From assembly GCA_943350875.1 (NCBI GenBank), contig CALRAL010000002.1, positions 132,221-178,507 on the forward strand: a stretch of 46,287 nucleotides of DNA, read 5' to 3'. This DNA comes from Candidatus Nomurabacteria bacterium (lineage in GTDB: Bacteria; Patescibacteriota; Minisyncoccia; Phycocordibacterales; UBA9973). Each line of letters starts with the position of its first letter. The first letter of the stretch is position 1. Both the position numbers and the translations under genes were made by a program. The notes under the pieces are model-generated. The model was not told where the DNA came from. It saw only the letters and a list, made by a program, of their open reading frames with translations, and ran no database searches. This document shows, piece by piece, positions 1 through 46,287 of this stretch.

Positions 1-1
1 T

Positions 2-1213
2 AGGATCGAAGGTATTTTAGAATCCAAAGAAGTAAAAGAAAATAAAGTAAAACTCTCCGGTAGATGTCCACTGTGTGGAAGTGAGATAAAAGAAACAAAT
101 ATAGATAATCGAGCCCAAGCTGAAGTTCATAACTCTGAAAAGGAATTACAGGAGTTGAAAGATTCACAAACTCGTACTATTTCTGGAATAGAAAAATTAA
201 AAGAAGAAGAAAATAAAATCTATGCTTCCATAAATAGTTTAAAACAAGAAATTCATAAAGAAAGTGAAGAATTAAGAAACAAAGAAAGAGAAAAATATGG
301 TCTAAAAGTTAGATATCAAGAACTATCTTCCTCTTTGAATTTAAATGCAGTCAAAGAAGAGAGTTTGTTAAAAGAAGTTGAATTATTTGAAAATGAAATA
401 AAAGAAGGGTCTGCGCTTATTGGCTACGAAGTTTTGTCTTATAAGAATTTTGAAATAAGTGGGTCAATAGATAGGAATATTCAAGAAGAAAATAGAAGGA
501 AAATAGAACGTATAAAAATAAAATTAGAAGATGCAGGACAAGGCGGAGGAGCGGAAGTGATGAAAGAATTTGAAGATATGACGACTCGGGACATGTTTTT
601 GGCGAAAGAATTAGAGGACTTGGCAAAGAGCGTGGAGTCTTTGGAGAATGTGATCGCAGGGCTCAAAGAAAAAATTGATCAAGATTTCAAAGAAGGTATA
701 AAAAAGATAAATACAGAATTCCAAGAATTCTTCTCGCTTATGTTTGGCGGTGGGACAGGGCACCTCTCTGTGATAGTAGAAAATAAAAGAGGGCGGGAAA
801 AGGTCGAATCTTTAGAGAGTGCAAGGTTCGACCTTGAGGAGCCTGAAATTGTATTTGAAAATGGGATTGAGATAAATGTGTCTTTGCCTCATAAAAAGGT
901 GAAAGAATTGCATGCTCTTTCTGGAGGGGAGCGATCTCTCACATCTATTGCCCTCCTTTTTGCTATGTCGCAAGTGAATCCGCCACCATTCCTCGTGTTG
1001 GATGAGACGGATGCCGCTCTTGATGAATCAAATTCTAGAAAATATGGGGATATGATAGAAAAGTTGTCAGAACATTCACAACTTATCGTCGTCACTCACA
1101 ACAGGGAGACGATGTCTCGTGCGGGTATTCTCTACGGTGTCACCATCGGTCGTGATGGCGCTTCTAAACTCCTCTCTATTAAATTCGACGAAGCCACGGC
1201 AATTGCAAAGTAA
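2..1213 (+). CDS. smc: Chromosome segregation protein SMC, C-terminal part (truncated at window start)
   Basis: Frame open from base 2 (RIEGILESKEVKENKVKLSGRCPLCGSEI...) into the supplied ORF; LSGGERSLTSIALLFA signature, FLVLDETDAALDE Walker B, coiled coil. Confidence 0.9.
   Translation, partial: RIEGILESKEVKENKVKLSGRCPLCGSEIKETNIDNRAQAEVHNSEKELQELKDSQTRTISGIEKLKEEENKIYASINSLKQEIHKESEELRNKEREKYGLKVRYQELSSSLNLNAVKEESLLKEVELFENEIKEGSALIGYEVLSYKNFEISGSIDRNIQEENRRKIERIKIKLEDAGQGGGAEVMKEFEDMTTRDMFLAKELEDLAKSVESLENVIAGLKEKIDQDFKEGIKKINTEFQEFFSLMFGGGTGHLSVIVENKRGREKVESLESARFDLEEPEIVFENGIEINVSLPHKKVKELHALSGGERSLTSIALLFAMSQVNPPPFLVLDETDAALDESNSRKYGDMIEKLSEHSQLIVVTHNRETMSRAGILYGVTIGRDGASKLLSIKFDEATAIAK
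792..843. repeat. In-frame palindromic insertion in smc
   Basis: GGCGGGAAAAGGTCGAATCTTTAGAGAGTGCAAGGTTCGACCTTGAGGAGCC; AAGGTCGAA/TTCGACCTT arms. Confidence 0.75.
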
Positions 1214-1215
1214 AT

Positions 1216-1249
1216 GTTGTGAAATTTAGCATATGCTAAAATTCACAAC
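1216..1249. terminator. Near-perfect 34-bp palindrome between convergent genes, probable bidirectional terminator
   Basis: GTTGTGAAATTTAGCATATGCTAAAATTCACAAC. Confidence 0.7.
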
Positions 1250-1258
1250 AAGATTTAT

Positions 1259-3142
1259 TTACTTGAATTTTAGTTTTTCTTCTTTGGTTTTGATGATTTT
1301 TGCGGGTTGGAAGAAGCGGCTCAGTTTTACAATGTTTTTCTTTACGGCCATTGAGCCGTCTTTACTTAATTTTACTTCGAGCAGTAACCCTTCCATCGTA
1401 TCACTTGAAAACGCTTGATCAAAAATAAAGTTACCTAAAGAATAAGCGATAAAACTATTTTTATATACTTCTGTATCTTGGATAACATGTGGGTGATGGC
1501 CGATGACTATCTTGGCTCCGTCATCTATCGCGCTATGGGCTAGGTATTCTTGCCTTTGGTTATGTTTATTTTGATATTCTTCACCAAAATGGAAGGACAC
1601 TATGAGATAGTCCACTTGCTTAGAAGCGTTTTTGATTATGTCATCGAAACGGGGATTGCTGGCGAGGAGAAGTCCTGGATTTTCAGCATCAGACGCCATC
1701 CATTCTGGTCCCTTATCTGAAAAGCCAAGGTATCCTATCTTCATGCCATATTTCTTAATGATTGTGGGTTGTACTGCTTCCGCTTCATTCATCCCGCCCC
1801 CAGTGTAGAGGAGTTCATTTTCTTTTAAGAGCCCCATAGTGTCTATATATGCCTCGTGTCCCCAGTCGCCGACGTGATTGTTTGCTATGGAGAGGATGCT
1901 CAATCCTGCCCCTTTTAAGGCAGGTACGACAGAAGGGTCCATTCTGAATGAATATAAGTTGTGTTTATCTTTACCTTGATCTGATACTGGACCTTCCAAG
2001 TTTGCAAAAGCTATGTCTTCTGATTTTAATATTTCTAAATTATTAAATAAAGCTGAATAATCTCCACCGAAATTTTTCAGCACAGAATTCTTCACTCCAC
2101 GGTCGAGCATAATGTCCCCAGCGAAAGAAAGCCGTACAAAATTCTGTCCGATAACTTCCGTCTCCCCATTTTCTTTTTGTTTTACCCAAGCCATCTGTGC
2201 ATCAGATTCTTTGCCAAAGTACACGTTACTATTTAAATATTTCAAAATGTTTTTTACATCTTTATATCGGTCGGGGCTGTGAAGTATCATGATAGCAATA
2301 TTTCTCACACCTTCTTTTGATAAGGGAACAGAGAAGGTAGAAATGACAGTTTGACGAGCTGGATCAGTATATCCACTTTTGCCACCCAGGTATGTCTTAT
2401 CTCTTAAAAATTGATTATTACTAAACCAACTATGTTTTTTAGTAATATAACTTTGTTTAGTTGTTTTTTGAAGGATATCGTTACTTTTTGCCTTTATATA
2501 TCTAGCAAGTTTAAATAAATCAAAAACAGTGGAGATATTTTTTTCTGAAAGCCCGCTTGGGTCTAGGAAAGAAGTGAAAGCCATGCCGAGCTCTTTTGCT
2601 TTATCATTCATCTTTTGAATAAAGTCACTCCTATTGTAATTAAGAGCTATGGCTTCTGCTGCGTCGTTACTTGATTCTAAAAGTAGTGGATAAAACAAAT
2701 CTCCCAATCTTATTTTCTCATTCAAACGAAAATTACCATTTTTCCCATACGTATCTAGGGCTTTTTTGCTCATTACAACTGCGTCTTCTTCTTTATAATT
2801 TTCTTTTGCCACTGTAGCAGTCATGAGTTTCGAAACCGAAGCGATAGGGAATACTTTATCCTGATTCTTCTCCAAGATCATTTTTCCATTATCTAAATCT
2901 CCCACAAAGTACGCATCTGCATCCACGAGGGGCTTTTTACTTGGATCTTTTATAAAGTAGAAATCCTCTGGCACAGTGTCTATAACAGATGCAGACAGTG
3001 AATCATTTGGAACATTTTCTTTATTTCCAATTTTCTCATAGCCAATGCTTTTGAAAATAAATAGGGCAAAAAATACTCCTATTATTACGGAGCCCATAGC
3101 CCAGATTCCAAATTTTATCTTTCCGTTTATATCATCACTCAT
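1259..3142 (-). CDS. Membrane-anchored fusion: S11 D-Ala-D-Ala carboxypeptidase domain + CapA/PgsA-like metallophosphatase domain
   Basis: N-terminal TM; SVSKLMTA (SxxK), SSND (SxN), KSGYT (KTG-like); then FAGDIMLDRGV...ANLEGPVSD...SIANNHVGDWG...GHHPHVIQ...YSLGNFIFD typical of CapA. Confidence 0.85.
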   Translation of the reverse strand: MSDDINGKIKFGIWAMGSVIIGVFFALFIFKSIGYEKIGNKENVPNDSLSASVIDTVPEDFYFIKDPSKKPLVDADAYFVGDLDNGKMILEKNQDKVFPIASVSKLMTATVAKENYKEEDAVVMSKKALDTYGKNGNFRLNEKIRLGDLFYPLLLESSNDAAEAIALNYNRSDFIQKMNDKAKELGMAFTSFLDPSGLSEKNISTVFDLFKLARYIKAKSNDILQKTTKQSYITKKHSWFSNNQFLRDKTYLGGKSGYTDPARQTVISTFSVPLSKEGVRNIAIMILHSPDRYKDVKNILKYLNSNVYFGKESDAQMAWVKQKENGETEVIGQNFVRLSFAGDIMLDRGVKNSVLKNFGGDYSALFNNLEILKSEDIAFANLEGPVSDQGKDKHNLYSFRMDPSVVPALKGAGLSILSIANNHVGDWGHEAYIDTMGLLKENELLYTGGGMNEAEAVQPTIIKKYGMKIGYLGFSDKGPEWMASDAENPGLLLASNPRFDDIIKNASKQVDYLIVSFHFGEEYQNKHNQRQEYLAHSAIDDGAKIVIGHHPHVIQDTEVYKNSFIAYSLGNFIFDQAFSSDTMEGLLLEVKLSKDGSMAVKKNIVKLSRFFQPAKIIKTKEEKLKFK

Positions 3143-5103
3143 ACTAAAGCGTAATCGATTGTTTTTCTTTCTAAATCAACTCCTTTTACTTTTATTTTAA
3201 CATTTCCGCCAAGTTTGTATTTTTTCTTTTTCTTTTTTCCAACCAATTCCATTTTTTTCTCATCATACACATAAAAATCATCCTTTATATCTCGCACACG
3301 CACGAGGCCTTCACATTTTGTTTCTATCTCTTCCACATATATACCCCATTCTGTGACTCCACTTATCACTCCGTTCCATGTGGATCCGATTCGAGAAGAC
3401 ATATATTCTACTTGTTTGTATTTTATTGAGGCACGCTCGGCGTCGCTGGCACGTTTCTCTTGTTCAGATGAAACTCTGGAAATCTTCTCATATTCCTGTA
3501 ATTTGTCCCGACCTATTTCTTTATTCTGTATGTGTTGTTCTAAGAGTCTATGAATTACGACATCTGGATAACGTCTGATAGGGGAAGTGAAATGTGTGTA
3601 ATATTTAAATGCTAGGCCGTAATGCCCAATATTTTTGGTAGAATAAATGGCTTTGGCCATAGAGCGGATGACTGCTCTTTGTACTGTATCTTTTTCATTG
3701 GTTTTAATATTTTCTAATATTTTATTTATCTCATGAGAGGGGATGATGCCGTCTTTCAGCGAGACTTTGTATCCAAGACTTCGCAAAAAGAATGCTAGAT
3801 CCTCCATTTTCTCTTTACTTGGTAAATCGTGTACCCTGTATATAGATAGAGTGTTATCTTTTTTACCCTTACCTTTTTCAAAATCATGAGAAAGTTCTTC
3901 AGCTACTTTTTTATTGGCCAAAAGCATGAATTCTTCAATCAATCTATTCGAATCTCCCCTTACTTTTTTAATTACTTTTGTTGGTACTCCTTTTTCATCC
4001 AAAACGAATTTCACTTCTTCTTGGTCGAGAGACATGGCTCCGTTCTCAAACCTCTCCTTGGTCATTTTCTTGGCCAATTTATTTAGAATAGAAAGTTCTT
4101 TATGGAGTGGTAAATTATCTTTTTTAATTACTTCTTCTGCTTCTTCATATGTAAATCGCTTTTGTGAATGTATCACGGTTTTGCCAAACCATTTACTTTT
4201 TACTCTTGCATTTTTATCTATTGTGAAAACTGCGCTCATAGCAAGGCGGTCTACATTTGGCATTAAAGAGCACAAATCATTTGAAAGTGCTTCAGGAAGC
4301 ATAGGTATAGTACGGTCCACAAGGTATACAGAAGTACCCCTATTTTTTGCTTCTTTGTCGAGTTCACTACCTATCTTTACATAATGTGACACGTCTGCGA
4401 TGTGTATGCCTATTTCAAATTCCTCCCCTCCTGCCTGAGGAGGGGAATGAGGGGTGGCGGGAGAGATTATTCGAAATGATATTGCGTCATCAAAGTCTTT
4501 CGCATCATATGGATCAATAGTGAAGGTGAGTGTTTTTCTAAAATCTTTTCTTCCTCTGTAGTCTTCTTCTTTTATCCCACTTTGTTTAATTTTCTTTGCT
4601 TCATCTTCTACTTTGTGAGGGAAGTCAGAATCAAAACCTTTCTCAATGGCTATCGAAAGCATTTCTACATTGTTGTCTCCGGGTTTACCTAGAATCTTTA
4701 TTACTTTTCCTATTGGAGACTTCTCACTGTCTTCCCAGGAGACTATTTCCACAAAAACCTTTTGTCCTACTTTTGCTCCATGTAATGATTTCTCAGGCAC
4801 TAAAATATCCGTGTACATCTTTGTATCGTCTGGTTTTAAAAATAGTATTCCGTCCTCTCTTTCCAATACTCCCGCAAAGCTATATTTTTCTCTATTTATT
4901 ATTCTTGAGACTTCACCATAGCTTTTACCTTCTTTTTTGTCCCGAAGAGCTATCTCCACCGTGTCTCCATTTAAGGCAGTATGTAGGTATTTTGGCTCTA
5001 TTTCTATGTCTTCTTCTTGTCCTAAGATTTTGACATATCCTGTGCCTTTGCTGTTTATAGATATAGTCCCTTGTATTTTACCTGTCCCGTTAGAGGTTTT
5101 CAT
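3139..5103 (-). CDS. rnr: Ribonuclease R (RNB family exoribonuclease)
   Basis: TFTIDPYDAKDFDDAISF...IGIHIADVSHYV, YYTHFTSPIRRYPDVVIHRLL, C-terminal S1 domain. Confidence 0.92.
   Translation of the reverse strand: MKTSNGTGKIQGTISINSKGTGYVKILGQEEDIEIEPKYLHTALNGDTVEIALRDKKEGKSYGEVSRIINREKYSFAGVLEREDGILFLKPDDTKMYTDILVPEKSLHGAKVGQKVFVEIVSWEDSEKSPIGKVIKILGKPGDNNVEMLSIAIEKGFDSDFPHKVEDEAKKIKQSGIKEEDYRGRKDFRKTLTFTIDPYDAKDFDDAISFRIISPATPHSPPQAGGEEFEIGIHIADVSHYVKIGSELDKEAKNRGTSVYLVDRTIPMLPEALSNDLCSLMPNVDRLAMSAVFTIDKNARVKSKWFGKTVIHSQKRFTYEEAEEVIKKDNLPLHKELSILNKLAKKMTKERFENGAMSLDQEEVKFVLDEKGVPTKVIKKVRGDSNRLIEEFMLLANKKVAEELSHDFEKGKGKKDNTLSIYRVHDLPSKEKMEDLAFFLRSLGYKVSLKDGIIPSHEINKILENIKTNEKDTVQRAVIRSMAKAIYSTKNIGHYGLAFKYYTHFTSPIRRYPDVVIHRLLEQHIQNKEIGRDKLQEYEKISRVSSEQEKRASDAERASIKYKQVEYMSSRIGSTWNGVISGVTEWGIYVEEIETKCEGLVRVRDIKDDFYVYDEKKMELVGKKKKKKYKLGGNVKIKVKGVDLERKTIDYALV
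4425..4445. repeat. Palindrome inside rnr within a GC-rich in-frame insertion
   Basis: CCCCTCCT-GCCTG-AGGAGGGG; encodes ...PATPHSPPQAGGEE... between conserved RNB motifs. Confidence 0.65.
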
Positions 5104-5243
5104 AAATTATTAACAATGTTTTAATTATAATACAAGACATATATAAAGTTAGCTCTAATGGGAGTTTTTTCTTTCACTTTATAAATATAACACAAAAAGA
5201 CTAAATTGTTTGCCTTTTTTAGTTTTTATGCTAGTATAAAAGA

Positions 5244-5552
5244 ATGTTAAAAATAAGATTACAGAGGATAGGTAGGAAGAATGACCCTTCATTTAGGGCG
5301 GTTTTGACTGATTCAAAGAACAGCACAAAGAGCGGAAAGTTCTTGGAAGTTGTCGGTACATATAATCCAAAAGCTGGAGTGACGGTTTTTAAGTCAGATA
5401 GGATAAAATATTGGATGAGTAAAGGCGCAAAGCTTTCTGATACAATGCACAACTTTATGGTGCACGAAAAAGCGATTGAAGGTAAGAAAATAAATGCATT
5501 GCCAAAGAAAAAGCCAACTCAAAAGAAAAAGGAATTGAAAGCTAAAAAATAA
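5244..5552 (+). CDS. rpsP: 30S ribosomal protein S16
   Basis: MLKIRLQRIGRKNDPSFRAVLTDSK...VVGTYNPKAG. Confidence 0.93.
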   Translation: MLKIRLQRIGRKNDPSFRAVLTDSKNSTKSGKFLEVVGTYNPKAGVTVFKSDRIKYWMSKGAKLSDTMHNFMVHEKAIEGKKINALPKKKPTQKKKELKAKK

Positions 5553-5553
5553 C

Positions 5554-5583
5554 TTGCCTCTAGGTGGGTAGGTTGTATATAAT
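5554..5583 (+). promoter_or_regulatory. Probable sigma70 promoter upstream of the KH protein
   Basis: TTGCCT-18-TATAAT. Confidence 0.5.
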
Positions 5584-5657
5584 ATACAGCAAGCAGTGCA
5601 ATTAGTAATTTTGGTCGTAACACTGTATTAATTAAAAATATTTATTTCTGAAAATCC

Positions 5658-5984
5658 ATGAAAGAAAATGATAAGGAATTTCTAGAATACGTGGTGAAGG
5701 CTCTCGTGGACAATCCGAACGATGTCAAACTCGATCGTACTGTCGATGAAATGGGTGTACTTATTTCTCTCACGGTGAATCCTGCCGATATGGGCAAGAT
5801 CATCGGTAGAATGGGGAACACTGCCAAGGCTATCCGCACACTTCTGAGGATCATCGGCATGAAGAATAATGCTCGGGTGAACCTAAAGATCAATGAACCA
5901 GAAGGTAGCACTCGTCCTATGAGTAATCCTTCAAGTTCAATGAAGACTGTAGATCAAGCAATGGAAGATTTGAAAGGAATCTAA
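5658..5984 (+). CDS. KH-domain RNA-binding protein (KhpA/YlqC family)
   Basis: NPADMGKIIGRMGNTAKAIRTLLRI; located between rpsP and trmD as is common. Confidence 0.85.
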   Translation: MKENDKEFLEYVVKALVDNPNDVKLDRTVDEMGVLISLTVNPADMGKIIGRMGNTAKAIRTLLRIIGMKNNARVNLKINEPEGSTRPMSNPSSSMKTVDQAMEDLKGI

Positions 5985-5988
5985 AAGA

Positions 5989-6014
5989 ACTCCGTCGCTC
6001 ACGAGCGACGGAGT
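5989..6014. repeat. CCGTCG-type hairpin downstream of the KH gene
   Basis: ACTCCGTCGCTCACGAGCGACGGAGT. Confidence 0.8.
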
Positions 6015-6029
6015 AAACAAAAAAGACAA

Positions 6030-6063
6030 ACTGTGGTATAAAGATACTACAGTTTTTCTTTTT
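6030..6063 (+). terminator. Intrinsic terminator
   Basis: AAACTGTgGTA-TAAAGA-TACtACAGTTT followed by T-rich tract. Confidence 0.6.
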
Positions 6064-6073
6064 AAACCAACAT

Positions 6074-6766
6074 ATGCGTTTTTATATAATTACAATTTTT
6101 CCTAAGATGTTTGATTCATATTTAAAGGAATCTATTTTAGGGCGAGCCATAGAGAATAAACTAATTTCAATAAAATTCTACAATCCTAGAGATTTTATAA
6201 AACCTGCCCGCAATGCTTACAGCATAGCTGTTGCAGGCGGGGCACTCCAAAATAATTATAAACCAGTAGATGATAAGCCATATGGTGGAGGTCCTGGAAT
6301 GGTGATGAAAGCCGAGCCCGTAGTTCACGCAGTGAACAAGGTTCTGAACGCAGTGAAGGGCAAAAACAAAAAAATTCTCATTATCAATTTTATACCTAAT
6401 GCAGAAAAGTTTACAACTGAACTTGCCAAGAAAATTCCTAAAAAATACACAGATGTTGTTTTGATCTGTGGCAGATATGAGGGCATAGATGCGCGAGTTG
6501 ACAAGATTTTGAAAACCCAAAAAATCTCAATCGGGGATTATGTTTTGACTGGAGGAGAATTACCAGCGATGGTGTTGATTGATTCCATTTCCCGTCAGAT
6601 TCCCGGGGTGCTCGGTAAATATGAATCATTGGAAGAAGAAAGAGTGTCTTCAAGTGAAGTGTATACTCGTCCAGAAGTTTTAAAATACAAGGAAAAAAAT
6701 TACCGAGTTCCCAAAGTTCTCCTCTCTGGGAATCATAAAAAAATCGAAGATTGGAAACAACGTTAA
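6074..6766 (+). CDS. trmD: tRNA (guanine-N1)-methyltransferase
   Basis: PYGGGPGMVMKAEP, LICGRYEGIDARV, SIGDYVLTGGELPAMVLID. Confidence 0.92.
   Translation: MRFYIITIFPKMFDSYLKESILGRAIENKLISIKFYNPRDFIKPARNAYSIAVAGGALQNNYKPVDDKPYGGGPGMVMKAEPVVHAVNKVLNAVKGKNKKILIINFIPNAEKFTTELAKKIPKKYTDVVLICGRYEGIDARVDKILKTQKISIGDYVLTGGELPAMVLIDSISRQIPGVLGKYESLEEERVSSSEVYTRPEVLKYKEKNYRVPKVLLSGNHKKIEDWKQR
6206..6243. repeat. In-frame palindromic insertion in trmD
   Basis: GCCCGCAATGCTTACAGCATAGCTGTTGCAGGCGGGGC: core ACAGC-ATA-GCTGT, then TGC/GCA and CCCGC/GCGGG arms. Confidence 0.6.
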
Positions 6767-6768
6767 AT

Positions 6769-6787
6769 ACACAGGCAACGCCTGTGT
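6769..6787. repeat. Hairpin after trmD
   Basis: ACACAGGC-AAC-GCCTGTGT. Confidence 0.7.
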
Positions 6788-6848
6788 AAGTGATTTGCTA
6801 CAGTATACTGTAGTGAATTGAAATAGTTTGGAATTCAGGAAAGTCGAT

Positions 6849-6876
6849 TTGACAAAAAATATAGGAGTAGTATACT
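6849..6876 (+). promoter_or_regulatory. Probable promoter of the rpoB-rpoC-dnaG-rpoD operon
   Basis: TTGACA-16-TATACT. Confidence 0.7.
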
Positions 6877-6957
6877 CTCTTTACTGATTGAGTTTCGGAT
6901 GTATTTCTATTCATTATAAACTAAGCCTTAAAAGGCGTTTTTGTGTTTAATTAATAT

Positions 6958-9900
6958 ATGCAAAAAGAAAAAGCGCGTCCGAAGAAGTATTTCTCAAGGT
7001 ATAAAAAGCCTTTAATAGAATTTCCAAATTTAATAGAATCTCAAATAAAATCTTTCAAATGGTTAGTGGAAGATGGTTTGAAGGAAGTCTTTAAGGAATT
7101 CTCTCCGATCAAAGATTATTCAGGGAAAAAGTTTCAGCTCGACTTCACTTCTTTCTCTCTGGGTGAATCAAAGTTTGATGAAAATCATGCAAAAGTAAAT
7201 AAGCTCTCTTATCAAGGACAACTAAAAGCGAGAGTCAAGCTTACGAATAAAATTTTAAATTCTGTCAAAGAACAGGAGATTTTCCTATCCGATGTTCCCC
7301 TTATGACAGCCCATGGCACATTTATCATCAACGGAGTAGAACGGGTGATAGTGCCACAGCTGGCAAGAAGCTTTGGAGTATTTTTTACAGAATCAGAAAT
7401 AAAAGGTAAGAGGTATTTTGGAGCTAAAATAATTCCTGCTCGCGGAGTATGGATCGAAATAGAATCAGAATCCGACGGAGCAATTTATATAAGAATAGAT
7501 AAAAAGAGAAAGTTTATTGCCACTGCCTTACTCCGAGCTATGGGCTATGAGACCAATGAAATGATTTTGGAAGCAGTCAAAGGTAATCATGCTCTAGAGG
7601 AAACTATAAAGGCTTGTTTGGCAAAGGATACTGCCAAGACAAAAAGTGATGCATATATTGATATATATAAGCGTCTCAGAGATGGGGATTTGGCCACAGC
7701 TGATAATGCTCGTGAATTTATCGATTCTTTATTTACCGATGAGAGATATGACCTTTCTCCAGTAGGACGATTTAGATTTAATAAAAGATTTGAGAAGGGG
7801 ATGACAGAGACAGACCTCGCTCGCAGGACTATTTCCAAGGATGATTTAATGACTGTCATTGGTAATATTGTGCTTTTAAACAACACTCCAGATGCAAAGT
7901 CCGATGATATTGATCACTTAGGGCAGAGACGTGTGAGATTTGTTGGTGAGATGCTTCAGCAAAAAGTTCGTACTGGTATGATGCAGATAAAGAGAAATAT
8001 CCAAGATAGGATGTCTATCATAGATGTAGACACTGCGATGCCTATCGCTATCATCAACCAGCGTCCGATTCAGGCTCGTATCAAAGAATTTTTCACTACG
8101 AACCAACTTTCACAATTCATGGCTCAGGAGAATGTGCTTTATGAAATAGAGCATTTGCGTACTCTTTCTGCTCTTGGGCCCGGAGGACTCACTCGTGAAC
8201 GGGCAGGACTCGAAGTTCGTGACGTGCACCCTAGCCACTACGGAAGAGTTTGTCCTATTCATACACCTGAGGGTCCAAACATCGGTCTTATTTTGCATCT
8301 TTCAACTTACGCAAAAATAAATGATTTTGGAATAATTGAAACTCCTTATATAAAAGTAAAAAATGGAAAAATAACTGGTGAAGTTATCTATTTAAATGCG
8401 CTTGAAGAAGAAAAGTATAACATTGCACATGCTGGTACCCCTTATGATGAAGATTTTAAAATAACCACAGACAGAGTTGAAGCAAGAATAAAAACAGAAC
8501 CGGGGACTGTCTTTCCTGGCGAAGTTGATTTTATAGACGTGGCTACAAACCAAGGATTCTCTATTGCCACCTCGATGATTCCTTTCTTAGAACACAATGA
8601 TGCGAACCGTGCTTTGATGGGATCAAACATGCAGAAACAGGCAGTACCTTGTGTCTTGCCTGAAGTTCCATTAGTAGCTACGGGTATAGAAGAATTAGCC
8701 TCGAGAGATTCTGGCAGACTCGTTATAGCAGAAGAAGATGGTATAGTCTCATATTTAGATGCTAAAAAGATAGTAGTAAAAGGCCTCGCCCATAAGGCTA
8801 CGGCCGAGGGTAAAAAAGAAATAACTTATCCTTTGGTGAATTTTCTTAGAAATAATCAATTTTCTGTATTTCACCAAAGACCAGCAGTAAATATTGGAGA
8901 TAAAATAAAGAAAGATGCTATTTTAGCTGACACTACAAGCACTAAAAATGGGCAGATTTCAATTGGTCAAAATATATTCGTAGCCTTTTTGTCCTGGTCT
9001 GGATCAAACTACGAAGACGCGATAATTATTTCTGAGAGGTTAGTGAAGAACAGCAAATTCACTTCGATTTATGTTGAAGAATTTATTTGTACAGTTCGTG
9101 ATACGAAACTTGGTCCTGAAATAACTACTCGTGACATACCAAATGTCGGTGAAGTTAAATTAAAAGATCTAGACGAAGATGGAATAGTACGAGTAGGAGC
9201 TGAAGTTAGAGAGAATGACATATTGGTGGGTAAAATTACTCCAAAAGGTGAGACAGAACTTACCCCTGAAGAGAGGTTGCTCCGCTCTATCTTTGCAGAA
9301 AAAGCTCGTGATGTAAAAGACACATCCCTACGTATGGAACACGGTAAGCGTGGACGTATCGTGGGAGTAAAAATATTCTCTCGCGACCTAGGGCATACAC
9401 TCGAAGCGGGAATAATTAAAAAAATAGTTATTGAAGTAGCTCAAGTTAGAAATATCTCAGTTGGAGATAAGCTCTCAGGTAGACACGGGAACAAAGGTGT
9501 TATTTCTACTATATTGCCAGAAGAAGATATGCCATATGGAGCAGATGGAACACCAGTAGATATAATACTTTCACCGCTCGGTGTGCCTTCTCGTATGAAC
9601 TTGGGACAGATTTTTGAAATCCATCTTGGCATGGCAGCGAATACTCTCGGTTATCAAGCAATAGTGCCTCCATTTTTAGGTGCTAAATATGAAGAAATAA
9701 AAGATGAGTTAAAAAAAGCAGGATTACCGGAGAGTGGTAGAGTAAAGCTTTTTGATGGGCGTACAGGGGATGCATTCGAGCAAGATATAGCTGTGGGATA
9801 CATGTATATGCTCAAATTACACCACATGGTAGAAGACAAGATACACATGCGTTCGATCGGACCCTATTCCCTCATCACTCAACAGCCATTAGGTGGTAAA

Positions 9901-10161
9901 GCTCAAGGTGGAGGACAAAGATTTGGAGAAATGGAAGTCTGGGCACTCGAGGGATATGGGGCATCTCATACTCTTCGTGAAATGCTCACGATAAAATCCG
10001 ACGATATCATGGGACGTTCACAGACTTTTGATTCGATAGTGAAGAATGAAAAGATAAAAGCGCCGAATTCTCCAGCTTCATTTAATGTTTTGCTAAATTA
10101 TTTGAGAGGTCTCGCTCTGGATGTAAATTTGAAAAAGAATTCAGATAAAGATTTAAGCTAA
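6958..10161 (+). CDS. rpoB: DNA-directed RNA polymerase subunit beta
   Basis: 1067 aa; GRVCPIHTPEGPNIGLI, SVGDKLSGRHGNKGVIS, GGKAQGGGQRFGEMEVWALE. Confidence 0.97.
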   Translation: MQKEKARPKKYFSRYKKPLIEFPNLIESQIKSFKWLVEDGLKEVFKEFSPIKDYSGKKFQLDFTSFSLGESKFDENHAKVNKLSYQGQLKARVKLTNKILNSVKEQEIFLSDVPLMTAHGTFIINGVERVIVPQLARSFGVFFTESEIKGKRYFGAKIIPARGVWIEIESESDGAIYIRIDKKRKFIATALLRAMGYETNEMILEAVKGNHALEETIKACLAKDTAKTKSDAYIDIYKRLRDGDLATADNAREFIDSLFTDERYDLSPVGRFRFNKRFEKGMTETDLARRTISKDDLMTVIGNIVLLNNTPDAKSDDIDHLGQRRVRFVGEMLQQKVRTGMMQIKRNIQDRMSIIDVDTAMPIAIINQRPIQARIKEFFTTNQLSQFMAQENVLYEIEHLRTLSALGPGGLTRERAGLEVRDVHPSHYGRVCPIHTPEGPNIGLILHLSTYAKINDFGIIETPYIKVKNGKITGEVIYLNALEEEKYNIAHAGTPYDEDFKITTDRVEARIKTEPGTVFPGEVDFIDVATNQGFSIATSMIPFLEHNDANRALMGSNMQKQAVPCVLPEVPLVATGIEELASRDSGRLVIAEEDGIVSYLDAKKIVVKGLAHKATAEGKKEITYPLVNFLRNNQFSVFHQRPAVNIGDKIKKDAILADTTSTKNGQISIGQNIFVAFLSWSGSNYEDAIIISERLVKNSKFTSIYVEEFICTVRDTKLGPEITTRDIPNVGEVKLKDLDEDGIVRVGAEVRENDILVGKITPKGETELTPEERLLRSIFAEKARDVKDTSLRMEHGKRGRIVGVKIFSRDLGHTLEAGIIKKIVIEVAQVRNISVGDKLSGRHGNKGVISTILPEEDMPYGADGTPVDIILSPLGVPSRMNLGQIFEIHLGMAANTLGYQAIVPPFLGAKYEEIKDELKKAGLPESGRVKLFDGRTGDAFEQDIAVGYMYMLKLHHMVEDKIHMRSIGPYSLITQQPLGGKAQGGGQRFGEMEVWALEGYGASHTLREMLTIKSDDIMGRSQTFDSIVKNEKIKAPNSPASFNVLLNYLRGLALDVNLKKNSDKDLS

Positions 10162-10188
10162 TATTAAAAATAAATTTATACAAAATAT

Positions 10189-13100
10189 ATGAAAACTTTA
10201 AATTTAACTGAATTTGATCAAATTACATTAAAACTAGCTTCCCCTGAACAGATCAGAGAATGGTCATATGGGGAAGTAACCAAACCTGAGACGATAAACT
10301 ATCGTACAGGTAGATCCGAACGTGGTGGACTTTTTGATGAGAAAATCTTTGGACCGGAAAAAGACTATGAATGTTATTGTGGTAAATATCGCAGGATTCG
10401 TTATAAAGATATTATCTGTGAAAAATGTGGAGTGGAGGTGACTCGTTCTATTGTTCGTCGTGAAAGGATGGGGCATATAGAGCTAGGAACTCCAGTTTCA
10501 CATATCTGGTTCTTACGTGGAGTGCCTTCAAGGATGAGTATATTGTTAAATATTTCTGTTTCTGATTTGGAGAAAGTTATATATTTTGCTGGATATATCA
10601 TCACTAAAGTTCATGAAGAGGAAAAGCAAAAAATAGTATCAGATTTAGATAAAGAATACAAAGCAAAATTAAAAAATGCTAATGACGATGAAACTCGTGA
10701 GAAATTAAAGAACTTACTTTCTGTGACGAAGAAAGAAATAGCAGAGATTTACGAAGGAAAAGTTTTAAATGAAATTTCTTTTCATCATTATTCTTTGAAA
10801 TATGGAGTATGTTTTGAAGCAAATATCGGAGCGGAAGCCATTTATTCAATATTTAAGAATTTAGATTTGAATAAATTGAAAGCTCACACCGAAAAGATGC
10901 TTGAAACTGCAAGTACAGCAGATAAGGAAAAATTACAAAAAAGACTTTCACTGATCAGAGCGATGACGTATGCAAATATTCGTCCTGAATGGATGTTTTT
11001 GACTGCTATTCCTGTCATTCCTCCAGTTTTACGTCCTATGGTCGCGCTTGATGGTGGTAGGCATGCTACGAGCGACTTAAACGATTTGTATCGTCGAGTA
11101 ATAAACCGAAATAATCGTTTGAAAAAGTTACAAGAAATCAATGCCCCAGATGTAATATTGCGAAATGAGAAAAGAATTATTCAAGAAGCTGTGGATGCTC
11201 TGATAGACAATTCAATTGCTAAGCAAAATGATAACACTGCCATGAGTCAGTCTCAAAAGAGACCACTCAAATCTTTGTCTGATAATTTAAAATCTAAACA
11301 AGGTCTTTTCCGTCAAAACCTTCTTGGTAAGCGTGTGGACTATTCTGGACGTTCTGTGATTGTTGTCGGTCCTACACTCAAGCTCAATCAATGTGGTTTG
11401 CCAAAACACATGGCACTCGAGCTTTTTAGGCCTTTTGTCATTTCAAAGATACTTCAAGCAGAACTTGCATTTAATATCAGAGGGGCAAATAAGCTTATAG
11501 AAGAGCGTACTCCAGAAGTCTGGGCCATGCTTGAAGAAGTAATTTTTGGTAAATATGTTCTTTTGAACCGCGCGCCCACTTTACACAGACTTGGGATTCA
11601 AGCTTTCAATCCTATCCTTATTGAAGGGAATGCTATCCAAGTGCATCCTCTCGTATGTGCGGCTTTTAATGCTGACTTCGACGGAGACCAGATGGCAGTG
11701 TATGTACCACTTTCTGATGAAGCACAAATGGAAGCTAAAGAATTGATGGCGGCTAATAAAAACCTCTTAAAACCTCAAAATGGCGATCCAATAGTGCATC
11801 CTAGTAAAGACATGGTGCTTGGTGCTTATTGGATGACTAAAAATGTTGACGGAGAAAAAGGTGAAGGTAAATATTTTTCAAGTCCAAATACAGCTATCAC
11901 TGCTTATGAATATGGAATAATTTCTCTACGGGCAAAAATAAAAGTTTTAGCTACAGATACTCACAAATATAGAAAATTTGATGGGGGGATTTTTGACACT
12001 ACTGTAGGAAAAATTTTCTTTAACAGTATTTTACCAGAAGATTTCTCTTATGTTAGTGATGAAATGACTCAGAAAAGAATCTCTGTACTTGTCGATGAAC
12101 TTATCATGCATTATGGTGTAGACAGCACTCCAGTTTTACTAGATAAAATAAAAGCATTTGGTTTTAAATACTCTACAATTTCTGGTACTACTTGGGGATT
12201 GGATAATGTGAAAGTTCCTGCTGAAAAGGCAAGTATTGTAGCAAAAGGTAGAAAATCAGAAGAAGAAGTTGTTTCTCAATGGAAAGATGGTCTTTTGTCA
12301 GAAGATGAAAGATATCAAAAAGTTATCGGTATTTGGACTCATGCTAAAAAAGAGTTAGAAAAAGCTTTACCCAATACTCTAGACAAAAACGGTTCTGCTT
12401 TTGATTTGTTCACTTCAGGAGCTAGGGGTTCTATTGGTCAGCTCGTGCAAATGGCTGGAATGAAAGGGCTTATTCAAAACAACCAAGGTAAAACTTTGGA
12501 ATTTCCAGTTATTCCTAGTTATTATGAAGGGCTTTCTCCAATTGAATATTTCGTTATTACTCATGGAGCTCGTAAAGGAGCATCCGATACTGCTCTTAAC
12601 ACTGCAAAGGCTGGTTATCTTACACGCAGATTAGTAGATGTATCACAAGATGTAGTTATCACAGAGAAAGATTGTGGTACCAAAGAAGGTAAAATGGTAG
12701 GGCGTGAAGATATTTCTGGATTGGAGATTCCTCTTTCAAAAAACATCAGTGGCCGAATTTTGGCAGAAGATTTGAAAGATAAAAATGGTAAAGTGTTATA
12801 CAAAAAAGGATTCTTAGTGACTAAAGAAGAAGCTTATACCATAGAGGGCATGGGTTTTGAAAAAGTATTTGTTCGTTCTCCACTCACATGCAAAACTGCT
12901 CATGGACTTTGTCAGATGTGTTATGGGCTTGATTTAGGTAGAAATAAACTTGTTGATTTAGGTGAGGCAGTAGGTATCATAGCAGCTCAAGCTATCGGTG
13001 AACCAGGTACTCAGCTTACACTTCGTACGTTCCACGCTGGAGGAGTGGCAGGTACAGACATCACTACAGGTCTTCCACGTGTGGAAGAAATATTTGAAAA

Positions 13101-13797
13101 GAGAATTCCTAAAAATCCTGCGATAGTATCACAGACAGATGGTGAAGTATTTGAAATAAAAGACAAAGATGGAAAAGAAAAAATGATTAAAGTTTTGTCT
13201 GATTCAAAGATTGATGGTAAAAGTAATGAGATAGAGTACAATGCTCCATTCCACAGAGTGCCTATAGTGAAAGTAGGTGACAAAGTAAAGAAAGGGGAAC
13301 TTTTGACTGACGGTTCAGCTGATATCTCTGAGATATTCAAATATGGAGGCAAAGATATGGTTGAAGAATATATCATTCGCGAAATAGATAAAGTTTACGA
13401 ATTACAAAGTGCCTCTATTTCCAGAAAACATACAGAAATAATAATCCGTCAGATGTTCTCTAGAAGGAGAATAAAAGATGCTGGAGAGACGAATTTCTCA
13501 ATCGGAGATATTGTAGAAAATACAGTGTTGATAGAAGAGAATTTAAGAATGGCTAAAATAGGAGGTAAAGAAGCAAAAGCGGAAACTATAGCTCTAGGGA
13601 TAACGGAAGTTTCTCTCCGCACAAAGAGTTGGCTCTCAGCTGCATCGTTCCAAAATACAAATCGTGTTTTGATAGAAAATGCAATCAAAGGCGGGGTCGA
13701 CTCTCTAAGAGGCCTAAAGGAAAATGTCATAATCGGAAGATTAATCCCAGCTGGTACAGGATTCAAGAAGAATTTACTCGTAAGTGAGGAGGAATAG
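10189..13797 (+). CDS. rpoC: DNA-directed RNA polymerase subunit beta'
   Basis: 1202 aa; [54 protein letters not shown]. Confidence 0.97.
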
Positions 13798-13807
13798 TTC
13801 GAAACAT

Positions 13808-15562
13808 ATGAACTCTCCCGTTCAAAAAATAAAGGAGAGGCTTTCGATAGAGGATGTAGTCTCTTCTTACATAAAATTAGATAGGATAGGCACAAATTTA
13901 AAAGCTAAGTGTCCTTTTCATAATGAAAAGACCCCCTCCTTTTTTATCTCTCCAGAGAGAGGTACATATTATTGTTTTGGGTGTGCAGCCAAGGGAGACA
14001 TATTTTCTTTTGTAGAAGAATTCGAGGGTCTTGATTTTAAAGGAGCTCTTAAGCTATTAGCCGATAAAGCAGGAGTTGCGCTTGAAAACTTTGATAAAGA
14101 AAAAGATGGTTTAGTTTTTTCAGAGAAGGAAAAATTATATAGAATAATGGAAGAAGCAACTAAATATTTCTCCCTAAACTTATCTAAAGAAAAAGAAATT
14201 TTGGAATATTTGAAATTACGCGGATTAGAAGACAAAACAATAAAAGATTTCAGAATAGGATATGCCAGATTAGAATGGAGGGAACTTTACTCTTATTTAC
14301 AAAAAAGAGGTTTTAAAGATGAAGAGATAGAAAAAGCAGGCTTAGCAAAGAAGACAGAAAAAGGGATGTATGATAGATTTCGTGGTAGAATTATGTTTCC
14401 GATTTCTGATTCTAGCGGTAGGGTAATTGCTTTTTCGGGGAGGATTTTTGTAGATGATGAAAAATCTGCAAAATATTTAAATAGCCCAGAAACTCTAATA
14501 TTCAATAAATCCTCTGTGCTTTTTGGTTTAGATAAAGCCAAAGATTCAATACGTAAAAATAATTTTTCTATTTTAGTTGAAGGACAGTTTGATCTGGTAT
14601 TATCTCATCAGGCAGGATACAAGAATACAATAGCGACTTCAGGCACAGCTTTGTCAGATTCTGTAGTTTCAAAGGAAAGTGTGGTATCTGGGTTGGGTTT
14701 GGTTCGTCGTCTTTCTCAAAATATAGTCTTAGCATTTGATGCCGATAAAGCCGGGATAAATGCTTCAAGTCGAGCGAGCAAAATTGCTCTATCTTTGGGG
14801 ATGGATGTAAAAGTGGCAAGTTTACCAGAGGGCGTAGATCCGGCTGATTTGATTTCTAAACAAGGGATAGACGCATGGAGAGAAGCTATTAAAGGTTCTA
14901 AACACGTAATAGAATTTATTTTGGATAGAGTTATAAAAGATTCTAGAGGTGATAAGCGTAAAGTGGGCTTGGGGATAAAAGAAAAGGTTTTGCCTTATGT
15001 AAATGTGCTTGAAAGCACTATTGAAAAATCACATTTTTTAAAGAAAATAAGTGAAACTTCGCAAATATCAGAGACTGCTATAATGGACGATCTAAAAAAG
15101 GTAGAGAAAGAATCTTTGCAAGAGAAAAAAGAAATTGAAGAGATAAAAAATATAACCAATAAAGTCTTTAGAAAAGATTATATAGAACGCAGATTATTGG
15201 GGATAATTTTATGGCAGAAGACCTTATTAGAGAAAAGTATTGATATAGATAATCTATTAAAAGAAGTATGTTTAGTTTTAAATAAAGATGAAAAACAAAT
15301 ATTAGAAAGCGCAAAAGACAACGCTTCGGATTTGATCTTTGAAGCTGAGATTTTTTATAAAGAAGATATTGATTTAAAAAAAGATGTGGAAGAGATGTTG
15401 ATTAATTTAAAAGAGGAGTATTTAAAAGAAAAATTGCAAAATAAAATGTGGGAATTGCATAAAGCTGAAGAAAATAAAGATGGACCACAATCAGTCAAGA
15501 TTCTACAAGAATATAAAATTCTATACGACCAGATACAAAATATTAAAAATAACAAAAAGTAA
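13808..15562 (+). CDS. dnaG: DNA primase
   Basis: [25 protein letters not shown] zinc finger; [15 protein letters not shown] and [19 protein letters not shown] at 13808 preferred over the upstream ORF start. Confidence 0.93.
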
Positions 15563-15566
15563 AATT

Positions 15567-16781
15567 ATGAAGAAAAAAACAAAAATAAAGAAAGTAAAAA
15601 AGTTAATAAAGAAACAAGTAAAAAAAATTAAAAAAACAGTTAAAGTCAAAAAAGTGGTTAGAAAAGATAAAAAGTCAACAAAAAAGACAATTAAAAAAAC
15701 AACATATGCAGAGAAAAAGATAGAGGAGTTGGGAAGACTCTCAAACGAACTGATAGAAAAAGGCAGAAAAAGAGGGTTTATTACTTATGATGAGATATTA
15801 AAGACTTTTCCAGATATTGAGAATAATATTTTATTTTTAGATGAACTTTATGAAAAGTTTACAGTGGCAGGAATAGATATATTGGAAGGTGGTAACTTAC
15901 TTAATCTAGATAATGATGCCAGCGATGGAGATATGAACAAATCCACCATGCACGATTCCATCCAAATGTATTTAAAGGAAATAGGACAATATGCGCTTAT
16001 AAATGCCAGTGATGAAAAAGGACTTGCTAAAAGAATAGAGAATGGAGACGAAGAAGCAAAGAATTTACTAGCTCGTGCAAATTTGCGTCTTGTTGTGTCT
16101 ATTGCCAAGAAATATGTGGGTAGAAGTGCGAACCTGACCTTACTTGATCTTATTCAAGAAGGAAATTTGGGGCTTTTTAAAGCAGTGGAGAAATTCGACT
16201 GGACTAAAGGATATAAATTCTCTACCTATGCTACCTGGTGGATTCGTCAGTCTATCACTCGAGCATTAGCCGACCAATCTAGGACTATTCGTATTCCTGT
16301 GCATATGGTGGAGACTATTTCAAAATACAAACAAACACATAGAAAACTTAGCCAAGATCTCGGTCGTGAACCACTGGCAGAAGAGATAGCGACAGAGATG
16401 GGTATTCCAGTGGAGAAGATACATGTGATTGAGAATATTTCCCAAGAGACTATTTCTTTGGAACAGCCAATAGGGGATGACGATGATAAATCCACTTTGG
16501 AGAATTTTATTCCAGATGATAAGATCTTACGCCCTGACCAAGAATCCTCAAGGAGAATTCTGTCTGACCAGATTCGTGAAGTCTTAGATGAATTAAACCC
16601 AAAAGAGAGAAAAATATTAGAGATGCGTTATGGTTTACTTGATGGCATCCAACACACTCTTGAGAGAGTGGGGGAAGAATTCGGCGTGACTCGTGAACGT
16701 ATTCGTCAAATCGAAGCGAAAGTACACGACAAACTTCGCCAGCACGAAAAAATATCTCGTTTAAAAAACTATTTTGACTAG
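15567..16781 (+). CDS. rpoD: RNA polymerase primary sigma factor (sigma-70)
   Basis: Lys-rich N-terminus; [15 protein letters not shown]..., [48 protein letters not shown] at 15567 follows dnaG by 4 bp. Confidence 0.95.
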
Positions 16782-16788
16782 TTCCAGC

Positions 16789-16814
16789 AATTTAAGCAAG
16801 GGTAGTCCTTGCTG
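16789..16814. repeat. REP-like hairpin, left copy flanking RAYT-1
   Basis: AATTTAAGCAAGG-GTAGT-CCTTGCTG; identical to 17519-17544. Confidence 0.8.
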
Positions 16815-16817
16815 GAA

Positions 16818-17495
16818 CTAAGGAGTAATTCTATTTTCGTTAAATATCTGTTCGTGTATTTTAAAATCTAATTCCATGTTTTTTATATATTCTGGAATCA
16901 GAGAAAAATCAAGAATAGTTGATTCTGGTCGATTGCTTTCTATAAAATCTTGGTAGCTGGAAAATCCATATTGTTCTAAAAAATTCTTAGCCTCTTTTTT
17001 ATTTTTAACACCATTTTCTTTCCACCCTTTATCAATTATTGAAAGTGGATTAAGATGCACATAAGAAAATATATACATATATTGTGATTCATTATTAATG
17101 TGTTCTGATCTGAAAGGATGGGTAAAAAGGGGACCGCTCCTTTCGTATTTAGTATTAAAATACATTGAATAAGCGGTTAAAAGTTTAGCCATAAATTTAC
17201 TTATACCGCCAGACTTATGTTCATATAAAATTAAGTGAAAATGATTTGGCATTAGACAATAACCTAAAATTGAAACAAGAGTTTTACTTCTTTTTTCTTT
17301 AAAAATATCTTTCAAATTATTTTTACTTGTTTGCAGAAAATTGTCCATTCTAAATGAATCAGTTTGGTTCATTATATACAATAGGGCGACAAAACGATTG
17401 TAGTCTTTTATATTAAGAAATATCTTACGTTTTTCTACTCCTCGAGAATATATGTGATAATATTCGCCTTCAACAAATGGGGTTTTTCTATACAT
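16818..17495 (-). CDS. REP-associated tyrosine transposase-like protein (Y1_Tnp/IS200-like)
   Basis: FVEGEYYHIYSRGVEKRKIF, YCLMPNHFHLILYE, YIFSYVHLNPLS. Start at MYRKTPF (17495) chosen because the longer ORF start runs through the REP repeat. Confidence 0.85.
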   Translation of the reverse strand: MYRKTPFVEGEYYHIYSRGVEKRKIFLNIKDYNRFVALLYIMNQTDSFRMDNFLQTSKNNLKDIFKEKRSKTLVSILGYCLMPNHFHLILYEHKSGGISKFMAKLLTAYSMYFNTKYERSGPLFTHPFRSEHINNESQYMYIFSYVHLNPLSIIDKGWKENGVKNKKEAKNFLEQYGFSSYQDFIESNRPESTILDFSLIPEYIKNMELDFKIHEQIFNENRITP

Positions 17496-17518
17496 ATATC
17501 TATTATATATGGATATAA

Positions 17519-17544
17519 AATTTAAGCAAGGGTAGTCCTTGCTG
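17519..17544. repeat. REP-like hairpin, right copy flanking RAYT-1
   Basis: AATTTAAGCAAGGGTAGTCCTTGCTG. Confidence 0.8.
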
Positions 17545-17714
17545 AAAATACTGGAAATAAGAAACATTATATTTAGTTATCCACATTATTCTTTGACAAA
17601 AACTGTCGGGGGTAGTGTTACGGTATTACTATAATTTGGATTAAAAAATATGAAAGAAGAATTTAAAAATTATACTGAACAAAAAGAGATATCTTGAAAA
17701 TAGATACGGAAAGT

Positions 17715-17741
17715 AAAATACAAGGCAAGACCTTGTATTTT
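17715..17741. repeat. Hairpin with AGGCAAGACCT core
   Basis: AAAATACAAGG-CAAGA-CCTTGTATTTT; same loop as the RAYT-2 hairpins. Confidence 0.75.
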
Positions 17742-17774
17742 TAATCTCTCGTTTAAAAAACTATTTTGATTAAA

Positions 17775-18506
17775 TTATTTCAACACTTTGTCTATTTTTG
17801 CTGTCACTGTGTCAGTTGGGAGATAGCCGTCGATAGTATCTACGATTTCTCCATTTTTCAAGATGAAACCTTTAGGAGTGCCTGTTACCCCGATTGCCAC
17901 CCCGTTTGATTTTTGTTCCTCTACAGCTTTGGTATATTTACCGTTATCTAAGCACAAATTAAAACTAATAGTATTAAGTCCTAGAGTTTGGGCAAAAGAT
18001 TTTAAATTTGCGTTAGAAAATCCACCTGCATTCTCTCCGTTTTGATGATCAAAAAGATAATCGTGATAGTCCCAGAATTTACCTTGATCACCAGCACATC
18101 TAGCCGCTTCAGCTGATTTTATGGATTCATCTTTTTTGATTGAGTATTTGGGGGGTTTTATAAAAGTTCCTAGGAATGCAAAATCTCTGTAAACTAAATT
18201 AACTTTGCTTTCTGGTAAGTATTTATCTCTCAATTCTTTCTCAGCTTCACTGTGGAATTTCCCACACCATGGACACTGAAAATCCTCATACATTATTACT
18301 GAAATTTTTGCATTTAGGTCGCCCATTATCCTATCTTCTTTTGAAATAGGTGCTAATTCTGCTTTTTTTGGTTCATCTGCTTGTTTATTAGTTTTTCCAT
18401 TATTGGATTTAATCCATGTAAAACCCAGTAAAATAGAGCCAGAAATCAATATTCCAGCTATTATTATCGACATTTGCACTGTTAATTCATCCTTTTTGTT
18501 TTCCAT
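17775..18506 (-). CDS. DsbA-family thioredoxin-like membrane-anchored disulfide oxidoreductase
   Basis: N-terminal TM; VIMYEDFQCPWCGKFHSEAEKEL; GVTGTPKGFILKNGEIVDTIDGYLP. Confidence 0.88.
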   Translation of the reverse strand: MENKKDELTVQMSIIIAGILISGSILLGFTWIKSNNGKTNKQADEPKKAELAPISKEDRIMGDLNAKISVIMYEDFQCPWCGKFHSEAEKELRDKYLPESKVNLVYRDFAFLGTFIKPPKYSIKKDESIKSAEAARCAGDQGKFWDYHDYLFDHQNGENAGGFSNANLKSFAQTLGLNTISFNLCLDNGKYTKAVEEQKSNGVAIGVTGTPKGFILKNGEIVDTIDGYLPTDTVTAKIDKVLK

Positions 18507-18643
18507 TTTTTATTGATTAATTATTAATAGTTATACACCTAATTAGTGTAGCATATATTTTTATTATGTTATAATAATTATATTAAAAAGGTCTTTTTAT
18601 AAATTAACTTTTCCGTAATAAGCGGGAATAAATTAAAAGAATT

Positions 18644-18922
18644 ATGTGTACTAAAAATGGTAGTTGTACTATGAGTATGATTGGTAAAGTTTTGCTTATC
18701 GTCGGTGGTATCAACTGGGGTTTGGTAGGTTTGGGGACACTTTTACAAAGTGGTAGTTCTTGGAATGTAGTAGAGATGATATTTGGTCCTGTTTCCACTC
18801 TTACAAGTATTATTTATGTCTTAGTTGGTATTGCTGGTGTGATGAAAATATTTGGTTGTAAGTGTAGCAAGTGTATGAGCTGTACTTGTTCTACTGATGG
18901 AAACATGGAAAACAAGATGTAA
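18644..18922 (+). CDS. DUF378-like small membrane protein with Cys-rich tail
   Basis: KVLLIVGGINWGLVGLG, YVLVGIAGV; C-terminal GCKCSKCMSCTC. Confidence 0.75.
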   Translation: MCTKNGSCTMSMIGKVLLIVGGINWGLVGLGTLLQSGSSWNVVEMIFGPVSTLTSIIYVLVGIAGVMKIFGCKCSKCMSCTCSTDGNMENKM

Positions 18923-18953
18923 TTTATTTTCTCGCTTTCATTTTGTTTTTAAA

Positions 18954-18985
18954 CAAACCCCGTCGTAAGCTTACGACGGGGTTTG
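18954..18985. terminator. Perfect 32-bp palindrome, CCGTCG-type terminator-like hairpin
   Basis: CAAACCCCGTCGTAAGCTTACGACGGGGTTTG. Confidence 0.8.
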
Positions 18986-19021
18986 CATTTGAGCCTTAAA
19001 ATGCTATATTATACTATAATT

Positions 19022-20269
19022 ATGACTTTTGTCGGAGAGGCGATATTTTACATCTTTTCTTTTTTATCCTTATATGTGCAGGTGTTTTTTTTGGTTACTT
19101 TTCTTGAAAATAAAGATAAGATAGTTGTTCGTAAGGGGGAAATCAAACTTGGCCATTATCCATCTGTGACTGTTATAGTTCCTTCTTTCAATGAAGAAAA
19201 TACGATTTACAAAACTGTGCTTTCACTTCTAGATTTAAATTATCCTAAAGATAAATTAAAAATTTTATTGGTTGATGATGGTTCTACTGATGGCACATGG
19301 AACATCATAAAAAAGTTTGACAATTGTCCAAACATAAAAATTTTTCAAAAAGAAAATGGTGGTAAATATACTGCTCTAAACCTAGGGTTGTCGCATCTTG
19401 AAACTGATTTTGTGGGTTGTTTAGATGCTGATTCTTTTGTAGAAAAGGAATCATTGATGCGTATTATGAGTTATTTTGAAAGAGATCAAGATACTATGGC
19501 GGTAGCTCCATCTATTATCGCTACTAATTCCAAAAATATAGTTCAAAAAGCACAAAAAGCTGAATACGAGTTAGTGTCTGTCTATATCAAGAAAATGCTT
19601 GGTTTTTTGGGTGCTATTCATATCACTCCTGGCCCCTTTACTATTTTTAAGAGAAAAGTTTTTGACGATTTAGGTCCGTATCGTCATGCTTATAATACTG
19701 AAGATATGGAAATAGCTTGTAGAATGCAGAAAAATCATTATAAGATAGAACAGTGTAACGATGCATATGTTTATACTAATACTCCACCGACGATTAAAAA
19801 GCTTTATAAACAAAGGGTACGTTGGATTTACGGATTTATAAATAATACGATAGACTATCGCAAGATTATTTTTAGGAAAAAATATGGCAATTTTTCACTT
19901 TTTACTATGCCTTCCAATATTATTTCTATCTTCGCCATCAGTTATCTTTTTGCTAGGATGATTTATGATTTTGGTGTCTTTTTGTCTTTAAAAATTACTC
20001 AGTTTGAAACTATCGGTTTTAATTTTCCTTCTAAGACTAATTTTCTTGATCCATTTTTTATAAACACTCACTCTATTCTTTTTATTTCTGTCGTATTGTA
20101 TTCTTTAATGATTTTATCCATTATGTTGGGGAAAAGGATGGTGGAAGGAAAATGGATTTTTTCTGTTAATATAGTATATTTTGTTATCATTTCTAGTCTT
20201 ACTGCCCCTTTTTGTTTTTTAAAAGCTATTTATAACACGATTATATCAAGACAACCAAACTGGAGATAA
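19022..20269 (+). CDS. Glycosyltransferase family 2 with transmembrane segments
   Basis: VTVIVPSFNEENTIYKTVLSLLDLNYP, LLVDDGSTDGT, CLDADSFVE, YKQRVRWIYGF. Start at 19022 avoids the upstream hairpin. Confidence 0.87.
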   Translation: MTFVGEAIFYIFSFLSLYVQVFFLVTFLENKDKIVVRKGEIKLGHYPSVTVIVPSFNEENTIYKTVLSLLDLNYPKDKLKILLVDDGSTDGTWNIIKKFDNCPNIKIFQKENGGKYTALNLGLSHLETDFVGCLDADSFVEKESLMRIMSYFERDQDTMAVAPSIIATNSKNIVQKAQKAEYELVSVYIKKMLGFLGAIHITPGPFTIFKRKVFDDLGPYRHAYNTEDMEIACRMQKNHYKIEQCNDAYVYTNTPPTIKKLYKQRVRWIYGFINNTIDYRKIIFRKKYGNFSLFTMPSNIISIFAISYLFARMIYDFGVFLSLKITQFETIGFNFPSKTNFLDPFFINTHSILFISVVLYSLMILSIMLGKRMVEGKWIFSVNIVYFVIISSLTAPFCFLKAIYNTIISRQPNWR

Positions 20270-20284
20270 AATAAATTTTAAAAT

Positions 20285-20971
20285 ATGGAAAAGAATAATA
20301 AAAATGATTGGAAGAGATATTTAATTGTTTTTCTACTTACAGCAGGAGTTTTCTTGAGTGCCAGTTATATTAGTAATTACTTTGGCAATAAGAAAATTGA
20401 TCAATTAAAATCAATTCAAGATAATATATCTATTGATATTTTATCTTCAGAAACTCAATTTTCTTTACTCTCAGAACTTTCTTGCAAGAATGTTTCTGAT
20501 TCTGTCCTTTCCAATGAGCTTAATGAACTCGGAAGTAAACTAGAATGGGGGGAGCAAAACTTGGGAATGATGGATACTGTTTTATACTTGAAAAAGTATT
20601 ATTCACTTCTTGAAATAAAAGATTATCTTTTGACGAAGAAAATATCTGAACGTTGTAAAACAAAATCTGCATTTATTCTTTACTTTTATACTACCCCAGA
20701 TAATTGTAGTGAATGCAAAAAAGAAGATCTAGTACTGTCTTATCTGAAAGATAATTATCCAGAACTGAAGGTTTATTATTTTGATTACAGTACTGATTTG
20801 TCAGCAGTAAAGGCTATGCTTCATATATACAAAATAGAGGATACCAAGCTCCCAGCTCTTGTGTTAAATGACGATGTTTTGACTGGTTTTCATAGTGTCT
20901 CAGAACTTGAGTCACAAATCCAAAAATCTTTCAAATTTAAAGCATTAAAACTAAAAGAAAATAGTCAGTAA
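20285..20971 (+). CDS. Membrane-anchored thioredoxin-like protein of unknown function
   Basis: N-terminal TM; FILYFYTTPDNCSECKKEDLVLSYL (CxxC) and LPALVLNDDVLTGF. Confidence 0.6.
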   Translation: MEKNNKNDWKRYLIVFLLTAGVFLSASYISNYFGNKKIDQLKSIQDNISIDILSSETQFSLLSELSCKNVSDSVLSNELNELGSKLEWGEQNLGMMDTVLYLKKYYSLLEIKDYLLTKKISERCKTKSAFILYFYTTPDNCSECKKEDLVLSYLKDNYPELKVYYFDYSTDLSAVKAMLHIYKIEDTKLPALVLNDDVLTGFHSVSELESQIQKSFKFKALKLKENSQ

Positions 20972-20976
20972 ATAAT

Positions 20977-21729
20977 TTAAGGTATCATATTTACTACTTC
21001 ACAAGCGTAAAACATTGGATGAATATTTTTGCATCTTTCTTGGTAAAATTTTTGGGCTAAATTCCCAATATTGTCACCAAATGACAGGAAGGCTTTTACT
21101 TGGGAGATATATTTATGAATACTACTAACTTTTTCTGATAGTTCTGTCTTGTTTAATTCTATGGGTAATTCTTTAAATTCTATATTTTCTTTTTCTTTCA
21201 AATATGTATTCAAACTACCCATTTGGGCTAAAGCAAACTGTCTGACATATGGGAAATCTTCATAAATAAAAAAATGTGTATTTGTTTGTGTATTTTCTTT
21301 AATTACACCCATTAATGCGTCGTGCATTATCTGATGATCAGGGTGAGTAATCTTTTCTCCAAATGTCGCTGGACCATATATATAAAGTTCCCTGTTTTTA
21401 TTATTTTCAATAATAGATTGTATGTTTTTTATTATATTTTCTCTAATTATTTGGTTTTCATTTGTTTTTCTATATTGAAAATCTGGGTAATCATAGTTTT
21501 TAATAATTGCACCAAAAGGTATCAAAGCTTTTTTATTTTCTTTTGTTCTAGCCAAAACTGCTTCATCACTATCAGAAAAGCCAGATATTTTATCCCAATT
21601 TGTGTGTATTATTTCTGTGGGTCTTTTTGTAAAAAATGTTGCGACTTCGAGCTTGTGTTCACGTTTTGCCATCAATCCTCCCAAAGAAAGCACTCCATCA
21701 TCAAAGTGAGGCGACAAAATTATATCCAA
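20977..21729 (-). CDS. PIG-L/LmbE-like deacetylase; N-terminus appears frameshifted (see findings)
   Basis: MDIILSPHFDDGVLSLGGLMAK, HPDHQIMHDALMG. Confidence 0.8.
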   Translation of the reverse strand: MDIILSPHFDDGVLSLGGLMAKREHKLEVATFFTKRPTEIIHTNWDKISGFSDSDEAVLARTKENKKALIPFGAIIKNYDYPDFQYRKTNENQIIRENIIKNIQSIIENNKNRELYIYGPATFGEKITHPDHQIMHDALMGVIKENTQTNTHFFIYEDFPYVRQFALAQMGSLNTYLKEKENIEFKELPIELNKTELSEKVSSIHKYISQVKAFLSFGDNIGNLAQKFYQERCKNIHPMFYACEVVNMIP

Positions 21730-21870
21730 TGCTTCTTTCTTTGAAATTTTATTTTGAGTTGGCTTTAAAACTGCTGGTTCTTTTTTATTTGAATAAACAT
21801 AAAAAGCTCCATATATAAATATAGAAATTACAAATAGTATTATAATTTTTTTTATTCATATTATTTCTAG

Positions 21871-21943
21871 AGCCGGCAGGGGGATTCGAACCCGCGACAT
21901 CCGCTTTACAAAAGCGGCGCTCTACCAACTGAGCTATGCCGGC
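21871..21943 (-). tRNA. tRNA-Thr (anticodon TGT)
   Basis: Reverse complement GCCGGCATAGCTCAGTTGGTAGAGCGCCGCTTTTGTAAAGCGGATGTCGCGGGTTCGAATCCCCCTGCCGGCT folds as a cloverleaf; CCA not encoded. Confidence 0.95.
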
Positions 21944-21983
21944 GTATCTATTTTATTTTAAACAACTAAACTGTCATCTAACT

Positions 21984-22391
21984 TTACTCAATTCCTTCTT
22001 CTTTCTTTATCTGATGCTTTATCTTTCTAATCTTGTGTTTGTATTCGGAAATCATTTTAAGGAACTTGGAACTTTCTTCTTTTAATTCTCTTTCTTTTTC
22101 TGGAATATATTTTGTCTTTATATCATTCAAAACTGCTTTTGCATCTTTATATTTATTTTTAACAAAACTTGAGAACAATACATAAGTTCTGACTGTCTTT
22201 ACTGTTATATTATAGCCATGTCGCCTTACATTGTTTATAGTTATATATTTTAATTCTTTTAAATCTGGCATATCAACTCTAAAGTCATCATCCATCTTTG
22301 TGTTACCCTTTCGAAGGAGGATTATTTTTTTTCCAACTAAGAAACTAATTCCTATTATAGACCCAAAGAATAAAATTAAGAGAAAATACAT
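21984..22391 (-). CDS. Small membrane/coiled-coil protein, unknown
   Basis: N-terminal hydrophobic segment, Lys/Glu-rich tail; follows tsf in the same orientation. Confidence 0.6.
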   Translation of the reverse strand: MYFLLILFFGSIIGISFLVGKKIILLRKGNTKMDDDFRVDMPDLKELKYITINNVRRHGYNITVKTVRTYVLFSSFVKNKYKDAKAVLNDIKTKYIPEKERELKEESSKFLKMISEYKHKIRKIKHQIKKEEGIE

Positions 22392-22403
22392 ATTTTTTTT
22401 AAA

Positions 22404-23180
22404 TTAAACAGAAACTTTCTTGACCTCTTTTATCTTAGCTTTTGCTTTTTCTAAAAGTTGTCCCACTGTCTCATCTCCATTCTTAATAAATGGTTGGTCT
22501 AATAGTGTCTTTTCTTTGAAGTATGTTGATATTTTACCCTCAAGCATCTTTTTCTTTATATCTTCTGGTTTATTGATGCTGGCTACCTCTTTGCTAAATA
22601 TTTCTTCCATCATTTTTATAGCATCAGTATTTATGTCATTCTTTGATATGTATTCTGGTTTCATAGCTGTGATGTGCATGGCTATATCTTTAGCAAGTTC
22701 TACATTCCCTCTTTCAAGACTTACTACTACACCAGATTTGTTGTTATGTACATAGCTACCCAATACACTACCTTCTACTATATATACATCCCCGAGTTGT
22801 ATATTTTCTCCAGTTTTCTGAATTACTCCATCTATCATGTTTTTAGCATCTACTTTCATTTTTTCTATGTCGGATGTGAGCACTTCGTCAGCTAGTTTAG
22901 ATAATAGAGAAGTGAAATCTTCATTTTTAGAGACAAAATCAGTTTCACATTGTAGTGCCATCAATACTGCTTTATTACCATTTAATTTTATTACTACAGC
23001 TCCGTCTTTTACTTCGCGGTTTGCTTTTTTAAGTGCTATGTCAGAGCTGGTTTTCTTTAAGATCGCGAGAGCTTTTGTCATATCACCCTCAGCTTCTTCG
23101 AGTGCTCGTCTACATTGCATTACAGAGATACCTGTCGCATCTCTAAGTTCTTTTACTAACTCAGTAGTTATTGTTGCCAT
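22404..23180 (-). CDS. tsf: Elongation factor Ts
   Basis: ATITTELVKELRDATGISVMQCRRALEEAEGDMTKAL; VLMALQCETDFVSKNEDF. Confidence 0.94.
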   Translation of the reverse strand: MATITTELVKELRDATGISVMQCRRALEEAEGDMTKALAILKKTSSDIALKKANREVKDGAVVIKLNGNKAVLMALQCETDFVSKNEDFTSLLSKLADEVLTSDIEKMKVDAKNMIDGVIQKTGENIQLGDVYIVEGSVLGSYVHNNKSGVVVSLERGNVELAKDIAMHITAMKPEYISKNDINTDAIKMMEEIFSKEVASINKPEDIKKKMLEGKISTYFKEKTLLDQPFIKNGDETVGQLLEKAKAKIKEVKKVSV

Positions 23181-23189
23181 ATTTTTTAT

Positions 23190-23903
23190 TTATGCCTTAG
23201 TTGGTACAGACATTATACCTGCTTTGTAGGCGTTTGCTATATATGTTGTAAATAATTTAATTGAAGGTATAGAAGCATCATTACCTACGATAGGGTAATC
23301 AATGCCTTTTATGTTTGAATCAGAATTTACAAGGGCTATTACTGGCACATCGTATTTCTTTGCCTCAGTAGCTGCTATGTGTTCTGCTTTTGTGTCTATG
23401 ATAAACAATGCGTCTGGAGTTTTCTTTACACCCACTAAACCGGAATAATATCTGGAGAGTTTTTCCATTTTCTTTGCCATAACTACTCGTTCCTTTTTTG
23501 TATATTTTTCGAGGCTTCCTTCTGCAGAATCTTTACGATAATTCTCAAGGCTATTTATTCTCTTTTTTATTTCTGTAAAATTACTCAAAGTGCCACCGAT
23601 CCACCTCTCTACTACATAAGGCATATCTAGAGACATAGCGATAGTCGTGATTGTATCTTGAGCTTCAGGTTTTGTACCGACAAATAAGACAGTCTTGTTT
23701 TTTGCGCCCAGTTCTTTTACGAACTCCATAGCGCTATTTAGCATCATAGTGGTCTTTTCTAGGTTTATGATGTCAGTCCTGTTCTTTGTAGCTAATATAA
23801 AAGGAGACACAGAAGGGTGTCTTCGGGTCTTTGAATATCCGTAATGCGCTCCAGCGCTAAACATCTGTTCTATCAAAGTTTCGTCGTTTTCTACTTTTTG
23901 CAT
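23190..23903 (-). CDS. rpsB: 30S ribosomal protein S2
   Basis: MFSAGAHYGYSKTRRHPSVSPFI; RWIGGTLSNFTEIKKRI; DALFIIDTKAEHIAATEAKK. Confidence 0.95.
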   Translation of the reverse strand: MQKVENDETLIEQMFSAGAHYGYSKTRRHPSVSPFILATKNRTDIINLEKTTMMLNSAMEFVKELGAKNKTVLFVGTKPEAQDTITTIAMSLDMPYVVERWIGGTLSNFTEIKKRINSLENYRKDSAEGSLEKYTKKERVVMAKKMEKLSRYYSGLVGVKKTPDALFIIDTKAEHIAATEAKKYDVPVIALVNSDSNIKGIDYPIVGNDASIPSIKLFTTYIANAYKAGIMSVPTKA

Positions 23904-23929
23904 ATAAGGATTCTAGCAGAAAGCTGATA

Positions 23930-23950
23930 CTTTTGCAACTTTGACCAAAA
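23930..23950. repeat. 21-bp direct repeat, left boundary of RAYT-2 unit
   Basis: CTTTTGCAACTTTGACCAAAA, identical to 25416-25436. Confidence 0.85.
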
Positions 23951-23974
23951 ATTGCTAAGTCTTGCCTAGCAATT
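23950..23974. repeat. REP-like hairpin copy a
   Basis: AATTGCTAAGTCTTGCCTAGCAATT. Confidence 0.8.
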
Positions 23975-24656
23975 ATGGCCAAATTATTTCACCATATGAG
24001 TTATAAAGAGGGACTAAATTTTTTTCATATTCTGTTCCAATCAATCTATCTAATCTAGTTTTTAGCATTTTTATATATTGTTCATTTGAAAAACTAAAAG
24101 GTAAATTTATTTTGCCTGTTTCTGTTTTTCCTCCAATGGTTGGTATTTTGATAGATTTAGTATTCTTTGGATTTTCTAATTGAATAATATTTTTATTTAA
24201 AACAAGAGCGTGAATATTTTTAGGCATGATTTTTTTGTCATAAAAATTTTCAATATAATTTTTGTCTACAAGATTTTTTAGAGAAATATTTTTTAATCCT
24301 TCAAATGATTTTTTATCTAAATCTTTATCTAATAAAATTCCAACCTGACCGGCTTCTGGCCATGGATAATCACCATCTTTAAATGAATAAAGACTTGGAT
24401 CATATATAGTCATATAAGTAAAATTATGATTTTCCCAAGCTGGGTGATTAAATTTACCTCCATACTTCCAATGAACTTGTTTTCTATCTGAGATAGGGTT
24501 GATACCCTCTTTTAAAATTCCAGGTATATTTGGTATTTGGGTCCAGATCAAAAAACCTTCAAATTTTTCAATGTTAATTTTTTTTTGTTCGATTTTTTTA
24601 ATAATTCCTTCTTTTGTAGAATTCTTACTAAAACTAAGGTTCTCATTGAAATTCAT
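23973..24656 (-). CDS. Uncharacterised 227-aa protein, candidate cargo of RAYT-2 unit
   Basis: Full-length ORF between hairpin copies a and b; no family confidently recognised. Confidence 0.7.
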   Translation of the reverse strand: MNFNENLSFSKNSTKEGIIKKIEQKKINIEKFEGFLIWTQIPNIPGILKEGINPISDRKQVHWKYGGKFNHPAWENHNFTYMTIYDPSLYSFKDGDYPWPEAGQVGILLDKDLDKKSFEGLKNISLKNLVDKNYIENFYDKKIMPKNIHALVLNKNIIQLENPKNTKSIKIPTIGGKTETGKINLPFSFSNEQYIKMLKTRLDRLIGTEYEKNLVPLYNSYGEIIWP

Positions 24657-24687
24657 AAATATATCATAACATTTTATTTATATAATA

Positions 24688-24712
24688 AATTGCTAGGCAA
24701 GACCTAGCAATT
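24688..24712. repeat. REP-like hairpin copy b
   Basis: AATTGCTAGGCAAGACCTAGCAATT. Confidence 0.85.
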
Positions 24713-25373
24713 TTTCATTGTAGCTTAACCAGCCAAAGACTTCTTCTTGAAATGTTTCTTTGTTTAGAAAATATTTTGGGAAAACTTTTATATTTAGTAT
24801 TTTATTTTGAACCCTCTCTTTTTCCAGGTAATCAAGATAACTTGAATATTTGTAGTTTTGTAAATATTCAAGAGTTTCTTTTTTATTTTTAATTCCATTT
24901 TCCTTCCAATTTTTATCTATTAATTTTACTGGATTTAAATGAATATAAGAGAAAATATATTTTAGGTATCTATCTTCATACAAATGTTCAGACTTAAATT
25001 TACCTTCAAATAAACTCCCGATTCTTTTGTATTTTTTGTTGTAATACATCACATAGGCGGTCATAAGTTTTTGCATAAATTTACTGATACCTTTTTCTTC
25101 TATCTGAGTGATAAGAATATGAAAATGATTAGGCATTAGACAATAAGAACCGATTGATACAATTTGTTTTCCTCTTTCAAAATCATAAGGACTTTCTCCT
25201 TTGGCCAGAGTAAAGATCCTAAAATCATTGGTGGAATTACAAGCGTACATAAGACTCAAAAAGCGGGAATAATCTTCATTATCATGAAAAATTTTCTGTT
25301 TACTATTACCACGATTGTATATATGATAATATTCACCATTGGCTAAATTTATTTTTCGAATAGACATAAACAT
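24693..25373 (-). CDS. REP-associated tyrosine transposase-like protein (Y1_Tnp), second copy
   Basis: NLANGEYYHIYNRGNSKQKIFHD, YCLMPNHFHILITQ, YIFSYIHLNPVKLI. Confidence 0.87.
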   Translation of the reverse strand: MFMSIRKINLANGEYYHIYNRGNSKQKIFHDNEDYSRFLSLMYACNSTNDFRIFTLAKGESPYDFERGKQIVSIGSYCLMPNHFHILITQIEEKGISKFMQKLMTAYVMYYNKKYKRIGSLFEGKFKSEHLYEDRYLKYIFSYIHLNPVKLIDKNWKENGIKNKKETLEYLQNYKYSSYLDYLEKERVQNKILNIKVFPKYFLNKETFQEEVFGWLSYNEKLLGLA

Positions 25374-25389
25374 ATTATATGCCTAAAGA

Positions 25390-25414
25390 AATTGCTAGGC
25401 AAGACCTAGCAATT
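25390..25414. repeat. REP-like hairpin copy c
   Basis: AATTGCTAGGCAAGACCTAGCAATT, identical to copy b. Confidence 0.85.
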
Positions 25415-25415
25415 T

Positions 25416-25436
25416 CTTTTGCAACTTTGACCAAAA
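25416..25436. repeat. 21-bp direct repeat, right boundary of RAYT-2 unit
   Basis: CTTTTGCAACTTTGACCAAAA. Confidence 0.85.
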
Positions 25437-25461
25437 GGGATTTTTCGGGTAGGATAGAGGG

Positions 25462-26715
25462 ATGAGACAATCTAAACTTTTTACAAAAACAAAAAAAGAG
25501 AGCCCAGAGGGTGAAGTGTCTAAAAATGCAGAACTCCTTATTCGAGGGGGTTTTGTGCACAAGGAGATGTCCGGTGTGTATAGTTATCTACCTCTTGGTT
25601 TGCGAGTGATTAAAAAAATTGAAAATATAATCAGAGAAGAAATGAATGGGGTGGGTGGGCAGGAGATCTTGATGTCTGCTTTCCAACCCAAAGAGAATTG
25701 GGAAAAAACTGGCCGATGGGAAAGTATGGATGACTTGTATAAGGTTCCAGATTCTTCGGGTAAAGAAGTAGCGCTAGGTCCTACGCATGAAGAGATAGTG
25801 GTGCCAATTTTAAAAAATTATATTTCTTCATATAAAGACTTTCCCATAGCTATCTATCAGATTCAAAATAAATTCAGAATGGAATTACGAGCAAAATCTG
25901 GACTTTTACGAGGTCGCGAATTTATCATGAAAGATATGTATTCTTTTCACACTAATAAAGAAGATTTTGAAAATTTTTATGAAAAGATGAAAGGAGTTTA
26001 CAAAAGTATTTTTAAAAGAATAGGTATTGGACATTTAACTTACATGACTTTTGCTTCCGGTGGGACTTTTTCGAAATATTCTCATGAATTTCAGACTATC
26101 ACTCCTGTCGGTGAAGATACTATCTATGTAGATGAGGGTAGCAGTGTGGCTGTTAATAAAGAGGTTTTTAATGATGAAATTTTGGACCAACTTGGTCTAG
26201 ATAAGGCTAAAATGGTTGAACATAGAGCTATTGAAGTCGGTAATATCTTTGATTTAAAGACTAAGTATTCAGTCCCTTTTGATTTATCCTATACTGACGA
26301 AAAAGGGGAGAAAAACACTGTTTTGATGGGTTGTTATGGTATCGGCTTGGGGAGGCTTATGGGTACAGTGGTAGAGGTGCTTTCGGATGACAAAGGTATT
26401 ATCTGGCCTGCGTCCATTGCTCCATTTTCAATACATTTGCTTTCACTCGGTGAGGATGAAGCGGTTTTGAAAGAAGCTGATAAAGTGTATGATGCTTTGA
26501 TAAAAAATAATGTGGAAGTTCTATTTGATGATAGAAGTGGATTTTCTGCCGGGGAGAAATTTGCTGATTCTGATTTGCTTGGTATTCCACTGCGTGTTGT
26601 AGTATCTGCGAGAAGTATTAAAGAAGGCGGAATAGAATTGAAAAAGCGCACGGAAGAAAAAGGGAAAATTGTTTCTTTAAATGAATTATTATCTTTGCTA
26701 GCACCTAAAAGCTAG
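25462..26715 (+). CDS. proS: Prolyl-tRNA synthetase (short form)
   Basis: MRQSKLFTKTKKESPEGEVSKNAELLIRGGFVHKEMSGVYSYLPLGLRV; GPTHEEIVVPI; MGCYGIGLGRLMG. Confidence 0.94.
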   Translation: MRQSKLFTKTKKESPEGEVSKNAELLIRGGFVHKEMSGVYSYLPLGLRVIKKIENIIREEMNGVGGQEILMSAFQPKENWEKTGRWESMDDLYKVPDSSGKEVALGPTHEEIVVPILKNYISSYKDFPIAIYQIQNKFRMELRAKSGLLRGREFIMKDMYSFHTNKEDFENFYEKMKGVYKSIFKRIGIGHLTYMTFASGGTFSKYSHEFQTITPVGEDTIYVDEGSSVAVNKEVFNDEILDQLGLDKAKMVEHRAIEVGNIFDLKTKYSVPFDLSYTDEKGEKNTVLMGCYGIGLGRLMGTVVEVLSDDKGIIWPASIAPFSIHLLSLGEDEAVLKEADKVYDALIKNNVEVLFDDRSGFSAGEKFADSDLLGIPLRVVVSARSIKEGGIELKKRTEEKGKIVSLNELLSLLAPKS

Positions 26716-26735
26716 TATCTAGAACCTAACCTGAA

Positions 26736-27782
26736 ATGTTCGACAAATTCTACAAATTAATTTCAAATGACATTGGTATAGACCTTGGCACTTCTAATAC
26801 TTTAGTGTATTTGAAAGGGCACGGCATAGTCATTAATGAACCATCAGTCGTAGCTGTGAATATGAAGACAAATCAGATATTGGCTGTCGGTACCAAAGCC
26901 AAAGAAATGTTGGGCAGGACTCCAGGACATATCAAAGCAGTACGCCCCTTGGTAGACGGTGTTATATCTGATTTTGAAGTGACTGAAGAAATGCTTTCAT
27001 ATCTCATAAATAAAGCAGACAAGATGTTTAAGAAATGGGCGCGTCCGAGAGTACTCGTAGGGGTGCCTTCTGGTATTACGAATGTAGAGATTCGAGCTGT
27101 ATATGATGCAGCTCGTTCGGCTGGAGCGAGAGAAGTATTTCTCATCGAGGAACCAATGTCCGCGGCTATTGGTATCCGCTTACCAATCAAGGAGCCTGTG
27201 GGTTCGATGATTGTAGATATAGGAGGAGGCACTACAGATGTAGCAGTCATATCGCTCGGTGGTATTGTGAAATCAAAGAATTTAAAAATAGCAGGGGATA
27301 AATTAAATAACGACATTATCACTTATATGCGTGACGAGTTCAAGCTCTTGATAGGTGAGAGTACGGCTGAAAAAGTTAAAATATCCATCGGTTCTGTGAT
27401 TCCTGGTGGCTATATGGAGGAGGAAGTTCGTGGAAGGGATCTCCTAACAGGGCTACCTCGGGAAGTGGTAGTGAACGATGCAGACATTCGAGAAGCTATC
27501 TCTGGGTCTATTAAATGGTTGGTAGATGGGATAAAAGATGTGCTTGAAACTACTCCTCCGGAAATATTATCTGACATTATGTATCGAGGGATTTATCTTT
27601 CTGGTGGTGGGGCTTTGCTCTCAGGGCTAGATAAACTTTTACAAAACATTTTAAAGATACCAGTCTATGTTGTGGATGATCCTCTATCGGCTGTGGCTCG
27701 CGGTACAGGAGTGGTATTTGAAGATATTTTATCTTTTAATGAAGTTTTGATAAAAAATCAAGATGACTTACCTCCTAGATAA
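26736..27782 (+). CDS. mreB: Rod shape-determining protein MreB
   Basis: NDIGIDLGTSNTLVYLKGHGIVINEPSVVA; MIVDIGGGTTDVAVISLGGIV. Confidence 0.96.
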   Translation: MFDKFYKLISNDIGIDLGTSNTLVYLKGHGIVINEPSVVAVNMKTNQILAVGTKAKEMLGRTPGHIKAVRPLVDGVISDFEVTEEMLSYLINKADKMFKKWARPRVLVGVPSGITNVEIRAVYDAARSAGAREVFLIEEPMSAAIGIRLPIKEPVGSMIVDIGGGTTDVAVISLGGIVKSKNLKIAGDKLNNDIITYMRDEFKLLIGESTAEKVKISIGSVIPGGYMEEEVRGRDLLTGLPREVVVNDADIREAISGSIKWLVDGIKDVLETTPPEILSDIMYRGIYLSGGGALLSGLDKLLQNILKIPVYVVDDPLSAVARGTGVVFEDILSFNEVLIKNQDDLPPR

Positions 27783-28572
27783 AAAAGAAAAAAGGAAATC
27801 TATTTTCAATATTAGTATTTATGTTTTGGTTTTTTTAATTCTGATTTATTTTAGATCTAGTATTTTTAATTCTTTTTCTTATTTGAGCTCTGTGATTTTT
27901 AAACCAGTTTTAGTTTTTGGAAATAATATCAGTGATGAGTTAGCAGTATTTGGTTCATATTTAAAGTCTAAAAAATCTTTACTTTTAGAAAATGAAAATC
28001 TAAAGTCACAACTTCTAGAAAACAATGCTCAACTATCAAATTACAATTCTATTTTGGATGAAAATACAAAAATAAAAGAAATTTTAGGTAGGAAAAATGA
28101 AAAGATGAATTTGATTTTGTCTGCTATTTTAGCCAAGCCGAATCATTCTATTTACGATACTCTTTTGATCGATGTAGGGGCAAATAAAGACATAAAAACA
28201 GGGGATAGAGTCTTTGCCTTGGGTGATGTGCCTATTGGATATGTGGGGGAAGTTTATCCAAGTTCTTTAAAGGTAATTTTGTTTTCAAATCCGGGCGAAA
28301 AGATAGAAGGGATTATTTCGCAAAGTTTTACTGCTCTAGGTAAGGATGTTTCTGTAGAGTTAACAGGTCGAGGAGGGGGGAATTTTGAGATGATTTTGCC
28401 TCAAGGTTTTACTTTAGAAAAAGGTACAGATGTGGTTCTGCCTGGAATAAAGCCGTATGTCTTGGGTCAATTTAAAACTATTATTTCTGACCCTCGTGAT
28501 TCTTTCATCAAAGCCCTCTTTGTGAGTCCTGTAAACGTTCAAGAATTAAAGTTTGTGGAGGTGGAGAAATGA
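27763..28572 (+). CDS. mreC: Rod shape-determining protein MreC
   Basis: N-terminal TM, coiled coil, LIDVGANKDIKTGDRVFALGDVPIGYVGEV; overlaps mreB by 20 bp. Confidence 0.88.
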   Translation: MTYLLDKKEKRKSIFNISIYVLVFLILIYFRSSIFNSFSYLSSVIFKPVLVFGNNISDELAVFGSYLKSKKSLLLENENLKSQLLENNAQLSNYNSILDENTKIKEILGRKNEKMNLILSAILAKPNHSIYDTLLIDVGANKDIKTGDRVFALGDVPIGYVGEVYPSSLKVILFSNPGEKIEGIISQSFTALGKDVSVELTGRGGGNFEMILPQGFTLEKGTDVVLPGIKPYVLGQFKTIISDPRDSFIKALFVSPVNVQELKFVEVEK

Positions 28573-28610
28573 CGAGATACTGAGCGAAGCGAACGTATTG
28601 AAAAATAATA

Positions 28611-29966
28611 ATGCATTTTAAAATTGAGAAAAAATTAAAGGGTAGTTTGGGGAGGGTGGGAACATTAGAAACTCCACATGGGGTGATACATACTCCAGCC
28701 TTTGTGCCTGTGGGGACCAAGGCAAGTATTAAATCTCTCACTCCTGAACAAGTGGAAGGCCTCGGTGCAAAGGTAATACTCGGCAATACTTATCATCTAT
28801 ATTTACAGCCTGGAGATGAGACAGTAGCTAAAGGCGGAGGTATAGGAAAGTTTATGAATTGGAATGGTCCCACGATGACGGATTCTGGAGGATTTCAAGT
28901 TTTCTCACTTGGAGTTGCCTATGGCAAAGAACTTTCAAAAATCACAAAAATAACAGATCCGTTATTTATAATTCCAGAGCGCTTTGATGACAGTGATGCG
29001 CCAAGGCTAGCAAAGATAGGACAGGATGGGGTTTCTTTCAAATCACATTTAGATGGTTCAATACATTACATCACTCCAGAGAAATCAATACAGATTCAGC
29101 ACAATTTAGGTGCAGATATTATTTTTGCCTTTGATGAATGTACTAGTCCTGCGGAGGATGTGCAGTATCAAGAAGATGCGCTGGAGAGGACTCATAATTG
29201 GGCGAAGAGGAGTTTGGAAGAACATTTAAAGCTTACCTCATTAAAATTTTCTGCCCCTGCGCCCTTCGCCGATCCCGGCAAGGTCGCCGTGGGACCCTCG
29301 GGGACAAAAAATTCTAATGAGGTTCACTTTTCTCCCGCTCTCTTTGGCATCGTGCAAGGAGGTAGAGACGAAAGTTTGAGGAAAAAATCAGCAAAATTCA
29401 TTAGTAGTCTTGATTTTGATGGATTTGGTATTGGAGGTTCGTTTACTAAAGAAGACATGTCTTCAGCTGTAAAATGGGTGAATGAAATATTGCCGGAAGA
29501 AAAGCCAAGACATTTGCTCGGCATCGGTGAGCCAGAAGACCTTTTTATGGGTATAGAAAATGGCGTGGATTTATTTGATTGTGTACTCCCGACTCGTCTT
29601 GGTAGGAATGGTACGATATACACAAAGAATGGAAAAATAAGCATTAGTAATACAAAATTCCGTGAAGATTTTAGCCCCATTGAAGAAGACTGCGAATGTT
29701 ATACATGTGGCGGGAAAAGGTCTTTCCTTGAGGAGGAGCAGAGCGACGGGAAAGGAGAGACCTTGAGGAGCCAAAGAGGTTATACCAAAGCTTATGTTGC
29801 GCACCTTTTCCATGGCAAAGAAATGCTTGCAGGTACTTTGGCTTCGATTCATAATCTCTATTTTATTATGAACCTAGTGAAAAAAATTCGTCAATCAATT
29901 TTAGATGACAATTTCTTTGAATTCAAAGAGGAGTTCCTAAAAGGGTATTTAAGTCAAATTGCCTAG
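28611..29966 (+). CDS. tgt: Queuine/archaeosine tRNA-ribosyltransferase, enlarged (451 aa)
   Basis: MTDSGGFQVFSLG, ALFGIVQGG, GIGEPEDLFMGIENGVDLFDCVLPTRLGRNG, CECYTC zinc site. Confidence 0.93.
   Translation: MHFKIEKKLKGSLGRVGTLETPHGVIHTPAFVPVGTKASIKSLTPEQVEGLGAKVILGNTYHLYLQPGDETVAKGGGIGKFMNWNGPTMTDSGGFQVFSLGVAYGKELSKITKITDPLFIIPERFDDSDAPRLAKIGQDGVSFKSHLDGSIHYITPEKSIQIQHNLGADIIFAFDECTSPAEDVQYQEDALERTHNWAKRSLEEHLKLTSLKFSAPAPFADPGKVAVGPSGTKNSNEVHFSPALFGIVQGGRDESLRKKSAKFISSLDFDGFGIGGSFTKEDMSSAVKWVNEILPEEKPRHLLGIGEPEDLFMGIENGVDLFDCVLPTRLGRNGTIYTKNGKISISNTKFREDFSPIEEDCECYTCGGKRSFLEEEQSDGKGETLRSQRGYTKAYVAHLFHGKEMLAGTLASIHNLYFIMNLVKKIRQSILDDNFFEFKEEFLKGYLSQIA
29235..29323. repeat. In-frame palindromic insertion 1 in tgt
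   Basis: ACCTCATTAaAATTTT...AAAAATTcTAATGAGGT arms around a GC-rich core with an internal hairpin. Confidence 0.65.
29709..29772. repeat. In-frame palindromic insertion 2 in tgt
   Basis: GGCGGGAAAAGGTC...GACCTTGAGGAGCC; termini identical to the SMC element at 792-843. Confidence 0.75.
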
Positions 29967-30023
29967 GTGGCCTATGTGTGGTATTGCATTTTTTTGACAG
30001 ATTGCTATAATAGTTTTACTTTA

Positions 30024-31430
30024 ATGGACAAAAATAAAATTAAGAAACAGACGAAAAATTGGAAGAAATTCTGGAAACTTGGCGAGGATGAATTTAATAC
30101 TCAGTATTTTGACATCAATGCCAACGGTGAACTAGTGGTAAAAGAAGGATACTACCAGTACAACATAATGGACATAGTTAAAAAATATGGTACTACGACC
30201 GAAGTATTTTTTCCATTTATTTTAGAGAACAGAGTGCGAGATTTGATAGAACTTTTTAATGCTTACATTAAGATTTTAAATTACAAGGGTAGATTCTATT
30301 ACCATTATGTGATGAAATCTAATCAACATAGAGAATTTGTCTTACCAGCTATTGCGGAGGGGGCGCACATAGAAGTGTCTTCTGCTAATGAACTTTTTTT
30401 AGTAAAGAGAATGTTGGAGCAAGAGAAATTTAATCACAAAATAAGGGTGACTTGCAACGGACCAAAAACTGACCAATATATCAATTTGATCGAAGAACTT
30501 CGTGAAAAAGGCCTCATCATCATACCAATCATAGAAAACCGTGGAGAGTTGGAAAGATTAAAGAAATTCAAAGGAGAAGTGGGCGTACGTGTGAATTTGG
30601 ATTTAAAAGTGGATGCACATTGGGATAAGAAATATAATCATTTTGGTTTTGATGAAGAGGAATTAGTAAAAATTGGGAAGATAAGAAACCTTTCAATGCT
30701 ACACTATCATATCTCCACTCAGAATGAGAAGATTGAAGGTTTTGTGAAGCCACTCAAACGCGCTATAGAACTTTATGCTAAATTAAAAGAACAAAATCCT
30801 GCTTTGGACACTGTGAACTTTGGTGGTGGTATGGCTGTACCTTATGAAAAAAAGAAGAAAATGATTTCGGTCAAAAGTTTAGTCAACCAGATGATTAAAG
30901 TTGCCAAAAAAGAGAGTGATAAATTAGGAGTGAAGCATCCGAACTTGGTTTGTGAATGGGGGAGTTATTTTACAGCTCCATCACAAATTAGCCTCTTTAA
31001 GGTTTTAGAAGAAAAGGCTATTGGCAACAAGACTGATACTAAGTGGTATTTTATTGATGGGTCTTTCATTACAAACTTGACTGACACTTGGTCTGTTGTT
31101 CGTCATAAATGGCATTTTGCGGCAGCGAACCATTTGAATACTCGCAGATTACAAAAAGTCTGGCTTGCTGGTTCTACGTGTGATGCTGATGACAGATATA
31201 CAGCATCTGGGAACTATGTACTTTTGCCAAAAATTACTGAAGATAGTCCAGATTTGTACCTGGTAGTTTTTGATACTGGATCTTATCAATATACTTTAGG
31301 CAATAATCATTGTTTGCTTTCAAAACCAGCTCTCGTAGTATGTCAAAATGGGGAAGTGAAACTTTCACGCAAAAGGCAAACACCAGAAGAATTAGGAAAA
31401 ATATTTGGTTGGAATGGTGAACATAAATAG
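30024..31430 (+). CDS. PLP-dependent decarboxylase, biosynthetic arginine decarboxylase (SpeA)-like
   Basis: FYYHYVMKSNQHREFVLPAIAEGAHIEVSSANEL; HYHIST; NFGGGMAVPY; CEWGSYFTAPSQ. ATG 30024 follows a TTGCAT-16-TATAAT promoter. Confidence 0.8.
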   Translation: MDKNKIKKQTKNWKKFWKLGEDEFNTQYFDINANGELVVKEGYYQYNIMDIVKKYGTTTEVFFPFILENRVRDLIELFNAYIKILNYKGRFYYHYVMKSNQHREFVLPAIAEGAHIEVSSANELFLVKRMLEQEKFNHKIRVTCNGPKTDQYINLIEELREKGLIIIPIIENRGELERLKKFKGEVGVRVNLDLKVDAHWDKKYNHFGFDEEELVKIGKIRNLSMLHYHISTQNEKIEGFVKPLKRAIELYAKLKEQNPALDTVNFGGGMAVPYEKKKKMISVKSLVNQMIKVAKKESDKLGVKHPNLVCEWGSYFTAPSQISLFKVLEEKAIGNKTDTKWYFIDGSFITNLTDTWSVVRHKWHFAAANHLNTRRLQKVWLAGSTCDADDRYTASGNYVLLPKITEDSPDLYLVVFDTGSYQYTLGNNHCLLSKPALVVCQNGEVKLSRKRQTPEELGKIFGWNGEHK

Positions 31431-31433
31431 TTT

Positions 31434-31859
31434 ATGTCTAAAAAGAAGATAATATTTTTAATTATAGTTGTTGTCGGAGCATTTTTTTTGCTCTCTAGTA
31501 ATAATTTGCGTTATGTGAAAATAAATGGAGTCACTTTAAAAGTCAGTCTAGCTTTGACTGAGCGGGCACAAGAAAGAGGTCTTTCGGGGAGGGAGAGTTT
31601 AGAAGAAAATGAAGGGATGCTTTTTGTATTTTCACAACCAATTGCTAGGAACTTTTTCTGGATGAAAGAGATGAATTTCCCATTAGATATGATCTGGTTT
31701 GGAGCAGATAAAAAAGTAGTTTACATCAAGAAAAATGCCACTCCAGAATCATATCCAGAATCTTTTGGCCCCAATGAAGAGACGAAATATGTTCTGGAAG
31801 TAATTTCAGGCTTTTCTGATAAATATAATCTTAAAGAAGGAGATCTTTTAGAATTCTAA
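31434..31859 (+). CDS. DUF192 family protein
   Basis: LTERAQERGLSGRESLEENEGMLFVF...RNFFWMKEMNFPLDMIW. Confidence 0.88.
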   Translation: MSKKKIIFLIIVVVGAFFLLSSNNLRYVKINGVTLKVSLALTERAQERGLSGRESLEENEGMLFVFSQPIARNFFWMKEMNFPLDMIWFGADKKVVYIKKNATPESYPESFGPNEETKYVLEVISGFSDKYNLKEGDLLEF

Positions 31860-33338
31860 ATTAGAAGGTGTATCGTTTTTATTACTTTTGAAATGAGTGT
31901 GTACTTTTTTGCTAGTTAGTATCAAATGTAAGATAAGGAGGACTAATATTGCACCACCGATGAGCGTATTCGGCATGAAGCTTGAGCCCAAGATAGCATT
32001 TGCAGCTAATTGTAGAGTAGAAGGCTCGCTCGAGGTCGGTGCTTTTTCCTCCAGATTTTCTGGGATGACTATATCAGATTTTATCTGAATTGGTAAATCA
32101 AGTATTGTTTCTTTTTCTTTTACCAACCCAACTTTCTTTGTGGTGAATGATAATATTTTCCCTTTGACAGTGATGTGACCATTGTTAGTGACTGCGCGAA
32201 AATAATAAGTGGTGTTTTCTTTTAGGTTTGTCAGATTTTTAGAAAAGATAGAAGCTGTATTGTTTGCTTCCTTGCTTCCACGATCTGACCCTGTGAAAGT
32301 TTTTAAATCATTTATAGTACCATATTCAAACCAGACAGAAGTTGGTTGTCCTCTTCCATTTATAAAACCGTTTAGTACAGCATATTTACTATTTATATTT
32401 GTTGCATTTGAGGTGACGATTAATGGAGTAGGGTACTGTACTCCAGCATTATTCGTATTATTTGGGATAATCCTTCCACCTCCACCAGAATAACCTCCCC
32501 CACCGCCAGAACCGCTCCCTCCTCCAGAGCCACCACCACCTCCACCTCCGCCCCCTCCTCCACCACCGCTTATCACAGCCAGTGTTTGGAATTTCGCTTC
32601 TTTTGTGATACTTCCAGTTTTATTTCTAGCAGTAATTGAGTGGATATAGACAGTTCTTGGTTTTAATTTATCCACGCTAAAAGACACAGTGACAGGAGTA
32701 GTCCCATTACCGATGTTTTTAGTTTCAAAAAGTTCACCTATTATTTTATCGAAAATAACTGCCGTATCTAAACCATTTGGATTCACAGAGACATTTATCG
32801 TCGCATCTGTTGTGTGTACTACATATGTTATAGATACTATATCTGGGACAGGCAAGGGCTTGGTAGTAAATGTTATAGATTTACCATCTTCCCCGTTTAT
32901 ATTTTGAGCTTTTATAATTAGAGTATAAGTCGTATCTGGGGTCAGATTTTTCATTTCATATTTAACTTTCACAGGGTTTACATCAGCTCCTATGTCTTGA
33001 TTTGGGAAGGGCCCCAGATCTAAAGGCATCCTAAAACTCACGTTTGTTTTCTCACCGTTTGGGTTGACGGAAGCTTCCAAAGTTGCTTCGCGCATATCTG
33101 GAGTCACTACAGCAGAGACAATAGTTGGAGCTAGTTTTGGTTTTGTTTCAATATTAGAGTAATAAGTTCCTCCACCTCCACCACTTGTGGCTGGTGCAGG
33201 CGCATGCTCAGCACTTCCGCCCGGTGTTACTACGGGGGTAGGAGCAGCTTCCGCGCTACTACTAGCCATTGCTTGGGCAAAATTATCTGGAACAATAAGA
33301 ATAATAAATAAAGTTGTAACTAATATTATTTTTTTCAT
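31848..33338 (-). CDS. Secreted Fn3-like surface protein with polyglycine linker and C-terminal anchor
   Basis: Signal peptide, repeated Fn3-like blocks, GGGGGGGGGGGGSGGG tract, C-terminal TM plus basic tail. Confidence 0.75.
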   Translation of the reverse strand: MKKIILVTTLFIILIVPDNFAQAMASSSAEAAPTPVVTPGGSAEHAPAPATSGGGGGTYYSNIETKPKLAPTIVSAVVTPDMREATLEASVNPNGEKTNVSFRMPLDLGPFPNQDIGADVNPVKVKYEMKNLTPDTTYTLIIKAQNINGEDGKSITFTTKPLPVPDIVSITYVVHTTDATINVSVNPNGLDTAVIFDKIIGELFETKNIGNGTTPVTVSFSVDKLKPRTVYIHSITARNKTGSITKEAKFQTLAVISGGGGGGGGGGGGGSGGGSGSGGGGGYSGGGGRIIPNNTNNAGVQYPTPLIVTSNATNINSKYAVLNGFINGRGQPTSVWFEYGTINDLKTFTGSDRGSKEANNTASIFSKNLTNLKENTTYYFRAVTNNGHITVKGKILSFTTKKVGLVKEKETILDLPIQIKSDIVIPENLEEKAPTSSEPSTLQLAANAILGSSFMPNTLIGGAILVLLILHLILTSKKVHTHFKSNKNDTPSNLEF

Positions 33339-34033
33339 ATATTTTTTAATTTTCTGAATGTTAATACGATAAATAAAATTATTAAGATTAATATAGACCA
33401 GCCTATAAGGGTATTGGGCAGAAAGTCATTACCAAAAATAGCGTTTGCGCCTAGCTGTGTTCCATCTATTATTTTAGCTTGGTTTACTTTTTTATCTTCA
33501 GTTGGAGAGGTGCTAGAGCTTTCTTTTTTAATCGTTTTTGGAATCGTTGTATTTGGAGTTATTTTATCATTTAACTTTGGTAGTTCTCCATCAATATGTA
33601 CGATCATTACGTCATCAGTATTATTTAGAGTCGGATTTGTAGGTATAAATGCTTGCGCTAATGTTGTGGCAGATATGACATTACTCCTGACAGTATTTTC
33701 TCCGTTGTCTGAGACTGCTCGAAAATAATAAGTAGTGTTTGGATTTAAATTACTGACAGTTTGGAAAACATAGGATGCGTAATTTGCTCCATTTACTAAT
33801 GTATGTGGAGTTTCGTTGTAATTTATAAAATAATTAGAATTACTGTATTCAAACCAAGCTGTTGCACTTCTACCGTTTGGGTTTATTGAAGCATTTAAGC
33901 TTATTCCACTTACAATAGGGGTGGCAGACACGGAAATAATGCTCGGGAATGATGCCTGCGCTATATTACCACCCACAAAGAAGGTGCATAAAAAAGCCAT
34001 GGTTAATATTGAATTTTTTACCTTTTTAGTCAT
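33335..34033 (-). CDS. Paralogous secreted Fn3-like surface protein with C-terminal anchor
   Basis: Signal peptide, one Fn3-like block, C-terminus LGANAIFGNDFLPNTLIGWSILILIILFIVLTFRK resembling the neighbouring gene. Confidence 0.75.
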   Translation of the reverse strand: MTKKVKNSILTMAFLCTFFVGGNIAQASFPSIISVSATPIVSGISLNASINPNGRSATAWFEYSNSNYFINYNETPHTLVNGANYASYVFQTVSNLNPNTTYYFRAVSDNGENTVRSNVISATTLAQAFIPTNPTLNNTDDVMIVHIDGELPKLNDKITPNTTIPKTIKKESSSTSPTEDKKVNQAKIIDGTQLGANAIFGNDFLPNTLIGWSILILIILFIVLTFRKLKNI

Positions 34034-34070
34034 ATATTACAAGTATAGCATAATAGAGTCTAAAAGTCAA

Positions 34071-34122
34071 CCCCGTCGCTCGCGAGCCCCGTCATTCGCG
34101 AATGACAGGGCGAGCGACGGGG
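34071..34122. repeat. Nested palindrome upstream of rnpB
   Basis: CCCCGTCGCTCG...CGAGCGACGGGG enclosing GTCATTCGCGAATGAC. Confidence 0.85.
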
Positions 34123-34128
34123 CTAAGT

Positions 34129-34157
34129 TTGCTATTTTGAGCCCTTTGTTATATAAT
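34129..34157 (+). promoter_or_regulatory. Probable rnpB promoter
   Basis: TTGCTA-17-TATAAT. Confidence 0.65.
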
Positions 34158-34163
34158 GTATGG

Positions 34164-34468
34164 GTTCTTTATCGGATAGTTGCTCTCTGGCTTCGACTAG
34201 AGGGAGGAAAGTCCGAACACAGACTCCGACTTTGGTCGGAGAAGAGTAGCAGGTAACGCCTGCCGACAGTGATGTCGAGTTGCGAACAGTGACGAACCGA
34301 TTTAGTTCGGGTGAAACGGCTAAATACTTACTTCTGTGCAAGATCGTGCTCCGACGTATATCGGAGAGAATCGCTTGATCCGTCTGGTAACAGACGAGAC
34401 AGATAAATAACTATCGTCTTTTGCGAAAGCAAAAAATACAGAATTCGGCTTATAGATAGAGAACAAAA
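34164..34468 (+). ncRNA. rnpB: RNase P RNA (bacterial)
   Basis: Conserved GAGGGAGGAAAGTCCGAACACAG (5' core) and ACAGAATTCGGCTTATAGA (3' core), then a terminator. Ends approximate. Confidence 0.9.
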
Positions 34469-34473
34469 ATATG

Positions 34474-34502
34474 AAAAATCCTCCCCCAAAGGGAGGATTT
34501 TT
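34474..34502 (+). terminator. Intrinsic terminator of rnpB
   Basis: AAAAATCCTCCC-CCAAA-GGGAGGATTTTT. Confidence 0.85.
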
Positions 34503-34557
34503 CTGTCCATATTCATTTTCGCTTGCTTTTTTATTTGTTATATGCTATACTTCCTTT

Positions 34558-34640
34558 GTGAGTGTGTAAGGTAAGACTTATACATCAATCGTAAACAACA
34601 TAGGTGCCACAAAAACCTGCCGATGAGGCAGGTTTTTGTT
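34558..34640 (+). ncRNA. Candidate small RNA or attenuated leader (~80 nt)
   Basis: Promoter-like TTGCTT-17-TATACT at 34523-34551 and terminator AAAAACCTGC-CGATGA-GGCAGGTTTTT at 34611-34637, no ORF between. Confidence 0.5.
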
Positions 34641-34691
34641 TGACAAGAATTTTGTGATATAATTTTCTCAATGCTCTAAAGGCTGTCTTTT

Positions 34692-36662
34692 ATGATTTCA
34701 CAAAATCGAAAGTTATTTTTTTATAGTGTTTTTTTGTTGTTATTTTTAATACCAGGAAAATTTATTTTCTCTGTGGGTTTACCTTTACCTTTAGGATATG
34801 GAACTATCGATGGGACAAATGGTCAGGCTCTTACCCAAGATAATATAGAAGCTGACTTTTCTTGCGCTCAATGTGATGTCAAAGTTTATAATGATAAATT
34901 AACTGGTAGATTCTATCTTCCAGTAAACGGTGGTGGTTTTGTTGAACTTCATTCTTCAGATGATTCTTGGGGAGTTTTAAATGATGGTGAGGGTGTCTTA
35001 GATGGTATTGCTTACAGTACCACTTTGGGCCCAATTCTTTTTAGTTCTGATGTAAATCCGAATATAGCTGTTACCATTAATCCTACCAACGGAGAATTTA
35101 GTGGATATGCTTACAATGCTATTGTAGGTCCGATAAGGTTTGAATGTCCAGGTATGGCTTGCGTAAAGACTACTTGGCGCAAGATTGTCTTGCCTGTCCC
35201 AGTGAATGGTGCATGTGGTACAGCTGAGAAAACTTATCCAGCTTCTAGTACTAGCTATGGTACAGATACTTTTTGTACGTCTGGTGACAATCCTATACCA
35301 AATCCAACTTTTCCGACTTCTGATAATCCTTCAGCTTGGACTTGTGGAGGGCAGAATGGAGGTATTGCTGATTATTGTACAGCTCGATTGGAAGCTGTCA
35401 TTCATGAAAAAAATGAATGTGTAGCTTCATCCACTGAGTCTTGTAATAGTTCTCCAAATATTTGCGGTAAAATAAATTCTGGTAATAAAACTTGTAGCTC
35501 TTTAGGGCATTGGGGAGCTTGTACTGCAGTCACGCCTAGTGATGATCTGTGTACACTAGAACAAGTCGCTGTAGAACAAGAAAGATTGGCAGATTTACCT
35601 ATCCCACCAGAAAGTACTATTTCAGACTCAATCAAAACAGTTTTGCCAGATGAAGTCGCTTCCCAAATCATAGATGTTGTGAACCACCCTACCACTAACA
35701 CTGTTTCTACTTCTGTATCAGTGGTAGGTCTAGCTATCGGTTCCTCATCTTCTGCTACAGCTGTATTGTCTGTCGCTCCGACTGTGTCGAATTTCTTTGT
35801 CTTACCTATGCAACTTTGGAATTTACTCTTGAGCTTTTTAGGTATTAGAAAAAAGGGTAAGAAATGGGGAACTGTTTATGATTCCGTGACGATGCAACCC
35901 CTCGATCCTGTATATGTTGTTTTGAAAGATTTGCAAGGTAAAGAAATAGCGACTTCTATAACTGATCTAGATGGTCGTTATGGTTTTTCCGTCAAACCAG
36001 GAACTTATAAGATATCTGTAAATAAAGCGGATTATACTTTCCCTTCACAAAAGCTGGCTGGTCAGACCGAAGATGCTATTTACCATGATTTGTATTTCGG
36101 GGAGGATATAGTTGTGGGAGAAGAAGGAGGAGTGATAACAAAAAATATCCCAATGGACAGACTTAATTTTAACTGGAATGAATGGAAGAAGAATGAGCAA
36201 GGCCTTATGAAATTCTATAAATCTCGCGATAAATGGATTGCTAGGATTTCAAACTTCTTATTTATCTTTGGTTTCATGTTTACTCTTGGAAGCTTTGCAT
36301 TTAAACAAGTATTATTTAATTACATTATTCTAATTTTTTATATTTTTATTTCACTTGTCAGAAATATTAGTATTTTGAAAGTTAAAAAATCTGGTTCAGT
36401 TGTAGGGCTTGATGGCAACCCACTTTCTTTTGCTATTTTGAGATTTTATTCAGTAGCTATGCCGAACAATGAATTTGCCCATAGTATTAGTGATAAATTT
36501 GGACGTTTTTATAGACTTTTGCCAAATGGTGAATATATTGTGAAAATAGAGGAGAAAACAGGTGAAAACACTTACAGTATAGTCTTTACTTCAGGACCTA
36601 TCAAAGTGACGGAGGGTCTAATAAAGGATGACTTTAAGATTAATTTAGGGAAAAGTGGATAA
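34692..36662 (+). CDS. Secreted/membrane protein with two carboxypeptidase-regulatory-like (CnaB-type) domains
   Basis: Signal peptide; VYDSVTMQPLDPVYVVLKDLQGKEIATSITDLDGRYGFSVKPGTYKISV; TM pair; second GSVVGLDGNPLSFAILRF block. Confidence 0.7.
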   Translation: MISQNRKLFFYSVFLLLFLIPGKFIFSVGLPLPLGYGTIDGTNGQALTQDNIEADFSCAQCDVKVYNDKLTGRFYLPVNGGGFVELHSSDDSWGVLNDGEGVLDGIAYSTTLGPILFSSDVNPNIAVTINPTNGEFSGYAYNAIVGPIRFECPGMACVKTTWRKIVLPVPVNGACGTAEKTYPASSTSYGTDTFCTSGDNPIPNPTFPTSDNPSAWTCGGQNGGIADYCTARLEAVIHEKNECVASSTESCNSSPNICGKINSGNKTCSSLGHWGACTAVTPSDDLCTLEQVAVEQERLADLPIPPESTISDSIKTVLPDEVASQIIDVVNHPTTNTVSTSVSVVGLAIGSSSSATAVLSVAPTVSNFFVLPMQLWNLLLSFLGIRKKGKKWGTVYDSVTMQPLDPVYVVLKDLQGKEIATSITDLDGRYGFSVKPGTYKISVNKADYTFPSQKLAGQTEDAIYHDLYFGEDIVVGEEGGVITKNIPMDRLNFNWNEWKKNEQGLMKFYKSRDKWIARISNFLFIFGFMFTLGSFAFKQVLFNYIILIFYIFISLVRNISILKVKKSGSVVGLDGNPLSFAILRFYSVAMPNNEFAHSISDKFGRFYRLLPNGEYIVKIEEKTGENTYSIVFTSGPIKVTEGLIKDDFKINLGKSG

Positions 36663-36724
36663 CTTCGTATTGTTTATGTTATAATAAATAGAAGGTAATT
36701 AATTATTAGTTAACAATTAAATTT

Positions 36725-37771
36725 ATGTATCAACACATGTTCAACAAACATACAGTCATGTCATTTCTAGCATTATTAATAGCTCTGGGTTCTATTTTAT
36801 ATACTTCTACTGTCATAAGTGCAAGCAAGGCTGCTACTCCGAACTGTACTTATCCGGTCGGCACTTTACCTAGTGCTATAGACTCTAGATGTAATTGGAG
36901 TGATGTTAAAATAGGAACTAGTTCTACTGGCTTGGTACTTGGTTCTCCTGTTGGTACTTCGACTGGCTTTCAGGATAGGATTTTTGATGTCAATACTCGT
37001 GGTGTAAAATCTGATATAACCGGTTCTGTTATACACCTTGGGAAAGATGCTAGTGCTATTGTTAATGCCAATTTTAAATTTAATTCATCAAAAAATATAC
37101 TTTCTGTTTTAGGTAATATTTCTTCTGATTCTGCTCTTGCGACTTCAATAACTAGTGACAATACAACTATTGTTGCTGGATCGGCTAGCTTTTTGCTCGG
37201 AGGTATTAGTGATGTGAATCCAACTGGTTGGAAAATATCAACTGGAGGGAGTTCTGATGGTTTAGGTAATTTATCAATTCAAAAATTACAAGATGGGAGT
37301 AGCACTTTTGTTTTCTCAAAGAATGGTAATCTACTTTTAGACAGTTTAAGTGCAAACTTGGTGACATCTCCAAAGTTCTGTTTTGGCCCAGGGGATTGTT
37401 TTTCTAAATTACCTACTGCTGACTCTAGTGCCCCAACCGGCGATATTAATGTTTCAACTGTGACTGTTGAGAGATTGTGTTTTAAAAATAGTGGAGATTG
37501 TATCTCATCTGTACCTACTTCTAGCTCTGGTGGCTCTGGCTCAGATTATATAACTAAGATTAACAGTTATTTTAGAAGTATTGATGGCATAAAAGAATAT
37601 ATTGCATCTTTAGAAAAAGATGGGAATTATCCTTCAAATGTGGATACTATCAAGTCTTATATAAAAGGTTTGCCAGATACTACAACTTACAAGGATTTTG
37701 TCGGTAGTATAGATAATTTTGAAAATAATTACAATACTGTCCGAGATGCTCTTTGGTCTATTTATCCTTAA
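36725..37771 (+). CDS. Secreted protein of unknown function
   Basis: N-terminal hydrophobic segment; Ser/Thr/Gly-rich; paired-Cys motifs FCFGPGDCF and LCFKNSGDCI. Confidence 0.6.
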   Translation: MYQHMFNKHTVMSFLALLIALGSILYTSTVISASKAATPNCTYPVGTLPSAIDSRCNWSDVKIGTSSTGLVLGSPVGTSTGFQDRIFDVNTRGVKSDITGSVIHLGKDASAIVNANFKFNSSKNILSVLGNISSDSALATSITSDNTTIVAGSASFLLGGISDVNPTGWKISTGGSSDGLGNLSIQKLQDGSSTFVFSKNGNLLLDSLSANLVTSPKFCFGPGDCFSKLPTADSSAPTGDINVSTVTVERLCFKNSGDCISSVPTSSSGGSGSDYITKINSYFRSIDGIKEYIASLEKDGNYPSNVDTIKSYIKGLPDTTTYKDFVGSIDNFENNYNTVRDALWSIYP

Positions 37772-37825
37772 TGATACAAATCATATTGCATTTTTACTAA
37801 AATGAGATAGAATGGTTCTATCTCT

Positions 37826-37898
37826 GGGCCGTTAGCTCATCTGGTAGAGCACCTCATTTGCAATGAGGGGGTGGCAGGTTCGAGTCCTGTACGGTCCA
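37826..37898 (+). tRNA. tRNA-Ala (anticodon TGC)
   Basis: GGGCCGTTAGCTCATCTGGTAGAGCACCTCATTTGCAATGAGGGGGTGGCAGGTTCGAGTCCTGTACGGTCCA; full cloverleaf. Confidence 0.95.
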
Positions 37899-39398
37899 CC
37901 CGATTGAATTTCCCCGCGAAAATGCGTCCGCGCTCCGCGCGGTGATGGGAAGTTCGGCAAGAAAAGAAAAGGGCGTTTTGAAATCCACGGAGAGTGCGCC
38001 TGCGCGCAAATGGCGGTTCGAGCCGATGGTTTTCAAAAAAGTTTTCATTTCCTCAAACTTTTTTGAAGAAGCGAGATTTTGTGCTTGGTTGGCTTGCAAA
38101 ATCCAGTTTCGCACGAGTTCGAGCCAATGATTTCCTTTTCGCTCAAAATCAGATAATTTTTCCTCCAGCGTTTTCTTTTCAGACATCAAAGCGTTCTTTT
38201 TCTGTTGAAACTCCGACAACTCAAAACCGCCGTCCAAGTATCCGTCCATGAGGCGGTCAATCTTTGCTTTGATGTCAGAAATAGAAAAACGCAGATTTTG
38301 AGCGAAAACTCCCGATGATTGGCTGTTTTCACTTTCCCACTCGGCGAGCTTGCCGAGATATTTGTCCCGCCATTCATCGGGTAAAGAAACCTTTTGACAA
38401 AGTTCTTGCACTTGTCGTTCAAATTCTTCTTCCCGCAAAAATTTATTTTCAGAACATTTAGTAATTTTGCTCTTGTGGGTGCAACGATAATAGATAAACT
38501 GCAAACCGCTTTTCTTGATATGTCGCTCGGCGGTTATCGCATAGCCACATTCCCCACAAGTAGCAAAATTGAGAAACTGAAAATTCTTTTTCTTTTGATT
38601 TTTGCGGGGTTTTCCATTTGCGACAAGTGCTTCCTGTATCTTGTCAAAAGTTTTCTTTGAAATCATTGGCTTGTGCGAACCCTGATGCACTTCGCCTCGG
38701 TAAGAAAAATATCCATAGTAAAAAGGATTTTTCAAAATATGTTCTACCGAGGCGAGTGCGAAAGGTTTGCCAGATCGTGCGCCAACCAAGCCAAGAGAAA
38801 ACATTTTGCGTTGAATCGCCGTGAGTGTATATTCGCCAGTGCTAAAAAGCTCCAATATCTCTTTTACTTTACGAAATGTCTTTTTGTTAGGTTCAATCGT
38901 ACGAAGTCTCGGTTCGTTAAAATAACCGATTGGAGCTTTTGCCGATAATTCACCACGGCGTATCTTTTGCCGTATTCCACGCAAAATGTTTTCTCTTAAA
39001 TTGTCGGTGTAATATTTTGCTTGTCCGAAAGCGACACTCAACATGAATTTTCCTTGTGGTGTCGCTTCGAACCAAAATGTCGGGAATTTTAGCGCAACAA
39101 TTTTTAGTGTATCCACAAAATATATGACCTTGCCACCGTCAATGCTATTTCTCGCCAAACGATCTGGATTCCACGCTAAAATTCCCGAGGCAGAACCTTT
39201 TTCAATTTCGCCAAGCATTTCGTTAAATATCTCACGACCAGGCTCTTTTGCCGTCTTACTTTCGTAATACTCACGAACGATAAATAATCCCTGTTGCTTG
39301 GCGTATTCCCGAAGCTCCGTCAATTGAGCCTCAATACTCAAAACTTGGCGTTCTTCATCTTCACTTGATTTTCTACAATAAATAAAATATTTGATCAT
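37854..39398 (-). CDS. Large serine recombinase; C-terminus overlaps tRNA-Ala
   Basis: IYCRKSSEDEERQVLSIEAQ (catalytic Ser), GILAWNPDRLARN, recombinase domain, zinc ribbon CGECGYAIT...YRCTHKSKITKC, coiled coil. Confidence 0.92.
   Translation of the reverse strand: MIKYFIYCRKSSEDEERQVLSIEAQLTELREYAKQQGLFIVREYYESKTAKEPGREIFNEMLGEIEKGSASGILAWNPDRLARNSIDGGKVIYFVDTLKIVALKFPTFWFEATPQGKFMLSVAFGQAKYYTDNLRENILRGIRQKIRRGELSAKAPIGYFNEPRLRTIEPNKKTFRKVKEILELFSTGEYTLTAIQRKMFSLGLVGARSGKPFALASVEHILKNPFYYGYFSYRGEVHQGSHKPMISKKTFDKIQEALVANGKPRKNQKKKNFQFLNFATCGECGYAITAERHIKKSGLQFIYYRCTHKSKITKCSENKFLREEEFERQVQELCQKVSLPDEWRDKYLGKLAEWESENSQSSGVFAQNLRFSISDIKAKIDRLMDGYLDGGFELSEFQQKKNALMSEKKTLEEKLSDFERKGNHWLELVRNWILQANQAQNLASSKKFEEMKTFLKTIGSNRHLRAGALSVDFKTPFSFLAELPITARSADAFSRGNSIGWTVQDSNLPPPHCK
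37896..38019. repeat. Inverted-repeat arm 1, att-like site adjacent to tRNA-Ala
   Basis: CCACCCGATTGAATTTCCCCGCGAAAATGCGTCCGCGCTCCGCGCGG...; near-identical inverted copy at 39506-39629. Confidence 0.85.
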
Positions 39399-39505
39399 AG
39401 CTTCGGGAATTAAATTGATAAAAGGTTTTGCATTACACCGACAATTTCTAAATCTCGCTTCCCATCGGCTCCTGCGGTATTCCGCAGAATGAGCTTTAGC
39501 TCATA

Positions 39506-39629
39506 GAACCGCCATTTGCGCGCAAGCACGCTCTCTGTGGATTTCAAAACGCCCTTTTCTTTTCTTGCCGAACTTCCCATCACCGCGCGGAGCGCGGACG
39601 CATTTTCGCGGGGAAATTCAATCGGGTGG
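39506..39629. repeat. Inverted-repeat arm 2
   Basis: Reverse complement of 37896-38019 apart from a few differences near the inner end. Confidence 0.85.
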
Positions 39630-39737
39630 TGTGTCATTAACAAAGTCCGAACCTATTACGAACAAAATCCTGATGCCGACTAATCGCACGCTCCGCGTGC
39701 GTGGTGGCTCGGAACTACCTCGTACGCTCTAAACAAT

Positions 39738-39887
39738 GGACTCGGTTTTGCGGAAGCAATTTTCTGGGGATATGGTTTCCGCAAAACCTCGGCTACTTTC
39801 GGATTTCGCAAGCGGAGGAGGAGGGGTCTGGGGAGGAATCCTCCGCTTGCTCCATCCGTTTTCTTTTGGCGAAATTCGGGGCGGACA
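39738..39887. repeat. Left ~150-bp inverted repeat of the cargo module
   Basis: GGACTCGGTTTTGCGGAAGCAATTTTC...GGGGCGGACA; reverse complement at 45970-46119. Confidence 0.9.
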
Positions 39888-39894
39888 TCACCCT

Positions 39895-39930
39895 ATTACA
39901 TTATACTATAATATTGGTGTATAATGTAAT
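39895..39930. promoter_or_regulatory. Putative controller-protein operator
   Basis: ATTACATTATAC-12-GTATAATGTAAT, 12-bp perfect arms, immediately upstream of the XRE gene. Confidence 0.6.
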
Positions 39931-39952
39931 TGTTAATGCTATAATGTGGATT

Positions 39953-40159
39953 ATGAAAAGTGAATCTGCGAAATTAGGCAAGAATTTAAAGCGTATCCGA
40001 ACAGAGAAAGGCATTACACAGGGCGATATTGTTCGAAATCTCGGCGTTAGCCGAAGTTTTATAAGCAATATTGAGAATGGGAAGACAAACCCAACACTTT
40101 CAACCATTACTAGTATTGCCAAAGCGCTTGGTGTTTCGAGCGATGAATTGCTAAAATAG
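39953..40159 (+). CDS. XRE-family HTH regulator, probable restriction-modification controller protein
   Basis: LGKNLKRIRTEKGITQGDIVRNLGVSRSFISNIENGKTNPTLSTITSIAKALGVSSDELLK. The upstream part of the supplied ORF is repeat-derived. Confidence 0.88.
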   Translation: MKSESAKLGKNLKRIRTEKGITQGDIVRNLGVSRSFISNIENGKTNPTLSTITSIAKALGVSSDELLK

Positions 40160-40165
40160 AGACAT

Positions 40166-41485
40166 ATGCTTACCTTAGATACAAGAAAAATAATGAAAAC
40201 CTTTGTATCACTTAAACCGGAAGCGGTTTGGTCTTTTAAAAATGTTGCTCGATCGGAAACCACCGCTTTAACTCACAGCTATCACAGATACCCTGCAAAA
40301 TTTATTCCCAATATTGTAGAAAAGCTACTTAACGATTTTACAAAAAAGGGCGATTTAATACTTGATCCTTTTGGAGGATGTGGAACAACACTTGTAGAAT
40401 CAAAGAGGCTCGGACGAAGAAGTGTTTGTTTTGACATAAATCCAGTGGCTAAATTTATCGCCGAAGTAAAAGTAACTCCAATCAATCCAACAAAATTAAA
40501 TAGTGAGTTTGAAAAGTTACAGAGTAGACTTTCAAAAAAGAAAAAAGTTGTTTCAAATTACCACTTAAATAACGACAGAATACTCTATTGGTTCGATAAA
40601 AAAACGATTAAAGAATTAGATTTTGTCTATTCTGAAATCAAGAAAATAAAAAATAAAGACATAAGAAAATTTTTCTTGTGTGCTTTCTCGCATAACTTAA
40701 AAAATAGCTCTCGTTGGCTAATGAAAAGCATTAAGCCTACGATTGATAAAGATAAAAATATTCCATCTGTCGTAAAAAATCTTCTTAAGCATTCAAGATC
40801 AATGATTAAAAAGAACACTCAATTTTATTCATTGCTTAAAACGGAGGGTAATCTGAAAACTTCGGCAAAAGTGTTGCTTAGGGACTCAACAAAAAAGTTT
40901 TCCCTTAAAAATAATGAGGTTGATTTGATTATCACTTCTCCCCCCTATGTAACTTCCTATGAATATGCCGATCTGCATCAGCTTTCCTTGCTTTGGTTTG
41001 GCAACGACAAAAAAGACTTCAAGGGATGGTATAAATTTTCAAGCAATTTTACTGATTTTCGAAAAAACTTTATTGGCACAAGTTATAAGAATAAACAGAA
41101 AGGAGAAATCGGGAGTCAAATTGGCTCAAATATTACCGACAATCTTTACAGTTTGGACAAAGCACTCTCAAAAGATGTTTCAAATTATTTTATTGATATG
41201 AATTTAGCATTTAGAGAAATGCACCGCGTTTTGAAAAAAGGTAAACATGCCTGTATCGTGATTGGTAACACAGAGCTTAGGGGGGTTGCAATACTAAACG
41301 CAGAAGTAGCAACAGAACAAATGCTCAAGGTTGGTTTTAAGAATCCTCGCATAATTAAAAGAGAAGTTGGAAATAAAATGATTACCCCTTGGCGAGATAC
41401 TAATACAGGAAAATTTACCAGTATGAGGAACCCAAACAAGAAACATGCTTATGAATATGAGTATGTTCTCATAATGGAAAAATAA
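40166..41485 (+). CDS. DNA methyltransferase (N4-cytosine/N6-adenine class)
   Basis: HRYPAKFIP, LILDPFGGCGTTLVESKRLGRRSVCFDINP, LIITSPPYVTSYEYADLHQ. Confidence 0.9.
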   Translation: MLTLDTRKIMKTFVSLKPEAVWSFKNVARSETTALTHSYHRYPAKFIPNIVEKLLNDFTKKGDLILDPFGGCGTTLVESKRLGRRSVCFDINPVAKFIAEVKVTPINPTKLNSEFEKLQSRLSKKKKVVSNYHLNNDRILYWFDKKTIKELDFVYSEIKKIKNKDIRKFFLCAFSHNLKNSSRWLMKSIKPTIDKDKNIPSVVKNLLKHSRSMIKKNTQFYSLLKTEGNLKTSAKVLLRDSTKKFSLKNNEVDLIITSPPYVTSYEYADLHQLSLLWFGNDKKDFKGWYKFSSNFTDFRKNFIGTSYKNKQKGEIGSQIGSNITDNLYSLDKALSKDVSNYFIDMNLAFREMHRVLKKGKHACIVIGNTELRGVAILNAEVATEQMLKVGFKNPRIIKREVGNKMITPWRDTNTGKFTSMRNPNKKHAYEYEYVLIMEK

Positions 41486-41488
41486 TTT

Positions 41489-43348
41489 ATGCCAAATTTT
41501 AACCTAAATGAATTAAGACGAGATACTATAAATAATAATCGCTATGAAAGGCGTTTGGCTAAACTTGTCTCAATGAATCAGGAAGTAGACAGGATTAAGG
41601 CTGTTGTGGAAAGTGCGGTTGATAATACTCAAAAAGGACAAAAGTCTTTTGTTATTTATGGTGAACCGCAAAGCGGAAAGACAGAAATGATGATTGCTTT
41701 AACAGCAAAACTCCTTGATGTTGGTTTTAAGATTGTGATTGCCTTGCTTAATGATAGTGTCCAACTTTTGGGACAAAACCTCGAGCGTTTTCAACGATCA
41801 GGTCTTTCTCCTTCTCCAAAAAAGTTTAGTGAAATTCTGCCGCCCGAAGTAAAAATTGGAGATCATCAATGGGTTATTTTTTGTAAGAAAAATTCAAAAG
41901 ACCTACATAAACTTATTCAAAAGCTAGATGGACACTCTAATAGAGTAGTAATTGATGATGAAGCTGATTATGCAACACCAAACTCAAAAATAAACAAAAA
42001 AGAGAAGAGTAAGATAAATGAACTAACAGAAAAATTGATTGGTTCGGAAGGTACTTATATCGGTGTTACAGCAACACCCGCTCGTCTTGATTTAAACAAA
42101 ACTCATCAAAATCAAAATGAGTTTTGGATTGATTTTCAGCCACATTCAAATTATACAGGGCAGGACATATTCTTTCCTGTTTCGACAGAAAATTTACCAT
42201 ATAGGCTAACTTTTTTACCGGACGCAGGCGATAACCCAAAACATTTACGAGAAGCATTGTTTAGCTTCATAGTAAATGTGGGATATTTAAACTCTGTTGT
42301 TAATGATCCAGAAAAGAATTACTCCATGCTTGTTCATACAAGTAGCAAAAAAGCTGACCATACAGTTGACTATAAACAAATTGTTAAAACTTTTGAAGTC
42401 TTAAAAGACGATAAAGATTCAAACCACGAAGCATACTTTAAAAGAATATGGGAAATTGCCAGTGCAAGGTACCCAGAACATGCAAATGAAATAACGAAAT
42501 ATGCTATTGGTCATATAGACAGAAATAACATTGTTGTAATGAATAGCGATAAAGAAGTAAACGCGGCAGATAATCGAACAGCGACTGATCCCACTGCTCC
42601 CTTTACTGTAGTTATTGGTGGAAATATTATTTCCCGAGGAGTTACCTTTAATAATCTTTTGTCTATGTTCTTTACGAGAGATGTTAAACATAAATTACAA
42701 CAAGATACTTATATTCAAAGAGCTAGAATGTTTGGTTCACGAAATGATTACTTAAAGTATTTTGAGTTAATAATTCCTAAATCGCTTTATTTGGATTGGC
42801 AAAAATGTTTTATTTTCCATAGATTATCTCTTGAATCAAGAAAGCAAGATAAACGAACGCCTGTCTGGCTTGATGGCGAAAGGATTACTGCTGTTTCTGC
42901 GGGTAGTATTGATAAAACAAATGTCGTCGTAGACAAGGGTGAAATGAGCTTTGAACTTTTCAATTTTGATAATGAAAATATTGAAGAAATTCTCAAGCAA
43001 AATATAAAACCAATTCAAAAAGTAAAAGCACTTTCCGAACTATTTGGGAAAAACTGCCTGCCTGATTATTTAATTAGTTATATAGAGGGATTTTGTCCAC
43101 TTGGCGATGAGTCTTTGGCGGTACACTCTCCAAAAACTATATCCGGATACACAGAAAAAGAGGGAGAAATGGATAAAAATACTATTACTCGTGCGAAAGG
43201 GTTTATTGGGGACAGAGAAATGGAATTAACAAAATATCCAAACGCAATCCATCACATCAATATTCTTTTTAACGATATAGGGAAAGCTCGCATTTTCTAC
43301 AGATACAGAGGCAGTATTCGTTTCTTAAAAACTCCTAGAAATATATGA
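41489..43348 (+). CDS. Z1-domain SF2-type ATPase
   Basis: GEPQSGKTEM (Walker A), VVIDDEADYATPNSK, YIGVTATPARLDL, VVIGGNIISRGVTFNNLLSMFFTRD...QDTYIQRARMFGSRNDY. Confidence 0.82.
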   Translation: MPNFNLNELRRDTINNNRYERRLAKLVSMNQEVDRIKAVVESAVDNTQKGQKSFVIYGEPQSGKTEMMIALTAKLLDVGFKIVIALLNDSVQLLGQNLERFQRSGLSPSPKKFSEILPPEVKIGDHQWVIFCKKNSKDLHKLIQKLDGHSNRVVIDDEADYATPNSKINKKEKSKINELTEKLIGSEGTYIGVTATPARLDLNKTHQNQNEFWIDFQPHSNYTGQDIFFPVSTENLPYRLTFLPDAGDNPKHLREALFSFIVNVGYLNSVVNDPEKNYSMLVHTSSKKADHTVDYKQIVKTFEVLKDDKDSNHEAYFKRIWEIASARYPEHANEITKYAIGHIDRNNIVVMNSDKEVNAADNRTATDPTAPFTVVIGGNIISRGVTFNNLLSMFFTRDVKHKLQQDTYIQRARMFGSRNDYLKYFELIIPKSLYLDWQKCFIFHRLSLESRKQDKRTPVWLDGERITAVSAGSIDKTNVVVDKGEMSFELFNFDNENIEEILKQNIKPIQKVKALSELFGKNCLPDYLISYIEGFCPLGDESLAVHSPKTISGYTEKEGEMDKNTITRAKGFIGDREMELTKYPNAIHHINILFNDIGKARIFYRYRGSIRFLKTPRNI

Positions 43349-43836
43349 TCAGAGAATTTGAATTTTACCACGGAGCTGTTTTAGCAAAATTGCTCCATGA
43401 ATCAGGGCAAAGCGTAACGATTGAACCCTTTCCAAGTGAAAGTAACGCCTCTTATGTCGTTAATAAAAATATTGGTCTTTTTATCAAGCATTCAGCTAAA
43501 AGAATGTCACCTTGGAGATTTAGCTTTGCACAAGAACATCAGGACGAGATTTTAGAAATGAAAAATAAGTTAGGCGAGGTATTTTTATTATTAGTTTGTG
43601 GAGAAGATGGAATTGTATCTTTGAGTTTTGAAGAATTAAAAAGTCTACTTAATGAAGCCCATGACCCAGTAGAGTGGATAAGTGTTGCTAGAAATAAAAA
43701 TACCCACTACACAGTAAAAGGTTCTGATGGCGATCTCGGATACAAAATTAGCCACAAGGATTTTCCAAGAAAACTATTTGAAAAAGAAATTGTAAGTCCA
43801 GAGAAAAGAAGTAAGGTTTTTTCTTGGTTTAAATAA
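43345..43836 (+). CDS. Uncharacterised 163-aa protein, candidate restriction nuclease
   Basis: ATGA overlap with Z1 gene; SYVVNKNIGLFIKHSAKRMSPWRFSFAQEHQDEI; no family confidently assigned. Confidence 0.65.
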   Translation: MIREFEFYHGAVLAKLLHESGQSVTIEPFPSESNASYVVNKNIGLFIKHSAKRMSPWRFSFAQEHQDEILEMKNKLGEVFLLLVCGEDGIVSLSFEELKSLLNEAHDPVEWISVARNKNTHYTVKGSDGDLGYKISHKDFPRKLFEKEIVSPEKRSKVFSWFK

Positions 43837-43843
43837 AAATATT

Positions 43844-44281
43844 ATGAAAATCTACGTCCTTGGAAGCACATATTTTATGAAAGAGATGGTTGAAGCAAAG
43901 AACAAGCTTTGTGAGCTTGGAATTGATGGTTGGATTCACCCACACTACGAAGCCTTTGTCCGTGGTGAGAAAAAAGAACATCTTGCTCGATGGAATAATG
44001 GCGAAAAAGCCGCATTAAAAAGAGAAAACAATTATCTCAAAGTTCACTACAAACATATTCTTGAAAGTGACGCAGTTTTAATAGTGAATATCAAGAAAAA
44101 TGGCAAGGACAATTATATCGGTGGAAATGTGCTTATAGAAATGGGCCAAGCTTTTGTGAATGATAAGAAAATATTTTTGACCAACAGTATTCCAACAGAT
44201 AGTCCGTATGCTGATGAGATTATTTCTATGGACCCGATTTGTCTTGAAGGTAAGTTGGAGAATATTAAAAAATATATATGA
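43844..44281 (+). CDS. Nucleoside 2-deoxyribosyltransferase-like protein
   Basis: SDAVLIVNIKKNGKDNYIGGNVLIEMGQAFVNDKKIFLTNSIP. Confidence 0.65.
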   Translation: MKIYVLGSTYFMKEMVEAKNKLCELGIDGWIHPHYEAFVRGEKKEHLARWNNGEKAALKRENNYLKVHYKHILESDAVLIVNIKKNGKDNYIGGNVLIEMGQAFVNDKKIFLTNSIPTDSPYADEIISMDPICLEGKLENIKKYI

Positions 44282-44832
44282 AAAAAGAATTATTAGAAAT
44301 TATAAATGAAAATGATGAGGTAATTGGTCTCGAAACTCGTGAGAAAATTCACAAAGAGGGTCTTCTTCATCGCGAAATACATATTTGGTTTCTAACTCCT
44401 AAAGCAGAGATCGTTTTCCAACACCGAGCAAAAGATAAAGACACTTATCCGGACAAACTGGATGCTACGGTTGGTGGACATGTTGAGCCCAAAATGTCTT
44501 ATGAAGAAACTGCTGTTAAAGAATGCAAAGAAGAAACAGGAATGGACATTGATTTGAATAAACTTGTCTTTCTAAGAAAGATAAGAAAGAAAAGTTTTGA
44601 TGAAGCCACTGGTTTGACCAACAATACTATACGTAGTCAGTACGCTTATCTTTTTGACGGTTCAATAAACGATTTACAAGTTGAGGATGGCAAAGCAGAA
44701 GGTTTTGAAGCGTGGAAAATTGATGACCTTTCTCATCTTTCGGAAGCTGATAAAAATAAATTTATCCCTCTAATTCTTCGCGAAGATATGCTTGATATTT
44801 TTAATAAAGCGAGAGAAATTTTAATTAAATAA
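44278..44832 (+). CDS. NUDIX hydrolase (IPP isomerase-like subgroup)
   Basis: GGHVEPKMSYEETAVKECKEETGMDI (Nudix box); ATGA overlap with previous ORF. Confidence 0.88.
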   Translation: MKKELLEIINENDEVIGLETREKIHKEGLLHREIHIWFLTPKAEIVFQHRAKDKDTYPDKLDATVGGHVEPKMSYEETAVKECKEETGMDIDLNKLVFLRKIRKKSFDEATGLTNNTIRSQYAYLFDGSINDLQVEDGKAEGFEAWKIDDLSHLSEADKNKFIPLILREDMLDIFNKAREILIK

Positions 44833-44835
44833 TTT

Positions 44836-45432
44836 ATGGAATTTTTTACTATTAAAAACATAATAGGAATTGTCGCGATTGCTTTGACTTTTATTGGTTA
44901 TGCTCCATATTTTCGCGATTTATTAAAAGGTAAAACCAAGCCTCATATTTTTTCTTGGTTTATTTGGGCAATTGTTACTTCAATAATTTTTGCACTTCAA
45001 GTTAGCGCGGGTGCAGGACTTGGTTCCGTAGTAACACTTGCTGTTGCTGTAATTTCTTTGTCGATTTTTATTTTAGGATTTAAAAATGGAAATAAGATCA
45101 TAAAAAAGGTAGATGTTGTCTTTCTTGTTTTGGCTCTGCTCGCAATGCCGCTTTGGTTAGTGATTAAACAACCAGTTCTTTCAATAATTTTACTTTCTAC
45201 AATTGACATGCTCGGCTTTGCTCCAACAGTTAGAAAATCTTGGAATGCTCCGTATTCTGAAACATTATCTTTGTATACAATCACAACATTTCGCCATGGG
45301 TTAAGTATTGTTGCTCTTGCTAATTACAATATCGTTACACTATTATTTCCTAGCACATGGGTAATCGCAAATGCTTTGTTTTCAATAATGTTAATAATTA
45401 GGCGTAAGAAAATTCCTAATCCTAATCTGTAA
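44836..45432 (+). CDS. Multi-pass membrane protein, PQ-loop/SemiSWEET-like
   Basis: Repeated halves IGYAPYFRDLLKGKTKPHIFSW and LGFAPTVRKSWNAPYSETLSLY; several TM segments. Confidence 0.6.
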   Translation: MEFFTIKNIIGIVAIALTFIGYAPYFRDLLKGKTKPHIFSWFIWAIVTSIIFALQVSAGAGLGSVVTLAVAVISLSIFILGFKNGNKIIKKVDVVFLVLALLAMPLWLVIKQPVLSIILLSTIDMLGFAPTVRKSWNAPYSETLSLYTITTFRHGLSIVALANYNIVTLLFPSTWVIANALFSIMLIIRRKKIPNPNL

Positions 45433-45885
45433 GAAAGGGAGTCCCGCTCGCATCCCTCTCCTCCTCTGCGAGCGGGCTTGCGCGCGAACGGGAGGGTGGG
45501 TCAAGCGCATTTGTATTCCGCCTCGGGTATTTCCGCTAGGAGCGTCCAGGGCTAAAGGACGAGCGCCGACGCAATAAGAATCTCTAAACTCTAAAATTAC
45601 AATAAGCTTGGATATGAAAACGAGGAAGGGGGTTGTGCGAGGGCGGACTCCGAAGGCACAAACAACGGAGGCAGGAACAGAAAATAATCACAAAACTTTT
45701 TAAAGCACTGAATACATAAAATTACATCTGCGAGGAGGAGACCGAAGCTGGGGGAAGGATTCCTTCCTTCCCCCAAACAGCGTCCTGCCCTCGCTCCCGC
45801 TCCGCAGAGCGGTAGAGCGAGGAATAGCAGGACACAAAGTAGTCTAGGCGCTCGTAGCCCTAGCGGAAATACCCGAGGCGGATGC
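45433..45885. other. Highly structured non-coding block
   Basis: 23-bp perfect IR 45518-45540/45859-45881, GAGCGCC/GGCGCTC, several internal GC-rich hairpins, no credible ORF. Confidence 0.6.
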
Positions 45886-45969
45886 CGAGGGCTTATCTCC
45901 TTTAGACTTGGACAACCACTAGCAGAGAAATAGCCGAGACAATTTTATAGTATGATGTATTTGCATTTT

Positions 45970-46119
45970 TGTCCGCCCCGAATTTCGCCAAAAGAAAACG
46001 GATGGAGCAAGCGGAGGATTCCTCCCCAGACCCCTCCTCCTCCGCTTGCGAAATCCGAAAGTAGCCGAGGTTTTGCGGAAACCATATCCCCAGAAAATTG
46101 CTTCCGCAAAACCGAGTCC
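45970..46119. repeat. Right ~150-bp inverted repeat of the cargo module
   Basis: Reverse complement of 39738-39887. Confidence 0.9.
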
Positions 46120-46129
46120 GTATTGTATT

Positions 46130-46202
46130 CGTGCTTCCGTCCTTTTCCTTTTGGAAAAGCTCTGTGCTTCGCACAGAGGCGCTTCAGCGCAACGGATGCA
46201 CG
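46130..46202. repeat. 73-nt four-way-junction palindrome
   Basis: CGTGCtTCCGT/ACGGAtGCACG outer stem enclosing CTTTTCC-TTTT-GGAAAAG, CTCTGTGC-TTC-GCACAGAG, GCGC-TTCA-GCGC. Confidence 0.8.
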
Positions 46203-46287
46203 ATTAGTCCGCATCAGGATTTTGTTCGTAATAGGTTCGGACTTTGTTAATGACACACCACCCGATTGAATTTCCCCGCGAAAATGC
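46203..46287. repeat. Outer inverted-repeat block including the third att-like site (runs off window end)
   Basis: CGATTAGTCcGCATCAGGATTTTGTTCGTAATAGGTTCGG...CCACCCGATTGAATTTCCCCGCGAAAATGC; inverted copy at about 39600-39683. Confidence 0.85.

Follow-up and report, generated by a model that had tools for sequence, protein, structure and literature searches.

The question raised by this locus is what a short stretch of DNA that folds into a cross is doing at the end of an inserted element in a Candidatus Nomurabacteria bacterium, a representative of the Patescibacteria, tiny uncultured organisms with very small genomes and of whose gene exchange little is known. The cross, 73 nt long (46130..46202, plus strand, of the window, which is the whole stretch of 46,287 nucleotides analysed here), forms part of the right-hand terminal repeat of a cargo unit, next to a gene for a large serine recombinase.

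The fold

Folding of 46130-46202 returned exactly the coordinates and anatomy of the original prediction: an outer stem (46130-46140/46192-46202, 11 positions with one T.T mismatch) that encloses hairpin 1 (46142-46159, 7 bp, loop TTTT), hairpin 2 (46160-46178, 8 bp, loop TTC) and hairpin 3 (46179-46190, 4 bp, loop TTCA), with C46141 and A46191 as the unpaired junction bases. The minimum free energy is -27.4 kcal/mol (z -8.1; none of 200 shuffles equally stable), and the fold exceeds chance also because it recurs elsewhere with compensatory changes. That it is not a tRNA, as proposed, is borne out by ARAGORN and Rfam searches, which found no tRNA or other RNA family at the cross; Rfam returned no relevant family at either gathering or relaxed thresholds, and a known RNA was therefore rejected. 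An intrinsic terminator was rejected as well, as no T-run follows a G+C-rich hairpin at the cross in the manner of a canonical terminator.

The composite element

Complete composites are ordered tRNA | A - recombinase - A' | B - cargo - B'. Arm B begins at the end with a promoter-like module that points outward; further inward come a cross, where there is one, and hairpins. In the window, the insertion site is the 3' end of a tRNA-Ala (TGC) gene (37825..37901, plus strand; ARAGORN/Rfam search), the putative attB. The recombinase gene (37854..39398, minus strand), encoding Resolvase, Recombinase and zinc-ribbon domains, reads with its 3' end into the tRNA and lies between arm A (37896..38019, plus strand) and its inverted copy A' (39506..39629, minus strand, 96.8%). 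An inner copy of the outward module (39626..39684, minus strand) points at the recombinase gene and is followed by the left counterpart of the cross slot (39684..39737, minus strand) and the left inner terminal repeat (39738..39887, minus strand). The cargo operon (39953..45432, plus strand) and a conserved structured non-coding segment at its 3' end (45440..45920, plus strand, no Rfam match) lead to the right inner terminal repeat (45970..46119, plus strand), which is 39738-39887 inverted and holds two further hairpins, then to the cross, and then to the outward module at the element end (46203..46261, plus strand). The last 26 positions (46262..46287, plus strand) join the start of arm A to this right terminal module at the contig end; such a joint may represent a circle junction, as in an excised circle, a tandem copy or an assembly tip.

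A short core is common to the junctions tRNA|A, module|A and module|flank in four complete composites, and, judged by sequence comparison, the three are shown to behave as attL, attP and attR would, respectively. The right terminal module, ending in the core CCAC, makes up half of the putative attP, and the inner module with arm A' is an inverted copy of it; the inner module|A junction is then an inverted copy of the attP expected in the circle. The domain set, the insertion at a tRNA 3' end and the junctions with a short common core are those of large-serine-recombinase elements, and the integrative element itself is of a known kind. On contig C1 of the same genome, an element splits tRNA-Thr(CGT) from prfB, with its outer module directly preceding the prfB start codon; the tRNA-Thr/prfB junction is unoccupied in relatives, and the two genes adjoin in L056, L120 and L121.

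Some other origins and behaviors were considered and rejected. A phage or plasmid origin was rejected after 45430-46287 matched neither phages nor plasmids, and the hairpin pattern matched nothing in the viral contigs of IMG/VR. Recombinase flipping of the kind known from the 2-micron plasmid was not observed: in all informative composites and recombinase loci, the 3' end of the recombinase gene is at the tRNA. A reading of ATT flanks as target duplication was dropped because the flanks vary among relatives. In one genome (G034, L065), the space between tRNA-Thr(GGT) and tRNA-Thr(CGT) is occupied by a cargo unit, and a recombinase unit comes after tRNA-Thr(CGT), so that the two units look split over two tRNA genes.

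The window cargo encodes an HTH regulator, an N6/N4 DNA methylase, a Z1-domain helicase-like ATPase, two proteins without a Pfam match, a NUDIX protein, and one more unmatched protein. Other elements carry type II methylases, a type IIG restriction enzyme, a PemK-like protein, an ADP-ribosyltransferase-like domain, an S51 peptidase and NUDIX, a set that resembles the contents of defence islands.

Nearly every cross is followed by one of approximately five outward modules, in a single orientation. These end in CAC or a similar triplet, with sequences diverging beyond, and the core motif is present in 66 of the 70 flanks (by pattern). The modules are promoter-like in relatives, the window copy being weak (7/12): a score of at least 9/12 is reached in the outward direction by 51 of 70 flanks, versus 8.6 in shuffles and two on the other strand. 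They stand where host transcription units are cut, and we infer that the outer module would restore expression of the gene that has been cut off, and that the inner one would drive the recombinase.

A variable slot in the terminal repeat

The cross is flanked, as predicted, by inverted-repeat blocks common to the left end, one of 150 bp (39738-39887/45970-46119, 100%) and one of 87 bp (39600-39686/46201-46287, 99%). The left segment between them, 39684-39737, differs from the right one, again as predicted: the four-way junction is absent, the z value is -1.4, and a lone short hairpin, CGCACGC-TCC-GCGTGCG, folds. The search of relatives for alternative contents of this slot, suggested along with the prediction, did find them: at the cross position, other elements have unrelated sequence, one hairpin, or nothing. 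Among 18 informative recombinase-side ends, approximately five have a four-way junction by our own reading of the folds, and the rest have a single hairpin, weak structure or nothing. With few recombinase-side ends carrying a cross and the left arm in the window lacking one, the cross is, by this comparison, dispensable.

Two elements of the same genome carry the cross in both arms, one of 4.4 kb on contig C5 (L016) and one of 3.8 kb on C1 (L111). Of 80 genomes from the genus, 22 contain a match to a covariance model trained on eight crosses, as do three of 290 across the phylum, own genome counted. A scan of 85,462 prokaryote species genomes with the exact 23-base pattern of hairpins 2-3 yielded 55 loci, and every title names either Patescibacteria, among them Nomura-, Zambryski-, Yanofsky-, Kaiser-, Ryan- and Daviesbacteria, or a plain "bacterium." Crosses are essentially absent outside terminal repeats.

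Covariation and hairpin turnover

For analysis of covariation, 73 crosses (56 distinct) were aligned, with the alignment fitted to the structure; as most loci had been picked by the exact pattern of hairpins 2-3, only hairpin 1 and the outer stem provide unbiased tests. Of the pair cells in the 56 distinct crosses, 97.6% are paired, and 200 show changes on both sides, versus 43.6 in column shuffles; such changes occur at 25 of 31 pairs. The covariation score is 0.354, versus 0.140 for shuffles and at most 0.092 for slid registers. In the outer stem, whose arms are approximately 51 nt apart, all 12 pairs covary. In hairpin 1, all 384 cells are Watson-Crick, with no G-T pair, and there are 77 double changes and no single ones, that is, no intermediates. 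Four-armed shapes built from unrelated or largely different sequence are found in L058/L202, L121 and L198. Sequence comparison shows a four-armed shape that persists while its letters change. An invariant segment free of structure-preserving variation, the outcome that would have spoken against the original prediction, is not what the relatives hold, such variation being abundant in them.

The same data speak to the level at which the shape would be kept. G-T pairs are nearly absent from the cross hairpins, and in the outer stem G-T and A-C mismatches occur in similar numbers (32 against 19), indicating no clear strand preference; together these favour the DNA level over RNA. In agreement with what had been proposed, the cross is best described as a four-way junction, probably at the DNA level, that occupies a variable slot of the terminal repeat.

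The hairpins, in addition, are shown by the aligned copies to change as whole blocks, and the 77 double changes in hairpin 1, with no G-T pairs and no intermediates, seem to reflect whole-hairpin exchange at the DNA level. Such wholesale swaps fit palindrome turnover and support the suggestion of a hot spot of nested palindrome insertion. The arms of L111, a single element, differ in their hairpin-2 allele. In L118 (5133-5214), a chimeric cross has been found: its second half reproduces, inverted, the first half of another cross, with the loop turned from TTC to GAA, and it has the signature of template switching. By template switching, arms become identical in a single step and loops are inverted, and both perfect hairpins and the pattern that favours the DNA level can result without selection (PMC8794818, PMC8604942).

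What is the cross for?

Our preferred reading, held tentatively and at somewhat less than an even chance, is that the cross is an optional boundary module at the DNA level, remodelled by template switching and carried in the terminal repeats of a family of Patescibacteria elements that have a serine recombinase and target tRNA genes. Local template switching would create, repair and exchange the hairpins, and the shape would be kept as a working boundary: a cruciform or hairpin array would keep the interior of the cargo apart from the promoter and att half-site at the end, and would shield from cargo transcription or supercoiling a promoter that may have to drive the recombinase at the inner end and an interrupted host gene, such as prfB, at the outer end. 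A boundary function is favoured as the cross, in arms that possess one, lies between the cargo and the terminal module and is not obviously needed for mobility. Counting against this reading are the dispensability of the cross, the perfect hairpins that template switching could yield unselected, and the weak promoter score of the terminal module in the window.

The main rival, somewhat unlikely in our judgment, is neutral turnover, in which hairpin-rich repeats are hot spots for polymerase template switching and the cross is a functionless by-product. The block-wise swapping of hairpin 1 without G-T intermediates, the two hairpin-2 alleles of L111 and the inverted loop of the L118 chimera are all changes of the kind that template switching is known to make (PMC8794818, PMC8604942), and the optional nature of the cross points the same way. 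However, neutrality does not readily account for three hairpins on a stem, with zero to two unpaired junction bases, recurring from unrelated sequence in the same place, nor for the covariation of all 12 pairs of an outer stem with such distant arms. Should the shape be used, the cross would be one of few instances in which selection acts on a four-way DNA junction; should it not, it would document clearly, in nature, how template switching builds complex folds.

A role at the RNA level, as the 3' tail of the cargo or non-coding RNA transcript that blocks read-through or stabilises the transcript, is quite unlikely. The right-arm cross does come after the cargo and the conserved non-coding segment, and its fold is stable, but it has no T-tract, and its hairpins are almost without G-U, whereas helix P1 of the non-coding segment has nine single versus 12 double changes. 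Moreover, in other elements the cross is also found in the left arm, upstream of the cargo.

Scarcely likely either is a folded single-stranded or cruciform DNA site recognised in mobilisation, by the recombinase or by a replication or transfer nuclease. It would agree with the DNA-level conservation and with the presence of crosses only at element ends, 48-62 nt inside the putative crossover point. However, large serine integrases use short double-stranded sites, cross-less elements have the same junctions, and no nuclease gene was recognised in the element apart from the cargo. The original suggestion of a recombination site is likewise not upheld, with similar elements lacking a cross and the putative recombination point lying beyond the cross at the module end, at that same distance, which is 59 nt in the window.

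Highly improbable is a REP-like palindrome inserted by a RAYT (Y1 transposase), two Y1_Tnp genes being in the window but 20-29 kb off and with GGCAAGACC hairpins of their own, and the cross having neither a tag nor copies of note outside terminal repeats. The two genes, RAYT-like, are at 16818-17567 and 24693-25373, with exact GGCAAGACC hairpin cores near them at 17724, 24696 and 25398.

Comparison with known systems

REP/REPIN sequences and their RAYTs resemble the cross in having short perfect intergenic hairpins with alternative complementary stems; REPs are defined by a GTAG or CGTC tag at one palindrome end (PMC3733652). Inspection of the cross in the window and of the related crosses found no such tag, the RAYT-associated hairpins are unrelated to the cross, and neither dispersed copies nor copies beside RAYT genes were found. 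The cross differs from REPs also as a four-way junction of fixed orientation away from RAYT genes, and the RAYT involvement raised originally was rejected on the hairpin comparison and the lack of dispersal.

Another system is the integron attC, like the cross a folded DNA kept in shape and not in sequence, near a cargo 3' end. However, there is no integron integrase here, the crossover would fall outside the fold, and inspection found no RYYYAAC/GTTRRRY core sites at the bases of the cross stem.

With known tRNA-targeting large-serine-recombinase elements, the window element shares the domain set, the tRNA 3'-end insertion, variable cargo, and an attL/attP/attR-like triad with a common core of approximately 3 bp. 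It differs in that recombinase and cargo each lie between long inverted repeats, that it retains an internal, inverted copy of attP, and that promoter-like modules facing outward are found at its ends together with hairpins and the cross. The yeast 2-micron plasmid has two unique regions parted by inverted repeats containing the recombination site. The putative circle of the window element would share only this layout, its recombinase being a serine instead of a tyrosine enzyme, and in one orientation in all complete composites.

The open-access literature, within its limited coverage, offered no description of this element or of the module, neither of the inverted-repeat layout nor of the covarying four-way junction. 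What emerges is a family of elements that target tRNA genes, carry restriction-modification, toxin or other cargo, and have ends in which the shape of the DNA outlasts its sequence. The fuller claim, of a cross conserved as a three-dimensional shape and recognised folded, ending undescribed quadripartite inverted-repeat serine-recombinase elements with a structured RNA of their own, is unlikely to hold as a whole.

Further observations on the terminal repeats and the non-coding segment

The non-coding segment is approximately 480 nt long (45440-45920 in the window; 4870-5360 in L016), with 21 distinct copies aligned, and includes a 24-bp long-range helix (45517-45540/45859-45882) and a possible pseudoknot. 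A hairpin GAACGGCTCATTT...AAATGAGCCGTTC or a close variant is found in this segment in L051, L056 and L146, and in the terminal repeats of L069 and L134, as if such hairpins moved between the two. An inner terminal-repeat hairpin (39807-39845 and 46012-46050) is G-rich in part, and that part, GGAGGAGGAGGGGTCTGGGGAGG, might adopt a G-quadruplex. Elsewhere in the same genome, contig C6 has a Group I intron match (L018, 1531-1771, minus strand).
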